Shown here piece by piece: positions 1-64,000 of a stretch of DNA of 64,000 nucleotides. The translations under genes and the position numbers were made by a program. A model generated the notes under the pieces. That model saw only the letters and a list, made by a program, of their open reading frames with translations, was not told the DNA's origin and searched no databases. Each line of letters opens with the position of its first letter. Position 1 is the stretch's first letter. Origin of the DNA: Herbiconiux sp. (GTDB taxonomy: Bacteria > Actinomycetota > Actinomycetes > Actinomycetales > Microbacteriaceae); contig NZ_SCVE01000006.1 of assembly GCF_004297105.1 (NCBI RefSeq), forward strand, positions 124,001-188,000, given 5' to 3'.

Positions 1-612
1 GGCCTCATCGACGGTCGCCGCGATCTCGGCGCGGGTCTGGTTGCGCCAGCCGACCTGGTCGCCCATCGAGAGGATTCCCCCGCTGGTGTAGATCTTGATC
101 CCCGTGGCGCCCTCCCGAGCCCACTGCCGCACGAGGCGGCGGCACTCGTCGGGCGAGTCCGCCACGGGCGGGCGATCACGGAACCGGGGCGGGGTGAAGA
201 GATCGCCGTGTCCGGCGGTCATCCCCACGGGTCCGCTGGCGAGCAGTCGAGGGCCATCGAGCACGCCCTGGTCGAACGCTCGGCCGACCGCCACCTGCAC
301 CGGCGATGCCGCGAGGTCGCGCATCGTCGTCACGCCGAAGGCCGCGAAACGGAGGGCGTGAGCGATGACGTGCACCGCCTTCTCCGCGTCGGGGGTGACG
401 AGTGGCCAGGCGTCGCCCGCGCCGGCACCGTCGAGAGCACTCGTGTCCAGGTGCACGTGCGTGTCGATGAGACCGGGGATGACGGCGAGGCCGGGGAAGC
501 GGTCGTCGGCCGGAGCCATGCCGTCGATGCGGTCGCCCGACCAGCCGAGGCGCACGGGGCCGCGCTCCTCGTGACCGTTCCACACCGTGATTCCGTCGAG
601 AGTGCGGGTCAT
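1..612 (-). CDS. Amidohydrolase family protein (C-terminus outside window)
   Basis: The gene reads leftwards from ATG at 612 and is still open at base 1, so only about 204 N-terminal residues are present. The stretch PGLIDTHVHLD carries the HxH metal-binding motif that opens the TIM barrel of amidohydrolases. GATGIKIYTSGG places a lysine where the family often has its carboxylated or metal-bridging lysine. It resembles imidazolonepropionase-like or dihydroorotase-like cyclic amidohydrolases; the substrate cannot be read from this part. AGGAGCG lies just before the ATG. The nearby creatininase-like protein and amidase also act on C-N amide bonds, so a shared catabolic role is possible but inferred. 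Confidence 0.85.
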   Translation of the reverse strand, partial: MTRTLDGITVWNGHEERGPVRLGWSGDRIDGMAPADDRFPGLAVIPGLIDTHVHLDTSALDGAGAGDAWPLVTPDAEKAVHVIAHALRFAAFGVTTMRDLAASPVQVAVGRAFDQGVLDGPRLLASGPVGMTAGHGDLFTPPRFRDRPPVADSPDECRRLVRQWAREGATGIKIYTSGGILSMGDQVGWRNQTRAEIAATVDEA

Positions 613-687
613 GACGCTCCTGTTCGCAAGTCGTGATCGACGACTACGATATCCGTCGGCGGCCGATTCCCGCCCGGGAGGATGCTC

Positions 688-1152
688 ATGATCGCGGCCG
701 TCGCCGAAACAGGTCGCACCGTGCTGGCCGTTCTGGAACCCGGAGACACGGTACTAGAGGCGCTGGGAGAAGCGTGCCTGCGATTCGGCATCGAGAACGC
801 CGCCATCCCCGTCTTCCTCGGTGCGTTCACCGAGCTCGAGTTCATCGGCGCCGAGGAGCCTCCTCTCGACGAGGACGCGCCCATGCAGTCAGCCTCCCTG
901 GTGCGCAACTGCGAGGGAATCGGCTCCGGCACGGTGACCCGCGGGCCGGAAGGGCCTCAGGTGCACCTGCACGCCTCGGTGGGGGCGAAGGGCGACTCGG
1001 CGCGAGCCACGGCGGGGCACGTGCTCCGCGGCACGGTGCAATATCCCACCGAGGTGATGATCACCGAGATCCTCTCCCCCGCGCTCTCCCGACAGCCGAA
1101 CGATCGGGCCCGGGGGCTCGCAACGCTCGTCTTCGACTGCACGGCAGGCTGA
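688..1152 (+). CDS. PPC/PCC (DUF296) domain protein
   Basis: A small single-domain protein of about 154 residues. HLHASVG followed by TAGHVLRGTV is the signature of the PPC domain (DUF296): histidines that can bind a metal, then a GH-containing strand. Bacterial members are trimeric proteins of poorly known role; plant members sit on AT-hook DNA-binding proteins. I prefer ATG 688 to ATG 682 because GGGAG at 676-680 is then seven bases upstream. The stop codon abuts the stop codon of the convergent creatininase-like gene with no gap. It diverges from the amidohydrolase at 612, and a metal-dependent accessory role there would be inference. Confidence 0.8.
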   Translation: MIAAVAETGRTVLAVLEPGDTVLEALGEACLRFGIENAAIPVFLGAFTELEFIGAEEPPLDEDAPMQSASLVRNCEGIGSGTVTRGPEGPQVHLHASVGAKGDSARATAGHVLRGTVQYPTEVMITEILSPALSRQPNDRARGLATLVFDCTAG

Positions 1153-1914
1153 TCACGAGGAGCCCGGCGCCGATGGGCCGGTGTGCTCCCGGCCGAGGTG
1201 CGACTCGATCTCCTCGATCGCGCGCTCGACCACGAACGAGATGATCGTCTCGCCCTTCGCGGCGGTCGACGGGCGTGGGTCACCGAACACCCCGCTCGGC
1301 GACAGCGTGTCGAATCTGATCGGCCGGGTGCCGAAGTCGGCCGGCAGCTCGGGATAGGCGGCCTCGTACCGCTCCGGATGCACCAGGCGCGGTTCGAGCG
1401 CGAGCACCATCGAGGTCTCCAGCTCGTCGGCGTGGCAGAGACCGGGCGCCGCCCAGGGCGTCTCCTTGACCGCGTCGCCCACCTCCACGAGACCCGGGTA
1501 GTCGAGCACGAGGACGTCGCCGTCCTCCGCCAGCGCTCGCGCTGCGGCGTGCACGGGCGCCCGGTTGCCGTAGTCGCCGTTGACGATCACGAGAGTGGAG
1601 ACGCCGAACGACCACACCGACTCGGCGATGTCGGTGCAGATGGCGGTGACCGTCGACGCCTTCAGCGACACCGTTCCGGGGAATCCGCCGTTGTCCCAGG
1701 TCTGACCGTAGGAGACCGGTGGGAGCAGCAGGCCGGAGTAGTGCTCGGCGAGCCGCTCGGCGATGCCGGTGCACTGGATGGTGTCGGTCGACAGCGGGAG
1801 GTGCGGGCCGTGCTGCTCGAGCGCACCGAACGGGAGGAAGGCCAGGGTGCCGGCCGAGGCGACGTGGTCGCGCACATCGGTCCAGCTCGCATCGGCGAGT
1901 CTGAGGAGGGTCAT
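1153..1914 (-). CDS. Creatininase-family amidohydrolase with altered metal motif
   Basis: This 253-residue protein has the length and first signature of the creatininase fold: PFGALEQHGPHLPLSTD carries E33, H35 and D44 as metal ligands. Family members hydrolyse cyclic or formyl amides (creatinine, N-formyl intermediates). The second motif, normally NGHGGN or NGHYEN, reads NGDYGN at 112-117, so the ligand histidine is aspartate here. CHADELETS at 160-168 follows as expected. The box TATCGT lies six bases before the ATG, so the transcript is probably leaderless. The amidase gene ends 45 bases upstream on the same strand, so the two may also be co-transcribed. Substrate unknown. Confidence 0.85.
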   Translation of the reverse strand: MTLLRLADASWTDVRDHVASAGTLAFLPFGALEQHGPHLPLSTDTIQCTGIAERLAEHYSGLLLPPVSYGQTWDNGGFPGTVSLKASTVTAICTDIAESVWSFGVSTLVIVNGDYGNRAPVHAAARALAEDGDVLVLDYPGLVEVGDAVKETPWAAPGLCHADELETSMVLALEPRLVHPERYEAAYPELPADFGTRPIRFDTLSPSGVFGDPRPSTAAKGETIISFVVERAIEEIESHLGREHTGPSAPGSS

Positions 1915-1959
1915 GTGCTCACGATACCGATCGGCGCGGGCGTCATCGGTACCCGCTGC

Positions 1960-3387
1960 TCACCACTGGGGCGGATGCACCTGGTCCCAGCGCAGGCGGC
2001 GTTCGAGCTGGCGGGCGAGGGAGAGCAGGGTGGCCTCGCCCCCGGGGCGGCCGATCAGTTGCGCGCCCATCGGAAGGCCCTCCTCCGTGCGGTGCACCGG
2101 CAGGGTGATCGCCGGCAGGCCGCTCACGTTCACGAACGAGGTGAACGGCGTGTACTGCACCTGCTGCGCGAAGTTGCGTTCGCCGTCGTCCTTGTCGTAC
2201 CAGCCGAGCGGCCGCGGCGTCTGCGCCAGGGTGGGCGTCAGAACGGCATCGAACCGGTCGAGCTGCCGGATGAGCGAACGCTCGTAGGCCGTGAGCGTCG
2301 CCAGCGCGCGGGCGAGTTCCGACGCCGGGATGGCACGGCCCCGGTGCATGAGCCACTGCGTGAGCGGCTCCAAGAGGTGCTGGTTCGTGTGGTCGGCGGG
2401 GATCTGCGAGGCACCCACCTGCCAGATCACGCGGAAGGCCTCGGCGTAGTCGGGGGCGGGTTCGAGCGCGAACTCCTCCATGCCGTGCCCGAGTGCCACG
2501 AGGCCGTCACGGGCGATCGACAGGGCCTCCGTGGCATCCGGATCCAGCACGATCTCGTACGCGGTCTCCCAGGGGCTGCTCGTGGTGACGCCGATCTGGA
2601 AACGGCCCTCGCCGCGCACCGCCGCGCCGAGGAACAGGCCGTCGCCATCGGTCGGTGCGCGCAGAGTGTGGTGGTGCAGGATGCGGTCGCCCCGGCGCGC
2701 GATCATGCCATCGAGGAGCAGGGCGGCATCCACCGCCGAACGCGCGAGAGGGCCGGCCACGGGCAGCCCGGCCAGCGCATCCAGGCCCGAACCCGCGGGC
2801 ACCAGACCCCGCGAGGGCTTGAGCCCCACGAGACCGCACGCGGCGGCCGGGATGCGGATCGAGCCGCCGCCATCGGACCCCGGGGCGAAGGGCAGCAGAC
2901 CCGCGGCCACGGCGACCGCGGCGCCACCCGACGAGCCGCCGGCGCCCCGAGTGGTGTCGTAGGGGTCGCGCGCGGGCGGCGCCACCAGGTTCTCGGTGTA
3001 GCTCGGCAGGCCGAACTCCGGAGTGGCCGTCTTGCCGAGGCTCACCGTGCCGGCCGCATCGAGCTGGGCGGCGAGTTCGTCGGTCTCGTCGGGCACGAAC
3101 TCCTCGAAGAGCCGCGAGCCGAAGGTGGTGCGCACTCCGGCGCGGCGTACCAGGTCTTTGTCGGCAGAGGGCAGGCCCCAGAGCACCGCCGTTCGGTCGT
3201 CGGAGGAGTCGAGGGCGCGCGCCCGCTCGCGGGCCGCATCCGCGGTGACGGTGTGGAACGCTCCGAGCGACGCGTCGAGCCGATCGATGCGCTCCAGGTA
3301 GTGGTCGACCACCTCGAGCACTCCCAGATCACCCCGCTGCAGCTGCCGGTACTGCTCGAGTGCGCTCAGTTCATGGATCTCGGCCAT
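1960..3387 (-). CDS. Amidase (amidase-signature family)
   Basis: A 475-residue amidase-signature enzyme that hydrolyses carboxylic amides in the cytoplasm. The Ser-cisSer-Lys triad is readable: K77 in PSADKDL, the GGSSGG pair at S152-S153, and nucleophile S176 in GSDGGGSIRIP. Length is typical for a stand-alone amidase and there is no gatB or gatC beside it, so this is not the tRNA amidotransferase GatA. TAGGGT lies six bases before the ATG, suggesting a leaderless start. It is followed by the creatininase-like gene on the same strand. The substrate is not predictable from sequence. Confidence 0.93.
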   Translation of the reverse strand: MAEIHELSALEQYRQLQRGDLGVLEVVDHYLERIDRLDASLGAFHTVTADAARERARALDSSDDRTAVLWGLPSADKDLVRRAGVRTTFGSRLFEEFVPDETDELAAQLDAAGTVSLGKTATPEFGLPSYTENLVAPPARDPYDTTRGAGGSSGGAAVAVAAGLLPFAPGSDGGGSIRIPAAACGLVGLKPSRGLVPAGSGLDALAGLPVAGPLARSAVDAALLLDGMIARRGDRILHHHTLRAPTDGDGLFLGAAVRGEGRFQIGVTTSSPWETAYEIVLDPDATEALSIARDGLVALGHGMEEFALEPAPDYAEAFRVIWQVGASQIPADHTNQHLLEPLTQWLMHRGRAIPASELARALATLTAYERSLIRQLDRFDAVLTPTLAQTPRPLGWYDKDDGERNFAQQVQYTPFTSFVNVSGLPAITLPVHRTEEGLPMGAQLIGRPGGEATLLSLARQLERRLRWDQVHPPQW

Positions 3388-3413
3388 GTCTCGACCCTAT
3401 CGAGGCCGGAGGG

Positions 3414-4004
3414 TCACTTGAGCGACTTCTGGAGCAGCACGGTGCCGAGCCAGTGCCCGAACTTGAAGCCCACGCGGCCGAGACGCCCCACCTCTTTGAA
3501 GCCGTAGCTCTCGTGCAGCCGGATGGAGGCATCCGCCCCTTGATCGGCGATCACCGCGAGCACCTCCTTGATGCCGGCGGCCTTCGAGCGTGTGAGCAGC
3601 TCACCGAGCAGCACCTTGCCGAGGCCCTTGCCGGTGGCAGCGGGCCCGAGGTAGATCGAGTCCTCCACGGTGCGCCGGTAGGCGGCCTTCTGCTTCCAGG
3701 CCGAGACGTAGGCGAACCCGAGCAGGGTACCGCTGGGCGACACGGCCACGAGGAACGGGTAGTTCTGCTTCTGCGTCCAGGCGAACTTGTGCCGCCACTC
3801 CTTGAGTGTCATGGCGTCTTCGTCGAACGTGACCACGGTATTGGCCACGTAGTGGTTGTAGATCTCTCGGATGTACGGCAGATCGGTCTCCACGGCGTCA
3901 CGCAGGGTGAACTCGAACGGCACTTCGAGCGGGGGCTTCTCGGTGCTCGCCGGCCGCAGCCTCGACGGCAGCTTGCGCCGGGGCTGATACTCCTCTTCCA
4001 ACAT
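3414..4004 (-). CDS. GNAT N-acetyltransferase, phosphinothricin acetyltransferase-like
   Basis: A 196-residue GNAT-fold acyltransferase. After about 30 basic residues, LRDAVETDLPYIREIYNHYV and the later run TVEDSIYLGPAATGKGLGKV match the PAT/Bar type, with G-x-G-x-G/A acetyl-CoA loop near GKGLGKVLL. SIRLHESYGFKEVG is the usual last conserved strand. PAT-type enzymes acetylate small amines such as phosphinothricin, methionine sulfoximine or amino acids. TAGGCT lies six bases ahead of the ATG (leaderless layout). The gene is free-standing on the minus strand between the amidase and ung. Confidence 0.85.
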   Translation of the reverse strand: MLEEEYQPRRKLPSRLRPASTEKPPLEVPFEFTLRDAVETDLPYIREIYNHYVANTVVTFDEDAMTLKEWRHKFAWTQKQNYPFLVAVSPSGTLLGFAYVSAWKQKAAYRRTVEDSIYLGPAATGKGLGKVLLGELLTRSKAAGIKEVLAVIADQGADASIRLHESYGFKEVGRLGRVGFKFGHWLGTVLLQKSLK

Positions 4005-4041
4005 GCGACAAGCCTATGCGAACGGCCTCGGGCGAGAAGTC

Positions 4042-4734
4042 TCAGGCGACCGTCCAGTCGACCGGCTCCGCACCCTGTTCGGCGAGCAGCGAGTTCGCGC
4101 GGCTGAAGGGCTTCGAGCCGAAGAATCCGCGACTGGCCGACAAGGGGCTCGGATGCGGCGAGGTGACGAAAGGCACGCTGCCGAGCATCGGCGCGAGCTG
4201 TGCCGCATCCCGGCCCCACAGGATCGCGACGAGCGGCCCTCCTCGCGCGGCGAGCACCCGGATGGCGTGCTCCGTCACCTCTTCCCATCCCTTGCCGCGA
4301 TGCGATCCCGACTCCCCCGGTTGCACCGTGAGCACCCTGTTGAGCAGCATCACGCCGTTCTCGCTCCACGACGACAGGTCGCCGTGCGCCGCGGGCGCGA
4401 TGCCGAGGTCGTCGTTCAGCTCGCGGTAGATGTTCGACAGGCTCCGCGGGATCGGCCGCACGTGCCGCTCGACCGCGAACGAGAGCCCGATCGGGTGCCC
4501 GGGCGTGGGATACGGATCCTGGCCCACGATCAGCACCCGCGCATCCGCGAGGGGGGTGCGGAAGGCACGCAGCACGTGCCGACCGGCCGGCAGATAGCCC
4601 CGCCCGGCCTCGGTCTCGGCGCGCAGGAAGTCGCCGAGCGACGCGATCGTGCCGGCGACAGGCGCGAGCGCCTCCGCCCAGCCCGGGTCGATCAGGCCGT
4701 TCTCCGCGAGCTGCGGCAGGGCGAGCCCCGGCAC
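4042..4734 (-). CDS. ung: Uracil-DNA glycosylase, family 1
   Basis: Removes uracil from DNA in base-excision repair. [16 protein letters not shown] carries the catalytic aspartate D73 of the water-activating loop, and [20 protein letters not shown] carries H194 of the DNA-intercalating loop; both are diagnostic of family 1. I set the start at GTG 4734, two bases after the stop of the upstream gene, giving 230 residues, the normal size. The gene is the last of a three-gene minus-strand run (phosphoribosyltransferase, S51-like protein, ung) and is probably translated by coupling, since no separate leader exists. Confidence 0.94.
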
Positions 4735-4736
4735 GG

Positions 4737-5501
4737 TCAGGCTTCGAGAGGAACGGATGCGGCAACCGACGGCTCGGGATCGGCTCCCGCCGTCGAGACG
4801 CGCACGCTGCCGGAATCGGGCGTGACCTTCCACACGCTGCCGCGCCCCACGACCCGCAGCGGACCGTCGCCCACGATGAGCGCGGTGTGCTCGTCGATGG
4901 CGACTCCCCCGTCGACGAGACCCGACTCGGTGGCGGCGATGAGCCGCGATACGGAGCCCCACTGCGCGGCGTGCACGTCGACCGCGAGATCGATCAGCCC
5001 GATGCCGGGAGCGACGGTGAGCTGTTCGAGGTCTTCCGAGGCGTCTTCGAGACCGATCTCGACCGAATCGATCTTCCACCCTCCCACGATGGCGTTCTCG
5101 GCGGTGATCGCGGCACCGGCGGAGAAGCCGAGGTAGGGAACGCCGGATGCCACCAGGCGCCTGAGCTCTCCGAACGCCGGCTCGAGCGACGTGCGGTAGG
5201 CCGGGGTCAGTCCGCCCCACACCACGATCCCGTCGGCATCCGCGAACACCGCGGGGTCGATGGGCGCGTTCTCGGGTGAGAGCACCGCGACGGGCTCGAT
5301 CTTGCCGAGCTGCTCGTAGGCGGTGACGAGCTCGGCGAACTTCTCCGGCGCATCCCCGTCGCGCACGAGCACGATCGCGAGCCGGCCGCCCTCGAGCTTG
5401 CCGGCGGCCTCGGCGTGCGCGGCCACCTCCTCGAAGAAGGGCTTGTAGACCGCGCCCTCGTCTTCGACGGGCCAGCCGCCGCCCACCAGGTGGATGCTCA
5501 T
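4737..5501 (-). CDS. Peptidase S51 / class I glutamine amidotransferase-like protein
   Basis: A 254-residue cytoplasmic protein of the S51 (dipeptidase E/cyanophycinase-like) superfamily. [17 protein letters not shown] with probable nucleophile S127, and [11 protein letters not shown] match the order seen in the family, and [10 protein letters not shown] is its usual C-terminal strand. No cyanophycin synthetase is nearby, so cyanophycin degradation is not indicated and the substrate is open. The start at 5501 overlaps the upstream stop as TGATG; a longer reading to 5546 would lie inside the upstream gene. It sits between the phosphoribosyltransferase and ung. Confidence 0.82.
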
Positions 5502-6034
5502 CAGGCGCTCGCGAGCTCGCTCGAGACGGGCGGGTGCGCCGACCACGGGAACACGATCCAGCGGTCGGTGGTCTTCCAGTGGAAGTCGGGCGCGATGACC
5601 GAGCGCGGCTTGATGAAGAGGGTGGCCGACTTGACGGTGATGTTGACCTTCTCGAGCAGCTCCACCACGAGGGCGAGGGTGCGGCCGGAGTCGGCCACGT
5701 CGTCGACCAGCAGCACGTTCTTGCCGATCAGCGGCTCGTTGTCGAGCAGCGGCGGCAGGATGATGGGCTCGGGCAGGGTCTCCTCGATGTCGGAGTAGAA
5801 CTCCACGTTGAGGCTGCCGCAGCTCTTCACACCGAGCGCGTAGGCGAGCGCACCGCCCGGGATGAGGCCGCCGCGGGCGATGGCGATCACGAAGTCGGGC
5901 TCGAACCCCGACTCGACGATGTCGCGGGCGAGCACGCGGGTGGCGTCGCCGAACTCGAGCCAGCCGAGCACCTCGCGCTCGGGCTGTGCCGCCTCGTCAG
6001 GGGTGGTCTCAAGGTCGTTCGCCGCGGAATTCAT
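5501..6034 (-). CDS. Phosphoribosyltransferase (xanthine/hypoxanthine-type)
   Basis: A 177-residue type I PRTase. [13 protein letters not shown] (residues 108-120) is the PRPP-binding loop with the acidic pair D111-D112, and [12 protein letters not shown] is the upstream PPi loop. The aromatic tail with [14 protein letters not shown] resembles xanthine or guanine phosphoribosyltransferases of the Gpt type, so purine salvage is likely; I cannot fix the base. The box TAGCGT six bases before the ATG suggests a leaderless transcript that would carry this gene, the S51-like gene and ung. Confidence 0.87.
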
Positions 6035-6109
6035 GAGCCAACGCTACCGGACGGGGCGTGTCGCGATGAAACGGGTACGACCGCACGGATGAGGGGCTAG
6101 CATCCGTTC
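6035..6109. promoter_or_regulatory. Divergent leaderless promoter pair
   Basis: Two -10-like boxes face away from each other: TAGCGT (minus strand, 6041-6046), six bases before the phosphoribosyltransferase ATG, and TAGCAT (plus, 6098-6103), six bases before the MFS ATG. Neither gene has room for a ribosome-binding site. This is seen directly; promoter activity is inferred. Confidence 0.6.
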
Positions 6110-7609
6110 ATGGCAACCCCGTCCGGCCCGCCGCCCGTCACCGTCTCGGCCTTCCGCGGCAGCGCCGTGGGGGTCACCGCGACCCTCATCGGCTTCCTCG
6201 CCCTTGTGGAGCTCACGAGCGGCATCCTGCAGGGCTACTACGTGCCCCTCATCTCCGATCTGGTGAAGCACCTCGGCATCCGCGACGCCGACTTCAACTG
6301 GTTCGAGGCGGCGCAGCTGCTGCTCTCCGCGATCGTGGTGCCCGTTCTCGCCAAGCTCGGCGACATGGTGGGCCACAAGCGGATGCTGCTGCTCGCCACC
6401 GTGCTCACTGCCGGCGCCAGCTGGTGGCTGGTGGCCGCGAACGACTTCACCAGCTTCCTCATCGCCTGGGCACTGCAGGGCTTCTACGTGGTGTGGCTGC
6501 CGCTCGAGATCGCGCTGATCTTCGACCGAGGCCGTCGCACCGGCCGGGCCGCGTCGGAGACTCGCCGGGCCGCCGGTCTGCTGGTCGTGGCGCTCGAGGC
6601 GGGTGCCATCATCGGCGCCCTCGCGGGCGGCGCGATCTTCACGGGCCTCGGCGGCAATGTGCAGGTCACGCTGATGATCCCGGCCATCGCGGTGACGCTG
6701 GTGTTCTTCGCGGTGCTGTTCGGGGTGCCGGAGTCGACGCCGATGCCGGGCAAGCGCACGCTCGACTTCGGGGGCTTCACGATGCTCACGATCGGGTTGC
6801 TGCTCATCACGAGCGGTCTCACGTTCCTGCGGCTCAACGGGCCCGAGACCTGGTGGGTGTGGGCGCTCATCGCTCTCGGCGTGCTCACGTTCCTGCCGTT
6901 CGGGCTGTATGAACTCCGGCAGCCCGATCCCGCGATCGACCTGCGGGTGCTCCGGCAGCCGAACATGTGGCCGGTGCAGCTCACCGCCGGGCTCGTCGGC
7001 ATCAGCCTGCTCGGCGCGCAGGCCCCGCTCAGCACGTTCGCCGGCACCGATCCGGTGAACGGCTACGGGCTCGGTCTGAGCGCGGGCTCGCGCAGCATCC
7101 TGATCGGGGTGTACCTCTTGTCGATGATCGTGGGCGCCATCCTGTTCCCCATCGTGTCGCGGGCTCTCAGCCCGCGGGTGACCCTGATCGGGGCCACCTT
7201 CCTCGTGGCGCTCGGCTATGCCCTCTTCCTGCCCTTCCACGCCGAGACCTGGCAGGTGTTCGTGAACATGTTCATCGCGGGTGTCGGATCGGGAGCGCTC
7301 GTGGGGGCGATGCCGGCGGCGGCCGCCGCCGCCGCACCACAGGGCCAGACCGGCATCGCGGCCGCGCTCACGAACACCACGAAGACCATCGGAGGCTCGT
7401 TCGCCTCCGCGATCTTCGCGGTGGTGCTGTTCCAGGGCGCCTCCACAGCCGTCACGTCCACGGCCTCGAGCCTCTCCGGTTACCTCGTGGTGTGGTCGAT
7501 CTGCGCCGGCGGCGCACTGGTGGCCGGGGTGCTGCTGTTCTTCGTGCCGAAGCTGGCCTTCGCCGACGAGACGGCGCCGGTGGTGGCCGAACAGAGGCTC
7601 ACTCCCTGA
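6110..7609 (+). CDS. MFS transporter, 14-helix type
   Basis: A 499-residue integral membrane protein with about 14 hydrophobic segments. GDMVGHKRMLL after the second segment is the MFS motif A loop. The long, evenly hydrophobic C-terminal half and the length suggest the DHA2 drug:H+ antiporter type, though motif C is not clean, so the substrate is undetermined. ATG 6110 follows TAGCAT by six bases. The gene stands alone, divergent from the phosphoribosyltransferase operon and convergent with the next SDR. Confidence 0.88.
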   Translation: MATPSGPPPVTVSAFRGSAVGVTATLIGFLALVELTSGILQGYYVPLISDLVKHLGIRDADFNWFEAAQLLLSAIVVPVLAKLGDMVGHKRMLLLATVLTAGASWWLVAANDFTSFLIAWALQGFYVVWLPLEIALIFDRGRRTGRAASETRRAAGLLVVALEAGAIIGALAGGAIFTGLGGNVQVTLMIPAIAVTLVFFAVLFGVPESTPMPGKRTLDFGGFTMLTIGLLLITSGLTFLRLNGPETWWVWALIALGVLTFLPFGLYELRQPDPAIDLRVLRQPNMWPVQLTAGLVGISLLGAQAPLSTFAGTDPVNGYGLGLSAGSRSILIGVYLLSMIVGAILFPIVSRALSPRVTLIGATFLVALGYALFLPFHAETWQVFVNMFIAGVGSGALVGAMPAAAAAAAPQGQTGIAAALTNTTKTIGGSFASAIFAVVLFQGASTAVTSTASSLSGYLVVWSICAGGALVAGVLLFFVPKLAFADETAPVVAEQRLTP

Positions 7610-7621
7610 GCGCGCCGAGCC

Positions 7622-8392
7622 TCACTCCTTGACGCGCAGCTCGCCCCTGGCCACCTTGTAGGCGGCCGACTGCGCGACCGGCTTGATCACCACGAGGTCG
7701 AGGCTCACGTGCGGCGGCAGCTCGAGCGTCGACACGATGGTGGCGGCGACATCGTCGGCGGAGAGCGGATCGGGCACGTTCGCGTACACCGCGTCGGCCT
7801 TGGCCTGGTCGCCCCCGAAGCGGTTGAGCGAGAACTCCTCGGTCATCACCATGCCGGGTGCGATCTCGAGCACCCGGATCGGTTCGCCCGAGAGCTCCAG
7901 GCGCAGCACGTCGACCATCGCGTGCACGGCGAACTTGGCCGCGTTGTAGCCGCCGCCGCCCTCGTAGGCGATGTGGCCGGCGATCGAGGAGACGGTCATG
8001 ATGTCGGCGACGGCCCCGGGAACCACGGATGCGCGGAGCAGCGGAAGCAGAGCGGCGATGACCCGCTGCACGGCGACGACGTTGATCTCGTACATCCAGC
8101 GCCAGTCGTCGGCCGAGCCGCCCTCGACGGAATCGAGCCCCCGTGCGCCACCGGCGTTGTTGACGAGGGTCGAGACACCACCCGTGGCCTCGAGGTTGTC
8201 GCGGAGCGCCAGGATGTCGGCCTCCTGCGTCAGATCGGCTACGAAGTACTCGGCGCCCGTCTCCTCGGCCAGGGCACGCAGGCGGTCTTCGCGCCGGGCC
8301 ACCGCGACGACCTCCCAGCCGTTCCGGCGGAGGTGTCTCACCGTCGCCGCCCCGATTCCCGAGCTGGCCCCCGTCACCACTGCGCGCTTCAT
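7622..8392 (-). CDS. Short-chain dehydrogenase/reductase
   Basis: Classical SDR of 256 residues. TGASSGIGAA near the N-terminus binds NAD(P), NNAG is the structural motif, and S with YNAAK gives the catalytic Ser-Tyr-Lys set. R in VAVARREDRL after the second strand suggests NADP preference. The set resembles YdfG-type 3-hydroxy acid dehydrogenases, but substrate is not assignable. I chose ATG 8392, preceded by a GAAGG element; GTG 8410 in frame is the alternative. A TAGCGT box at 8444-8449 on the minus strand could start a leadered transcript. Confidence 0.88.
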   Translation of the reverse strand: MKRAVVTGASSGIGAATVRHLRRNGWEVVAVARREDRLRALAEETGAEYFVADLTQEADILALRDNLEATGGVSTLVNNAGGARGLDSVEGGSADDWRWMYEINVVAVQRVIAALLPLLRASVVPGAVADIMTVSSIAGHIAYEGGGGYNAAKFAVHAMVDVLRLELSGEPIRVLEIAPGMVMTEEFSLNRFGGDQAKADAVYANVPDPLSADDVAATIVSTLELPPHVSLDLVVIKPVAQSAAYKVARGELRVKE

Positions 8393-8492
8393 CCGCGTCC
8401 GTCCTTCCACGACCGAGACCTCCTCGGCCTCTTCGCACCCTCAACGCTAGTCGCGTCGGGCGCGCGAAGATTACGCCCCGAGTCGGGGTCCG

Positions 8493-8522
8493 TTGACCCG
8501 CCGATGGCGCGGCTCGTACGCT
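8493..8522 (+). promoter_or_regulatory. Promoter of metY
   Basis: TTGACC (8493-8498) and TACGCT (8517-8522) are separated by 18 bases, a good vegetative promoter for this GC-rich genome. The transcript would start near 8529 and carry a leader of about 41 bases with the metY ribosome-binding site. I saw no SAM-riboswitch fold in that short leader. Confidence 0.6.
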
Positions 8523-8569
8523 TCCCCCAGTCCTAAACCCTTTCCCCTACGACTTTGAGGAAGAAGTCC

Positions 8570-9895
8570 ATGACCGACAACGCGGCGAACTGGAAGTTCG
8601 AGACCAAGCAGATCCACACCGGCGCTCAGCCCGACCCCACCACGAACGCTCGGGCGACGCCGATCTACCAGACAACGTCGTACGTGTTCAACAGCGCCGA
8701 CCACGCGAAGAACCTCTTCGCCCTCGCCGAGTTCGGCAACATCTACACCCGCATCCACAACCCCACGCAGGACGTGGTGGAGCAGCGCGTCGCGGCGCTC
8801 GAGGGCGGGACAGCAGCGCTGCTGGTGGCCTCGGGCCAGGCGGCCGAGACCTTCGCCGTGCTGAACATCGCGCAGGCCGGCGACCACATCGTGTCGTCGT
8901 CGTCGATCTACGGCGGTACCTACAACCTCTTCAAGTACACCCTCGCCAAGCTCGGCATCGAGACCACCTTCGTCGAGAATCAGGACGACGCGGCCGAGTG
9001 GCAGCGCGCGGTGCGCCCGAACACCAAGCTCTTCTTCGCCGAGACCATCGGCAACCCGAAGATCAACATCCTCGACATCGAGCTCGTGTCGGGCGTTGCC
9101 CACGAGAACGGCGTGCCGCTGATCGTCGACAACACCATCGCCACCCCGTACCTCATCCGCCCCATCGAGCACGGCGCCGACATCGTGGTGCACTCCGCCA
9201 CCAAGTTCCTCGGCGGTCACGGCACGGTCATCGGCGGAATCATCGTCGACGGCGGGAAGTTCGAGTGGTCGAAGAACGTCGAGAAGTTCCCGGGCCTCAC
9301 CGAGCCCGACCCGTCGTACCACGGGGTGAGCTACACCGGAGCCCTCGGCGACCCCATCGCCTACGTCATCAAGGCGCGCGTGCAGCTCCTCCGCGACCTC
9401 GGGGCGGCGATCGCGCCGGCCAGCGCCTGGCAGCTCATCCAGGGCATCGAGACGCTGTCGCTGCGCGTCGAGCGTCACGTTCAGAACGCCCAGGAGATCG
9501 CGGAGTGGCTGGATGCCCACGACGACGTCGCCACGGTGTACTACGCGGGTCTCCCGTCGAGCCCGTGGTACGCGGCCGCCAACAAGTACGCCCCCAAGGG
9601 CGTCGGCGCCGTGCTGTCGTTCGAGCTCAAGGGCGGCGTCGATGCGGGGCGCACCTTCGTGGAGAGCCTCTCGGTCTTCAGCCACCTGGCGAACATCGGC
9701 GACGTGCGTTCGCTCGTCATCCACCCGGCGTCGACCACCCACTCGCAGCTCACCCCCGAGCAGCAGCTCACCACCGGTGTCACCCCCGGTCTCGTGCGGC
9801 TGTCGGTGGGCCTCGAGAACATCGACGACCTGAAGGCCGACCTGGAGCAGGGCCTCGCGGCGGCGCGGGAGACGGTGGCCTCCAACGCGGTCTAG
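8570..9895 (+). CDS. metY: O-acetylhomoserine sulfhydrylase / aminocarboxypropyltransferase
   Basis: PLP enzyme of the Cys/Met metabolism family, 441 residues, making homocysteine directly from O-acetylhomoserine and sulfide. K212 in VHSATKFLGGHG forms the Schiff base; YTRIHNPTQDVVEQRVAALEG and VDNTIATPYLIRP are typical of MetY and distinguish it from the shorter MetB. ATG 8570 is preceded by GAGGAAG. metX lies just downstream on the same strand and supplies the acetylated substrate. A strong hairpin follows the stop, so metY and metX may be separate transcripts. Confidence 0.95.
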   Translation: MTDNAANWKFETKQIHTGAQPDPTTNARATPIYQTTSYVFNSADHAKNLFALAEFGNIYTRIHNPTQDVVEQRVAALEGGTAALLVASGQAAETFAVLNIAQAGDHIVSSSSIYGGTYNLFKYTLAKLGIETTFVENQDDAAEWQRAVRPNTKLFFAETIGNPKINILDIELVSGVAHENGVPLIVDNTIATPYLIRPIEHGADIVVHSATKFLGGHGTVIGGIIVDGGKFEWSKNVEKFPGLTEPDPSYHGVSYTGALGDPIAYVIKARVQLLRDLGAAIAPASAWQLIQGIETLSLRVERHVQNAQEIAEWLDAHDDVATVYYAGLPSSPWYAAANKYAPKGVGAVLSFELKGGVDAGRTFVESLSVFSHLANIGDVRSLVIHPASTTHSQLTPEQQLTTGVTPGLVRLSVGLENIDDLKADLEQGLAAARETVASNAV

Positions 9896-9904
9896 TCCCC
9901 CCTT

Positions 9905-9960
9905 CGAGACGTCAGAATCCGTTCCAAGACTCACGTTTTGGGACGGATTTTGACGTCTCG
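9905..9960 (+). terminator. 23-bp hairpin after metY
   Basis: Arms 9905-9927 and 9938-9960 pair along their whole length around a ten-base loop. In plus-strand RNA 21 pairs are Watson-Crick and two (15th G with U, 23rd U with G by last digits) are wobbles; in minus-strand RNA these two would be A-C clashes. No run of U follows. It begins nine bases after the metY stop, so it probably ends or stabilises the metY transcript. Confidence 0.7.
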
Positions 9961-10030
9961 CGGTTGATGCGCGCTCCGGGGGCGTAACAAACAGATGCCC
10001 GGGCCCCGACTCGGCCAGGATTGAGGTCTC

Positions 10031-11236
10031 ATGGATTGGCAGACGAACGAGGACACGGTCCCCTCCGGTTTCATCACCGAGGCTCAGATCCGCTCGGTGC
10101 TGGGCAAGCCGCCGGCATCGGGCGCCTGGCGCGAAGGCGACCCCGTCGCGCGGCGACGGTTCGCCGAGATCGGCGACTTCACCTTCGCGAGCGGTGAGAC
10201 CGTGCCCCGCGCGCGCATCGCCTACGAAACCTATGGCGAGCTCTCCCCCGGCCGGGACAATGCGATCCTGGTGTTCCACGCCCTCACGGGCGACGCGAAC
10301 CTCAACCATCCCGCCGAGCCCGGCCAGCCGACCGACGGATGGTGGCCCGGCCTGGTCGGGCCGGGGCTCCCCATCGACACCGACCGCTGGTTCGTCGTGG
10401 CCCCGAACATGCTGGGCGGGTGTCAGGGCAGCACAGGGCCCTCATCCATCGCCCCGGACGGCGCGGAGTGGGGTGCCCGCTTCCCGTTCACCACGATCGG
10501 CGACCAGGTGCGCGCCCATCACGCCCTCGCCGAAGAGCTCGGCATCGATCGCTGGTACGCCGTGGTCGGCGGATCGATGGGCGGCATGCAGGTGCTCGAA
10601 TGGGCGGTGCAGTATCCCGGCGAGACCGAGCGCATCGCGGTGATCGCCGCGCCCGCGATCAGCTCGGCCGATCAGATCGCGCTCAACTCGGTTCAGATCC
10701 AGGCCATCCGGGCCGACCCGGCCTTCCACGGTGGCGACTACTACGACGCGCCCGATGGCGAGGGCCCGCACCAGGGGCTCGCCCTCGCCCGCCGCATGGC
10801 GCTGCTCAACTACCGCAGCCCGTCGGAGCTCAACGACCGATTCCAGCGCAGCTGGCAGAGCGGCCTCGACCCCCTCGGCGGCGGCGGACGCTTCGCCGTG
10901 GAGTCGTACCTCGATTTCCACGGCAACAAGTTCACCCGGCGCTTCGACGCCAACACCTACATCACGCTCGTGGAGGCGATGAGTTCGCACGATCTCGGCC
11001 GCGGGCGAGCCGGAGTGGTGGCCGCACTGCAGTCGGTCACCGCGAAGGCCCTCGTGCTGGGCATCGACAGCGACCGGCTCTTCCCGGTGGCCGACCAGGA
11101 GTTGATCGCCGAGCACCTGCCGGGCAACATCGACGGCGACCGACCCGTGGTGATCGCGTCGAAGTTCGGCCACGACGGGTTCCTCATCGAATTCGACATC
11201 GTGGGCCGCGAGATCTCGCGGCTTCTCGCCACCTGA
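10031..11236 (+). CDS. metX: Homoserine O-acetyltransferase
   Basis: An alpha/beta-hydrolase-fold acyltransferase of 401 residues that acetylates homoserine with acetyl-CoA in methionine synthesis. The nucleophile S182 lies in GGSMGGMQ, the acid in LGIDSDRLFP and the histidine in KFGHDGFL. ALTGDANL and NMLGGCQGSTGP are oxyanion and family motifs of MetX. ATG 10031 has GAGG four bases upstream. It follows metY on the same strand, separated by the hairpin at 9905-9960, and completes the direct sulfhydrylation route. Confidence 0.95.
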   Translation: MDWQTNEDTVPSGFITEAQIRSVLGKPPASGAWREGDPVARRRFAEIGDFTFASGETVPRARIAYETYGELSPGRDNAILVFHALTGDANLNHPAEPGQPTDGWWPGLVGPGLPIDTDRWFVVAPNMLGGCQGSTGPSSIAPDGAEWGARFPFTTIGDQVRAHHALAEELGIDRWYAVVGGSMGGMQVLEWAVQYPGETERIAVIAAPAISSADQIALNSVQIQAIRADPAFHGGDYYDAPDGEGPHQGLALARRMALLNYRSPSELNDRFQRSWQSGLDPLGGGGRFAVESYLDFHGNKFTRRFDANTYITLVEAMSSHDLGRGRAGVVAALQSVTAKALVLGIDSDRLFPVADQELIAEHLPGNIDGDRPVVIASKFGHDGFLIEFDIVGREISRLLAT

Positions 11237-11268
11237 GGCGCATCCGTAGCGGCGCCGAACGTAAAAGC

Positions 11269-11303
11269 GGCCGGGAAGTCGCCTTGCCAACGACTCCCCG
11301 GCC
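11269..11303 (+). terminator. Hairpin after metX
   Basis: Thirteen-base arms at 11269-11281 and 11291-11303 enclose a nine-base loop, with one mismatch (A against C) in plus-strand RNA. It lies between metX and the two-component genes. A second small hairpin (CTGGAT/ATCCAG) follows at 11312-11328. No clear U-run follows, so a terminator role is likely rather than certain. Confidence 0.5.
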
Positions 11304-11403
11304 AATTCCCCCCTGGATCTGAATCCAGATTACCGACACCTGTCGACTTGCACTCGCCCCAATTCGAGGGACAACGGCGAGCTCCGCGCCCGCACCCCGC
11401 CTG

Positions 11404-11416
11404 TATGCTTCGAGAT
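11404..11416 (+). promoter_or_regulatory. Leaderless promoter of the two-component operon
   Basis: TATGCT at 11404-11409 is followed by seven bases and then GTG 11417. In actinobacteria this spacing puts the first transcribed base at or next to the start codon. It is the reason for preferring GTG 11417 over ATG 11405, which would overlap the box. Confidence 0.5.
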
Positions 11417-12580
11417 GTGCCGCGCACCGCCCGCGAACGACGCAAGCTCCTCACTCGCACGAGCCGCAATCTCGGCATGCTGTTCACCGCCTCGGCACTC
11501 GTGAGCCTGGTGGTTCCGAACATCGGATCCCTGCAGGTCATCCTCCCCGGAGTGCTCCTCATGGCGTTCACGGGCGCCTCCTTCTACGTGGTGGGGAACG
11601 CACGCTCCCCCATCTGGCCGGCCATCACGTATCTCGTGAGCCTCGCGGCCCTGGGGAGCTTTCTCCTCCCCGGAGTGGCGGTATCCGACATCCCCACCAC
11701 GACCGCGATCACCTTCTTCGCCTCCACCGCCATCCCCTCGCTGATCGCCTCGATCGCCGCGAGCTCCCGGCTGCTGTGGCTCGTGCTGCCCGCTTACATC
11801 CCCGTCGTGACCCTCGCCACCGCCGCCACCTGGGCGAGCGGCCGCGCCGCCTTCGTGATCGCGTCGATCGTGGTGGGGTGGGTGTGCCTCTTCGTCACCG
11901 CCACCTGGCTGTCGGCAAGCCTCCGCCGCGCCTTCGCCGGAATGAGCCGGCTGGGCCGCGCCCACGCCCTCGAGCGCCAGGCGAGCGAGATCGAGGCGCA
12001 GCGCCGGCAGGGCGCCCGACTGCTGCACGACACGGTGCTCGCCACACTCACGCTCCTCGCCCACTCCGGCATCGGCGTGAATCCGGATGCCCTGCGCAAC
12101 CAGGCGGGCGAAGACGCGCGCCTGCTCCGCCAGCTGCGTCTCGGCGGCACCCCCATGCCCCGGTCGTCAGGCGGCTACACGCTCGAGCCGGTCGAGACGA
12201 GCGACCTCGGCCACACCCTCGAATCGGTGAAGCAGCGCTTCGGCAGGATGGGGCTGCAGGTCGCCTGGCACGGCAGTGGCCAGATCCTGCTGCCGAGCCA
12301 TGTGCTCGATGCCTTCCTGCTCTCGCTCTCCGAGTGCCTCGAGAACGTGCGCCGGCACGCGGAGGTGGGCTCCGCCGACGTCACGATCACCGAAGACGAC
12401 CTGACCGTGCGCGCCATGGTGACGGATGCGGGCATCGGCTTCGATCTCGACTCCGTCGACGTCGGCCGTCTCGGCATCGCCGAATCCGTGATGGCACGCA
12501 TCCGCGACGTCGGGGGCAAGGTGCGGCTCTTCTCCTCACCGGGATCCGGAACCACGGTCGTGCTGGAGGTGCCGAAATGA
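11417..12580 (+). CDS. Sensor histidine kinase (NarL-partner type)
   Basis: A 387-residue membrane kinase. About six hydrophobic segments fill roughly residues 20-175, then a basic linker leads to RLLHDTVLATL, where H204 is the likely phosphorylated residue, as in actinobacterial kinases that pair with LuxR-type regulators. ECLENVRRHA is the N box and TDAGIGF the G1 box of a HATPase_c domain. There is no large extracellular sensor domain, so the signal is probably sensed in the membrane. The start was chosen from the -10 box. The last codons overlap the next gene as ATGA. Confidence 0.88.
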   Translation: MPRTARERRKLLTRTSRNLGMLFTASALVSLVVPNIGSLQVILPGVLLMAFTGASFYVVGNARSPIWPAITYLVSLAALGSFLLPGVAVSDIPTTTAITFFASTAIPSLIASIAASSRLLWLVLPAYIPVVTLATAATWASGRAAFVIASIVVGWVCLFVTATWLSASLRRAFAGMSRLGRAHALERQASEIEAQRRQGARLLHDTVLATLTLLAHSGIGVNPDALRNQAGEDARLLRQLRLGGTPMPRSSGGYTLEPVETSDLGHTLESVKQRFGRMGLQVAWHGSGQILLPSHVLDAFLLSLSECLENVRRHAEVGSADVTITEDDLTVRAMVTDAGIGFDLDSVDVGRLGIAESVMARIRDVGGKVRLFSSPGSGTTVVLEVPK

Positions 12581-13842
12581 GCGAGCACCCCCGCGACCGC
12601 ACACGGCTTCGCGAACCATCCGACGGCATGCTCACCCAGCTCATCCGCGCCCGGCGCATCGGTCCGCGCGCGGTCGACGAGGTGCGCCAGAACATCGCCC
12701 GCGACTCGCGCCTCGGCATCGGCTACCTCGGCATCGGAGCGGTGATCGTGGGCGTGCTGCTGATCGGCCGCGGGCTCGTGTCGTTCGGCTGGACCTGGCA
12801 GTACAACGACCAGCGGGTGATCTCGGCCGCCGCCTGGGTGCTCGTGATCGCGGCCTTCGCCCTCGCCGTGCTGGTGGCCAGGCGTCACCGCGGCAGCCTC
12901 CCGGGGTGGGCCTTCGCGACGGTGCTCGGTGCCGATGCCGTCGCCCTGACCCTCGACCAGGCCGCCACCTGGCTCGCCGCCGACACCGCCAGCTACCTCA
13001 CGGTGGGCGTGGGCATCGGCGCGACACTGCTCGCCTGCGTCACCTTCCGGCCCGTGTCGAACACCGTGATCGCCGTGATCGTGCTCACGAGCGCCATTCT
13101 CGCCGCCCTCATCGCCAGCGAGGGCTCGACGCCAGGCAGCCTGTCGGTCGGCATCGCCCAGCTCGTGCTCTCGGTCGTGCCCACCCTCGCCGGGGTGATC
13201 GTGGTGCGCTCCTTCGGCGAGCTGGTGCAGCGCGAGCTCGACCGCACCGTGGCCGAGAGCACCATCGGGGCACCCCGTTACGGCATCGGCCTGCTCGCCT
13301 CCACCGAACTGGCCCGGCTCGACCTCGCCGCTGAGGAGCTCCTGCAGGATGTGCACACCGGCCGCGTCGACCTGCCGCTCGACCGCGACCTGTCGGCCAC
13401 CGCATCCGGGCTCGCCACCGATCTGCGGCGCATGCTGATCGCCGGCAGACGCGAGACCTGGCTGCACCACGCCGTCACCGAGTCGGCCTACCTCAGCGCC
13501 GTGGTCACCCTCACCGACCCCGACGGTCTCGCGGGGTATCTCGCTCCGGTGCAGCGCGACGGGCTGCTCTCGGCCATCTGGCTCATCGTCGACGAATCAG
13601 GTCGGGTCAATCCGCTCATCGAGGTGTCGATCGGTCGGCCGAGTTCCGCGAACGGCGGCGGACCTGACGATAGAATGGTGCTCCCGATAGCCGTTTCGAT
13701 TGCAGGCGTCACTCGCCGGCGGATCGAACCGGCCGTCTGGTCGGCACTGTCGCGGGTAGGGCAGTACTCGGTGGATGCCAGAACTGGCTCTCTGCGGGTC
13801 GGTGTCGACGCCCACGTTGTCGTCCCGGATGCCTCGCGCTGA
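12577..13842 (+). CDS. Membrane protein embedded in two-component operon, unrecognised
   Basis: A 421-residue protein I do not recognise. A basic N-terminus (residues 1-45) is followed by about six hydrophobic segments to roughly residue 210, then a soluble region of about 200 residues. The membrane half resembles the companion kinase in layout, but there is no H box, N box or ATP-binding glycine motif; the HH in ETWLHHAV is not in an H-box context. It overlaps the kinase stop by four bases and the regulator gene follows 24 bases on, so the three form one unit. It may be a catalytically dead kinase relative or a co-sensor; this is inference. Confidence 0.75.
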   Translation: MSEHPRDRTRLREPSDGMLTQLIRARRIGPRAVDEVRQNIARDSRLGIGYLGIGAVIVGVLLIGRGLVSFGWTWQYNDQRVISAAAWVLVIAAFALAVLVARRHRGSLPGWAFATVLGADAVALTLDQAATWLAADTASYLTVGVGIGATLLACVTFRPVSNTVIAVIVLTSAILAALIASEGSTPGSLSVGIAQLVLSVVPTLAGVIVVRSFGELVQRELDRTVAESTIGAPRYGIGLLASTELARLDLAAEELLQDVHTGRVDLPLDRDLSATASGLATDLRRMLIAGRRETWLHHAVTESAYLSAVVTLTDPDGLAGYLAPVQRDGLLSAIWLIVDESGRVNPLIEVSIGRPSSANGGGPDDRMVLPIAVSIAGVTRRRIEPAVWSALSRVGQYSVDARTGSLRVGVDAHVVVPDASR

Positions 13843-13866
13843 CGGGAAGAACTTAGGAGCTCCTCT

Positions 13867-14574
13867 GTGACCATCACGCGCGATCCGATCCGTCTGGCCA
13901 TCGTCGACGATCACCGCATGCTGTTGGGAGCCCTCACCGAGTGGATCCGCGGCGCCGCCGACGACATCAGCATGGTGGCCGCCGTCACCACCTGGCCGGA
14001 ACTGCTCACCCATCCCGAGTTCCCCGTCGATGTCGTGCTGCTCGACCTCGACCTCAAAGACAACCTCCCCGTCTCCGTGAAGCTGCGCGCGCTCAAGTCG
14101 GCGGGCGTGAAGACGGTGCTCATGAGCACCTACTCCGAGCCCGTCGTGGTGCGCGAGGCCATCGCGGCCGGTGCGCTCGGCTACCTCGTGAAGAGCGAGG
14201 AGGCCGACATGATCGTGGAGGCCATCCGCGCCGCCGCCGTGGGAGACAGCTTCATCTCCACCGAGCTCGACCTCGCCCTGGCGGCCGACGACCTCGAGTC
14301 GGCCCCCCGGCTCTCCGCCCAGGAGCGCCGCGTGATGGCGCTCTACGGGGGCGGCGAGCCGGTGAAGCAGGTGGCGAAGGCCCTCGACATCTCCGAGGAG
14401 ACGGCGAAGTCGTATCTCAAGCGCATCCGTGAGAAGTACCGCCTGGTGGGCATCGATGTCGGCACCAAGGTGGCGCTGCGCAAGCGCGCGATCCAAGACG
14501 GACTGCTCCCGCGTGATGAGTACCTGGCGAACCAGACGGCCGACGACTTCGAAGACGACGTGCTGCCGAGCTGA
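13867..14574 (+). CDS. LuxR/NarL-type response regulator
   Basis: A 235-residue regulator. The receiver domain (about 7-125) has the acidic pair D14-D15, phospho-acceptor D60 in VVLLDLDL and K109 in YLVKSE. The C-terminal helix-turn-helix (about 150-212) reads LSAQERRVMALYGGG and ISEETAKSYLKRIREKY, a slightly unusual LuxR type in which the common TV of the recognition helix is TA. GTG 13867 follows GGAG with good spacing. It is the output of the operon that starts with the kinase at 11417; target genes are not visible here. Confidence 0.92.
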   Translation: MTITRDPIRLAIVDDHRMLLGALTEWIRGAADDISMVAAVTTWPELLTHPEFPVDVVLLDLDLKDNLPVSVKLRALKSAGVKTVLMSTYSEPVVVREAIAAGALGYLVKSEEADMIVEAIRAAAVGDSFISTELDLALAADDLESAPRLSAQERRVMALYGGGEPVKQVAKALDISEETAKSYLKRIREKYRLVGIDVGTKVALRKRAIQDGLLPRDEYLANQTADDFEDDVLPS

Positions 14575-14586
14575 CGCTCGCGCCCC

Positions 14587-14913
14587 CTATTCGCCGCGTT
14601 CGCCGAGCGCCTTTTCGAGCCGCTCCACCTTGCCGGTGAGTTCACCCGAGTGCCCGGGCCGGATGTCGGCCTTCAACACGAGCGAGACACGCGGCCCGTA
14701 GGCCTGCACGGCCTCGGTGGCTCGCTTGACGACGTCGAACACCTCGTCCCACTCCCCCTCGATGGTGGTGAACATCGAGTCGGTGGAGTTCGGGAGACCT
14801 GATGACCGCACCACCTCGACGGCGGCGGCTACGGCGTGATGGAGGCTCGCGCCATCCGGATCACCCTGCTCAGGAGACCCCCCGGAAGGCGCCACGGAAA
14901 AGGCCACGAGCAT
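14587..14913 (-). CDS. Thiamine-binding (MTH1187/YkoF-like, DUF77) protein
   Basis: A 108-residue ferredoxin-like protein. The sequence from GEWDEVFDVVKRATEAV to VSLVLKADIRPG matches the MTH1187/DUF77 family, and SVAPSGG near the start is the matching first strand. Members bind thiamine or hydroxymethylpyrimidine, mostly without an enzymatic role. Its start overlaps the end of the upstream GT87-like gene by 44 bases in another frame, so the two are probably co-translated. No thiamine-synthesis gene is near. Confidence 0.78.
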   Translation of the reverse strand: MLVAFSVAPSGGSPEQGDPDGASLHHAVAAAVEVVRSSGLPNSTDSMFTTIEGEWDEVFDVVKRATEAVQAYGPRVSLVLKADIRPGHSGELTGKVERLEKALGERGE

Positions 14914-16144
14914 CGCTGTCCACCTCTCTCGATGTCTTCCTACTCTGCCACAGCATCACGATGGCGATGCCGAGCAGGCACACGGTGAGCAGGTTGCGGA
15001 GGGTGAGCACACCGAGCATCACGGGGTCGAGCCCGAGCACCCAGTCGTACGCGATCGGGTAGATGATCTGGGTGAGCGCCCCCATCACGAACGCGATCAT
15101 GGCGGGCAGGAAGAACCGGCGGCCCTGCGTCACGATCCCGAGGATGATCGGGGCCGAGAGCCACACCATGAACTGCGGCGACCCCACCTTGTTGAACACC
15201 ATCAGCACGGTCACCATCGCGAGCGCCAACGGGGGCAGCACCACGGTGGACGCCGCACCCGTGCGCACCACGAAGAACGCCAGCACCAGGATGGCCGCGA
15301 CGGCCACCACGAGAAGCGGAGTCATGAGCGTGGCCGCGAGGTCGCTGCCGGGACCCGTGACCTGGAAGGTGAGGATGTCGGTGGAGTAGTACACCCGGGT
15401 TCGGTCGCCGAAGAAGGCGAGCCACATCCAGATGGTGGAGATCGGGGCCTCCACCTGCATGCCGCGGCCGGTCTGCTCGGTCACGAAGCTGAACGCGTTG
15501 AGACCGGCGCCAAAGGCCAGGGCCCCGAGGGCGACGCCGACGAGCGTGACCACGGCGCCGAGCGCGAAGCGCATCCGGCGGCGGATGGCGATGAACGCCG
15601 CGGCGATGAGCGCGGCCGGCCACACCTTCACCCAGGTGGCCAGGCCGAGCAGCACGCCAGCGACGACCGGGCGGTTGCTGATGACGAGCAGTCCACCGAT
15701 CACGAGGTCGACCGTGAAGATGTCGATGCGGCCCACGGCGACGGGGCCGATCAGCAGCAGGAAGGCCAGCCACCACCAGGCGGCGATCAGTCGCAGCTCG
15801 TTGCCCGCGGTGCCGGGCCGGTTGCGGGTGATCAGATAGGCGAAGACCGCAGCGTTCGCGATGGTGACCATGATCATCCAGCCCACGCCGTAGAGGCCGG
15901 GGCCGAGCACGAGCGAGGCGAGCATCGGCAGGAACGCGAGGATGGGGTACACCCAGGGCCCGTCGATGCCGAGCCGGTAGCCGTCGAGCGACTGCTGCAC
16001 CCAGGGGAGATAGACGTTCGTGACGTCACCGAAGGGGAGATTGGGGTGGTTCAGTCCGATCCAGCCCAGCCAGAGGTGGGTCAGAAGGAAAGCGCACCAG
16101 AGAACGACGGGCATGGCACCCAGTCGTCGCACGCGTGTCAGCAC
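14870..16144 (-). CDS. GT87-like polyprenol-phosphate mannosyltransferase (DUF2029)
   Basis: A multi-spanning membrane protein of about 424 residues with 10-11 hydrophobic segments. FGDVTNVYLPWVQQ after the first segment and LGLATWVKVWPAALI match actinobacterial GT87/DUF2029 proteins (PimE-like), GT-C enzymes that move mannose from polyprenol phosphate to lipoglycans outside the membrane. The acidic pair usual in the first loop is only partly present (GDVT). I set the start at GTG 16144 because TAGGAT lies seven bases upstream; ATG 16153 would overlap that box. Acceptor unknown. Confidence 0.72.
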   Translation of the reverse strand: MLTRVRRLGAMPVVLWCAFLLTHLWLGWIGLNHPNLPFGDVTNVYLPWVQQSLDGYRLGIDGPWVYPILAFLPMLASLVLGPGLYGVGWMIMVTIANAAVFAYLITRNRPGTAGNELRLIAAWWWLAFLLLIGPVAVGRIDIFTVDLVIGGLLVISNRPVVAGVLLGLATWVKVWPAALIAAAFIAIRRRMRFALGAVVTLVGVALGALAFGAGLNAFSFVTEQTGRGMQVEAPISTIWMWLAFFGDRTRVYYSTDILTFQVTGPGSDLAATLMTPLLVVAVAAILVLAFFVVRTGAASTVVLPPLALAMVTVLMVFNKVGSPQFMVWLSAPIILGIVTQGRRFFLPAMIAFVMGALTQIIYPIAYDWVLGLDPVMLGVLTLRNLLTVCLLGIAIVMLWQSRKTSREVDSDARGLFRGAFRGVS

Positions 16145-16288
16145 GACGGCCATCCTATGGGGAGCTGTCTGAATGCGCGGTGACCCCGGGCCGCGGAGGC
16201 CGAGACCCAGGTGTCACTCCGCCCGCTCTCAGCCCTTGGCCGGTTTCACTTGATGTACTTGGACGTCCCTTCGATCCGGAAGCCCTGC

Positions 16289-16975
16289 GTGTACAGAACT
16301 GTCAAGATCACGGTCGCCCTGCTGGCCGGCGTCGCCGCCATCGGTGCCGTGGCCGTCGTGGCCGTTCCGATCGTGGCGCGCAGCGTGAACCTCGATCCGA
16401 GCGCGCTCGTGCAGCAGGTGGTTCCCACCGTCTTCGCCGCTCCGGAGGCCACCGCCTCGGCCACAGGATCGGACACCACGAACTGGACGCTCGACCCGTC
16501 GTCGACGGTCGCCTATCGCACCGACCTCGCCGGCCGCATCACCGTGAGCGGCAGCACGAACCAGGTGTCGGGTGCCATCGCGCTGAGCGACGACCGGGTC
16601 ACGGATGCCGAGTTCATGCTCGACCTCGCCACGCTCTCGAGCGGCGACGGGGTGCGTGACTCCCTCCTGCAGGCACTCGTGGCCGCCACCGGGGAGAACA
16701 CCACGGCCTCGTTCGTGCTCACGCAGCCCGTGGCCCTCGGCGAGGCCGGAAGCACCGTCACGGTGCCGGTGGTGGGCGTGCTCACCCTGCGCGGCATCAG
16801 CAATCAGGTCGATGCGGATGCGCAGCTCTCGTTCGGCGGAGGCACCGGCACGATGTCGGCGACCATTCCGGTCGACCTCGCGTCGTACGGCATCTCCCTC
16901 GCCGACCTCGGGGTGCCCGGCGACACGGGGGTCGCGTACATCGACGTCGACCTGGTGGCCACGCCGTCCGACTGA
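16289..16975 (+). CDS. YceI-family protein with N-terminal membrane anchor
   Basis: About 228 residues. A hydrophobic segment (residues 5-30) is followed by an Ala/Thr-rich spacer and a YceI-like lipocalin barrel from WTLDPSSTVAYRTD to the end. YceI proteins bind polyprenoids or other lipids in the cell envelope. GTG 16289 is my choice because the signal-anchor then starts properly and GGAAG lies seven bases upstream; in-frame starts further left would add an unlikely cytoplasmic tail. The gene converges with nnrD, leaving only four bases between stops. Confidence 0.78.
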   Translation: MYRTVKITVALLAGVAAIGAVAVVAVPIVARSVNLDPSALVQQVVPTVFAAPEATASATGSDTTNWTLDPSSTVAYRTDLAGRITVSGSTNQVSGAIALSDDRVTDAEFMLDLATLSSGDGVRDSLLQALVAATGENTTASFVLTQPVALGEAGSTVTVPVVGVLTLRGISNQVDADAQLSFGGGTGTMSATIPVDLASYGISLADLGVPGDTGVAYIDVDLVATPSD

Positions 16976-16979
16976 GCGG

Positions 16980-17867
16980 TCAGTCCTCGATCCGGGGGCC
17001 GCGCTCCATCCCGCCTACGAGACGACGCACCACTCCCCCGGTTGCCCGGGCGATGTCGAGCGCCGTGATCGGTCCACTCGCGGCGGCCTCCGCGGCGGCC
17101 CAGGCATGGATGTAGGCTCCGGTCGCGGCGAGATCGACGAGCCGTGTCGCATCCTGCAGCACCTCCTCGGAGTGCGTGGCCACCAGGGCTCCGACGATTC
17201 CGCCGAGCACGTCGCCCGAGCCCGCGGTGGCGGCCCAGCTCGAGGGCGCCCCGATGGTGAGGGCACGGCGCTCCCCTCCTGTGGCCGGGGCGCACACGTG
17301 CGTGACGCGGCCCTTCAGCAGCACCACCGTGCCGGTGCGGTCGGCAGCGTGCTCGGCCCAGTGCGCCGGATCGGCGTTCACCGCGGCGCGATCGACCTCG
17401 ATGCCGAACCGGCCGAGGAGCGTCACGAGCTCGCCCGCATGCGGGGTGAGCACGGCGGGCGCGCTGATCCGGTCGACGAGGTCGAGGGCTCCCGCGTCGA
17501 GCACCACGGGGCGATCCCCGCCCGTGACGAGGGCGAGGCGCGCGCGGGAGCGTTCGCTGCGGTCATCCGGATCCATGCCCGAACCCGCGAGCCACGCCTG
17601 CACCCGGCCCGGGGCCGTCACCACCTCGGGGCGCGCCCGCAGGACCATGTCCGAGGCGCGACCGGGGCCGAGATAGCGGATCATGCCGAGACCTGCACGC
17701 GATGCAGCCTCCACCCCGAGCACGGCGGCACCCGGATAGGCACGCGACCCGGTGACCACACCCAGCACGCCGCGGCTGTACTTGTCGTCATCCGCTCCCG
17801 GCACCGCGATGCATCGCGCGGCGTCGAACTCGGTCCATTCGCGCCACGGCGCCGCGTTCTCCTGCAT
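16980..17867 (-). CDS. nnrD: ADP-dependent (S)-NAD(P)H-hydrate dehydratase
   Basis: Repairs hydrated NAD(P)H. The 295-residue ribokinase-like domain shows VLTPHAGEL and the anion-hole motif GSGDVLGGIVGAL with the catalytic aspartate. The epimerase half (NnrE) present in fused Nnr proteins is absent, so an epimerase would have to be encoded elsewhere. ATG 17867 is preceded six bases upstream by TATCGT, fitting a leaderless transcript divergent from the flavin oxidoreductase gene. Confidence 0.9.
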   Translation of the reverse strand: MQENAAPWREWTEFDAARCIAVPGADDDKYSRGVLGVVTGSRAYPGAAVLGVEAASRAGLGMIRYLGPGRASDMVLRARPEVVTAPGRVQAWLAGSGMDPDDRSERSRARLALVTGGDRPVVLDAGALDLVDRISAPAVLTPHAGELVTLLGRFGIEVDRAAVNADPAHWAEHAADRTGTVVLLKGRVTHVCAPATGGERRALTIGAPSSWAATAGSGDVLGGIVGALVATHSEEVLQDATRLVDLAATGAYIHAWAAAEAAASGPITALDIARATGGVVRRLVGGMERGPRIED

Positions 17868-17940
17868 GCTCCCACGATAGGACCGTTGCCCCGCGACGCC
17901 CCGTGACAGGGCGGTCTCGGTGTGCGGCGATAATCGAAGG
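17868..17940. promoter_or_regulatory. Divergent leaderless promoter pair
   Basis: TATCGT (minus strand, 17874-17879) lies six bases before the nnrD ATG. GATAAT (plus, 17929-17934) lies six bases before ATG 17941 of the flavin oxidoreductase. The 73-base gap contains both promoters and nothing else I can name. Confidence 0.6.
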
Positions 17941-19020
17941 ATGCCCGCATCCGCTCTCTTCGAACCTCTGACGCTTCGTGGCGTCACCGTGCGCAACCGC
18001 ATCTGGGTGGCGCCCATGTGCCAGTACTCCGCCGAGCAGCACGACGGGATGCCGGGCGACTGGCATCTCGTGCACCTCGGTTCCTTCGCCACCGGTGGTG
18101 CCGGGCTCGTGCTCACGGAGGCCACGGCGGTGACTCCCGAGGGACGGATCTCGCCCGAAGACCTCGGAATCTGGAACGATGCGCAGCGCGACGCCTTCCG
18201 GCGCATCACCGCCTTCATCAGTGCGCAGGGCGCCGTACCGGGCATCCAGCTGGCTCACGCGGGCCGCAAGGCATCCACCTACCGCCCCTGGAGCCCCCAG
18301 CGCGGCAGCGTGCCCGCCGATAAGGGCGGCTGGGGCACGGTCGCGCCCACCGAGGCGCCGTTCGGCGACTACGCGCCGGGCCGCGCGCTCAGCACCGACG
18401 AGATCGGCGACCTGGTGAGCAGCTTCAGAGCCGCTGCACGGAGAGCCGTGGAGGCCGGTTTCCGGGTGATCGAGATCCACGCCGCCCACGGCTACCTGGT
18501 GCACCAGTTCCTGTCGCCGCTGTCGAACACCCGCACCGACGCCTACGGTGGGTCGCTCGAGAACCGGGCTCGTCTCCTGCTCGAGGTGGTCGCGGCCGTG
18601 CGCGCCGAGATCGGCGACGACCTCCCGCTCCTCGTGCGGTTCTCCGCCACCGACTGGACCGATGACGGCTGGGATGCCGGGCAGACCGCCACCGTGGCCG
18701 CCTGGGCGCAGCAGGCGGGCGCCGACTTCTACGACATCTCGAGCGGCGGCAACGTGCCGCGGGCGAGCATTCCCGTCGGCCCGCTCTACCAGGTGCCCTT
18801 GGCCGCCGAGGTGAAGGCGGCCGCGGATGTCGCGGTCTCCGCGGTCGGGCTCATCACCACGCCGCAGGAGGCGGAGGACGTGGTGGCCTCGGGTCGCGCC
18901 GACGCCGTCATGCTCGCCCGCGAACTGCTGCGCGACCCGCACTTCGCCCTTCGCGCCGCGCACGAGCTCGGCGCCGAGATCGACTACTGGCCTGCGCAGT
19001 ACCTCCGGGCCCGGCTGTAG
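17941..19020 (+). CDS. NADH:flavin oxidoreductase, Old Yellow Enzyme (YqjM type)
   Basis: FMN-dependent ene-reductase of 359 residues. WVAPMCQYSA near residue 25 has the cysteine that replaces the classical threonine in the YqjM subgroup; QLAHAGRKAS is the FMN/substrate loop, and EIHAAHGYLVHQFLSPLSN is the family hallmark. The physiological substrate of this group is generally unknown; activated alkenes are reduced. ATG 17941 follows GATAAT by six bases. Converges with the CNNM pair. Confidence 0.93.
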   Translation: MPASALFEPLTLRGVTVRNRIWVAPMCQYSAEQHDGMPGDWHLVHLGSFATGGAGLVLTEATAVTPEGRISPEDLGIWNDAQRDAFRRITAFISAQGAVPGIQLAHAGRKASTYRPWSPQRGSVPADKGGWGTVAPTEAPFGDYAPGRALSTDEIGDLVSSFRAAARRAVEAGFRVIEIHAAHGYLVHQFLSPLSNTRTDAYGGSLENRARLLLEVVAAVRAEIGDDLPLLVRFSATDWTDDGWDAGQTATVAAWAQQAGADFYDISSGGNVPRASIPVGPLYQVPLAAEVKAAADVAVSAVGLITTPQEAEDVVASGRADAVMLARELLRDPHFALRAAHELGAEIDYWPAQYLRARL

Positions 19021-19050
19021 TCGGCGAGGCGGGTGACGCGAGCGGCCCGG

Positions 19051-20085
19051 TCAGCGCCGGGTCGCATCCTGAACCTCGCCCACCAGCTCCTCGATGATGT
19101 CCTCGAGAAACAGCACGCCCGTGGTGGCGCCCTGCTCGGTGAACGAGCGGGCGAGGTGCGCTCCCGACTTGCGCATCGAGGCCAGCGCATCCTCCAGCTC
19201 GGTCTTCTCGAAGAGCGACGGAAGGTGCCGGATGCGCTTCGCGGGGATCGGCTCGTCGAACTCGTCGTCGTCGAGGTCGATCACGTCTTTCAGGTGCACG
19301 TAGCCGGCCGGCTGCCCCTCGGCGTCGAGCACGACGTAGCGCGAGAAACCGTGCTTGGCCACGGCGCGCTCGACATCGGCCGGCGTCGCGTCCGCCGGGA
19401 GACTCACGAGCGACGACAGCGGGACCGCGACCTCGGCGACCGTCTTGGTGGTGAACTCGAACGCCGCCGAGAGGGTGCCGGTGCGGTCGGAGAGCACGCC
19501 CTCCTTGGTGGACTGGGCCACGATGGTCGACACCTCGTCGAGCGTGAACGCACTCGCGGCCTCGCTCTTCGGCTCCACCCGGAACAACCGCAGAACCCCG
19601 TTCGCGGTGGCGTTCAGCGCCACGATCACGAAACGGAACACGCGGGCGATGCCCACGAGCGGCGTCGCGAGCATCAGGACGGCCCGGTCGGGCATCGAGA
19701 ACGAGATGTTCTTCGGCACCATCTCGCCGAGCACGACGTGAAGGAACGACACGAGCAGCAGCGTGATGATGAACGCGATCGTGCCCGTGGCCTCCTCGGG
19801 GAGACCCGTCAGATGGAGCGGGCCTTCCAGCAGGTGATGGATGGCGGGTTCCGACACGTTCAGGATGAGCAGCGAGCACACGGTGATGCCGAGCTGCGTC
19901 GTGGCGAGCATGAGCGTCGCGTGCTCCATGGCGAAGAGAGCGGTCTTGGCGCTCGCCTTGCCCTGCTCCGCCAGCGGCTCGATCTGCGAACGGCGCGCGG
20001 AGATCACCGCGAACTCCGCGGCCACGAAGAAGGCGTTGCCCGCGAGCAGCAGCACGAGCCACACGATTCCGAGCCAATCAGACAT
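19051..20085 (-). CDS. CNNM/CorC-family membrane protein with CBS pair
   Basis: 344 residues: a DUF21/CNNM membrane domain (about 1-190, three to four helices, FFVAAEFAVISARRS and LGEMVPKNIS) followed by two CBS motifs (about 200-335). It lacks the C-terminal CorC_HlyC domain that its upstream partner has. Such proteins are linked to Mg2+/Co2+ export or membrane stability; older annotations as haemolysins are not supported. ATG 20083-20085 overlaps the end of the partner gene by eight bases, so the two are translationally coupled and may form a heteromer. Confidence 0.88.
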   Translation of the reverse strand: MSDWLGIVWLVLLLAGNAFFVAAEFAVISARRSQIEPLAEQGKASAKTALFAMEHATLMLATTQLGITVCSLLILNVSEPAIHHLLEGPLHLTGLPEEATGTIAFIITLLLVSFLHVVLGEMVPKNISFSMPDRAVLMLATPLVGIARVFRFVIVALNATANGVLRLFRVEPKSEAASAFTLDEVSTIVAQSTKEGVLSDRTGTLSAAFEFTTKTVAEVAVPLSSLVSLPADATPADVERAVAKHGFSRYVVLDAEGQPAGYVHLKDVIDLDDDEFDEPIPAKRIRHLPSLFEKTELEDALASMRKSGAHLARSFTEQGATTGVLFLEDIIEELVGEVQDATRR

Positions 20086-21439
20086 CGCGCACCCCCTCGT
20101 CGTCGGGCAGATCGTTGCGGGGCGCGGCGCCCACCGTCGAGTCCGACGGGGCGGGGATGAAGCGGAGCCGGTCGATCCGGCGGCCGTCGAGCCGCTCCAC
20201 GCGCAGCGCGCCATCCGGCAGCACCACCACGTCGCCCACGACGGGCAGTCGCCCGAGCTCGCTCATCACGAAGCCGGCCACGGTCTCGTAGGGTCCGTCT
20301 TCCGGAACCCGGATGCCCGCCTGATCGGCGAGCTCATCGGGTCGCAGCATTCCGGGGAACGTGGTGTCGCCACGCGACTGCACGACACCCGCGCGGGTGC
20401 GGTCGTGCTCGTCGACGAGCTCGCCCACGAGCTCCTCCACTAGGTCTTCCAGGGTCACGACCCCGGCGGTTCCGCCGTACTCGTCCATCACCACGGCCAT
20501 CTGGTAGCCCCGGCCGCGCAGCTCGCCGAGCAGCACGTCGAGGGTCATCGTCTCGGGTACCCGGACCGTCTCGGTCATGATCGCCACCACGGGCACGTCG
20601 GCCCGCCGGTCGCGCGGGATCGACATGGCCTGCTTCACGTGCACGAGCCCCACCACGTCGTCGATGTCGTCGTCGATCACGGGGAACCGGGAGTGACCGG
20701 TGGTGCGGGCGAGCTCGAGAACGGATGCCGTGGACTCCGTGCGCTTCACACTCGCCACGCGGGGCCGCGGAGTCATCACGTCGGAGGCATCGTGCGACGA
20801 GAAGAGCAGCGTTCGGTTCAGCAGCGTGGCCGTGTCGACGTCGAGGCTGCCCTCCATCGCCGAGCGGCGCACGAGCGATGAGAGCTCCTCCGCGGTCCGC
20901 GCGCCCGAGAGCTCCTCCTTCGGCTCGATACCGACGAGCCGGAGCAGGCCGTTGGCGCTGCCGTTGAGCAGCCGCACGGCGGGCTTGAACACCGCCGTGA
21001 ACACGAGCTGGAACGGCACCACGATGCGCGCCGTCTTCAGCGGCAGCGCGAGGGCGAAGTTCTTCGGCACGAGCTCGCCGATGATCATCGAGAGCAGCGT
21101 GGCGAACACGATGCCGATGGTGGCGCTGATGGGCGGCACAGCCCCCTCGGGGATGCCCACGGCGAGCATCGGGTCGCGCAGCAGGCTCGAGATGGCCGGC
21201 TCCATCGTGTATCCGGTGAGCAGCGTCGTCAGCGTGATCCCGAGCTGCGCGCTCGAGAGGTGCGTGGAGGTGTGCCGCAGCGCCGTGATGGCGGGCTGAA
21301 GGCCCTTCTCCCCGCGCTGCTGGCGCGCCTCGAGGTCGGAGCGGTCGAGATTGACCAGCGAGAACTCGGAGGCGACGAAGAAACCGGTGCCGATCGTGAG
21401 CACGAGCCCGACTCCCAGCATGACCCACTCAAAGACCAC
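20078..21439 (-). CDS. CNNM/CorC-family membrane protein with CBS and CorC_HlyC domains
   Basis: About 453 residues: CNNM domain ([34 protein letters not shown]), CBS pair ([13 protein letters not shown] through [22 protein letters not shown]) and a C-terminal CorC_HlyC transporter-associated domain ([16 protein letters not shown]). I favour GTG 21439 because GGAG lies six bases upstream; TTG 21454 has no clear site. A TATAGT box near 21527-21532 on the minus strand could drive the operon with a leader of about 80 bases. First of a two-gene unit with the shorter CNNM protein. Confidence 0.88.
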
Positions 21440-21534
21440 GGAGGGCTCCGGCAAGGAAGAGGGATGAACCGTTCACGATCGGCGACGGATGGGCAGAAGG
21501 GGGGTCGTCCATTGTCCGTCCACTATAGCCGCGG

Positions 21535-22974
21535 TCACCAGCTGACGGGCAGCGCCTTCCCCTCTTCGTAGCCCGACGCCGACTGCGTTCCGACCAGGGC
21601 GCGGTCGTGGAACTCGGCCAGCGTGGCCGCCCCCGCGTAGGTGAACGAGCTGCGCACTCCCGACGTGATCATGTCGAGCAGGTCCTCGATCGACGGGCGC
21701 AGCGGGTCGAGGTAGATCTTGCTCGACGAGATGCCCTCGGCGAACAACGTCTTGCGTGCCAGGTCGTAGGCGCTCAGGCGGCCGAAGCGCTCCTGCACCG
21801 CTTTCGTGGAGGCCATGCCCCAGCTCTCCTTGTAGAGCCGGCCATCCGCATCCGCCGACAAGGTGCCCGGCGCCTCGATGGTGCCGGCGAACCACGAGCC
21901 GATCATCACGGATGACGCCCCGGCCGCCAGCGCGAGCGCCACATCGCGCGGGTACCGCACGCCGCCATCGGCCCAGACATGGGCGCCGAGGGCACGGGCC
22001 GCCTCCGCCGTCTCGAGCACGGCGGAGAACTGCGGGCGGCCCACCGCCGTCATCATGCGGGTGGTGCACATCGCGCCCGGGCCCACTCCCACCTTCAGGA
22101 TGTCGGCTCCCGCAGCCACGAGGTCGCCGACGGCCCGCGCGGTCACGACGTTGCCCGCCGCGATCGGCACACCGAGCTTCGCCGCCTTCAGCGCCGTGAG
22201 GGCGCGCAGCATGCCCTCCTGGTGGCCGTGCGCGGTGTCGACCACGAGAACGTCGACGCCGGCCTGCACGAGCGCGCGCGCCTTCTCCACCACCTCACCG
22301 TTGATGCCCACCGCGGCGGCGACCCTGAGACGGCCGTTCGCATCGACGGCGGGCCGGTAGATGGTGGCGCGCAGAGCGCTCGTGCGGCTGAGCGTGCCGA
22401 TCACGGCGCCGTGCCGCAGGACGGGGGCGAAATCGATGTCGGCCTCGACCATGGCGTCGAAGGCCTCGCGCGGGCCGTCGATGTCGTCGGCCGAGAGCGC
22501 GGTCAGCGCACCGTGCACGAGATCGCCGAGCTGGGCATCCGGCAGCGCGGTCGCGAGCCGCGACGCGGCGATGCAGCCGAGGTACACCCCGTCGGAGTCG
22601 TGCAGCACGAGCCCCTGGCCGGCCACGGCCGGCACCTGGCGGAGCGCCTCCTCCACCGACTGCTCGGGGCGGAAGTCGAAGGGCGTGTCGAACTCGACCG
22701 GCTGGTCCTTCACCCAGCGGATGGCCGTGGCGAGGTCCTGCAGATGCATGTCCTGCGGCAGCACCCCGAGACCACCCCGGCGGGCGAGGCTCGCGGCGAG
22801 CCGGGGCCCGGTGACCGAGTTCATGTTGGCCGACACGATCGGGATCGTCGCCCCGGTGCCGTCGGTGGGCGCCAGCGACACGTCGAGGCGCGAGGTCACC
22901 GCCGATCGGGACGGGATGAGGAACACGTCGGAATAGGTCAGATCGTGACGACCGGGATCTCCAGAGAACTCCAT
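21535..22974 (-). CDS. guaB1: GuaB1-family IMPDH-like protein, probable GMP reductase
   Basis: A 479-residue IMPDH/GMPR-type TIM barrel with an inserted CBS region (about 95-205). VSANMNSVTG is the substrate loop and VGVGPGAMCTTRMMT carries the catalytic cysteine near residue 302. The group is annotated as IMPDH-related in actinobacteria; mycobacterial GuaB1 has been reported to act as a GMP reductase, so purine interconversion (GMP to IMP) is the likely job. The CBS pair suggests nucleotide control. TAGCGT lies seven bases before ATG 22974 (leaderless). Divergent from kgd. Confidence 0.85.
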   Translation of the reverse strand: MEFSGDPGRHDLTYSDVFLIPSRSAVTSRLDVSLAPTDGTGATIPIVSANMNSVTGPRLAASLARRGGLGVLPQDMHLQDLATAIRWVKDQPVEFDTPFDFRPEQSVEEALRQVPAVAGQGLVLHDSDGVYLGCIAASRLATALPDAQLGDLVHGALTALSADDIDGPREAFDAMVEADIDFAPVLRHGAVIGTLSRTSALRATIYRPAVDANGRLRVAAAVGINGEVVEKARALVQAGVDVLVVDTAHGHQEGMLRALTALKAAKLGVPIAAGNVVTARAVGDLVAAGADILKVGVGPGAMCTTRMMTAVGRPQFSAVLETAEAARALGAHVWADGGVRYPRDVALALAAGASSVMIGSWFAGTIEAPGTLSADADGRLYKESWGMASTKAVQERFGRLSAYDLARKTLFAEGISSSKIYLDPLRPSIEDLLDMITSGVRSSFTYAGAATLAEFHDRALVGTQSASGYEEGKALPVSW

Positions 22975-23124
22975 GTGAACAACGCTAGTCCCGGCCGCTG
23001 TGAGCGGATGCCCGGCTCGGTAGGTTTAGGCTTGACTCTGCACGTGTCCACGCGTGAACAAGCAGCGCAGCAGACACCGACACGTGCCGAAGACACGAGG
23101 CAAACGGGAAGTGGGCGATCGGCT

Positions 23125-26100
23125 TTGGCTAGCCAATTGACGGGTACGAGCACCGAAGACGGCGCATCAGGAGAATTCGGCGCGAACGAGTGGCTCGTCG
23201 ACGAGCTGTACGAGCAGTACCTCGCCGACAAAGACTCGGTCGACAAGTCCTGGTGGCCGGTTCTCGAGAGCTATCGATCGCATGTGGCCTCCGGAGGCGC
23301 CGCCGCCCCGGCCATGGCGGCATCGTCCGCGACCGCCGAGCCCGTCGCAGCCACCCCGGCCCCGTCTGTCGCCGCCCCCGCTGCGGCGTCCGAGGCCACC
23401 GCCTCCGCCCTCACCCCGGCGGCCGCCCCCGCCGACCCCCGCCCGGCGACGCAGCCGGTCGCGAAGACCACGAGCATCGAGGCGCGCCCCCAGCCGATCC
23501 CGGCGGAGGCCCCCACCCGCCAGTCGGCTCCGGCCGACTCCGCCGACGCCGACGCGGCGGAGAAGGATGTCGTCTCCCCCCTCCGTGGCATGGCCAAGTC
23601 GCTCGCCACCAACATGGACGCGAGTCTCAGCGTCCCCACCGCTACGAGCGTGCGCTCGATCCCGGCGAAGCTGATGATCGACAACCGCATCGTCATCAAC
23701 AACCACCTCCGCCGCTCGCGCGGCGGCAAGGTGTCGTTCACCCACCTCATCGGCTGGGCGCTCATCCAGGCGCTCAAGGAGTTCCCGAGCCAGAACGTGT
23801 ACTACGACGAGGTCGACGGCAAGCCCTCCGTGGTCGCGCCCGCCCACGTCGGTCTCGGCATCGCCATCGACATCCCGAAGCCCGACGGCTCCCGCGCCCT
23901 CCTGGTGCCCGGCATCAAGCGCGCCGACACCATGGACTTCAACGAGTTCCTCTCGGCCTACGAAGACCTCGTGAAGCGCGCCCGCGCCAACAAGCTCACG
24001 GCCGCCGACTTCCAGGGCGCCACGATCTCCCTCACGAACCCCGGCGGCATCGGCACGGTGCACTCCGTGCCGCGACTCATGAAGGGCCAGGGAGCCATCA
24101 TCGGCGCCGGCGCCCTCGAGTACCCGGCCGAGTTCCAGGGCTCCTCGCAGAAGGTGCTGTCGAACCTCGGCATCGGCAAGATCATCACCCTCACCTCCAC
24201 CTACGACCACCGCGTCATCCAGGGCGCGGGTTCGGGCGAGTTCCTCAAGAAGGTGCACGAGCTGCTGCTCGGCGAACGCGGCTTCTACGAGAACATCTTC
24301 GCGGAGCTCCGCATCCCCTATGAGCCCATCCGCTGGGCCGCCGACATCGATGTCGACCTCGCATCCGCCATCGACAAGACGGCCCGCGTGCAGGAGCTCA
24401 TCAACGCGTTCCGTGTGCGCGGCCACCTGATGGCCGACATCGATCCGCTGGAGTACCGCCAGCGCTCGCACCCCGACCTCGACATCGCGTCGCACGGGCT
24501 GACCTTCTGGGACCTCGACCGCGAGTTCGTCACCGGCGAGTTCGGTCTCACCCGGGCGTCGTACCTCCGCGACATCCTGGGCGTTCTGCGCGACTCCTAC
24601 TGCCGCAAGATCGGCATCGAGTACATGCACGTGCAAGACCCGGCGCAGCGCCGCTGGATCCAGGACAAGGTCGAGCGCCCGTACGCGAAGCCCGGCCACG
24701 ACGAGCAGATGCGCATCCTCGAGAAGCTCAACGAGGCCGAGGCCTTCGAGACCTTCCTGCAGACCAAGTACGTCGGCCAGAAGCGCTTCTCGCTGGAGGG
24801 CGGCGAGAGCACCATCGCGCTGCTCGACGCCATCATCCAGGGTGCTGCCGAGGAGGGGCTCGACGAGGTCGCCATCGGCATGGCGCACCGCGGCCGCCTC
24901 AACGTGCTCACGAACATCGCGGGCAAGACGTACGGCCAGATCTTCCGCGAGTTCGAGGGGACGCAAGACCCGCGCACCGTGCAGGGCTCGGGCGACGTGA
25001 AGTACCACCTCGGCACCGAGGGCACCTTCACGGCGAGCGACGGCAAGGAGATCCCGGTCTACCTCGCTGCGAACCCCTCGCACCTCGAGGCCGCCGACGG
25101 CGTGCTCGAGGGCATCGTGCGGGCGAAGCAGGACAGGAAGCCGATCGGCACGTTCTCGACGCTGCCCATCCTCATCCACGGCGATGCGGCCCTCGCCGGC
25201 CAGGGCGTCGTGGTCGAGACCCTGCAGATGTCGCAGCTGCGCGGCTACCGCACGGGCGGCACCATCCACGTCAACATCAACAACCAGGTGGGCTTCACGA
25301 CTCCCCCGACGGAGTCGCGCTCCTCGGTGTACTCAACCGATGTGGCGAAGACCATCCAGGCCCCCATCTTCCACGTGAACGGCGACGACCCCGAGTCGGT
25401 CGTGCGGGTGGCGCAGCTGGCGTTCGAATACCGTCAGCAGTTCCACCGCGACGTGTTCATCGACCTCATCTGCTACCGCCGCCGTGGGCACAACGAGGGC
25501 GACGACCCGTCGATGACCCAGCCGCTCATGTACAACCTCATCGAGGCCAAGCGCTCGGTGCGCAAGCTCTACACCGAGGCGCTCCTCGGCCGCGGCGACA
25601 TCACCGAGGAGGAGTACGAGGGCGTCCACCGCGACTTCCAAGACCGGCTGGAGCGCGCCTTCGCCGAGACGCACGCCGCGCAGACCTCCTCGATCCCGAT
25701 CATCACCGACGACACGCAGGCCGTCTCCGATCTGGAACGCCCCGAGTCGCAGCGCGACGACAGCACCACCACGCCGTTCGAGACCGCCGTGCCCCTGTCC
25801 ACCATCCATCTGATCGGTGACGCGTTCGACAACAAGCCCGCCGGATTCACCGTGCACCCGAAGCTGCAGCAGCTGCTCACCAAGCGTGTCGACATGAGCC
25901 GCAACGGCGGCATCGACTGGGCCTTCGGCGAGCTGATGGCGCTCGGTTCGCTGCTCGTCGAAGGCACGCCCGTGCGTCTCGCGGGTCAGGATGCCCGCCG
26001 CGGCACGTTCGTGCAGCGTCACGCGGTTCTGCACGACCGGGAGAACGGCCAGGAATGGCTGCCCCTCGCGAACCTCGCCGACAACCAGGCCCGGTTCTGG

Positions 26101-26931
26101 ATCTACGACTCCCTGCTGTCGGAGTACGCGGCCATGGGCTTCGAGTACGGCTACTCGGTGGAGCGGGCGGATGCGCTCGTGCTGTGGGAGGCCCAGTTCG
26201 GCGACTTCGCCAACGGCGCGCAGACCATCATCGACGAGTTCATCACCTCGGCCGAGCAGAAGTGGGGCCAGCGTTCGTCGCTCGTGCTGCTGCTGCCGCA
26301 CGGCTACGAGGGCCAGGGCCCCGATCACTCCTCGGCCCGCATCGAGCGCTACCTGCAGATGTGCGCCGAAGACAACATGACGGTCGCACGACCCTCGACG
26401 CCCGCATCCTATTTCCACCTGCTGCGCCGCCAGGCCTACGCCCGGCCCCGCAAGCCGCTCATCGTGTTCACACCGAAGGCGATGTTGCGGCTGCGCGGTG
26501 CCACCAGCTCGGTCGACGACCTCACGTCGGGTCGCTTCGAGCCGGTGATCGACGACGTGCGCATCACCGACAAGGCGGCGGTGAAGCGGGTGCTGCTGCA
26601 CTCGGGCAAGATCCACTACGACCTCGCCTCGGAGCTGCAGAAGAACCCGGATGAGAGCATCGCACTGGTGCGCGTCGAGCAGTTCTATCCGCTCCCCCTC
26701 GAGGAGATCAACTCGATCGTCGCGGGCTATCCGAACGCCGACCTCGTGTGGGTGCAGGACGAGCCGCAGAACCAGGGCGCCTGGCCCTTCATCTGCACCG
26801 AACTGGCGAGCCGCCTCAACGGCCGCACCATCTCGGTGGTCTCCCGCCCGGCCGCGGCCTCCCCGGCCGCCGGCAGCGCCAAGCGCCACGCCCAGGAGCA
26901 GGCCGAACTCCTCGCCAAAGCCCTGAGCTGA
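23125..26931 (+). CDS. kgd: Multifunctional 2-oxoglutarate decarboxylase/dehydrogenase E1-E2
   Basis: A 1268-residue TCA-cycle enzyme of the actinobacterial Kgd/OdhA type. FGANEWLVDELYEQY near the N-terminus is the E1 N-terminal helix, followed by an Ala/Pro linker (about 60-150), a succinyltransferase-like E2 core (about 155-385, TYDHRVIQGA) lacking a lipoyl domain, and the thiamine-diphosphate E1 domain (about 420-1268, MAHRGRLNVL, HVNGDDPESV). It decarboxylates 2-oxoglutarate and can feed the dehydrogenase complex. TTG 23125 (LASQLTG) is my start by family resemblance; GTG 23044 in frame, 11 bases after TAGGCT, would add 27 residues. Confidence 0.93.
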   Translation: MASQLTGTSTEDGASGEFGANEWLVDELYEQYLADKDSVDKSWWPVLESYRSHVASGGAAAPAMAASSATAEPVAATPAPSVAAPAAASEATASALTPAAAPADPRPATQPVAKTTSIEARPQPIPAEAPTRQSAPADSADADAAEKDVVSPLRGMAKSLATNMDASLSVPTATSVRSIPAKLMIDNRIVINNHLRRSRGGKVSFTHLIGWALIQALKEFPSQNVYYDEVDGKPSVVAPAHVGLGIAIDIPKPDGSRALLVPGIKRADTMDFNEFLSAYEDLVKRARANKLTAADFQGATISLTNPGGIGTVHSVPRLMKGQGAIIGAGALEYPAEFQGSSQKVLSNLGIGKIITLTSTYDHRVIQGAGSGEFLKKVHELLLGERGFYENIFAELRIPYEPIRWAADIDVDLASAIDKTARVQELINAFRVRGHLMADIDPLEYRQRSHPDLDIASHGLTFWDLDREFVTGEFGLTRASYLRDILGVLRDSYCRKIGIEYMHVQDPAQRRWIQDKVERPYAKPGHDEQMRILEKLNEAEAFETFLQTKYVGQKRFSLEGGESTIALLDAIIQGAAEEGLDEVAIGMAHRGRLNVLTNIAGKTYGQIFREFEGTQDPRTVQGSGDVKYHLGTEGTFTASDGKEIPVYLAANPSHLEAADGVLEGIVRAKQDRKPIGTFSTLPILIHGDAALAGQGVVVETLQMSQLRGYRTGGTIHVNINNQVGFTTPPTESRSSVYSTDVAKTIQAPIFHVNGDDPESVVRVAQLAFEYRQQFHRDVFIDLICYRRRGHNEGDDPSMTQPLMYNLIEAKRSVRKLYTEALLGRGDITEEEYEGVHRDFQDRLERAFAETHAAQTSSIPIITDDTQAVSDLERPESQRDDSTTTPFETAVPLSTIHLIGDAFDNKPAGFTVHPKLQQLLTKRVDMSRNGGIDWAFGELMALGSLLVEGTPVRLAGQDARRGTFVQRHAVLHDRENGQEWLPLANLADNQARFWIYDSLLSEYAAMGFEYGYSVERADALVLWEAQFGDFANGAQTIIDEFITSAEQKWGQRSSLVLLLPHGYEGQGPDHSSARIERYLQMCAEDNMTVARPSTPASYFHLLRRQAYARPRKPLIVFTPKAMLRLRGATSSVDDLTSGRFEPVIDDVRITDKAAVKRVLLHSGKIHYDLASELQKNPDESIALVRVEQFYPLPLEEINSIVAGYPNADLVWVQDEPQNQGAWPFICTELASRLNGRTISVVSRPAAASPAAGSAKRHAQEQAELLAKALS

Positions 26932-27005
26932 CCTCCTCGCGACTCGCCAAAAAACGGCCCTAATCGACTCGGTTGGGCCGTTTTTTGGCGAGTCGCGAGG
27001 AGGTC
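26930..27005. terminator. Perfect 31-bp-arm palindrome between kgd and rsrA
   Basis: Arms 26930-26960 and 26975-27005 are exact reverse complements around a 14-base loop. The arms reach into both stop codons (kgd TGA at 26929-26931, rsrA TAG at 27005-27007). A6 and T6 tracts lie inside the arms. As the genes converge it should act as a terminator in both directions. See findings for why its length is unusual. Confidence 0.85.
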
Positions 27006-27244
27006 TAGTGCGACTGGAGGGTGCGGAGAGTCAGGAGAAGCTGCTCACGCACTTCCTCCGGCGCGGTCTCCTTGCAGGCGCGCTGCACGGTCTGCGTGAG
27101 CACGATGCCGATGTGGAGCTCCGACTGGCAGCCCTCGCACGTCTCCAGATGCGCCCGGATGTCGGCCGCATCCGTCTTGCAGATCTCGTTGCGCAGATAC
27201 TCTTCGAGTTCGGCACGGGCCTTGTTGCAGCCGCAGTCGCTCAT
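27005..27244 (-). CDS. rsrA: Zinc-binding, redox-sensing anti-sigma factor
   Basis: A 79-residue ZAS anti-sigma factor. H32-x3-C36-x2-C39 (HLETCEGC) with upstream C4 and C6 is the zinc/disulfide switch of RsrA: oxidation forms a disulfide, zinc leaves, and SigR/SigH is freed to turn on thiol-stress genes. The start overlaps the sigma-factor stop as ATGA, and AAGGAG lies nine bases ahead of it. Its stop codon is part of the long palindrome shared with kgd. Confidence 0.92.
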
Positions 27245-27843
27245 TTCTTCGTCTCCTTGGAGGTGGCGGGCGTGAGCGCGAGGCCCCGCTCCCGCGCGTA
27301 GTCGGTGAGAAGGCCGCGCAGGAGTCGCCGGCCACGGTGCAGGCGGCTCATGACGGTTCCGACGGGGGTCTTCATGATGTCGGCGATCTCCTGGTAGGAG
27401 AAGCCCTCGACGTCGGCCAGGTACACGGCCAGACGGAAGTCCTCGGGGATCGACTGAAGGGCCTCTTTGACGTCGCTGTCGGGGAGGTGGTCGATGGCCT
27501 CGGCTTCGGCGGAGCGGCTCGACAGCGCTGCGGTGGCCGATTCGGCCGACCCGAGCTGCCAGTCCTCCATGTCGCTCGTCGACCCCTGGTAGGGGTCGCG
27601 CTGCTTCTTGCGGTAGGTGTTGATGAAGGTGTTCGTGAGGATGCGGTACAGCCACGCCTTGAGATTGGTGCCCTGCTCGAACTGCGCGAAGGCGGCGTAC
27701 GCCTTCACGAACGTCTCCTGCACCAGGTCTTGGGCGTCACTCGGATTGCGCGTCATGCGCAGGGCAGCACCGTAGAGCTGATCGAGGAACGGAATGGCCT
27801 GCTCTTCGAAAAGCGCGCGGGGATCAGGTGTGGGAGTGCTCAT
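27241..27843 (-). CDS. sigR: ECF sigma factor SigR/SigH (thiol-oxidative stress)
   Basis: A 200-residue group-4 sigma factor. Region 2 is [27 protein letters not shown] in outline and region 4 is [25 protein letters not shown], matching SigR of streptomycetes and SigH of mycobacteria. It directs expression of thioredoxin and mycothiol systems and is held by RsrA, encoded next. ATG 27843 is preceded by TAGACT at eight bases. I looked for a SigR-type promoter (GGGAAT-N16-GTT) upstream and did not find a convincing one. Divergent from aroA. Confidence 0.92.
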
Positions 27844-27937
27844 CGTCGCCCAGTCTACGACCGGCGGTGCGAGCAGTTCTGCTGTCGTCAAACGGGGTTC
27901 CTCCAAGGGATTCTTCAGCCGACTACTCTGATAACCG

Positions 27938-29359
27938 ATGCCTGTTTCGAGATATTCCACGCCGCAGTTCAACCCCTACGGCGACGACGCGCCGGTGAGC
28001 ACCGATGAGCACTGGCCGGCGCCGCGCGCCAGCGTGCCCCTGAACGCCGTCGTCTCGCTCCCGGGGTCGAAATCGCTCACCAATCGCGAGCTCGTTCTCT
28101 CGGCCCTCGCCAACTCCCCGTCGCTGCTGCGAGCTCCTCTGCATTCCCGCGACAGCGACCTCATGGTGGAGGCGCTCCGCTCCCTCGGCACCACCATCAC
28201 GCCGGTCGACGCCGGCGACGGCCGTGGCGACTTCGGCCCCGACCTCGCCATCACCCCGGCCGACGAGCTGCTCGGCAGCACCACCATCGACTGCGGGCTC
28301 GCCGGCACGGTCATGCGCTTCCTCCCGCCCGTGGCCGCGCTCGCCCTCGGGCCCACCACGTTCGACGGCGACGAGGGCGCCCGGCGCCGCCCGATGGCCA
28401 CCACCATCTCGTCGCTGCGCGCACTGGGCGTCGATCTGAGCGACGACGGCCGCGCCGCGCTGCCCTTCACCGTGCACGGCTCAGGGCGTGTCGCGGGCGG
28501 CGCGCTCACCATCGACGCCTCGGCCTCCAGCCAGTTCGTCAGCGGCTTGCTGCTCACCGCAGCACGCTTCGACGAGGGCCTCGAGCTGCAGCACGAGGGC
28601 ACACGCCTCCCCAGCCAGCCCCACATCGACATGACCCTCGCGGCCCTCCAGGCGCGCGGCGTCGACGCCCGTTCCGACGAGCCCGGCCGCTGGTCTGTGC
28701 GCCCCGGCCCCATCGCCGGCAGCAAGGTGGCCATCGAGCCCGACCTCTCGAATGCCGCCCCCTTCCTCGCCGCAGCCCTGGTGGCCGGCGGCCGCGTCAC
28801 CATCACCGGGTGGCCGGATGCGACGACCCAGGTCGGCGCCGATCTCGCCGACATCCTCCCCCTGTTCGGTGCCACCGTCGCGCGCGACGGCGACCGCCTC
28901 ACCGTCACCGGCCCCGCCGACGGCGCCATCCGCGGAATCTCCATCGACCTCTCCACCGGCGGCGAACTCGCCCCCGCGGTGGTCGCACTCGCGGCACTCG
29001 CCACGGAGCCGAGCGAGATCACGGGCATCGGTCACATCCGGCACCACGAGACCGACCGTCTCGCCGCGCTGGCCACCGAGATCAACAACCTGGGCGGCGA
29101 GGTGGTGGAGCTCGATGACGGGTTGGCCATCACGCCGCGCCCGCTGCACGGGGGTATCTGGTCGAGCTACGAAGACCACAGGATGGCCACCGCCGGCGCC
29201 ATCATCGGCCTCGCGATCGATGGCGTGCTGATCGATGACATCGGCACCACCGCGAAGACTCTGCCCCAGTTCCCCGCGCTCTGGAAGCGGATGCTGGGCG
29301 TGACCGAGGGGGGCGCGGGAGCCGCCGCGCCGTCGACCGGAACGTCGGCGGGCCTATGA
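27938..29359 (+). CDS. aroA: 3-phosphoshikimate 1-carboxyvinyltransferase (EPSP synthase)
   Basis: Sixth step of the shikimate pathway, 473 residues. [12 protein letters not shown] contains the PEP/shikimate-3-phosphate lysine K45; [11 protein letters not shown] stands where most EPSP synthases have GNAGTxx[18 protein letters not shown] is the second family signature. About 40 extra N-terminal residues precede the barrel. TACTCT sits eight bases ahead of the ATG. The last codon overlaps rsgA as ATGA, and the operon continues with hisN. Confidence 0.94.
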
Positions 29360-30408
29360 GCTGGTGGTCCGACGCCGATGACGCCGACGAAGACGACGAC
29401 GACTTCGACGAGTCGTCGATCCGGGTCAGGCCGAACCCGAAGGGCAACCGGCCGCGCACGAAGACCCGCCCCGAGCACAAAGACGCGCTCGCCGGCCGCA
29501 TCATGACCGTCGATCGCGGTCGCTTCTCGGTGCTCGTCTACCAGGACACCCCCGAGGAACGGCAGATCACGGCATCCCGCGCGCGCGAGCTCGGCCGCAC
29601 GCCGATCGTGACGGGCGACTGGGTCGATCTCGTCGGCGACACGTCGGGCGATCCGGGAACCCTCGCCCGCGTCGTGCGGGTGCACGAGCGCAGCACCCTG
29701 CTGCGGCGCAGCGCCGACGACTCCGACGCCGTCGAGCGGGTGATCGTGGCGAACGCCGAGCAGATGCTCATCGTGGTGGCCGCAGCGAATCCCGAGCCGC
29801 GCGCCCGGTTGATCGACCGCTATCTCGTGGCGGCGTTCGACGCCGGCATCGAACCCATCCTGTGCATCACCAAGACCGACCTCGCCGATCCCTCGCCACT
29901 GCTGGCCGAGTTCGACTGCCTCGACCTGCGCATCATCACCCTCTCGCGCGACGACGTCCCGCTCGAAGAGCTCACCGAGATCCTGGTGGGCCGCACGACC
30001 GTCACGGTCGGGCACTCGGGGGTGGGCAAGTCGACGCTCGTGAACGCACTCGTCCCGGGCGCGGATCGCGCCATCGGTGTCGTCAACACCGTCACGGGGC
30101 GCGGTCGCCACACCTCCTCCTCCACGATCTGCCTGCGCCTGCACGCCTCCGATGGCCGAACCGGGTGGATCATCGACACGCCCGGCGTGCGCTCGTTCGG
30201 GCTGGGGCACGTGGATTCGGCCAACATCCTCCGATCCTTCGCCGCCACCGCGCGGGTGCCCGAGGGCGAGCCGCCGGGCGGCATCCCGCTCACCGAGGCG
30301 CACGACTGGGAGATCATCGACCGGGTCGAGGCCGGTGAGCTCGGCGAGAGCGGCAAGGCGCGCATCGAGTCGCTCCGCAAACTGCTCGACGCTAGCCTGG
30401 GAACGTGA
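29356..30408 (+). CDS. rsgA: Ribosome small-subunit GTPase RsgA lacking zinc-finger cysteines
   Basis: A circularly permuted GTPase (350 residues) that helps late 30S maturation. An acidic N-terminal tail (1-25) precedes an OB-like domain; then G4 ITKTDL (about 173), G1 GHSGVGKST (218-226) and G3 DTPGVRSFG (about 275). In most RsgA proteins a C-terminal C-x-C-H-C zinc finger follows G3; here residues 285-350 have no cysteine, although the helical tail IESLRKLL is kept. It overlaps aroA by four bases and hisN by four bases. Confidence 0.9.
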   Translation: MSWWSDADDADEDDDDFDESSIRVRPNPKGNRPRTKTRPEHKDALAGRIMTVDRGRFSVLVYQDTPEERQITASRARELGRTPIVTGDWVDLVGDTSGDPGTLARVVRVHERSTLLRRSADDSDAVERVIVANAEQMLIVVAAANPEPRARLIDRYLVAAFDAGIEPILCITKTDLADPSPLLAEFDCLDLRIITLSRDDVPLEELTEILVGRTTVTVGHSGVGKSTLVNALVPGADRAIGVVNTVTGRGRHTSSSTICLRLHASDGRTGWIIDTPGVRSFGLGHVDSANILRSFAATARVPEGEPPGGIPLTEAHDWEIIDRVEAGELGESGKARIESLRKLLDASLGT

Positions 30409-31202
30409 CCGACCACTCCCTCCACGACGATCTCGCCCTCGCCCTCCTCCTCGCTGACCGCGCCGATGCCATCTCGCGTGAGCGGTTCCGGGCCGGCGAC
30501 CTGCATGTGACCACGAAGCCCGATCGCACTCCGGTGACGGATGCCGACCGCGCCGTCGAGGAGGCGATCCGCGGCGAGATCGAGCGCAGCCGCCCGGGCG
30601 ACTCCGTCTACGGCGAGGAGTTCGGCGTGCAGGGCGATTCGGCGCGCCAGTGGATCATCGATCCCATCGACGGCACGGCCAACTTCATGCGCGGCGTGCC
30701 CGTGTGGGCCACGCTGATCGCCCTGGCCGTCGATGGCGTGCCTGTCGTGGGCGTCGTGAGCTCCCCCGCGCTGGGACGGCGCTGGTGGGGAGCCACCGGC
30801 CTGGGCGCGTTCACCACCGACGCGCTCGACGGGGGAACGGATGCGCCGCGCGCGATCCGCGCATCCGGGATCGCCTCGCTCGGCGACGCCTCTCTGAGCT
30901 ACAACAGTTTCAAAGGCTGGGACGAGGAGGGCAGGCTGCCCGAGCTCACCGCCCTGGCGCGTGCCGTCTGGCGCACCCGCGCCTACGGCGAGATGTGGTC
31001 GTACATGATGGTGGCCGAGGGCCAGCTCGAGATCGCGGCCGAATTCGACCTGCAGCCGTACGACATGGCTGCTCTCGTGCCGATCATCGAGGAGTCGGGC
31101 GGACGGTTCACGTCGGCCGCCGGGGATGCGGGCCCGTGGGGCGGGAGCGCTCTGGCCACGAACGGCCTCCTGCACGACGAGGTGCTCGCGATCATCCGCT
31201 GA
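30405..31202 (+). CDS. hisN: Histidinol-phosphatase, inositol monophosphatase fold
   Basis: A 265-residue Mg2+-dependent phosphatase. E71 in GEEFG and D86/D89 in IIDPIDGTANF are metal ligands; DLQPYDMAALVPIIEESGG is the C-terminal motif. In actinobacteria this copy beside aroA-rsgA is the histidinol-phosphate phosphatase. GTG 30405 overlaps the rsgA stop, and TAGCCT at 30393-30398 lies six bases before it, so hisN may also have its own leaderless transcript from inside rsgA. Confidence 0.88.
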   Translation: MTDHSLHDDLALALLLADRADAISRERFRAGDLHVTTKPDRTPVTDADRAVEEAIRGEIERSRPGDSVYGEEFGVQGDSARQWIIDPIDGTANFMRGVPVWATLIALAVDGVPVVGVVSSPALGRRWWGATGLGAFTTDALDGGTDAPRAIRASGIASLGDASLSYNSFKGWDEEGRLPELTALARAVWRTRAYGEMWSYMMVAEGQLEIAAEFDLQPYDMAALVPIIEESGGRFTSAAGDAGPWGGSALATNGLLHDEVLAIIR

Positions 31203-31265
31203 CCGCGAGCACCCCCGCCATCGGGTGGCAGACCGGCCGGCCCGCCGCCCGACTCCCCAGCTCGC

Positions 31266-32777
31266 TCAGCCCGGGAACACCACCGCGAAGCTGCCCATGA
31301 TGTGCTCGATCGCGGGCAGATCAGCCGGATCGGCGATGGCCACGGTGACCACGATGACGGAATTGCCGTCGGCGGGCTGCGCGGCCACGATCACGTAGTC
31401 GCTCACTCCGCCACAGGCCGTGAAGTACTGGTACTGGCCCTCATAGACCCCATCGGAGTAGGCATCCGTCTTCTGCGGCGTGCACTGTGCGGTGAGCGAC
31501 GCGAACGAGCCGAAGATCGACTCGGCCGTGAGATCGGGCGCGGTATCCGCCACCGAGACCGTGACTCCCGAGGTGCCCCACGACTCCGAGAACGCCTGCA
31601 GATTCGTGCTCGCGCGCACATCGAGGAACTGGTGTCCCGCCGCATCCGTGAAGGAGGCTCCGTCGACATCGGCCCAGTCGACCGGCACATCGACGCTCAC
31701 CACGCCGGTGTCGTCGGTGACGGTGGTGTATCGGCGGTCGTCGGCGCCACCGGCGGATGACGCCCCCACACCGGGCACGGTGACCGCCTCGAGAGCCTTG
31801 CCGTTGAACTGCCCGCGGTAGAAGGCGTCTTCGGAGGGGCGGTAGACGTCGACGTCGATGGTGCCGTCGGCGCCCTGCGTCTTGATGACGTCGCAGTACT
31901 CCTCGAGCGTGCCGTCGGCGGCGAGCGACTTGCCCGCCATGCGGAGCAGCACATCGCCCGGCAGGATGCCCGCCTTGTCGGCCGGCGACCCCGCCGCCAC
32001 CGAACTCACCCAGACCCCGATCGCCTGGCCCTGGTCGTCGAGCGGCAGCGCCTGCGCATTGACCCCGAGGCTCAGCACGTCGTCGCCGGCGATCAACTGG
32101 TCGATGACCTTCTGCGCCTCGTCGCGATGGATGGCGAAGTTGGAGTCGAGCTCCGCGACGCTGGCGTAGTTGATGCCCACGACCTGGCCGTCTTTGTTCA
32201 CGAGCGGACCGCCCGAGTTGCCGGGGCGGATCTTCGCATCGTGCTCGATCACGTGATCGAGCGAGGCCCAGGCCGACTGGCCAGGCGTGTCGTTCTTCGA
32301 GACGATGCCCTGCGTGAGGGTGAACTCGGGGTCGCCGAGCGGGAAACCGGCCGCGTAGACCTGTTCACCGGTGGGGATGTCGCCCTTCTGCCAGGTGAGG
32401 AAGGGGAAGCCGCCGCCATCGACCTTGATCACCGCCAGATCGAGGCACTCGGAGGAACCGAGGATCTGCGCGTCGTGCTCGGCGGAGTCACCGCCGACCT
32501 TCACCTTCACCGTGCCCGCCCCGACCACCACGTGGTTGTTCGTGAGCGCGAGCCCGTCGGCGGAGATGAAGAAGCCGGAGCCGAGGCCCGCCTGCTCCTC
32601 GCTCGCGCCGTTCTCCGGGTCGGCGAACGTGCCGTCCGACTCGATCTGGATGGTGGCCGACTGCACCCCGTCGAAGCCGACGCCGCCCGAGCCGCCACCG
32701 GAGCAGCCCGCCAGGGTGCCGGTGACCAGGAAGACGGATGCGGCCGCGACCGCCTTCGTTGCCAACTGTCGATTCAT
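31266..32777 (-). CDS. Trypsin-like serine protease lipoprotein with PDZ domain
   Basis: A 503-residue HtrA-like secreted protease. The signal peptide ends in a lipobox TLAGC with C25, so the mature protein should be lipid-anchored outside the membrane. The protease domain shows H82 (TNNHVV), D113 (LDLAVIKV) and S188 (IRPGNSGGPL), then a PDZ domain (about 230-310). Residues 345-503 form an extra domain I do not recognise, with two cysteines that could pair. ATG 32777 was chosen to give a standard signal peptide; the reading to 32816 adds residues with no site. Confidence 0.9.
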   Translation of the reverse strand: MNRQLATKAVAAASVFLVTGTLAGCSGGGSGGVGFDGVQSATIQIESDGTFADPENGASEEQAGLGSGFFISADGLALTNNHVVVGAGTVKVKVGGDSAEHDAQILGSSECLDLAVIKVDGGGFPFLTWQKGDIPTGEQVYAAGFPLGDPEFTLTQGIVSKNDTPGQSAWASLDHVIEHDAKIRPGNSGGPLVNKDGQVVGINYASVAELDSNFAIHRDEAQKVIDQLIAGDDVLSLGVNAQALPLDDQGQAIGVWVSSVAAGSPADKAGILPGDVLLRMAGKSLAADGTLEEYCDVIKTQGADGTIDVDVYRPSEDAFYRGQFNGKALEAVTVPGVGASSAGGADDRRYTTVTDDTGVVSVDVPVDWADVDGASFTDAAGHQFLDVRASTNLQAFSESWGTSGVTVSVADTAPDLTAESIFGSFASLTAQCTPQKTDAYSDGVYEGQYQYFTACGGVSDYVIVAAQPADGNSVIVVTVAIADPADLPAIEHIMGSFAVVFPG

Positions 32778-32824
32778 AGTCGTTCTGGTCCGATCGGATT
32801 GATGGGTAACTCTCATGTTCTCCG

Positions 32825-32852
32825 ATTCTAGCCATAGTCGACGATCTGTCAG
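32825..32852 (-). promoter_or_regulatory. Promoter of the PDZ protease gene
   Basis: On the minus strand CTGACA (32852-32847) and TAGAAT (32830-32825) are 16 bases apart. Transcription would start near 32818 and give a leader of about 41 bases. Confidence 0.55.
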
Positions 32853-32862
32853 CTTTCTGAAA

Positions 32863-32892
32863 TTGACCAGGACTTTGGATGTCCCCCATAAT
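32863..32892 (+). promoter_or_regulatory. Promoter of the septum-formation-type lipoprotein gene
   Basis: TTGACC (32863-32868) and CATAAT (32887-32892) are 18 bases apart, the same -35 and spacing as the metY promoter. The leader would be about 55 bases and includes GGAG before ATG 32954. Confidence 0.6.
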
Positions 32893-32953
32893 GGTCACGC
32901 GAAGCCGCACAGCGTCTTCACAGGAACACGATCCCTACGAATCGGAGCCCACC

Positions 32954-33454
32954 ATGGCGACTTCGCCCCTCTCCCGTGTCGGCATCGCCGCCGCGCTCGC
33001 GCTCGGCCTCACGCTCTCCGGCTGCACCGCGCTCTTCCCGAGCTCGGCACCTCCCGCCACCGACTCGCAGACGGGCGAGGAGATCACCCAGACCGACACC
33101 GATGTCTTCTCGCTGAGTGTCGGCCAGTGCCTGAACGACACCGAGGGCACGGAGGTCAGCGAGGTCCCCCTCGTCGACTGCGCCGACGAGCACGACTTCG
33201 AGGTCTACTCCGACTTCGAGATCTCGGGCGACGAGTTCCCCGGCGCCGACGCCATCGACACGCAGGCCGATGCCGAGTGCCTCACCGCCTTCGAGCAGTT
33301 CGTCGGGATCTCCTACGACAACTCGGTCTACGGCTACACCTACTTCACGCCGACCGAGGGCTCGTGGACGGATGGCAACGACCGTCTCGTCTCGTGCCTC
33401 ATCGGCGACCCGAACGGCAAGGTCACCGGCACCCTGAAGGGCATCGCGAAGTAG
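32954..33454 (+). CDS. Septum-formation-domain lipoprotein
   Basis: A 166-residue exported lipoprotein: signal peptide and lipobox LTLSGC, then an acidic domain with DVFSLSVGQCLND and VDCADEHDFEVY, the pattern of the actinobacterial Septum_form family. Four cysteines in the domain could form two disulfides. Exact function is not established for this family. GGAG lies seven bases ahead of ATG 32954. It has its own promoter, divergent from the protease gene. Confidence 0.82.
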   Translation: MATSPLSRVGIAAALALGLTLSGCTALFPSSAPPATDSQTGEEITQTDTDVFSLSVGQCLNDTEGTEVSEVPLVDCADEHDFEVYSDFEISGDEFPGADAIDTQADAECLTAFEQFVGISYDNSVYGYTYFTPTEGSWTDGNDRLVSCLIGDPNGKVTGTLKGIAK

Positions 33455-33492
33455 GGCGGCTCTGCCGCATCCGCTGGCTTACACTGGTGCGG

Positions 33493-34152
33493 ATGCGACT
33501 CCTCCTGATCCGGCACGGCCAGACCATCGACAACGTCCACGGGGCGATCGGCACGGTGGTGCCCGGCCCCGGGCTCACCGAGCTCGGCCTCGAACAGGCG
33601 GCCGCCGTGCCTGCCGCACTCGAGGGCGAGTCGATCGATGCCATCGTGGTCTCGTCGATGCTGCGAACCCACCTCACGGCCCAGCCCCTCGCCGACAAGC
33701 TCGGCCTGCGGCCCATCATCATGGACGGCCTGCGCGAGATCACGGCGGGCGACCTCGAGGGCCGCACGGATGAGGAGTCGATCCGCACCTACATGAGCAC
33801 GATCTTCTCCTGGTGGCACGACTTCTCCGCGCGCATCCCGGGCGGCGAGAACGGAACCGAGTTCCACGCCCGCTATGACGGCGCCATCGCGAACATCGCC
33901 GACCGCTACGGCGACGGCACCGTGGCGGTCTTCAGTCACGGAGCGGCCATCCGCACCTGGGCCTCGTGGTCGTCGCGCAACATCGACGCCGAGTTCTCCA
34001 AGGGCCAGCACCTCGAGAACACCGGCATCGTGGTGCTCGAGGGATCGCCCGCAACCGGCTGGCTCGCCACGAGCTGGCAGGGTACGCCGGTCGGCGGCCT
34101 GGCCCTCGAAGACATCTCCGCGCCCGATCCCACCGGTGAACCGATCCGATGA
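33493..34152 (+). CDS. Histidine phosphatase (phosphoglycerate-mutase-like)
   Basis: A 219-residue branch-1 histidine phosphatase. LIRHGQT at the N-terminus contains the phospho-accepting histidine, and VFSHGAAIR the second catalytic histidine. The substrate cannot be told; small phosphatases of this type act on sugar phosphates, cofactors or peptides. TACACT lies seven bases ahead of ATG 33493. It overlaps the MarR gene by four bases. Confidence 0.9.
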   Translation: MRLLLIRHGQTIDNVHGAIGTVVPGPGLTELGLEQAAAVPAALEGESIDAIVVSSMLRTHLTAQPLADKLGLRPIIMDGLREITAGDLEGRTDEESIRTYMSTIFSWWHDFSARIPGGENGTEFHARYDGAIANIADRYGDGTVAVFSHGAAIRTWASWSSRNIDAEFSKGQHLENTGIVVLEGSPATGWLATSWQGTPVGGLALEDISAPDPTGEPIR

Positions 34153-34640
34153 GCGAGCAGGCTCCGCTCGACAGGGCCCAGTTCGGTGTCTGGGCCGACT
34201 TCGTGCTGGGTTACACGCGCGTGATGCACGAAGTGGAGAAGGGCCTGCGCGCGACGACGGGGCTCACCTGGGCGCAGTACGACGTGCTCTACAACCTGAA
34301 TGCCCAGAACGACGGCCTGTCGGTGGGCGATCTCTCGCGCACTCTGCTCTACAGCAGCGGATCGGCGAGCAATCTCATCCGCGGCATGGTGACGGCCGGT
34401 CTCGTCGAGCGCAGCCGGTCGCAGAGCGACGGACGCGTGGCGCTGATCAGCGTGACCCGCGAGGGCATCCGCCTGTTCGACCGGGCCACGGCCCTCGTGC
34501 TGCAGACCGTTCGCGACGAATTCGCGGTGGAACTGGTGGCCGATGAGATGCCGGCGGTGGCGGCGTTCCTCTCGCGCCTGCGCGCTCGAGACCCGAACCT
34601 GCGGCGCCCACCGTACGATCTGCCGGCCGGGCTCCTCTGA
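34149..34640 (+). CDS. MarR-family transcriptional regulator
   Basis: A 163-residue winged-helix regulator. LTWAQYDVLYNLN, LSVGDLSRTLLYSSGSASNLIRGM and RSRSQSDGRVALISVT give helix, recognition helix and wing in the MarR order. Coupled as ATGA to the histidine phosphatase. Its target may be its own operon; no palindrome stands out upstream. The gene ends just before the inverted repeat flanking tmRNA. Confidence 0.9.
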   Translation: MSEQAPLDRAQFGVWADFVLGYTRVMHEVEKGLRATTGLTWAQYDVLYNLNAQNDGLSVGDLSRTLLYSSGSASNLIRGMVTAGLVERSRSQSDGRVALISVTREGIRLFDRATALVLQTVRDEFAVELVADEMPAVAAFLSRLRARDPNLRRPPYDLPAGLL

Positions 34641-34663
34641 AGTCGAGCTCGGCCCCGGCGGGG

Positions 34664-34684
34664 CAACAGCGTGTGACAACGGCC
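34664..34684. repeat. 21-bp inverted repeat, copy on the 3' side of ssrA
   Basis: Exact reverse complement of 35091-35111. It lies two bases beyond the CCA end of tmRNA. A small hairpin (GCCCC/GGGGC, 34652-34664) follows towards the MarR gene and may end the tmRNA transcript. Confidence 0.9.
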
Positions 34685-34686
34685 GG

Positions 34687-35084
34687 TGGTGGAGATGGGG
34701 GGAATTGAACCCCCGTCCATCGCTGTGATTCTGCGCCTTCTACGGGCGTAGCCTGTTGAGACGTTCTCATCGGCTCCGACCTTTGCTACAGGCATCTAGG
34801 TCGACGAGCCCAGCCACAGTTCAAGTCCCGCGTGCCCCTGAGGCACGAACACGCAGCAATCTCTCTAGATAATGCCGGAACCCGGGTAGAGAGCATTCCC
34901 GGACCGACAGTTGCTATTTAGCTAGAAGGAAGACCTACGCTGCAAGAGCGAAGGTGGCCTTCTTGGCCGCAACAGTGCTGTTTGAATTGGCACTTATATT
35001 TTGCGGAGGGCGTTAACGAGATAACCCCGCATCCTCGACCCGCTTCTCGCAGTTTCGCAGGCGATGTCGAAACCGATCATCCCC
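34687..35084 (-). ncRNA. ssrA: tmRNA (transfer-messenger RNA)
   Basis: One-piece tmRNA of about 398 bases that rescues stalled ribosomes together with SmpB. The 5' end GGGGATGATC pairs with the 3' part CATCTCC before the encoded ACCA; the T arm GGTTCAATTC precedes it. The reading frame for the tag lies at 34938-34991 and encodes ANSNSTVAAKKATFALAA, then TAG at 34935-34937; the FALAA end is the normal degradation signal. The 5' -10 box may be TATGCT at 35161-35156. A perfect 21-bp inverted repeat brackets the gene. smpB is about 2.3 kb away. Confidence 0.96.
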
Positions 35085-35090
35085 GTGCTG

Positions 35091-35111
35091 GGCCGTTGTC
35101 ACACGCTGTTG
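35091..35111. repeat. 21-bp inverted repeat, copy on the 5' side of ssrA
   Basis: Exact reverse complement of 34664-34684, ending six bases before the tmRNA 5' end. In the primary transcript the two copies would pair and close a stalk on which the tmRNA acceptor stem sits. Confidence 0.9.
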
Positions 35112-35211
35112 AGTTACCAATCGCCGACTCGGACCGAAGCCCGAGGCAGCCCTCTAGCATACGACAGATCGCGGGCCTCGCGTACCGGCGCGATGGAATA
35201 TCGTGGGGAGC

Positions 35212-35889
35212 ATGCCTGAGATCATCATCACTGTGGCCGGTCACGAACGGCTCCGCCACGATCCCGAGCGTGCCCAGGTGCGCATCGGCGTCGGATTCGA
35301 GGGCTCGAAACGCGACAGTGTGCTGGCCGCCACTCGCGCCGCCCACGAGTCGCTCACCGGCTCGCTCGACTCGCTCCTCGACGAGCAGGACGGGCCTGTG
35401 ATCTCCTGGCACTCCGAAGACATCCGGGTCTGGGGTCAGCGACCGTGGAGTCAGGATGGCACGCGCCTGCCCGTCGAGTTCCACAGCGCCGTGTTCGTCG
35501 ATGCCCAGTTCGACGACTTCGAGGCCCTGTCGGAGTGGATCGACGTCGTCGCCATCCGAGAGGGCATCGCCGTCGACGGCATCGACTGGATGCTCTCCGA
35601 GGCCACCCGCACCGAGCTCGAGTCGGCCGCCCGGCACGGCGCCGTGACGGACGCGGTGACCAAGGCGCGCGAGTATGCGGCGGCACTCGGTCTCGGCGAG
35701 CCCGTACCGGTGTCGATCTCGGATGCGGGCCTCCTCGACGATCCGTCATCCCCTCAGGCGCGCGCCCCCATGATGATGGCCATGGCCAAGTCGGCACCGA
35801 GCGGCGGCGGCATGGAGCTGCGGCCCAGCGCCATCGAGGTCGACGCATCCGTGCACGCGCGTTTCAGCGCGCCGAGTGTCGCCGCCTGA
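35212..35889 (+). CDS. SIMPL (DUF541) domain protein
   Basis: A 225-residue protein of the SIMPL family: IIITVAGHERLRHDPERAQVRIGV at the start in outline, the central SEDIRVWGQR strand, and AREYAAALGLG before the final part. Family members are often exported; this one has no signal peptide, so it is probably cytoplasmic. Function not established. TATCGT at 35199-35204 is seven bases ahead of ATG 35212. The stop overlaps the next SDR as TGATG. Confidence 0.8.
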   Translation: MPEIIITVAGHERLRHDPERAQVRIGVGFEGSKRDSVLAATRAAHESLTGSLDSLLDEQDGPVISWHSEDIRVWGQRPWSQDGTRLPVEFHSAVFVDAQFDDFEALSEWIDVVAIREGIAVDGIDWMLSEATRTELESAARHGAVTDAVTKAREYAAALGLGEPVPVSISDAGLLDDPSSPQARAPMMMAMAKSAPSGGGMELRPSAIEVDASVHARFSAPSVAA

Positions 35890-36833
35890 TGGCCGGCCGC
35901 ACTCCCCCGACGCTGCCCGACCTCGCCGGACGCTGCTACGTCGTCACAGGCGGAACGGGCGGACTGGGCTATTGGGCGAGCGAGCAGCTCGCCCAGGCGG
36001 GTGCCACCATCGTGATCGCGGCACGCACACCGGCCAAGGGTGACGCCGCTCTCGCCTCGCTCGCCCAGCACTCTTCGCGCACCGACGCTCGCTTCGTGCG
36101 ACTCGACCTCGCCGACCTCGCCTCCGTCGCCGAGGCGGCCGACGAACTGGCGGCCCTCCCCCGCATCGACGGCATCCTGGCGAACGCGGGCATCCTGTCG
36201 ACGCACGGCCGCTCGACCACGGCCGATGGTTTCGAGACGATGATCGGCACCAACTTCCTCGGTCACTTCGCCTTGCTCGGCCGGCTGCTACCGGCGCTCG
36301 AGACACAGACGGGCCGGGGTGTGCCGGGCGGCGCCCGCGTCGTGAGCCTCGGCAGCATCAGCCACGAATTCTTCCGTCTCGACCTCGACGACCTGCAGGC
36401 GACGTCGGGGCGGTTCCGGGAGTTCCGCACCTACGGGCGGTCGAAGCTCGCCGTCATGACGTTCGCCTTCGAGCTCGATCGCCGGCTGCGCGCGGCCGGG
36501 TCGAGTGTGTCGAGTCTGGTGGCGCATCCGGGGTTCGCCGTCGACCAGCTCGCGCCGCATCGCGACATCCTCCCCGCTCCGAAGAGGGGCAACGGGCTCA
36601 CCCGAGCGGGATACAGCGCCATCGCCCAGGGCAAGGATGCGGGCGCGTGGCCCCTGGCTGCCGCCCTGACGTCGCCGGATGCGGCGGGCGGCCAGTACTG
36701 GGGCCCCTCAGGCTGGCGGCAGCTGAAGGGCGGTCCGACCGTGGTCGACGCGAAGACCTACGCCCGGGACCCGCAGATCGCAGCAGCCCTCTGGGCGCAG
36801 GCCGGGTCGCTGACGGGCGTGAGCTACCCCTGA
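35889..36833 (+). CDS. Short-chain dehydrogenase/reductase, WW-oxidoreductase-like
   Basis: A 314-residue SDR. TGGTGGLGYW binds the cofactor, LANAG is kept, and YGRSKLA holds the catalytic Tyr and Lys. The late QYWGPSGW and the general layout resemble retinol-dehydrogenase/WWOX-type SDRs. Translationally coupled to the SIMPL gene by TGATG. Substrate unknown. Confidence 0.87.
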   Translation: MAGRTPPTLPDLAGRCYVVTGGTGGLGYWASEQLAQAGATIVIAARTPAKGDAALASLAQHSSRTDARFVRLDLADLASVAEAADELAALPRIDGILANAGILSTHGRSTTADGFETMIGTNFLGHFALLGRLLPALETQTGRGVPGGARVVSLGSISHEFFRLDLDDLQATSGRFREFRTYGRSKLAVMTFAFELDRRLRAAGSSVSSLVAHPGFAVDQLAPHRDILPAPKRGNGLTRAGYSAIAQGKDAGAWPLAAALTSPDAAGGQYWGPSGWRQLKGGPTVVDAKTYARDPQIAAALWAQAGSLTGVSYP

Positions 36834-36848
36834 CGGCTGTGCTTGTTG

Positions 36849-36873
36849 CCGCGCCGCCGCTTCTGCGGCGCGG
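36849..36873. terminator. GC-rich hairpin after the SDR gene
   Basis: Nine-base arms CCGCGCCGC and GCGGCGCGG flank a seven-base loop, 15 bases after the SDR stop. No U-run follows. Plausible terminator for the SIMPL-SDR transcript. Confidence 0.45.
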
Positions 36874-36988
36874 GCGACCTGCTGCGCAGTCCGTCGTTCG
36901 GCGTCGCTGCGCGGCGCCGCCCGGCGGCTGTGCAGCCCTGGGTGAGCGGGTACGGCCCCCGGTTTTCGGTCGCGTGACCGGGTAACTA

Positions 36989-37040
36989 TGCAAATAAGGC
37001 AGACCAGGGCCGTATACGGGGTCGGTCGTTCTTATTTGCA
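36989..37040. repeat. 52-bp interrupted palindrome
   Basis: Outer arms TGCAAATAAG and CTTATTTGCA, inner GACC and GGTC, and a centre CCGTATACGG are all placed symmetrically. Nineteen of 26 half-positions pair. The AT-rich ends stand out in this GC-rich DNA. Confidence 0.85.
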
Positions 37041-37055
37041 GAGTTGCACGGTGGG

Positions 37056-37260
37056 GACGCGCCGGTTTCACCGCCGGGACGAGGTTGTGGCCGTGAAAAC
37101 GGCGAGCCCTACTCGACGACACAGGGTAAGCGAGCTGTGCTCGCTCGGTTCCAGAGGGATGGACACGACCGTATCGACCAGTCGCGTCGGTTTCATTGCC
37201 AGAACCACGTCGCGCGGGTGAAAGCTGCGGGCCCTTTTCGACGACCCAAGGTGAGCGCGC
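37056..37260. repeat. Two diverged direct copies of an ~80-bp unit, 125-bp period
   Basis: Copies 37056-37135 and 37181-37260 align without gaps with about 58 of 80 positions identical by my hand count. Best-kept blocks are CGGTTTCA, GTGAAA, GCCCT and TCGACGAC. Each copy has TTTCA and TGAAA in inverted order, so each can fold. Confidence 0.75.
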
Positions 37261-37382
37261 CGCCGCGCGAGCGACGGCACGCGAACATGTCGCGGAGCGC
37301 CGGGCAGGGACCGGCGCGACCCGCAGACGGCTGCGCCGCGAAGCGGCACAGCCACCTGCGGCAGCTGGCTCAGGAGACCGGC

Positions 37383-37859
37383 TCAGTCGCCCAGGTTGCG
37401 GCGGCTCGACATCGCGCGGTCGGCCTCGCGGCGGTCTTGGCGTTCGCGGAGGGCCTGGCGCTTGTCGTACTCGCGCTTGCCCTTGGCCACCGCGATCTCC
37501 ACTTTGGCGCGGCCGTCGCTGAAGTAGAGCTTCAGCGGAACGAGGGTGTAGCCGCCCTCTTTGGTCTTGTTGTGGATCTTGAGGATCTGCTCCTTGTGCA
37601 GCAGCAGCTTGCGCTTGCGCCGGGGCGGGTGGTTGTTCCACGTGCCCTGGTTGTACTCGGGGATGTGCACGGCGTCGAGCCACGCCTCTCCCCCGTCGAT
37701 GAAGGCATAGCCGTCGACGAGCGACGCCCGGCCCTCGCGCAGGGACTTCACCTCGGTACCGGTGAGCACGAGGCCCGCCTCATAGGTGTCTTCGACGGTG
37801 TAGTCGTGGCGCGCCTTGCGATTGGTCGCGACGACCTTCTCTCCGCGTTCGCGTGGCAC
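37383..37859 (-). CDS. smpB: SsrA-binding protein
   Basis: The 158-residue partner of tmRNA in trans-translation. [29 protein letters not shown] and [22 protein letters not shown] are conserved SmpB blocks; the basic C-terminal tail that enters the ribosome is [23 protein letters not shown] 37859 has GAGGAGG five bases upstream. It lies downstream of ftsX on the same strand, the usual actinobacterial order. Confidence 0.96.
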
Positions 37860-37936
37860 GACGGCCTCCTCGGTTCTTCGATCCGTGTCGATTTCTCGAT
37901 CAGCGGGCGGCCGGCGAAATCCGGCAGCCCACCATT

Positions 37937-38851
37937 CTAGACCTTGAGGTACCGGGTGATGGCGAACTTGGCCGACAGTGCCGCGAGCAGCGCTCCCACC
38001 ACGATCAGGATGGGGATCACGACGAACGCGTCCGCATCGCTCACGAACGAGGTGAACGGCAGAGCCTTCGCCAGATAGCCCTGCACGAAGAACCGCACGA
38101 TCGCCCAGATGGCGACGCCGGACAGCACGGATCCGATCAATGAGGCGATGATGCCCTCGAGGATGAACGGGGTCTGGATGAACCTGTTCGAGGCGCCCAC
38201 CAGCCGCATGATGCCGAGCTCCCTTCTGCGCGAGAACGCGGAGAGCCGGATGGTGGTGGCGATCAGCAGAACGGCAGCGACGAGCATGAGGGCCGCGATG
38301 CCGATGGCCGTGTAGCTCGCGGCGGCGAGGATCGAGAAGATCTGCTCGAGGTAGCTGCGCTGGTCGGTGACGCTGTCGACCCCGGCGAGTCCCGAGAGGC
38401 TCTCGCTCAGCACGTCGGAGCGCTCCGGGTCTTTCAGGTTCACCCAGAAGGTCTGGTTCAACAGGTCGGCGGTCACGTACTCGGTGACCGCGTTGCCCGC
38501 GAACTGCTTCTGGAAGTTCTCGAAGGCCTGCTCGTGGTTCTCGAAGTAGTACTGGTCGATGAACGGCGAGAGCGTGGGCGAATCGAGCTGTGCCTGCACG
38601 GCGTCGATCTGCTCCTGGCTGGCCTCACCCCCCGCGCAGTTCGCCCCCGTGGAGGTGGCGGTGCACATGTAGATGGCCACCTGCGCCTTGTCGTACCAGA
38701 AGTTCTTCATCTGGCCGATCTGCATCTGGAGCAGGATGGCGGCGCCCACGAAGGTGAGCGAGATGAAGGTGACGAGCACGACGGAGATCACCATCGAGAC
38801 GTTGCGGCGAAGACCAGTTCCGACCTCGCCGAGGATCAGTGCGAATCTCAC
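37937..38851 (-). CDS. ftsX: Cell-division permease-like protein FtsX
   Basis: 304 residues with four membrane helices: one near the N-terminus and three at the end (about 175-300), separated by a large extracellular loop with a cysteine pair ([14 protein letters not shown]). Works with FtsE to control peptidoglycan hydrolases such as RipC-type enzymes at division. GTG 38851 overlaps the ftsE stop as GTGA. Confidence 0.94.
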
Positions 38852-39945
38852 GTCGTGGGCCCCACGTTCTGGTCGTCGGGCCGGGCGGCGGGCGCCCCGG
38901 GAGCACGCAGGCCGAGCTTCTCAGCGAGGCTGAGCGACTCCGTGGCCGGGTCGCTCGGCTCGGGCTGCGGCGGGTTGACCGGCATGGGCGGAAGAGCCTG
39001 CGCGGGAGCCGGGCTCTGGGAAGGCGGCGAGTACTGCGGCGGGGAATAGGTCTGCGGTTGAGCAGCCTGCTGCGGCGGCACCGTGACCGGTTCGCGCACC
39101 GGTTCCTGGACGGGAACGGATGCCGTCTCGGGAGCGGGGATCCGCTGCACCGGCGCGGTGTGGCGCTGCGGATGCGGCTGGGCGGGACCCACGGGCCGGG
39201 CGAGGCCCTCCGACAGCGCGATCTCGGCGGTGAGGCCGGAGTCTTGAAGGGCGATCTCGGCGGTCATGCCGTAGCCGCCCTGGTCTTCGTCGCGCACGAT
39301 CTGGCCGGACACCAGCTCGATCACGCGGCGCTTCATGTGGTCGACGATGGCGTTGTCGTGGGTGGCCATGACCACCGTGGTGCCGCCCGCGTTGATGCGC
39401 TCGAGCACGGTCATGATGCCGGCCGAGGTGGAGGGGTCGAGGTTACCGGTGGGCTCGTCGGCGAGCAGGATGGCGGGCTTGTTCACCACCGCGCGGGCGA
39501 TGGCGACGCGCTGCTGCTCACCGCCGGAGAGCTCGTGCGGCAGGCGGCCCGCCTTCTCGGCGAGACCCACCATCTGCAGCACGTCGGGCACGGCCTCCTG
39601 GATGAAGCCCCGCGACTTGCCGATCACCTGCAGGGTGAAGGCGACGTTGTCGAAGACGTTCTTGCCGGGCAGCAGGCGGAAGTCTTGGAACACCACTCCG
39701 AGGTTGCGCCGGAAGTAGGGCACCTTGCGGTTGGAGATGGCATTCAGGTCTTGCCCGAGAACGTGGATGTTGCCGCTCGTGGGTCGATCCTCCTTGAGGA
39801 TCAGCCGGAGGAAGCTCGACTTGCCCGACCCCGAGGCACCCACGAGGAAGACGAACTCCCCGCGCAGGATTTCGAGGTCGATCGAGTTCAGAGCAGGCCG
39901 CTTGGTGCCCCGGTAGGTCTTGGTTACGCGATCAAACCGAATCAT
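38848..39945 (-). CDS. ftsE: Cell-division ATP-binding protein FtsE with long C-terminal extension
   Basis: The ABC ATPase (about 1-228) has Walker [10 protein letters not shown], signature LSGGEQQR, Walker [13 protein letters not shown] and the H-loop THD. FtsE normally ends there; this protein continues to 365 residues with a Pro/Gln-rich segment (about 250-335) and ends in [12 protein letters not shown], a short helix. The tail could link the cytoplasmic ATPase to divisome proteins; this is inference. Downstream of prfB, overlapping ftsX by four bases. Confidence 0.94.
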
Positions 39946-40067
39946 GACGTGATGAGCCTAAGCAGGCATCCGGCGAATCCCAGGCGCGACGCGCGAGACA
40001 CGCCGATTCATAGAATCCACACGATTCGACCTCTGGTCGAAGGTGAAACCGAGCCGTGGACGCGGGG

Positions 40068-41177
40068 TCAGTCCTCGATCTTGCGCTTGCGCCAGCGGAT
40101 GCCCGCGGCGATGAAGCCGTCGAGGTCACCATCGAACACCGCCGACGGATTGTTGACCTCGAACTCGGTGCGGAGGTCTTTCACCATCTGGTAGGGCGCG
40201 AGCACGTAACTGCGCATCTGGTCGCCCCAGCTCGCGGTGATGTTCCCCGCCAGCTCCTTCTTCTGCGCCGCTTCCTGCTCACGCTGGATGATCATGAGGC
40301 GCGACTGCAGCACGCGTAGCGCCGCGGCCCGGTTCTGGATCTGGCTCTTCTCGTTCTGCATCGACACCACGGTGCCCGTGGGGATGTGCGTGATGCGCAC
40401 GGCGGAGTCGGTGGTGTTGACCGACTGGCCGCCCGGGCCGCTCGACCGGAAGACGTCGACACGGATGTCGCTCTCCGGGATCTCGATCACACCGGCCTCT
40501 TCGATCAACGGGATGACCTCGACCGCGGCGAAGCTCGTCTGCCGCTTGCCCGCCGCACCGAAGGGGCTCATGCGAACCAGGCGATGGGTGCCGGCCTCGA
40601 CGCTCAGCGTGCCGAAGGCGTAGGGGGCGTCGATCTCGAAGGTGGCCGACTTGATGCCCGCTTCTTCGGCATAGCTCGTATCCATGACCGTGGCCGAGTA
40701 GTTGTGCTGCTCCGCCCAGCGCAGGTACATGCGCATCAGCATCTCGGCGAAGTCGGCCGCATCCACCCCGCCCGCGCCGGCACGGATCGTGATCACCGCG
40801 GGGCGCGCGTCGAACTCGCCGTTCAGGAGGGTCTGCACCTCGAGATCGCCCAGGACCTTCTGCAGCGACACGAGCTCGACCCTGGCCTCCTCGGCCGACT
40901 CCTCGTCGCCCGCTTCATTGGCGAGCTCGATGAGCACCTCGAGATCGTCGAGACGGCTGTCGATCGACTCGATCTTCGCCAGCTCGCCCTGCCGGTGGCT
41001 GAGGGCGCTGGTGACCTTCTGTGCCTTCTCCGTGTCGTCCCAGAGATCGGGAACGCCGGCCTCCTCGCTCAGCCGGGCGATCTCGGCCTTGAGGCCGTCG
41101 ACGTCGACGACCGAGCGGATGTCGCCGAAGGTGGCTCGCAACTGTGCGATCTGTTCTGAAAGGTCCAAGTCGAGCAT
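40068..41177 (-). CDS. prfB: Peptide chain release factor 2
   Basis: 369 residues. The tripeptide SPF in [10 protein letters not shown] reads UGA, and [10 protein letters not shown] carries the GGQ that hydrolyses peptidyl-tRNA. The frame is continuous from ATG 41177: there is no in-frame UGA or programmed frameshift, unlike E. coli. It heads the prfB-ftsE-ftsX-smpB run; 122 bases separate it from ftsE, so ftsE has room for its own promoter. Confidence 0.96.
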
Positions 41178-41251
41178 TATGAGCCCAGTCTAGTTGCCCG
41201 GCCCGGCCCGACCGGTGGGACGGGATGCTTAGCGAGCGTAAAGTAGTTGCA

Positions 41252-42484
41252 ATGACCACCACGGCGACCGACGGATTCCGCTTCCGATCGATCGCCGTCC
41301 CCGCCCTGCTCCCCGCGTTCCTCTTCGGTGTGGGTGAGGGGGCGGTCATCCCCGTCATACCCGCGGTGGCGATCTCGCTCGGCACCGATCTCGCCGGCGC
41401 CGGCCTCATCGCCGCCATGATCGTCGTCGGCCAGCTGGCCGGTGACATCCCGAGCGGATGGCTCGTGGCGAAGATCGGCGAGCGCACGGCGATGATCGGC
41501 TCGGCGTGCCTGTCGATCGTGGCGATGGCCGTCGCCTTCTTCTCATCGAGCGCCGGCCTGTTCGGCGTCTCGATCTTCGCTCTCGGACTGGCCGCCGCGG
41601 TGTTCGCGCTCGCCCGCCAGGCCTTCATGACCACCTTCGTGCCGGTGCGCATCCGGGCCCGTGCACTGTCGACGCTCGGGGGCGCCTTCCGCGGCGGCTG
41701 GTTCGTGGGTCCGTTCCTCGGCGCCGCCGTGATCGCCCTCTCGGGGTCGGAGCGGTCGGCCTTCCTGGTGCACATCGCCTGTGCGGTGACCGTGGCCGTG
41801 GTGCTGCTCGCCATGCCCGACCTCATCGCGAAGCGGGAGCATCCGGATGCCGGCGAGCGACTGGTGCGTGCCGAATCGGTGGGTCTCTTCCGCACCATCT
41901 GGGACAACCGCGGGGCTCTCGTGCGCGTCGGCAGCGGTGCCGCCATCGTGGGAGCGCTGCGGGCGAGTCGCCTGGCCATCCTGCCGCTCTGGGCCGTGAG
42001 CATCGGGCTGCCGGCCGGAACCACCGCGCTCGTGATCGGCATCGGCGCGGCCGCCGACTTCGCCCTGTTCTACACGAGCGGGGCCATCATGGACCGGTTC
42101 GGCCGGCTCTGGAGCGTCGTTCCGTCGATGGTGGGGATGGGCCTCGCGTTGATCACCCTGTCGTTCACGCACGACCTCGGTTCGGCCACCGCCTGGTTCG
42201 TGGTGATCGCCATCTGGATGGGTGTGGCGAACGGCGTGGGCAGCGGCATCATCATGACGCTCTCCGCCGATCTCGCGCCGAAGGAGAACCCTGCGCCCTT
42301 CCTCGGCGCATTCCGGTTCACGGCCGACGGCGGGGCGGCGCTCGCCCCGCTCGTGGTCTCGGCCATCGTGCTTGCCGGCTCACTGCCGGTGGCCACCGCG
42401 CTGGTGGGCGTGGTGGGACTTCTGGGTGCCGGCATCCTGGTCCGCACCATCCCGCGCTACGTTCCTCACCCGCGTCGGCCCTGA
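41252..42484 (+). CDS. MFS transporter, 12-helix type
   Basis: 410 residues with about 12 hydrophobic segments. SGWLVAKIGERTAMIGS is motif A after helix 2, and SGAIMDRFGRLWSVV is its C-half counterpart. The type resembles small drug or sugar exporters of the DHA1 group; substrate unassigned. TAAAGT at 41239-41244 is seven bases before ATG 41252 (leaderless). Divergent from prfB. Confidence 0.87.
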   Translation: MTTTATDGFRFRSIAVPALLPAFLFGVGEGAVIPVIPAVAISLGTDLAGAGLIAAMIVVGQLAGDIPSGWLVAKIGERTAMIGSACLSIVAMAVAFFSSSAGLFGVSIFALGLAAAVFALARQAFMTTFVPVRIRARALSTLGGAFRGGWFVGPFLGAAVIALSGSERSAFLVHIACAVTVAVVLLAMPDLIAKREHPDAGERLVRAESVGLFRTIWDNRGALVRVGSGAAIVGALRASRLAILPLWAVSIGLPAGTTALVIGIGAAADFALFYTSGAIMDRFGRLWSVVPSMVGMGLALITLSFTHDLGSATAWFVVIAIWMGVANGVGSGIIMTLSADLAPKENPAPFLGAFRFTADGGAALAPLVVSAIVLAGSLPVATALVGVVGLLGAGILVRTIPRYVPHPRRP

Positions 42485-42542
42485 GGAGTCGTCAGTCCTG
42501 AGAGGCTGCTCGGGACTCACCGTCTACACTGGAAGTGCGTTT

Positions 42543-42624
42543 GCGGGAGTGGTGGAATTGGCAGACACGCAGGATTTAGGTTCCTGTGCTTTCGAGCGTG
42601 AGGGTTCAAGTCCCTTCTCCCGTA
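42543..42624 (+). tRNA. tRNA-Leu (anticodon TAG)
   Basis: Acceptor GCGGGAG pairs with CTCCCGT; the anticodon stem CAGGA/TCCTG encloses TTTAGGT, giving anticodon TAG at 42577-42579. The T arm is GGGTTCAAGTCCC, and the long variable arm typical of leucine tRNAs lies before it. CCA is not encoded. Confidence 0.95.
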
Positions 42625-42679
42625 CTCTCGACCTGTGATGCCGCCGGGCGGATGCACCGCCCCGACGACTGGAGAACCC

Positions 42680-43441
42680 TTGATCACCGCCGCTGTACCC
42701 GCCGCCCTCATTCCGTGGCTCGACCCCAACACGCTGCTCGGTGGAGTGTTCGGTCCCGTCGCGTTGCTCGTGGTGTGCGCCATCGTGTTCGCCGAGACCG
42801 GCCTGCTCGTGGGCTTCCTCCTGCCCGGCGACACCCTTCTGTTCTTCACCGGCGTGCTCGCGGTCTCCGGCAAGTTCGGCGTCGACATCTGGTGGGTGTG
42901 CCTCGCCATCTCCCTCGCGGCGTTCCTCGGCGGTGAGGTGGGTTACCTCATCGGCCACAAGCTCGGCCCGCGGGTGTTCGAGCGCAAGGAATCCGGACTG
43001 TTCAGCGTGCGCAACGTCGAGCGCACCAATGCTTTCTTCGAGCGCTTCGGCGCCCTCGCCGTGATCATGGCGCGCTTCGTTCCGATCGTGCGCACCTTCG
43101 CCCCCATCGCGGCCGGCGTCGGTCACATGAACTACCGCAAGTACTCGCTCTACAACGCGATCGGCGCCCTGATCTGGGGGTCGGGCATCGTGCTCCTCGG
43201 CTTCTCGCTCGGCCAGATCCCCATCGTGCGGGAATTCACCGAGAAGTACCTCGACATCGTGCTGATCGCCGTGGTGCTGATCACCATCATCCCGACGGTC
43301 ATCCACTACCTGCGCGAGCGCAGCAAGGCCAAGAAGCACGCGGCGGAGGGCGACGCCGAACAGGTGGAGATCACCGGTGCCGCCGAGAAGCTCACCCTCG
43401 AGCCCGAGGTCTTCGGCGGAGACGTCGACAACCGTCCCTAG
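42680..43441 (+). CDS. DedA-family membrane protein
   Basis: About 253 residues with five to six hydrophobic segments. ETGLLVGFLLPGDTLLFFTG and RFVPIVRTFAPIAAGVGHMNYRKY are the two DedA/SNARE-associated motifs; such proteins act in lipid (undecaprenyl- or phospholipid) translocation. A charged C-terminal tail of about 40 residues follows. I chose TTG 42680, with GGAG six bases upstream, because it starts at the first hydrophobic segment; GTG 42635 and ATG 42638 are alternatives. Lies just after tRNA-Leu. Confidence 0.87.
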   Translation: MITAAVPAALIPWLDPNTLLGGVFGPVALLVVCAIVFAETGLLVGFLLPGDTLLFFTGVLAVSGKFGVDIWWVCLAISLAAFLGGEVGYLIGHKLGPRVFERKESGLFSVRNVERTNAFFERFGALAVIMARFVPIVRTFAPIAAGVGHMNYRKYSLYNAIGALIWGSGIVLLGFSLGQIPIVREFTEKYLDIVLIAVVLITIIPTVIHYLRERSKAKKHAAEGDAEQVEITGAAEKLTLEPEVFGGDVDNRP

Positions 43442-43529
43442 CGGTCACGTCGGCGCGCCCTTTCTGACGCGTCGCGCCGGTCATGACGAGAGCACCCCGT
43501 CAGAACGAGCGCGCACACCGGGCTCCGGG

Positions 43530-44573
43530 TCAGGAGTGGTGGTTCTCCTCGTGGCGCGCGTGCTCGGCCGGCTCGAGCTGGAACGTGGAGTGTTCCACGT
43601 CGAAGTGGCGGGTGAGGCATCCGCCGAGCGCATCGAGGAGCGGACCCGTCGCACCGGCTTCGAACACCTCCCGCGTCACCACGACGTGCGCCGAGAAGAC
43701 GTACCGGCCCGAGGTGATGGCCCACACGTGCACATCGTGCACATCGACCACACCCGGTTCGTCGAGGATGTGCGTGCGGATGCCCTGCACGTCGAGATCG
43801 GACGGCGTCGACTGACTGAGCACCCCCACCACGTCGCGCAGCAGCGAGATGGCGCGCGGCACGATCATGGCGGCGATCAGCAGGGACGCGATCGCATCCG
43901 CCTTCTCGAAGCCGGTGAGGAGGATGACGACCGCGGCGAGGATGACGGCGATCGAACCGAGCAGGTCGCCCAGCACCTCGAGGTAGGCCCCCCGCATGTT
44001 GATCGAGGTCTTCGCGCCGCCGCGCAGGATGAGGAGCGAGACGAAGTTCGCCACGAGGCCGATGCCGGCGACGATCAGCATGAAGCCGGCCTTCACCTCA
44101 CCGGGTTCTGACGAGATCAGGCGGCTCACGGCCTCGAAGGTCACGAACGCCGCCACCACGATCAGGATGAGGCTGTTGGCAAGGGCCCCGAACACCTCCG
44201 CCCGCTGGTAGCCGTAGGTGTGCCGGTCGTTGGCGGGGCGGGCCGCGACGACCGTGGCCACCAGGGCGATGGTCAGGCCGATGAGATCGGAGAGCATGTG
44301 GCCGGCGTCGGCGAACAGCGAGAGCGATCCGGTGAAGAAGGCGCCGGCGGCCTCGACCACCAGCACCGTGGCCACGATCGCGATGGCGATCGAGAGCCGG
44401 GTGCGGTTGGCGCCCGAGCCGTGGTCGTGACCGCCGTGACCCCCCGTCGCAGCGGCGGCCTCGGATGCGGCGCCCGGCGTCATCGACGTCGTGCGCTCGT
44501 GCTCCGGCTCCGGCCCGCAGCGCGCGCTCGTGCCGTGGTCGTGCGCGTCGTGCTCGCCGGGTGTCGTACTCAT
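43530..44573 (-). CDS. Cation diffusion facilitator, Zn/Cd-type exporter
   Basis: 347 residues. Histidine-rich N-terminal stretches (about 8-20 and 40-55) precede six membrane helices; FADAGHMLSDLIGL and LEVLGDLLGS carry the HxxxD and D ligands of transport site A. The C-terminal cytoplasmic domain ends again with histidines. CzcD/ZitB-like export of zinc is likely. TAGCGT is seven bases before ATG 44573. GTG 44576 is one codon earlier. Confidence 0.9.
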   Translation of the reverse strand: MSTTPGEHDAHDHGTSARCGPEPEHERTTSMTPGAASEAAAATGGHGGHDHGSGANRTRLSIAIAIVATVLVVEAAGAFFTGSLSLFADAGHMLSDLIGLTIALVATVVAARPANDRHTYGYQRAEVFGALANSLILIVVAAFVTFEAVSRLISSEPGEVKAGFMLIVAGIGLVANFVSLLILRGGAKTSINMRGAYLEVLGDLLGSIAVILAAVVILLTGFEKADAIASLLIAAMIVPRAISLLRDVVGVLSQSTPSDLDVQGIRTHILDEPGVVDVHDVHVWAITSGRYVFSAHVVVTREVFEAGATGPLLDALGGCLTRHFDVEHSTFQLEPAEHARHEENHHS

Positions 44574-44619
44574 CACCTCAACGCTAGCCGCCCGCGACCG
44601 GACCCGGCCACCGCTCGCG

Positions 44620-45216
44620 CTAGTTGGGAATGACGCTCATTCTCAGCACGGGGATGGCGGCCTCGAAGGCACGCGCGCGATGGCTGATGGCGTTCTTCTC
44701 GGCAGGGGTCAGTTCGGCCGCCGTGACGTCGTGGCCCTCGGGCATGAAGATCGGGTCATAGCCGTGCCCGCCGTGGCCCCGCGGAGCGATGGCGATGCTC
44801 CCGGGCCACCATCCCTCGACCACCTGTTCGAAGCCCGTCTGCGGCACCACGATCGCGATGTGGCAGACGAAGCGCGCCGAGCGGTGCTCGACGGCCATGT
44901 CGGCGAGCTGATCGAGGAGCAGATCGAGATTCGCCTGCGCCCCCTTGCCGTGACCGGCCCAACGCGCCGAGAAGATGCCGGGCGCACCGCCGAGCACGTC
45001 GACGCAGATGCCGGAATCGTCGGCCAACGCGGGGAGACCGGTGTGAGCCGCGGCAGCCCGCGCCTTGATGAGCGCGTTCTCGGCGAAGCTCGTGCCGTCC
45101 TCGATCGGCTCGGGGCCGTCGTAGGCCACGATCTCGAGCTCGGGCAGTGCCGCGCCGAGGATGCTCTGGAACTCCACGACCTTGTGCGCGTTGTGGGTGG
45201 CGAGGACGACCTGCAT
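44620..45216 (-). CDS. rdgB: XTP/dITP diphosphatase (Ham1/RdgB)
   Basis: Removes non-canonical purine triphosphates. ATHNAHKVVEF at the start, ALADDSGICVDVLGGAPGIFSARWAG with metal-binding aspartates, and GYDPIFMPEGH are the three conserved family blocks. 198 residues, normal length. It follows rph on the same strand by eight bases, as in many bacteria. Confidence 0.95.
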   Translation of the reverse strand: MQVVLATHNAHKVVEFQSILGAALPELEIVAYDGPEPIEDGTSFAENALIKARAAAAHTGLPALADDSGICVDVLGGAPGIFSARWAGHGKGAQANLDLLLDQLADMAVEHRSARFVCHIAIVVPQTGFEQVVEGWWPGSIAIAPRGHGGHGYDPIFMPEGHDVTAAELTPAEKNAISHRARAFEAAIPVLRMSVIPN

Positions 45217-45224
45217 CCGGATGC

Positions 45225-45974
45225 CTACTCCCCCGCGGCCGCGAGCACCGCGGTCTGCAGCGCGGTGAGCTCGGTGGTGCCGAGCAGTGCGAGGTCGAGC
45301 AGCGAGTTGAGCTCGGTGCGGTCGAACGGCGCGCCCTCGGCGGTGCCCTGCACCTCCACGAAGAGCCCGCGGCCGGTGACCACCACGTTCATGTCGGTCT
45401 CGGCCCGAACGTCTTCGACATAGGCGAGGTCGAGCATCGGGGCTCCGTCGATGATGCCCACCGACACCGCCGACACGCTGTCGAGCAGGGGCTGCGACCG
45501 CTGCCCGATGAACTTCTTCTGGCGAGCCCACTCGAGCGAGTCGGCGAGGGCCACGTAGGCGCCCGTGATGGCGGCCGTGCGGGTGCCGCCATCCGCCTGC
45601 AGCACGTCGCAGTCGATCACGATGGTGTTCTCGCCGAGTGCCTTCATGTCGACCACGGCGCGCAGCGAGCGGCCGATGAGCCGGGAGATCTCGTGGGTGC
45701 GGCCGCCGATGCGGCCCTTGACCGACTCACGGTCCATGCGGTCGTTCGTGGAGCGCGGCAGCATCGAGTACTCGGCGGTCACCCAGCCCTTGCCCGAACC
45801 CGACTTCCAGCGCGGAACGCCGTTCGTGAACGAGGCGGTGCAGAGCACCTTGGTCTTGCCGAAGGAGATGAGCGCCGATCCCTCGGCCTGGTCGCTCCAC
45901 CCGCGCTCGATGGTGACAGGGCGCAGCTGGTCGGCCGTGCGACCGTCTTTGCGGATCAGGGGGGAATCGGTCAC
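45225..45974 (-). CDS. rph: Ribonuclease PH
   Basis: A 249-residue phosphorolytic 3'-5' exoribonuclease that trims tRNA ends. [36 protein letters not shown] in outline, and [18 protein letters not shown] are conserved phosphate and RNA-binding blocks. GTG 45974 overlaps the murI stop as GTGA, with AAGGAG inside the end of murI. Middle gene of murI-rph-rdgB. Confidence 0.96.
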
Positions 45975-46858
45975 GGGGTGCTCCTTGTGGGATCGGTGAT
46001 GCCGCCCTGGGACGACGGGAGGGAAACGGATGAGGGTGCCGGCCGGGTGACCGGGATGGTGCCGGTCTCCACGAGCTCGACCGAGGAGACCTCCGGGCCG
46101 AGGAACTGCTCCGCCAGGCGCAGGAACTCGGCCGCGCTGCCGCCGGTGGCCTCGTAGCGGTAGCTCGCGCGGCCGGGCGCGGTGCGCTCGATGCCCGCGC
46201 GCACGAGCGTGCGGTAGACGTCGTTCGCGGTCTCGGTGTCGCTCGACACGAGCCGCACGCCGTCGCCCACCACGTAGGAGATGGCGCCCTTGAGGAAGGG
46301 GTAGTGCGTGCAGCCGAGCACGAGGGTGTCGATGCCCTGTTCGACGAGCGGCGTGAGGTACTGCTCGGCCAGGGCCACGAGTTCGCGGCTCGTGGTGTCG
46401 CCCGCCTCGACGTACTCCACGAACTCCGGGCAGGCCTGGGTGAACAGCTCGAGGTGCGGTGCTGCCGCGAACGCGTCGTTGTAGGCCCGCGACATGATGG
46501 TGGCGGTGGTGCCGATGACACCGACACGGTTGTTGCGGGTGACGGTGACGGCGGTACGAACCGCCGGCTGGATGACCTCGACCACGGGAACGCTGTAGCG
46601 CTCCCGGGCATCCCGCAGCATGGCGGCCGACGCCGTGTTGCAGGCGATGACGAGCATCTTCACGTCTTGGGCCACGAGGTCGTCGAGCACCTCGAGGGCG
46701 AAGCGGCGCACCTCGGCGAGAGGCCGGGGGCCGTAGGGCGAGTGGGCCGTGTCGCCCACGTAGAGGATGGACTCGCGCGGCAGCTGGTCGCGCACCGATC
46801 GGGCGACGGTCAGGCCGCCCACTCCGGAATCGAAGATCCCAATCGGCGCATCACTCAC
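45971..46858 (-). CDS. murI: Glutamate racemase
   Basis: Makes D-glutamate for peptidoglycan. [22 protein letters not shown] (first catalytic cysteine) and [11 protein letters not shown] (second cysteine) are diagnostic. 295 residues with a Ser/Pro-rich tail of about 20 residues beyond the fold. GTG 46858 is preceded by TAGGCT at eight bases. First gene of the murI-rph-rdgB operon. Confidence 0.95.
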
Positions 46859-46921
46859 GACACAACAGCCTAGCCCGCCCGGATGGGGGTCTCTTCGACG
46901 GCCGCGGCCTAGACTCGGAGC

Positions 46922-48235
46922 GTGACCGCGTCGACCGCCCTGCTCACCGACCGCTACGAGATCACGATGGTGGATGCCGCCATCCGGGCCGGAACGCACG
47001 ACCGGCCGAGCGTCTTCGAGGCGTTCGCCCGTTCCCTCCCCCGTGGTCGCCGTTACGGCGTGGTGGCCGGCACCGGTCGGCTGCTCGAGCTCGTGCAGCG
47101 GTTCCGGTTCGGCGACGAGGAGCTCGAGTTCCTGCGGTCGAACACGGTGGCGAGTGCACGCACCCTCGACTGGCTCGCCGACTACCGCTTCTCGGGAACC
47201 ATCACGGGCTACCGAGAGGGAGAGATCTACTTCCCCGATTCGCCGCTGCTCGTGGTGGAGTCGAGCTTCGCCGAAGGCGTGCTGCTCGAGACCCTCATCC
47301 TGAGCGTGCTCAACTACGACTCGTCGGTGGCGAGCGCTGCGGCGCGCATGGTGTCGGCCGCGCGCGGCAGGCCCCTGGCGGAGATGGGATCGCGCCGCAC
47401 GGGCGAGCGCTCGGCGATCGCCGCCGCCCGCGCGGCCTACATCGCCGGGTTCGGCGCCACGTCGAATCTCGAGGCCGGTCGCACCTGGGGCATCCCCACG
47501 ATGGGCACGGCCGCGCACGCCTTCACGATGCTGCACGACTCCGAGGAGGAGGCCTTCCGCGCCCAGGTCGACGCGCTCGGCCCCGGCACCACGCTGCTCG
47601 TCGACACCTACGACGTGGCCGCCGGTGTGGAGACCGCCGTGCGGGTGGCCGGCACCGAACTCGGCGCCGTCCGCCTCGACTCCGGCGACCTGCTCACCCT
47701 CGTGGCGGCCGTCCGGCGCCAGCTCGACGAGCTGGGCAATCCGAACACCACCATCACCGTCACCAACGACCTCGACGAGTACACGATCGCGGCGCTGGCG
47801 GCCGTGCCGGTCGACGCCTACGGGGTCGGCACCTCGGTGGTCACGGGCTCCGGATACCCGGCCGCCGGCATGGTCTACAAGCTCGTGGCCCGCCACGACG
47901 CCGAGGGCCGGTGGGTCTCGGTGGCCAAGAAGTCGGCCGACAAGGCTACCCACGGGGGGCGCAAGCATCCGGTTCGGCTGCTCGACGCATCCGGAACCGC
48001 GGTCTCGGAGACCGTCTTCGTTGGCCAGGATGCGCCGGCGGATGCCCGCGGCCGGGCCCTGCACGTGCCGCTCATGGTCGACGGGGTGCCCCTCGAGGGG
48101 AACCTGGGCGTTCGAGGCGTGGAAGCCGCACGCCAGCATCGCGCCGACGCGCTGCGGGAATTGCCCGAGCAGGCATTCCGTCTTGCCGCCGGCGACCCGG
48201 TGGTGCCCACCGTGTTCGCTCAGCGACCCGCCTGA
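46922..48235 (+). CDS. pncB: Nicotinate phosphoribosyltransferase
   Basis: 437 residues; salvages nicotinate to nicotinate mononucleotide. [10 protein letters not shown] at the start, [24 protein letters not shown] with the autophosphorylated histidine region, and VRLDSGDL are the family motifs. TAGACT (46910-46915) lies six bases before GTG 46922, a clear leaderless layout. Divergent from murI. Confidence 0.95.
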
Positions 48236-48280
48236 GGCCGCCACACGACCGGCCCCTGACCGACGACGGATGCCGCGCCG

Positions 48281-48577
48281 CTACTCGTCGAGTAGGCGCT
48301 CGTAGATCTCTTTGCAGGTGGGGCAGATGGGGAACTTCTCGGGGTCGCGCCCGGGCGTCCATTTCTTGCCGCAGAGGGCCTTGACCGGCTTGCCCGTCAT
48401 GGCGGACTCGAGGATCTTGTCTTTCTCGACGTAGTGCGAGAAGCGCTCGTGATCTCCGGGATCGATGTTCTCGGTACCCAGGAGCTCTTCGAGCTCCCGG
48501 TCGAGCGTGATCGTGCCGCCTCCGCCGTCGGGGATGTCTCCCGGTTCAGAGGTGCGCGCGGCGGGGGGTGTGACCAT
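48281..48577 (-). CDS. DUF3039 protein
   Basis: A 98-residue actinobacterial protein. After an acidic half, ALCGKKWTP and FPICPTCKEIYE provide three cysteines (C-x-n-CPTC) that could bind one zinc ion with a nearby histidine. Function unknown. TAGAAT is seven bases before ATG 48577. Converges with pncB and precedes the ABC permease gene's end. Confidence 0.85.
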   Translation of the reverse strand: MVTPPAARTSEPGDIPDGGGGTITLDRELEELLGTENIDPGDHERFSHYVEKDKILESAMTGKPVKALCGKKWTPGRDPEKFPICPTCKEIYERLLDE

Positions 48578-48592
48578 GACGACGATTCTAGA

Positions 48593-50167
48593 TCAGTTGC
48601 GCTGGGCCGCGGCCAGGATCTCAGGGCCTCGCACGTTGAACAGGTGCGCTCCCCAGGCGATGCCGCCGATGAGCACGACGCCTCCCACGGCGAGACCCGT
48701 CCAGAGCGACGCCCAGAGGTAGCCGATGTCGCCGCCGAACACGCCCATCACGGCGAGGATGACCGAGGGCGCCGAGAACACCAAGGTGCCGAGCAGCGAG
48801 AAGGTCTGAGCGAGCACGCTCGTGGCGCCGGTCGACTGCGGCTGGGTGAATGCGCTGTCGCCCGGGCGGGTGGCCGCGTAGGGGAACCGGGCGGAGAAGA
48901 TGCTGCCCAACCCGAGGCCCGTGAGCACGAGGCAGGTGCTCACGCCGAGAACGGCGGGGAGCGCATCCGGAGTTCCGGCGAACAGGATGCTGAGGAAGGA
49001 GCCGATGCCGATGAGCGGGATCGCGATCAGCACGATCGGGATCATGCGGCCGATGCGATCGGCGACGCCCAGACGGCCGGCCACCACGTGCAGCCAGATG
49101 GCGGTGTTGTCGAAGGCCACGTCGTTGTGCACGGCCCAGCCGAGGAACACGCACATGAGCGGCACCGGCAGCAGTGCGGCGTATTGCGCGGGCACTCCCA
49201 CGAAGGCGAACACGATCACGGTGAGCAGGGGCACGAACGGCACGATCGCGAGCTGCGCGTAGTAGCGGGCGTCACGCCCCCAATAGGTGAGCGAGCGGGC
49301 CGCGACGGCACCGGTGGGGGTGGTGGGGGTGCGGCCGAACCAGCCCAGCCCCGACTGCTCGCGGGCGAGCTCCTGACGGCCGGGGGTGACCAGCATGAGT
49401 GACACCAGACCGCGCCAGGCCAGCCAGATGAGAGCGAGCGTGGCGGCCGCGATGAGCAGCTTCAAGACGGAGACGACCCACTCGCCGTTCGCCGCGTCGG
49501 CGGGCGCCGCCCAGGCGGCACCGAACGGGGTCCAGCCGAGGATCGACTCGAGCGCCGAGAAGAAGCCGCCCCCATCGCGTCCCCACTGGGTGAGCATGAG
49601 GAGGAGGATGCCGGGAACCACGGCGAACAGGGCGAGCACACCCACGACGGCGCCGATCTCACGCGCGCGGCGGGTGTCGAACACGAATGCCGCGATCGAG
49701 AGGGAGAGCCGGGCGCCCAGTACGCAGGTGACAGCTCCCAGCACCGCGGCGACCACCGCGATGAAGGCGATGCCGGGAGACCGCGACCACGTGACCACGG
49801 TCGACAGGCTCACGGCGATGATCACGAGCGACGGAACGCTGAAGATCGCGGTGACGGCGAGACCGGAGGCGATGCGGCCGTCGCTGACGCCGTAGAGAGC
49901 GAACGCGCGCGGATCCATCCGGTCGGGGACAGAGAAGATCACGGGCACGAGGAGGAAGCCGGCGGTGACGAAGGATCCGCTGATCACCACGACGTTGCGC
50001 ACGAAGTCGGGATCGTCGTCGTTCAGGCCCGTGAGAACCCAGATCAGCACCACCGCCATGATCACGGCGTAGGCCAAGGCGATGAAGAGGCCGATCAGCG
50101 ACGACGTGCTGCGCTTCGTGGCGTTGCCGAGCAGCCGGAACTTCAGTCGGAGGAACTCAGCAACCAT
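48593..50167 (-). CDS. ABC transporter permease, large 12-helix type
   Basis: A 524-residue membrane protein with about twelve hydrophobic segments and no recognisable solute-binding loop. It is coupled to the ATPase gene upstream: its ATG at 50167 overlaps the ATPase end by 25 bases. The size and pairing suggest an exporter such as those moving peptides or lipids in actinobacteria; substrate not readable. Confidence 0.85.
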   Translation of the reverse strand: MVAEFLRLKFRLLGNATKRSTSSLIGLFIALAYAVIMAVVLIWVLTGLNDDDPDFVRNVVVISGSFVTAGFLLVPVIFSVPDRMDPRAFALYGVSDGRIASGLAVTAIFSVPSLVIIAVSLSTVVTWSRSPGIAFIAVVAAVLGAVTCVLGARLSLSIAAFVFDTRRAREIGAVVGVLALFAVVPGILLLMLTQWGRDGGGFFSALESILGWTPFGAAWAAPADAANGEWVVSVLKLLIAAATLALIWLAWRGLVSLMLVTPGRQELAREQSGLGWFGRTPTTPTGAVAARSLTYWGRDARYYAQLAIVPFVPLLTVIVFAFVGVPAQYAALLPVPLMCVFLGWAVHNDVAFDNTAIWLHVVAGRLGVADRIGRMIPIVLIAIPLIGIGSFLSILFAGTPDALPAVLGVSTCLVLTGLGLGSIFSARFPYAATRPGDSAFTQPQSTGATSVLAQTFSLLGTLVFSAPSVILAVMGVFGGDIGYLWASLWTGLAVGGVVLIGGIAWGAHLFNVRGPEILAAAQRN

Positions 50168-51426
50168 TCCATGCCTTCCGCGGTCTTGCGGCCACCCGCG
50201 AGTTCGACGAATCGTTGTTCGAGGGTGCCACCGAGGCGAACCTCGTCGACCGTGCCCTTCGCTAGCACCCGTCCTTCGACGATGATGGCGACCCGATCGC
50301 AGACGCGCTGGATCATGTCCATGCTGTGGCTCGACAGAACCACCGTGCCACCGCCGGCCACGTACTTCTCGAGGATCTCGACCACGTTCGCGGCCGACAC
50401 CGGGTCGACCGACTCGAAGGGCTCGTCGAGCACCAGCAGGCGCGGGGAGTGGATCATCGAGCAGGCGAGGGCGATCTTCTTCGTCATGCCGGCGGAGTAG
50501 TCGGAGACCAGGCGGCCGAGCGCGTCTTCGAGGCCGAAGGCCGTGGCGAGGTCGTCGCTGCGGCGGGAGACCGTGGCGGAGTCGAGTCCGCGGAGCGTGC
50601 CGGCGTAGTGCAGCAGCTGACGGCCGGTGAGGCGATCGAAGACACGCAGGCGGTCGGGCAGCACGCCGATGAGGCGTTTCGCCGCGGTGGGGTCGCGCCA
50701 GACATCCTGATCGAGCACCGTGATCGAGCCGCCGTCGGGCCGGAGAAGACCGGTGACCATCGAGAGGGTCGTGGTCTTGCCGGCGCCATTCGGCCCCACG
50801 ATGCCGTAGAAGGAGCCCTTCGGCACGTCGAGGTCGACGCCGCCCACGGCGATGGTGCTGCCGAACTTCTTCGTGAGACCCGTGATCGAGAGAACGATGT
50901 CGGAGGGGTCGAGGTCGCGCACGACCGACGGCGGTACCGAGGCGATCGTGCGGGGTCTGGCCGGAGTGCGGGGAGTGCGGGCCGGGCGCTTGGGGGCGGG
51001 CTGCTCGCCTGTCGTGGAATCGGCGGCCTGCGGGTCGGTGGCTGCCGGGCCGGCGGAAGGAGCATCCGTGGGGGCGGCTGCGGCGGTGGCGGGGCGGCGA
51101 ACAGCGGGCTTGCGGGGCGCGGCGGGGCGCTTCGGGGCCACCGGTGCGGTTTCGGGCGAGGTCACCGCGTCATCCGTCGCCGAGGGAGCGAGCTCGGTCT
51201 CCTTCGCCGCCGCTGCCGGGCGGGCCGGCGAGGAGGGCTTGCGCGCCGCAGAAGTCTTCGCCGCACCGGTGGCGGGCTTGCGAGCGGCCGCGATAGGACG
51301 TTTCACCGGCGGGCGGCCGGTGGCCGACGCGGCGGCCGTGGCGGACTTCGCAGGCGCCCGGCGGGGCGTCCGAGCGCCGCCAGAAACTGCTCCCCCTGCG
51401 TCTGGAGTGTCTGACTCTGAGCTCAC
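50143..51426 (-). CDS. ABC transporter ATPase with histone-like Lys/Ala/Pro N-terminal tail
   Basis: 427 residues. The ATPase domain (about 178-405) shows Walker A GPNGAGKTT, a variant signature DYSAGMTKK, Walker B LLVLDEPFESVDP and H-loop LSSHSMD. About 170 residues before it are low-complexity, rich in Ala, Pro, Lys and Arg (PRRAPAK, APKRPAAPRKPAVRRP), like histone-H1-type tails, and probably disordered. TAGGTT lies six bases before GTG 51426. Pairs with the 12-helix permease. Confidence 0.9.
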   Translation of the reverse strand: MSSESDTPDAGGAVSGGARTPRRAPAKSATAAASATGRPPVKRPIAAARKPATGAAKTSAARKPSSPARPAAAAKETELAPSATDDAVTSPETAPVAPKRPAAPRKPAVRRPATAAAAPTDAPSAGPAATDPQAADSTTGEQPAPKRPARTPRTPARPRTIASVPPSVVRDLDPSDIVLSITGLTKKFGSTIAVGGVDLDVPKGSFYGIVGPNGAGKTTTLSMVTGLLRPDGGSITVLDQDVWRDPTAAKRLIGVLPDRLRVFDRLTGRQLLHYAGTLRGLDSATVSRRSDDLATAFGLEDALGRLVSDYSAGMTKKIALACSMIHSPRLLVLDEPFESVDPVSAANVVEILEKYVAGGGTVVLSSHSMDMIQRVCDRVAIIVEGRVLAKGTVDEVRLGGTLEQRFVELAGGRKTAEGMEWLLSSSD

Positions 51427-51586
51427 CGCACCAACCTATCAATCCCTCTGCCGCCCTGCACCGGACCCCCACATCCGCGAAGCATCTAGTCTCGCATCTT
51501 CCGGCCGCCGCATCCGCATCATGAAACAGAAAAGATACACAGATCGCCCACGTCTACTCCCTCACAGGGGGCCGACGGCAGCGGAG

Positions 51587-51595
51587 TTATCCACA
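51587..51595 (+). other. Single perfect DnaA-box sequence
   Basis: TTATCCACA occurs once in the 230-base gap between the ABC genes and the next small gene. A lone box is not an origin; it might titrate DnaA or be chance. The rest of the gap shows nothing I can name beyond the leaderless box of the ABC gene at 51433-51438. Confidence 0.4.
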
Positions 51596-51656
51596 TGAGG
51601 GGCGGATGGTGCCGCGGGAGGGCCTGTTCGTCAGTGGTGCGGAACATCCTGTCGGC

Positions 51657-51962
51657 ATGGCAAGCAGTCACATCACTCAGTACGAAACCGAATCCGTCGC
51701 CTACCCCGTGCCGCTCCGCCTCGATCGGCGTGGCGCCCCGAACACCTACCGGCTGACGAACATCAGCCAGGAGCCGCTCCGTGGGCTGTCGTTCAGCCTG
51801 CTCGGCGCGGGTCTCATGCGCGCCACCGCTCCGCTCCTGCTCGCTCCCGGCCAGGAGGTGAGCCTGCGCATCCGCGGAGAGTCACTGCCGGTGTCGGCGG
51901 TGCTCATCATCCGCTGGTTCCGCCCGAACGGCGACGAGTTCCTCTGGCGGGTGAGCTTCTGA
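51657..51962 (+). CDS. Hypothetical small protein, beta-rich
   Basis: About 101 residues, not recognised. Alternating hydrophobic strands ([41 protein letters not shown] in outline) suggest an Ig-like or beta-sandwich fold without signal peptide. CATCCT lies six bases before ATG 51657, a weak leaderless box; GTG or ATG starts further left are possible. Converges with the XRE regulator. Confidence 0.6.
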   Translation: MASSHITQYETESVAYPVPLRLDRRGAPNTYRLTNISQEPLRGLSFSLLGAGLMRATAPLLLAPGQEVSLRIRGESLPVSAVLIIRWFRPNGDEFLWRVSF

Positions 51963-52013
51963 GCGTGTTCGAGGGTGAGCCGCCTCGGCGTCGTGGCCGC
52001 CCGCTCCGCGAGC

Positions 52014-52322
52014 TCAGCTGTCCGCGTCACCCTTTTCGCGGGCCCGGATGAGGTCGGCCACCGTCACCTTGTGCGGACGGTCGGGCAGCATGTCGGCGGT
52101 CATCCCGTCGAGCAGCACGGCCGGGTTGAGGTTGAGGGCACCCGCGATCCGGAGGATGGTGTGCAGCGACGGGTTGGCCTGACCGCGCTCGATCTTGCCG
52201 AGGTTGGTGAAGTGAAGGCCGGCGAGGTCGGCGAGTTCCATCTGGTTGATGGCGAAGCGCTGGCGCTCTTCGCGGATTCGCACGCCGAGCAAAACGGCGG
52301 CATCCGACTGCAGTGAACTCAC
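52014..52322 (-). CDS. XRE-family helix-turn-helix regulator
   Basis: A 102-residue Cro/C1-type DNA-binding protein. The HTH covers about 14-68: IREERQRFAINQMELADLAGL then FTNLGKIERGQANPSLHTILRIAGAL, the typical recognition helix and ERG turn. Residues 70-102 are a short tail. TAGGCA is six bases ahead of GTG 52322. No toxin gene or target is adjacent. Confidence 0.88.
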   Translation of the reverse strand: MSSLQSDAAVLLGVRIREERQRFAINQMELADLAGLHFTNLGKIERGQANPSLHTILRIAGALNLNPAVLLDGMTADMLPDRPHKVTVADLIRAREKGDADS

Positions 52323-52392
52323 ACCTCATGCCTACCGGCCCCACGCGCCGGCAACCAGAGCGCGCGAACCGCACGCGTTGGTACCGCATGTT

Positions 52393-55005
52393 TCAGAACC
52401 CGTCGCGTCGAATCAGGGGCAGCGCGATCGCGTTCACCACGAGCTGCAGCAGCCACCAGCCCAGCCGGCGACGCAGAGGCAGGTGCCGCACGAACACGGC
52501 CGTGAACTCCACTTCGTTCTCGGCCCCGCGATTGCGCTTGAAGTCGGCGACACCGCTCGAGCCGTGCACGTCGGAGTCGTGTTCGTGGGCCGTGCGGGCG
52601 ATCAGGTAGCTCAGCATCCGGTACAGGCCGATCTCGGCGGGCATCGCCGTGTCGTAGCCGAGCACCGGGGCCGCGAGCAGCCCGTCGACCAGGGAGTAGC
52701 CGAATGCGCCATCGATGCGGCCGTCGCGCACGAGCAGAACGAAGCGCAGCAGCCCGGCCGCCTGTGCGGCACCGATGAATTCGGCCGTGTACGCCGGGTT
52801 GAGCAGGGAGTACTTGTCGAGGTAGAGCATCCGGTAGAGCTCGGCGATGCGGTCGCGGGTGGCGGCGTCGGACCGCCCCGTGGCGGGGTCGATCACCGCG
52901 GCAACGACACGGTAGCCCGACGCCTCGAGCAGGCGGCGGTCACGCATCGTGTCGCGTGGTCGCAGCCAATCGGTGCCGCGGGTCGAGGTGAAGAGAATGC
53001 TGCGCGAGGGAATCAGTCGGTAGCCGGCGCGCCTCAGCACCTCGGGCGAGTTGCTGCCGCGGCCGTGCACGCTTCGCCAGCCGATGGCCGCACACGGATG
53101 CTGCGACACGAGCGTGCGAGTGAGTCGCTGGACGTCGGACAGCGGGAGTTCGGGCAGCAGGTTCGTGGAGACCAGCGCGTTGCCGACGAACACCACGTCA
53201 TCGGCGCGACTCCATCGCAGCACGAGGCCGAGGCCGGTGATCAGCGCGGACGCGGCTCGACGCATCGAGGGCGAGCGGATCTCGCCGAGCTCCTCGCGGG
53301 CATAGAGCACATAATGACTCACCGGCGAGACGACATAGCTCTGCGGAGTGGGACCGGAGCGATGCGGGGTGGCACCGCCCGCGGCCGAGGGATGCGGAGA
53401 GCCGCCGTCGGGGGCGGGTGGAGAGGTGTCGGCCTGCGCGGCGGACGGTCGGGCGGCGCCGCTCTCGGCGGGTGCCGAAGCGACGCCGTGCGTGTTCTGC
53501 GGTGTCCCGGCGCCCTGGGCGGCGGGCATCGGAGTGACGCCCCGCACGGTGGGTGGCGGGGTGGCGGCATGCGAGATGGTGAGGGGGAGCTCGTGCGCAC
53601 CCAGACAGGCGGTGGCGAGAACGGTGAGGTCGGAGTCGACATTCTCGACGGCTGCCGAGAGGCCGACCCGCTCGAGCTCGCTCACGAGCGCGGCGGCGGC
53701 GCCTCCGCCCGCTGGCGGGGGCGTCGAACGCGGAAGAGGCTCGCCGTTCCACTCGATGTCGTAGGTCGAACCACCGAGGAGGTCGCGGCCCGCACGCCGG
53801 GCCACCGCCGCACGCACGCCGACCGAGCGCACCAGGGCCCCCACCGGAATCCGGTCGGCGGGTGGGCGCAGGGCATCCGGAGCGGAGAGCTGCCGCACGA
53901 AGCGGACGACGTCGCGCGGCGCGCGCATTCCTGCAGGGGCGTACAGGGCGTGCGGCAGGGCGAGGCGCGCCGAGGCCCGGCTCGCCTCGGCGACCGGGCG
54001 AGCCGAGCCGGCGCGCTCGAGAACCACGTCACGGGTCGACGGCCTAGCCGCGGTACCGCGGGCGGCGGCCTCAAAGGCATCCGCATAGGCGGCCGCCAGG
54101 CCGTCCGGCGGCGCGAAGAGATGAACCCCGCTCGTCAGGCGCGGGTTGCACTCGAGCACCACGACATCCGTCGCGGTCTGCATGAGATCGAGACCGAACT
54201 GGCCGGTGAGGCGCATCGAGGAGGCGATCCGCTCGCAGATCTCGCGGGCGGCGACGGCCGGGAGCGCATCGGGGGCGAGCCGGTCGAAGGCCACCCCGGC
54301 GCCGGATCCGGCCCGCCACACCGGGCGGTACGCCACGAACGCGGTGAGGGCACCGTCCACGGCGACGGCGAACGTGCAGAACTCCTCCCCCTCGATGCGT
54401 TCCTGAACGAGCCAGCGCTCCGCCCGGGTGACCCGGCCGACCGACGGGAGGGGGGCATCCGGAGCGACCACGCGCGTGCGCGTGCCGAAGCGGGAGAACG
54501 CGGGCTTCACCACCACCGCAGGCGCTCCCCTGCGCTCCCGCGCGCGCGACCGGTGCCGCCAGGCGACCGCGGACTCCATCACCTCCGTCTCCGGACGCGC
54601 GATGCCCAGTTCGCCCAGCACCTCCACGAACTCCCCTTTGTCGTGCAGGCGGCGGAGCGTGCTCAGCGACGGGGCGAACAGGATGTCGCGCAAGCGCGTG
54701 AGCCGCGCCTCACCCACCTCGTGGGCCTCGTCGGCCACCGCCGCGAGCCAGAAGATCTCCTCGCACGTCGGCACCACGAGCTGCGCGGCGTGCCGATCGG
54801 CGATCCCCGCGACGGCCCGCGCGAACTCCCGCGGTTCGAATCGTGCGGACGGCACGCGGTAGGCCTTGTGCACGGCCCGGGAACGCGCCGTGGCCGTCGG
54901 CTCGCTGTCGGCCACGATCACCCGGTACCCCTCGTCGGCGAAGCGCCGGGCGAGATCGAGCGTGGCGGGCGCCCGCGCCCCGGTGAGAACGATGGCAGCC
55001 GTCAC
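52393..55005 (-). CDS. ATP-grasp ligase fused to GNAT/FemAB-like acyltransferase
   Basis: An 870-residue two-enzyme fusion. Residues 1-325 resemble CarB-like ATP-grasp ligases: a Rossmann-like start VLTGARAPATLDLARRFADE, K167 in VVVKPAF, E205-E207 in the adenine region, D273 in GLDLM and ECNPRLTSG at 285-293. Residues 325-475 are unassigned; 478-557 is a Pro/Ala/Ser linker. Residues 560-870 look like a GNAT-superfamily or FemAB-like acyltransferase (LYLDKYSLLNP, then DGRIDGAFGYSLVDG and DFKRNRGAE) and end in a hydrophobic, basic tail. GTG 55005 overlaps the SRPBCC stop as GTGA. An amide- or peptide-bond-forming role is inferred; substrate unknown. Confidence 0.8.
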   Translation of the reverse strand: MTAAIVLTGARAPATLDLARRFADEGYRVIVADSEPTATARSRAVHKAYRVPSARFEPREFARAVAGIADRHAAQLVVPTCEEIFWLAAVADEAHEVGEARLTRLRDILFAPSLSTLRRLHDKGEFVEVLGELGIARPETEVMESAVAWRHRSRARERRGAPAVVVKPAFSRFGTRTRVVAPDAPLPSVGRVTRAERWLVQERIEGEEFCTFAVAVDGALTAFVAYRPVWRAGSGAGVAFDRLAPDALPAVAAREICERIASSMRLTGQFGLDLMQTATDVVVLECNPRLTSGVHLFAPPDGLAAAYADAFEAAARGTAARPSTRDVVLERAGSARPVAEASRASARLALPHALYAPAGMRAPRDVVRFVRQLSAPDALRPPADRIPVGALVRSVGVRAAVARRAGRDLLGGSTYDIEWNGEPLPRSTPPPAGGGAAAALVSELERVGLSAAVENVDSDLTVLATACLGAHELPLTISHAATPPPTVRGVTPMPAAQGAGTPQNTHGVASAPAESGAARPSAAQADTSPPAPDGGSPHPSAAGGATPHRSGPTPQSYVVSPVSHYVLYAREELGEIRSPSMRRAASALITGLGLVLRWSRADDVVFVGNALVSTNLLPELPLSDVQRLTRTLVSQHPCAAIGWRSVHGRGSNSPEVLRRAGYRLIPSRSILFTSTRGTDWLRPRDTMRDRRLLEASGYRVVAAVIDPATGRSDAATRDRIAELYRMLYLDKYSLLNPAYTAEFIGAAQAAGLLRFVLLVRDGRIDGAFGYSLVDGLLAAPVLGYDTAMPAEIGLYRMLSYLIARTAHEHDSDVHGSSGVADFKRNRGAENEVEFTAVFVRHLPLRRRLGWWLLQLVVNAIALPLIRRDGF

Positions 55006-55490
55006 GCGCCCTCGGCCACTGCGACGCACCGCACCATGCTGCGGCGCATGTACGACGACCAGATCGGGCCGATCAGCCATCGCACGACGAACGATCGTCC
55101 GCGCAACGGACGGAATCCGTACCGCCACCGGATGCGCGACCCGCCCGCGCTCGGTTCGTAGTACCAGTCGGCTTCGGCGTCCGACACCAGTCGGGCGAGC
55201 AGCTTCGTGTACCCCGTGATGCGGTAGCGGAAGGCTCCGACGGGCCCCTGCTCACCCGGGCGGTCGAACTGCACGATCTCCTCGCGAAAACTGCTGCCGT
55301 CGGAGAGGTGCACGGTGCGCCGGCGACCCGGCGTATCCCACGCACCCGTGGCATCGGTGATGCCCACAACTCCCGGCAGCACGAGATAGCGGAGGAACAG
55401 GGTGCTGTCGTCGCGCGGCACCACGCGGTCGAATGCCTCACCGGCCGAGGCCGTCGTCTCCCCCGTCACGGTGAATTCGACGAGCTCCAT
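55002..55490 (-). CDS. SRPBCC (START-like) domain protein
   Basis: A 162-residue hydrophobic-pocket protein. The strands VEFTVTGETTASAGEAFDRVVP, a central FREEIVQFDRPGE, and WYYEPSAGGSRIRWRYGFRP are in the SRPBCC/polyketide-cyclase-like order. Members bind or modify hydrophobic ligands. It heads a two-gene unit with the ATP-grasp fusion, overlapping it by four bases. TAGGTT (55497-55502, minus strand) is six bases before ATG 55490. Confidence 0.78.
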   Translation of the reverse strand: MELVEFTVTGETTASAGEAFDRVVPRDDSTLFLRYLVLPGVVGITDATGAWDTPGRRRTVHLSDGSSFREEIVQFDRPGEQGPVGAFRYRITGYTKLLARLVSDAEADWYYEPSAGGSRIRWRYGFRPLRGRSFVVRWLIGPIWSSYMRRSMVRCVAVAEGA

Positions 55491-55530
55491 CCGCCCAACC
55501 TAGCGCGCCGGGTTCCCCTACGCTTGGGCC
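55491..55530. promoter_or_regulatory. 40-bp divergent leaderless promoter pair
   Basis: TAGGTT on the minus strand (55497-55502) serves the SRPBCC gene and TACGCT on the plus strand (55519-55524) the 96-residue gene; both are six bases from their start codons. With only 16 bases between the boxes, the -35 regions overlap the opposite promoter. Confidence 0.6.
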
Positions 55531-55821
55531 ATGCCCTCGTATCGCGTGACCATGATCGTCGGAACCCTCGAGCTCGGCGTCAAGCCCGAAGAGGTGCTGC
55601 CCACTCTCACCCAGGCCATCGCCGACTTCACCACGGTGGAGGCATCCGACATCGCGATCGTGCAGGGCTCGCCCCGCGTGACGGTTCGCTTCACCGCCGA
55701 TCACGACGAGGCCGCCTTCCTCATCGCCGAGCAGGGCATCGACGGCACCCGGGTGTCGGCCGAGCCGATCGCCTGGCAGGTCACCCGCTCGGTTCAGGGG
55801 CGGTGGGAACCTCTCGCGTGA
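55531..55821 (+). CDS. Conserved small hypothetical protein (96 aa)
   Basis: Not recognised with certainty. A compact alpha/beta protein: YRVTMIVGTLELGVKPEEVLPT, a central helix-strand IADFTTVEASDIAIVQG, and a C-terminal RVTVRFTADHDEAAF with no signal peptide or cysteine. Its clear leaderless start (TACGCT six bases upstream) supports a real gene. Its last 41 bases overlap, tail to tail, the end of the nuclease-helicase gene. Confidence 0.65.
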   Translation: MPSYRVTMIVGTLELGVKPEEVLPTLTQAIADFTTVEASDIAIVQGSPRVTVRFTADHDEAAFLIAEQGIDGTRVSAEPIAWQVTRSVQGRWEPLA

Positions 55822-58800
55822 GCCGGAGGAAACCCGACAGCATCGCGAGTTCGGCCGCGTTCGCGGGAAGGTGCTCGGTGAGCGCCGGCGAGAACACCAG
55901 ATAGGCCGCCCACTCGGCGCGTGACAGCGCCACATTCAGTCTGTTCTTCATGAGCAGGAACTCGATGCCGCGTGGCACGTCGAGAGCAGCGGATGCGGCC
56001 AACGACACGATCGCCACGGGTGCCTCCCTGCCCTGGAACTTGTCGACCGTGCCCACCGAGATGCCCGCGAAGCCGGCGCCGTCGAGGGCGGCGCGCAGCA
56101 GCTCGACCTGGGCGTTGTACGGCGCCACGACGATCAGGTCGGCGGCACCGAGGGCGCGCTCGGCCGCGACGCCCGGTGCGGCGCGGGCCGCATCCGTCCA
56201 GCCGCGACCGAGCAGGTCTGCGACGATCTGCACCACGCGGTCGGCCTCCTCGGTCGATGAGGTGGAGTTGCCGTGGTGAGCCACGGGGTGCAGGTGCAGG
56301 CCCGGGGCCACGCCGTCGAGCGAGCGCAGCGTGGTCTCGGGCAGCTTGGAGCGGAGCTCGCCGTGGTACGACAGCGCGCTGACCGGGGCGCAGACGTCGG
56401 GATGCATACGCCAGCTCACGTCGAGGAAGTACCCGAGCTCGGGCGGGATGACATCGTGGCCGGCCACGAGCCACCCCAGGGCCGAGTGGTCGACGGGCTC
56501 GGGATGCGTGCCCTGCGTCACCTGCGGAAGCTGCTGCGGGTCGCCGAGCAGCAGCAGGTTGCGGGCGGCGACGCTCACGGCGATGGTGTTGGCGAGCGAG
56601 AACTGACCGGCCTCGTCGATGACGAGCAGATCGAGTTCGCGCCGGCCGATGCGCGTGGGATTCGAGAGATCCCACGCCGTGCCGCCGATCACGACCCCGT
56701 GCCCGGCCGCGCGCGCCGAGCGGAGGAACGGGGCCAGGCCGTCCTTGCCGAGAACGGTGAAGGGCGCGTCGGATTCGCCGGTGTTCTTGCCGACGTGGGC
56801 GGGATCGACACCGGCCCGCACGATGGCGCCGAGCATGTGCTCGACCACGGCGTGCGATTGGGCCACGACGCCCACCGCCCACCCGTGTTCGCGCACGAGA
56901 TCGGAGACGACACGGGCACCCGTGAACGTCTTGCCCGTACCGGGCGGGCCTTGAACCGCGAGATACGAGTCGTCGAGCGCGAGCAGCGCGTCGCGGATCA
57001 CCTCCGCCGAGGGTCGGGGGGCTGCCGTTCGCTCCCCCGCGACCGGCGCATCGCGCGCCGAGGAGTCACGCGCGCCCGAGACGGCGGCGGAGGCGGAGAG
57101 GGTGCGACCGAAGGGCTCGAGAACGCCGCCGTCGCGGCGTCGCGGCGGGATGCGGCGGAGGAGGTCGACCGCGGCATCCGGCAGCAGGGCCGGCAGGGAG
57201 TCGAGCAGGGTCTGCCCCCACTCCGCGATCGCCGACTGCTGAGCCCGGGTGGGCGGCGGCGCGGACGGGGTGACCGCGATGGGCAGCTGTGAGTAGTGAT
57301 CGCCCCCTTTCGCCACGACCTCCTCGAAGACGTAGTGGGTGCTGCCGTTCGGCAGTTCACGCACCTCGACGAGCTTCGTGCGCGGGTGCGCGGCCCGCTG
57401 CGAAGCACTGGCCCGCGTGCTCGGCGGGAGCACGGGCGAGCCCGCGGCCGGCTCGTCGTAGACGAAGAAGCGGCCCGCCGCACCCTCCTCGAGCTTGCTC
57501 CCGGGAGCGAGAGCACCCGTCAACCGGGTGAGGCGCCGGTCGACGCGCTGCCCCTCCTCGCGGTGCCAGTCGCGCTCCACCACGGCGTGCGTCACGACGA
57601 GCACGTCGCGGGTGTCGGCCCACTCCTCGACGGGCTGCATGAGGCGGTCGTAGTGCTCCCACCAGAACGACTTGTTCTCCCGGCGGTGGTAGTCGATCGC
57701 CGCGGCGGCCAATGCCACGGCCTGCCGACCGGACTCGGCGAGGTCTCCCCCGTTCTGCCCCTCGAGACGCTCCGCCCACTCCACGAGAGCGCGATGCAAC
57801 GCACTCTCCTCGAAGTCACGTGAGACCTCCTCGTCGAGTCGCTGCGGCGGTGCGGGCACCACGCCGTTCTCCCGCCCGCGCTCGAGCAACCAGTTGCGCA
57901 GGCGCAGGGTCGAGATGCAGTCGTACTCGTTGTAGTCGGCGATCTCGCCGAGCAGGGCCACCGCCGCGGCTGCGGCCGAGGCATCCGTGCGGCCCCTGTC
58001 GCGCAGCTCGGTGTACTCCACGTACGCCGTGATGGAGTCGGCGCCGTTCGTGACCTCGCTGCTCCGCAACTGGTCGCCCATGTAGAGCGGCTCGAGCTTC
58101 TTGAGACTGTACGAGGGGGAGCTCACCCGGATGCTGCGCTTCACCATCGGGTAGAGATCGACGAGCACCTCGTCGCGCAGCAGATCGTCGAGCTCGCCCT
58201 CGCCCACTCCGTGCCGTGCGGCGAGAGAACGCAGATGTGCCCGCTCGTAGTCGGCGTAATGGTAGATGTGAAGGCCGGGATACCTCCGGCGGCGTTCGGT
58301 GACGTAGGCCAAGAAGTCGATCAGCGCCTGCTTCTCCTCGGCGTACGAGTGCGCCCAGAAGGGCCGGAACACCGTGCCGTCGCCCGATTCGGCGTGCTCG
58401 ACCACACCGAAGAGGTAGTCGAGCCCCCAATCGGGGCCCGCGTTCTCGGTATAGAGCGGATCGCCCTCGAAATCGAAGAAGAGGTCGCCGGGATCGGGTT
58501 GCGGCAACCCGGCCAGCACGGCGGCGTCGTGCACCCGATAGGTGAGACGACCGTCGCGGCCGGCGAGTTGCATGCGTGCTTGATCGCGCAGGGTCTCGAG
58601 GGTCGCGGGCCCGATGCCGGGCACGTCGCCCGTCGACACCACACCCCACACCGCCAGCTGCTCGATGGTGGTGATGCCCGCGTCGCGCAGCGTGAGCCTC
58701 TGGTTCGCGCGCATGCCGCCCACCTGGAACAGGTCACCGCTCGCAGCGACCTCCGGTGCACAGACGGCGCATCGACCGCACGCCGCATAGCGTGGATCTC

Positions 58801-59482
58801 CCCACTGCGCCAGCGGGGCGTCGACCCTCTCGTCGAGCAGCTCTTCGAGGCGCATCCGCCGGTCGCGGTAAACGGGCAGGATGTCGGCGAGCAGGTGCGT
58901 CGAGGTGCTGCCGTCACCCAGCAGGAGGTGCACGCTCTCCCCCACCGGCACGCCGAGTCGCTGCAGCTGATCGGCGTAGGCGGCCACCTGCAGCAGCGCG
59001 GTGACCTTGGCGCGGCGCGCGAGCTTCGTGTCGTAGACCTCGTAGACGGGCTGCCGATCTGCTGTCGAACCGGCCTTCACCAGGAAGTCGGCGTACCCCA
59101 GGAACCTGCCGTCGAAGAAGACACCCTGGAACACCACGTCGGCACCGGCCCGCAGCGCCTCGACCGTCGCGCTCTGCTGGCGCGCCAGCAGCTCGGGCGT
59201 CGGCCGTTCGGGCCGCTCCATCTCGGCCACGCCCGCAGCCCCGCCGGAGTAGGCCCCGAAACGCTCCCGGTAGCTCTCGAGAGTGCGCAGCTCATGGTCG
59301 TCGCCGAGGCGCGCGGTTCGCTCGAGCATGGCGTCGGGCAGGTCGTCGACCGGATCGCACCGCCCGAGCTTGGCGTCGAGCTTGCGCACCAAACCGAACT
59401 CGCACGTGGCGGCGGCGGTGAGGTCGGTGGCGCTGTAGAGCACCAGGGGCGCGGTGCCCGGCGCGGCATCGATCACGATCAT
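55781..59482 (-). CDS. TM0106-type RecB-like nuclease fused to SF1 helicase
   Basis: A 1233-residue DNA-processing protein. The N-terminal third is the TM0106/RecB-like part: a cysteine near each end (CEFGLVRKL, CGRCAVC at about 236-242) that may hold an FeS cluster, then an RNase-H-like exonuclease block starting FFDFEGDPLY (about 334) with YNEYDCISTLRLRNWL. The C-terminal third is an SF1 helicase: Walker A VQGPPGTGKTF (about 844), Walker B LLVIDEAGQFS (about 955) and motif VI NVALSRAEWAAYL. GGGAGGTG precedes ATG 59482. Likely role in DNA repair or defence; no CRISPR cas4 neighbours. Confidence 0.88.
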   Translation of the reverse strand: MIVIDAAPGTAPLVLYSATDLTAAATCEFGLVRKLDAKLGRCDPVDDLPDAMLERTARLGDDHELRTLESYRERFGAYSGGAAGVAEMERPERPTPELLARQQSATVEALRAGADVVFQGVFFDGRFLGYADFLVKAGSTADRQPVYEVYDTKLARRAKVTALLQVAAYADQLQRLGVPVGESVHLLLGDGSTSTHLLADILPVYRDRRMRLEELLDERVDAPLAQWGDPRYAACGRCAVCAPEVAASGDLFQVGGMRANQRLTLRDAGITTIEQLAVWGVVSTGDVPGIGPATLETLRDQARMQLAGRDGRLTYRVHDAAVLAGLPQPDPGDLFFDFEGDPLYTENAGPDWGLDYLFGVVEHAESGDGTVFRPFWAHSYAEEKQALIDFLAYVTERRRRYPGLHIYHYADYERAHLRSLAARHGVGEGELDDLLRDEVLVDLYPMVKRSIRVSSPSYSLKKLEPLYMGDQLRSSEVTNGADSITAYVEYTELRDRGRTDASAAAAAVALLGEIADYNEYDCISTLRLRNWLLERGRENGVVPAPPQRLDEEVSRDFEESALHRALVEWAERLEGQNGGDLAESGRQAVALAAAAIDYHRRENKSFWWEHYDRLMQPVEEWADTRDVLVVTHAVVERDWHREEGQRVDRRLTRLTGALAPGSKLEEGAAGRFFVYDEPAAGSPVLPPSTRASASQRAAHPRTKLVEVRELPNGSTHYVFEEVVAKGGDHYSQLPIAVTPSAPPPTRAQQSAIAEWGQTLLDSLPALLPDAAVDLLRRIPPRRRDGGVLEPFGRTLSASAAVSGARDSSARDAPVAGERTAAPRPSAEVIRDALLALDDSYLAVQGPPGTGKTFTGARVVSDLVREHGWAVGVVAQSHAVVEHMLGAIVRAGVDPAHVGKNTGESDAPFTVLGKDGLAPFLRSARAAGHGVVIGGTAWDLSNPTRIGRRELDLLVIDEAGQFSLANTIAVSVAARNLLLLGDPQQLPQVTQGTHPEPVDHSALGWLVAGHDVIPPELGYFLDVSWRMHPDVCAPVSALSYHGELRSKLPETTLRSLDGVAPGLHLHPVAHHGNSTSSTEEADRVVQIVADLLGRGWTDAARAAPGVAAERALGAADLIVVAPYNAQVELLRAALDGAGFAGISVGTVDKFQGREAPVAIVSLAASAALDVPRGIEFLLMKNRLNVALSRAEWAAYLVFSPALTEHLPANAAELAMLSGFLRLTREVPTAPEPSG

Positions 59483-59584
59483 CCGGCACCTCCCTCTCGA
59501 GTCGTGGGCAACCGACGCTGCCGCCCTCACAGGCTATGGGGCGGCGCCGACATCGGGGCCGCTGGATCGGCATAGGGTGAGCGC

Positions 59585-60403
59585 ATGGCTTCGAGAACAG
59601 TGGTGATCACGGGCGCGAGCGACGGCATCGGAGCGGCCGCAGCCCGCGCACTCGCGGCAGGCGGCGACCGCGTGGTGGTGGTCGGCCGCTCCCCCGAAAA
59701 GACCCGCGCCGTGGCCGAGTCGATCGGCGCCGATCATCTGCTCGCCGACTTCTCGCGGCTCGACGACGTCCGCGAGCTCGCCTCGACGCTGCTCGACCGC
59801 TACCCGGCGGTCGACGTCCTGGCCAACAATGCCGGGGGCCTCATGGGTGATCGCACCGAGACGGTCGACGGGCACGAGCTCACGTTCCAGGTGAATCACC
59901 TCGCCCCGTTCCTGCTCACCTCCCTGCTGCTGCCGAGACTGATCGAGAGCCGGGCGCGCATCATCCAGACCTCGAGCGTGGCCCACCGCCTGTACAGCGC
60001 GCTCGACCTCGCCGATCTCGACGCACGCACGAGCTACCGCGCCGAGCGCGCTTACGGCAACGCGAAGCTCGCGAACATCCTGTTCACGCGGGAGCTGCAC
60101 CGCCGGTTCCACGCTCAGGGCATCAGTGCGACGGCGTTCCACCCGGGCGTCGTGGCCACCGGCTTCGCCCGCGGCTCGAAGAGCGGCCTGCGCCTGCTCT
60201 ACGGCACGGTGCTCAACCGCTTCATCGCGAGCCCCGCGAAGGGTGCAGACACCCTCGTGTGGCTGGCCACCGCGCCGGAGGGCGAGGGCTGGACGAGCGG
60301 GGGCTACTACGCCAGGCGCAAGCCGGGCAAGGAGTCGAAGGATGCCGGCGATGCAGCGAAGGCCGCCGAGCTCTGGCGGCTCAGCGAGCAGATGGTCGCC
60401 TAG
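59585..60403 (+). CDS. Short-chain dehydrogenase/reductase
   Basis: A 272-residue SDR. TGASDGIGAA, NNAG, S in QTSSVAHR and YGNAKLAN give the cofactor and catalytic motifs; the retinol-dehydrogenase-like type is likely. TAGGGT is six bases before ATG 59585. Its stop overlaps that of the TetR gene by four bases (CTAG shared), so the two genes converge exactly. Confidence 0.88.
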   Translation: MASRTVVITGASDGIGAAAARALAAGGDRVVVVGRSPEKTRAVAESIGADHLLADFSRLDDVRELASTLLDRYPAVDVLANNAGGLMGDRTETVDGHELTFQVNHLAPFLLTSLLLPRLIESRARIIQTSSVAHRLYSALDLADLDARTSYRAERAYGNAKLANILFTRELHRRFHAQGISATAFHPGVVATGFARGSKSGLRLLYGTVLNRFIASPAKGADTLVWLATAPEGEGWTSGGYYARRKPGKESKDAGDAAKAAELWRLSEQMVA

Positions 60404-61011
60404 CGCCGCAGCCCGACGGCCGGCAGCACCACGTTGTCGATCATGGTGATGAGGAACTCGCGATCGACCGGCCGCTTCAGCACCAGAGTGCGGTAGGCCG
60501 CCATCGACGGGGTGATCATCGACAGCGTCTCGATGTCGATGTCGGCCGCGATCTCGCCCCGGTCGATCGCACGGCGCAGCAGAATCCGGTTCACCTCGGC
60601 ACGCGGCTCGATGATGGCGCGGTTGATGGCCTCGGCGAGTTCGGGCGACCGGGCGACGGCAGACATCAGACCGGCCATCACCTGCAGCTTGCGCTCGCTC
60701 TCCTCGATGGTGCGCGGCTTGATCATGGCCACCAGATCGCCCCGCAGCGTGCCCGTGTCGGGCAGATTGCCGAGATCGATGTCGCCGCGCTTCATGCAGA
60801 CGACGGCGTCGATCACCAGTTCGCCCTTCGAGGGCCAACGGCGGTAGAGGGTGGCCTTGCCGGCCTTCGCCCGCGCGGCCACCATGTCGACGGTCATGCC
60901 GTCGTAGCCCTCCTCGGCGAGAACCTCGAGTGCCGCGTTCAAGATCTCGGGGTCGCGGGAGTGGTCGCGCCGCCGGCCGAGACGAGGGGATGCTGCATCG
61001 AGCTGCGTCAT
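60400..61011 (-). CDS. TetR-family transcriptional regulator
   Basis: 203 residues. The N-terminal HTH (about 20-65) reads DPEILNAALEVLAEEGYDGMTVDMVAARAKAGKATLYRRW in outline, the classic TetR helix set; the rest is a ligand-binding helical domain with a TetR_C-type pattern. AGGAG is near ATG 61011. It diverges from the DHA2 MFS gene, and an inverted repeat lies between them, so it most likely represses that pump and itself. Confidence 0.92.
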   Translation of the reverse strand: MTQLDAASPRLGRRRDHSRDPEILNAALEVLAEEGYDGMTVDMVAARAKAGKATLYRRWPSKGELVIDAVVCMKRGDIDLGNLPDTGTLRGDLVAMIKPRTIEESERKLQVMAGLMSAVARSPELAEAINRAIIEPRAEVNRILLRRAIDRGEIAADIDIETLSMITPSMAAYRTLVLKRPVDREFLITMIDNVVLPAVGLRR

Positions 61012-61046
61012 TGCGGCTCTCCTTTCGAGGGCGGAAATCTTTAACT

Positions 61047-61076
61047 GAACTCATCGTATCCGAAACTGTTGAGTTC
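61047..61076. promoter_or_regulatory. Probable TetR operator and MFS promoter
   Basis: GAACTCA (61047-61053) and TGAGTTC (61070-61076) are inverted half-sites with centres 23 bases apart. The MFS -10 box TATAGT (61081-61086) starts just beyond, seven bases before ATG 61094, so a repressor bound here would block the MFS promoter. The TetR -10 may be TAAAGA on the minus strand. Confidence 0.6.
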
Positions 61077-61093
61077 CGTATATAGTTCTCGGC

Positions 61094-62614
61094 ATGACCC
61101 AGACTTCGTCCACCGTCGCGGTGGCATCATCCCGTCGCTGGTGGACACTCACCACCGTCGCACTCGCCCAGCTCATGGTGGTTCTCGACGCCACCGTGGT
61201 GAACATCGCACTGCCCGCCGCGCAAGCCGACCTCGGCTTCTCCGACGGCGACCGCCAGTGGATCATCACCGCCTACTCCCTCGCCTTCGGCAGCCTGCTG
61301 CTGCTCGGCGGCCGCCTCTCCGACCTCATCGGGCGCAAGCGCTCGTTCATCATCGGCCTCGTCGGCTTCGCCGTGGCATCCGCCCTCGGTGGTGCCGCCG
61401 ACAGCTTCGGCACCCTCGTGGCGGCTCGCGCGCTGCAAGGTGCGTTCGGTGCCCTGCTCGCCCCCACGGCCCTCGCCGTGCTCACCACGACCTTCACCAT
61501 CCCCAAGGAGCGCGCCCGGGCCTTCGGCGTGTTCGGTGCGATCGCCGGTGCCGGCGGTGCGATCGGCCTGCTGCTCGGCGGCGTTCTCACCGAAGCGTTC
61601 GACTGGCGCTGGAACCTCTACATCAACGTGTTCATCGCGGTGGTGGCCATCATCGGCGCCGCCCTGTTCGTCACCACCCTGAAGCGCACCGGTCCCCGCC
61701 CGAAGCTCGATGTCCCCGGCACCCTGCTCGTCTCCGGCGCCCTCTTCTCCCTCGTCTACGGCTTCTCGAACGCGGAGACGGATGGCTGGGACTCGCCGCT
61801 CACCTGGGGCTTCCTCGCGGCATCCGGGGTTCTGCTCGTGGTGTTCGTGCTCTGGCAGCGCCGGGCGGCGCATCCGTTGCTCCCCCTCGCGATCGTGCTC
61901 GACCGCAACCGCGGTGCCGCCTACAGCTCGGTGCTCATCGCCGGAGCGGGGATGTTCGGCATCTTCCTGTTCGTGACCTACTACCTTCAGGCGTCCCTGG
62001 GCTATTCACCCATCCAGACCGGACTGTCGTTCCTCCCGATGATCGGCATGCTCGTGCTCGCCGCGCAGCTCTCGACGAACATCTTCGTGCCGCGCTTCGG
62101 CCCCAAGATCATGGTGCCGTTCGGCATGCTCGTGGCGATGAGCGGCATGATCTACCTCACCCACCTGAACCTCGACAGCACCTACGCGGCCGACATCCTG
62201 CCGCCGCTCATGATCATGGGCTTGGGCATGGGCTCGATCATGCCGGCCTCGATGCAGACCGCCACCCTGGGTGTCGACCGGCAGTTCGCCGGCGTGGCCT
62301 CGGCCATGGTGAACACCAGCCAGCAGGTGGGTGGATCGATCGGCACCGCGCTGCTCAACACGCTGGCGGCCACCGCACTCACCGACTTCGTGGCCGCGAA
62401 CCTGCCCACCACGCCCGAGGTGATGGCCGACGCCGCCGTGCACAGCTATACCACCGCCTACTGGTGGGGTGCCGGGTTCTTCGCCTTCGGTGCGGTTCTC
62501 TCGGCGCTCCTGTTCCGCCGGCGGGGCCAGGGGCTGTCTCTTTCGCACGACCCATCCGCCTCAGGCGGTACCGCCGAGATGCAGGATGCTCCGGCTCCCG
62601 CGATGGGCCACTGA
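61094..62614 (+). CDS. DHA2-type MFS multidrug transporter
   Basis: 506 residues with 14 hydrophobic segments. LDATVVNIALPAAQADLGFS in the first helix is motif D1, GGRLSDLIGRKRSFI motif A, and the fifth helix has GPxxGG-like GLLLGGVLTEAFDWRW, the antiporter motif C. This is the EmrB/QacA pattern. Regulated in all likelihood by the divergent TetR. Leaderless ATG 61094. Ends before a strong terminator hairpin. Confidence 0.93.
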   Translation: MTQTSSTVAVASSRRWWTLTTVALAQLMVVLDATVVNIALPAAQADLGFSDGDRQWIITAYSLAFGSLLLLGGRLSDLIGRKRSFIIGLVGFAVASALGGAADSFGTLVAARALQGAFGALLAPTALAVLTTTFTIPKERARAFGVFGAIAGAGGAIGLLLGGVLTEAFDWRWNLYINVFIAVVAIIGAALFVTTLKRTGPRPKLDVPGTLLVSGALFSLVYGFSNAETDGWDSPLTWGFLAASGVLLVVFVLWQRRAAHPLLPLAIVLDRNRGAAYSSVLIAGAGMFGIFLFVTYYLQASLGYSPIQTGLSFLPMIGMLVLAAQLSTNIFVPRFGPKIMVPFGMLVAMSGMIYLTHLNLDSTYAADILPPLMIMGLGMGSIMPASMQTATLGVDRQFAGVASAMVNTSQQVGGSIGTALLNTLAATALTDFVAANLPTTPEVMADAAVHSYTTAYWWGAGFFAFGAVLSALLFRRRGQGLSLSHDPSASGGTAEMQDAPAPAMGH

Positions 62615-62627
62615 CCGACATCCCGAC

Positions 62628-62663
62628 GAGACGCCCCGCGCCCTTCGTGGCGCGGGGCGTCTC
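62628..62663. terminator. 15-bp perfect hairpin between the MFS and phzF genes
   Basis: Arms 62628-62642 and 62649-62663 pair without a mismatch around CTTCGT. It lies 13 bases after the MFS stop and 10 bases from the phzF stop, so it can end both converging transcripts. Confidence 0.75.
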
Positions 62664-62673
62664 AGCATGGGCG

Positions 62674-63387
62674 TCACTCGCGCTCGGCCAGCTCCAGGAT
62701 GCGCGGCTCGCTGCGCTCGGTGCGGCCGCCCACCGCGATCCAGCCGTCGTCGCGCCGCCGGGTGAGCAGACGCGATCCCTCGCCCTGATCGATCACGAGG
62801 TCGCGCTGCAGCAGGTCGGTGATGCGCACCGCGGCGGCGCCGGTCGCCTCGTCTTCGGTGATGCTCATCGCCGGTGCGAACATCCGTGAGCGCAGGTGCC
62901 CCGCCGTCTCGTCGATCCACGCCCACGCGTAGTGCGCGCCCTCGATGAAGGCCGTGGCGTCGAGGGCCTCGACGTCGGCCGGCCGGTCGAGCTGGTGCCA
63001 CTCGAACTCGGGAGCCCAGGATGCGCGGCCGGTGACCCAGGTGATGTCGCCGTCGTAGCGCACCTCGACATCGCCGGCGGCGACCCGCAGCCGGCGAATC
63101 GGCGAGCCCTGCTCCGCCAGCCACCAGGCCGTGCCGACGCACGGATGACCGGCGAAGGGCAGCTCGGCGGCCGGGGTGAAGATGCGGATGGCGGCGGAGC
63201 GCTCCTGCCCCTCGACGATCTCGTCGACCAACACCGTCTCACTGAAGCCCAACGCGGTCGCGATGGCCTGCTCACGCCCGCGGGTCGCCGCCGACGAGCG
63301 CAGCAGACCGAGCGGATTCCCGTACTGCCCCTCGGCATCGGTGAAGACGGTCACCACGTCGACGGGGATGGAATCGGATGTCGTCAT
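62674..63387 (-). CDS. PhzF-family isomerase-like protein
   Basis: 237 residues of the phenazine-biosynthesis-like fold, a pair of dimeric hot-dog-like halves. VFTDAEGQYGNPLG at the start, TPAAELPFAGHPCVGTAWWL and EDEATGAAAVRI match PhzF. It is shorter than PhzF (about 280), with a reduced C-terminal half. No phenazine genes are near, so it is a house-keeping homologue of unknown substrate. CAGACT lies six bases before ATG 63387, a weak leaderless box. Confidence 0.85.
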   Translation of the reverse strand: MTTSDSIPVDVVTVFTDAEGQYGNPLGLLRSSAATRGREQAIATALGFSETVLVDEIVEGQERSAAIRIFTPAAELPFAGHPCVGTAWWLAEQGSPIRRLRVAAGDVEVRYDGDITWVTGRASWAPEFEWHQLDRPADVEALDATAFIEGAHYAWAWIDETAGHLRSRMFAPAMSITEDEATGAAAVRITDLLQRDLVIDQGEGSRLLTRRRDDGWIAVGGRTERSEPRILELAERE

Positions 63388-63460
63388 CCCCCGAGTCTGC
63401 ACCAGCCCGCCCGGCCGCACGAGAGGCCGATCGGGCGCCGGTGGCATCAGGGGCGAAGAC

Positions 63461-63976
63461 TCAGCCTCTGAGCGCGATGTTGGCCGAGATCTCGGTCCAG
63501 CCGGGCGACACCGTCATGTACTCGGTGTGCAGCCATGCCCGCTCGCCCGAGGGCAGCTCGAGGTAGGCGCCGTGCAGGCCGAAGCGCTGGGCGTCGAGGC
63601 AGGTGGCCAGGGTTCCATCGCTCGAACCCGTGACCGCACCCGTGCTGGCGGTGGAGAGTGTGTCGGGGGCCGTACTGCTCGCTGCCGCATCCGCACCGGC
63701 GACCGCCGCGCCGGCGCCCGCGGGTTCGGCGATGAAGCACACCTGGTTGTCGCGGGTCACACCCACCCAGAATTCGAGGCCCTCGTGTTCGGTGAGGAGC
63801 CGCAGCGAGGTGGTGAGCAGATCGGAGTCGACGCCCGGCACATCCGGGGGCACATCGCCCGACACGAGCAGTGTGCCGGCATCGAGGTGAGCGAGCTTCG
63901 CCAGGGCGTTGGTGGGGTTCGACGAGCATCCGGCCAGAACGAGCCCCAGCCCGATCGCGATCGCCGCACCCGTCAT
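63461..63976 (-). CDS. Lipoprotein, hypothetical (start may lie outside window)
   Basis: 171 residues from ATG 63976. A hydrophobic segment ends in the lipobox LVLAGC, so the protein should be lipid-anchored on the outside. The mature part has an Ala/Thr-rich insert (about 88-115) between two halves and three cysteines. Not recognised. The frame stays open to the window edge with arginines upstream (GRTARAAM), which would complete a normal signal peptide, so the true start may lie beyond 64000. Confidence 0.7.
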   Translation of the reverse strand: MTGAAIAIGLGLVLAGCSSNPTNALAKLAHLDAGTLLVSGDVPPDVPGVDSDLLTTSLRLLTEHEGLEFWVGVTRDNQVCFIAEPAGAGAAVAGADAAASSTAPDTLSTASTGAVTGSSDGTLATCLDAQRFGLHGAYLELPSGERAWLHTEYMTVSPGWTEISANIALRG

Positions 63977-64000
63977 CGCAGCGCGCGCGGTACGGCCGCC

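Follow-up and report, generated by a model that had tools for sequence, protein, structure and literature searches.

The window, the whole 64-kb stretch of Herbiconiux DNA analysed here, carries on its minus strand an ssrA gene encoding tmRNA, the RNA that rescues stuck ribosomes (Table 1). Comparison of the full window against Rfam yielded this tmRNA and one tRNA, and nothing else. Both ARAGORN and Rfam describe an ordinary one-piece ssrA gene with an encoded CCA. The tag peptide, ANSNSTVAAKKATFALAA, comprises 18 residues and is similar in other members of the genus, while many members of the Microbacteriaceae have a 12-residue tag of the ANSKRTDFALAA type in place of this long form. The gene is bracketed by two arms of 21 nt each, spaced by 406 nt and 100 % complementary (21/21 pairs), and the perfect 21-bp inverted repeat reported in an earlier note on this DNA is thus present. 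The distances of two and six bases from the mature ends given in that note match the gene limits of ARAGORN and Rfam, which put the 3' arm 2 nt beyond the encoded CCA and leave a 6-nt gap between the mature 5' end and its arm. The strand was left unstated there; as ssrA is on the minus strand, the arm with the higher coordinates is the leader arm and that with the lower coordinates the trailer arm. Only the tmRNA gene fits between them, with no transposase or recombinase gene, and a mobile element bounded by inverted repeats was rejected on these grounds. In the fold predicted for the precursor, the two arms close the structure (-229.4 kcal/mol; z -5.5 against 100 shuffles). The earlier proposal that the arms extend the acceptor stem stands in part: the arms pair, with compensatory changes in relatives, but they do not simply lengthen that stem. 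An internal loop of 6 nt on each side, with the CCA inside it, separates the arm helix from the acceptor stem here, and in 58/89 relatives with an assigned register the 5' arm is followed by a spacer of at least 15 nt before the mature part starts. Forty of these 58 inserts fold at -4 kcal/mol or better, often as a predicted hairpin.

Table 1. Features of the ssrA locus, with positions counted from the first nucleotide of the window
Feature	Position	Strand	Evidence
ssrA (tmRNA), mature part with encoded CCA	34687..35084	-	ARAGORN; Rfam RF00023, 159.9 bits
Leader (5') arm of the leader-trailer helix, CAACAGCGTGTGACAACGGCC	35091..35111	-	Complementarity; co-variation in relatives
Trailer (3') arm, GGCCGTTGTCACACGCTGTTG	34664..34684	-	Complementarity; co-variation in relatives
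boxC-like element AACTCAACAG; its last six bases form the outer end of the leader arm	35106..35115	-	14-mer in own 16S leader; near-invariance in relatives
14-mer AACTCAACAGCGTG, common to the ssrA leader and the own 16S leader	35102-35115
Possible boxA-like stretch ATTGGTAAC, weak in the window	35113..35121	-	Sequence comparison only
Leader hairpin CUCGGGCUUCGGUCCGAG	35128..35145	-	Predicted leader fold
-10-like element TATGCT	35156..35161	-	TAnnnT then GARGGCY, 16/16 genus members

When exact inverted repeats of at least 15 bp with arms 300-600 nt apart were sought in the 64-kb window, the ssrA pair was the sole case, the next-best repeats of this spacing measuring 14 bp, at two other places. 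The best Watson-Crick segment of the ssrA flanks scores 21, whereas 2120 shuffled flank pairs gave a mean of 6.9, a 99 % point of 10.5 and a maximum of 12.5. The flanks of control genes in the own genome score at background level (rnpB, 8; SRP RNA, 7.5; the tRNA-Leu of the window, 7). The opinion voiced earlier that chance pairing is very unlikely is borne out by this score and by the absence of a second repeat of such length and spacing.

Flank complementarity was evaluated in a set of 106 loci of the Microbacteriaceae (family f1 in our numbering; order Micrococcales), composed of 37 same-family genomes, drawn from this genome and 59 relatives, and 69 usable loci of 80 named ones, the other eleven having no gene call (8) or short flanks (3). 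Two genomes seem to be present twice among the family loci (L045/L135 and L067/L127), and one locus of the set, L105, is a wrong ARAGORN call which passes in the larger named scan once length-filtered. The helix lies above the 99 % shuffle point (10.5) in 97/106 loci and above the maximum of the 2120 shuffles (12.5) in 85/106. All 16 genomes of the genus of the window pass the 99 % cut, and the complementary flanks which the earlier note proposed to look for in close relatives are thus found there. The query of the named scan was a pattern inside the tmRNA body, and the scan was therefore blind to the stalk. Among the matches listed (at least 120 loci), 106 were measurable and 98 exceeded the 99 % shuffle threshold, while 14/120 were unmeasurable for want of a gene call (10) or through a short flank (4). 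Seven of the eight failing loci show, by eye, the same stalk in a shorter, wobbled or interrupted form, and the eighth, L186, is ambiguous. The passing loci span at least 23 genera among the matches listed, including Microbacterium, Leifsonia, Curtobacterium, Clavibacter, Rathayibacter, Agromyces, Cryobacterium and Frigoribacterium. Loci L172-L211 entered the named scan only and stand outside the co-variation counts given below. Some matches were irregular: an ssrA start typical of the Microbacteriaceae was observed on Acidobacteria and Microthrixaceae metagenome-bin contigs (L156 and L159), probably through wrong binning, and two genomes of the order search (G069 and G132) have two ssrA matches each, the second of G069 without ARAGORN confirmation.

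The leader arm has a further property, which the earlier note missed: by comparison of sequences, the 5' arm begins with a boxC-like element of the rRNA leader. The own 16S leader, CCTTGAGAACTCAACAGCGTGCACAATG, lies approximately 200 nt before the 16S gene and has a 14-mer in common with the ssrA leader. A 16S model found no 16S on the own assembly; the own 16S leaders were located by pattern, one of them preceding a partial 16S that the end of the locus truncates. The ACTCAACAGNG pattern alone is not rare, with four hits in the own genome against two for the reversed control, and its match at ssrA has weight because of its position and the common 14-mer. In relatives, the outer leader arm is nearly always CMACAG after ACTC or a close variant, and the box is nearly invariant, also in loci whose trailer lacks its complement. 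The 16S gene was sought in twelve relatives and was readable in ten, and in 10/10 of the latter the box element has a pairing partner in the 16S-23S spacer, as do ACTCAACAGCGTGCA and TGCACGCTGTTGGGT for one another. We take this element to be boxC on the basis of its sequence, and the RNA in the NusA-RNA structure of Beuth et al. (2005) is reportedly GAACUCAAUAG. The naming also draws on the available part of PMC6614801, where the helix between the 16S boxC leader and the 16S-23S spacer is a known RNase III site. The analogy to rRNA processing stalks drawn in the earlier note is closer than was claimed, because the 5' arm holds this boxC-like sequence. An occurrence of the ACTCAACAGCG element away from both rRNA and ssrA was observed at L069:1501-1511 (G000:C9:316560-316570), approximately 20 nt after a tRNA gene.

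For the analysis of co-variation, the register of each genome was defined by its best Watson-Crick segment, a choice which favours true pairs, and a shuffle null with the same choice stays well below. The alignment of box and arms left out 17/106 loci, six under the helix cut and eleven without the exact box pattern (ten of which show a variant), and the co-variation set left out 27/89 with a core below 14 and, once duplicates were removed, comprised 46 of the 49 long-type helices and 12 of the 13 short-type ones. Watson-Crick pairs make up 95.5 % of the 14-pair core in the 46 unique long-type helices, the length class of the window; permuting the trailer arms among loci (n = 1000) gives 67.7 % on average and 73.3 % at most. 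Two or more Watson-Crick types occur in 13/14 core columns, and parsimony on a FastTree tree of the tmRNA bodies (49 loci) counts at least 86 double changes from one Watson-Crick pair to another over the 14 columns. Sliding the partner by 1-3 columns reduces the Watson-Crick fraction to 6-34 %. The 12 unique short-core helices give a modest signal (94.6 % versus a permuted mean of 84.9 % and maximum of 92.3 %). The box part of the arm is constant, while the rest co-varies. The compensatory changes suggested earlier as a check on the ssrA flanks are thus plentiful, the arms of relatives pairing with many double changes. An excess of G-U over A-C mismatches would be expected if RNA pairing is selected; the counts are 36 versus 24 over the 106 loci (p = 0.155, not significant), 20 versus 11 in the core (p = 0.15) and 13 versus 40 in the box part. 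RNA rather than DNA is taken as the level of selection because of the position of the arms, the -10-like element and the likeness to rRNA, and not because of this test.

A wider survey covered 167 genomes with usable flanks, a part of the matching genomes of the order and class that was hand-picked to spread over families, with four loci skipped. A segment score of at least 10 was reached in 38/44 genomes of the Microbacteriaceae, 5/8 of family f18, 2/5 of f12, 1/2 of f5 and 1/7 of f6, and in 0/101 genomes from a further 37 families in the class. Single hits in this survey are weak, since mismatched flanks from different families reach a score of 10 at the 99 % point, and the f6 match (L229) looks like a terminator overlap. 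The case of f18 is more convincing because its remaining three members score 8-9; the segment is at the same place in those inspected. In f12 (L020, L216 and L259) ssrA lies between flanks that form another, shorter helix (9-10 bp; GTGAGTGCAR paired to YTGCACTCAC), perhaps of independent origin. Outside f1, f5, f12 and f18, an AACTSMA-like element, a motif picked post hoc, lies at most 18 nt from the mature 5' end in 56/108 genomes, which suggests that the box element may be older and the stalk a later addition between box and gene.

Upstream of the arm, a possible boxA-like stretch reads TTTGACAAC or TTTGGAAAC in relatives of the genus, and the ATTGGTAAC of the window is a weak version of it; in rRNA-type leaders boxA is the element to which NusB/NusE bind. 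The whole leader, which includes the predicted hairpin, folds no better than shuffles (z -0.78). The TAnnnT and GARGGCY combination is situated 32-82 nt upstream of the box in 16/16 genus members. No sigma-70 consensus pair was found upstream of ssrA, and the promoter is for this reason a predicted rather than a mapped one. Transcription would be expected to start near 35150, and the placement of the candidate -10 element upstream of the 5' arm predicts one transcript with both arms, rather than the start within that arm which the earlier note gave as a refutation. Intrinsic terminators, defined as a G+C-rich short-loop hairpin with a T run, were absent from the minus strand between 34500 and 35400. 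A role of the arms themselves as an intrinsic terminator was rejected on this ground and on account of the 406 nt between them.

The RNase III gene, rnc, is present in the own genome. Five genomes of the Microbacteriaceae fall below the cut and are stalk-less (L041, L049, L058, L036 and L022; four of 0.9-1.5 Mb and one of 2.8 Mb), and rnc is kept in 5/5 of these, while the stalk-bearing genome G026 (82 % complete) gave no rnc hit. In the small set of ten genomes compared, the stalk therefore does not track rnc. Two published observations give indirect support to a processing stalk. In Streptomyces venezuelae, ssrA is elevated when rnc is mutated, with its ends unmapped, in the accessible part of PMC12096830; ssrA is not recovered in the RNase III induction experiments reported there, which speaks against it. 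Staggered cuts have been mapped in the 16S and 23S stalks of another actinobacterium, Propionibacterium acnes; in the sections available from that study, tmRNA is named as an example of a transcription start and among the sRNAs found, and no stalk cuts are given for it (PMC3848588). A stalk need not mean cutting, since the 16S helix of E. coli is needed even without RNase III, according to the portion seen of PMC10250234.

The arms co-vary and one of them carries a boxC-like element common to the 16S leader, and we therefore favour, at a probability of roughly 60 %, an rRNA-type leader-trailer helix, that is, a processing stalk on pre-tmRNA, in which cutting by RNase III is likely. The strongest competing explanation is a helix that does form but whose chief role is not to be cut. 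This helix would join the ends of the approximately 400-nt RNA co-transcriptionally, for folding of the tRNA-like domain, and shield the 3' end, with RNase P and further nucleases left to do the processing. The conservation and co-variation of the arms also fit this explanation, as do the lack of tracking between stalk and rnc in the ten genomes and the 16S helix of E. coli, which is critical whether or not RNase III acts, in what is available of PMC10250234. The 21-bp duplex must, however, still be removed or passed, and RNase III is known to cut the corresponding helix of 16S in the part consulted of PMC6614801; a folding role without cutting appears rather unlikely.

The arms could also act as a transcription switch, in which the box holds NusA and keeps the polymerase Rho-resistant until pairing of the trailer displaces NusA and ends transcription just after ssrA. 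While the leader arm has the boxC-like element itself at its outer end and the minus strand lacks an intrinsic terminator between 34500 and 35400, the co-variation falls mostly in the inner core, outside the box, and such a switch is improbable. An inverted repeat acting at the DNA level, as the ends of a mobile element or as a protein site, would account for the look of a perfect repeat around the gene. It would also agree with the known use of ssrA as an integration site of genomic islands (PMC11915505, as far as available) and with the G-U to A-C ratio of 36 versus 24 (p = 0.155). Nothing but ssrA is located between the arms, however, and the arms vary among species yet co-vary at the same place, with an rRNA leader element within the 5' arm, all of which makes a DNA-level role very improbable. 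Chance pairing of the flanks, with a score of 21 against a shuffle maximum of 12.5 (n = 2120), is already refuted by the co-variation and its compensatory changes and is scarcely credible.

For the favoured leader-trailer helix, we infer the RNase III cut, the binding of Nus factors and the order of the steps by analogy. Transcription of ssrA would begin at a promoter approximately 65 nt upstream of the mature 5' end, and the nascent leader, like that of 16S, would expose a boxA/boxC-like element. By this analogy, the leader element may recruit NusA and its partners, and the Nus-bound leader would shield the untranslated transcript from Rho and stay near the polymerase. As the trailer emerges, it would pair with the boxC-containing leader arm, and the resulting 21-bp stalk would close the precursor. 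RNase III, the enzyme that cuts the matching 16S stalk, would most likely make a staggered cut in this duplex, after which RNase P would finish the 5' end of the tmRNA and 3' exonucleases would trim the few nucleotides left before the CCA.

In the usual account, tmRNA matures in the manner of a tRNA, through RNase P and 3' trimming. Relative to the standard one-piece tmRNA gene, the gene form and the encoded CCA are the same here and the leader-trailer helix is added. Standard, intron and permuted forms of the tmRNA gene are named in the accessible portion of PMC11915505, in which such flanks are unmentioned. The open-access literature, as far as its texts were available, yielded no description of a stalk or boxC element around tmRNA, which is weak evidence of absence given that subscription papers fall mostly outside it. 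As with the pre-16S leader-trailer helix, the arms are complementary flanks of a stable RNA and the leader strand opens with the same boxC-like sequence. In the 16S helix of the Enterobacteriaceae, boxC is nearly invariant in the 5' strand while the helix co-varies (PMC10250234, from the part available), and the same combination of constant box and co-varying helix is seen at ssrA. Unlike the 16S arms, which are approximately 160-220 nt away, the ssrA arms are close to the mature ends, at 2 nt and, in the window, 6 nt; they bracket tmRNA and not rRNA, and the sequence beyond the common 14-mer differs. Another small stable RNA, the 4.5S (SRP) RNA of Bacillus subtilis, is linked to maturation by RNase III in the accessible text of PMC3386247. 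It differs in that an rRNA boxC element is not mentioned for it in that text, and the SRP RNA of the own genome has no flank helix. The same text reports the recovery of tmRNA with an inactive Staphylococcus aureus RNase III, by which maturation is not implied.

It is possible, and put forward here tentatively, that the tmRNA of the Microbacteriaceae is an rRNA mimic, in which an rRNA antitermination element in the leader would give Nus-escorted transcription and the boxC strand would close an RNase III stalk with the trailer. If this reading is true, the supply of the ribosome-rescue RNA would be tied to the machinery that makes ribosomes. The ssrA stalk would also be a second, much smaller natural substrate on which the roles of boxC and the leader-trailer helix can be viewed apart from ribosome assembly, and related families with a box-like element at ssrA and no stalk offer a natural contrast. 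Considering the conserved, co-varying helix with its 16S boxC-like sequence, most of the Microbacteriaceae may route their tmRNA via the rRNA pathway.
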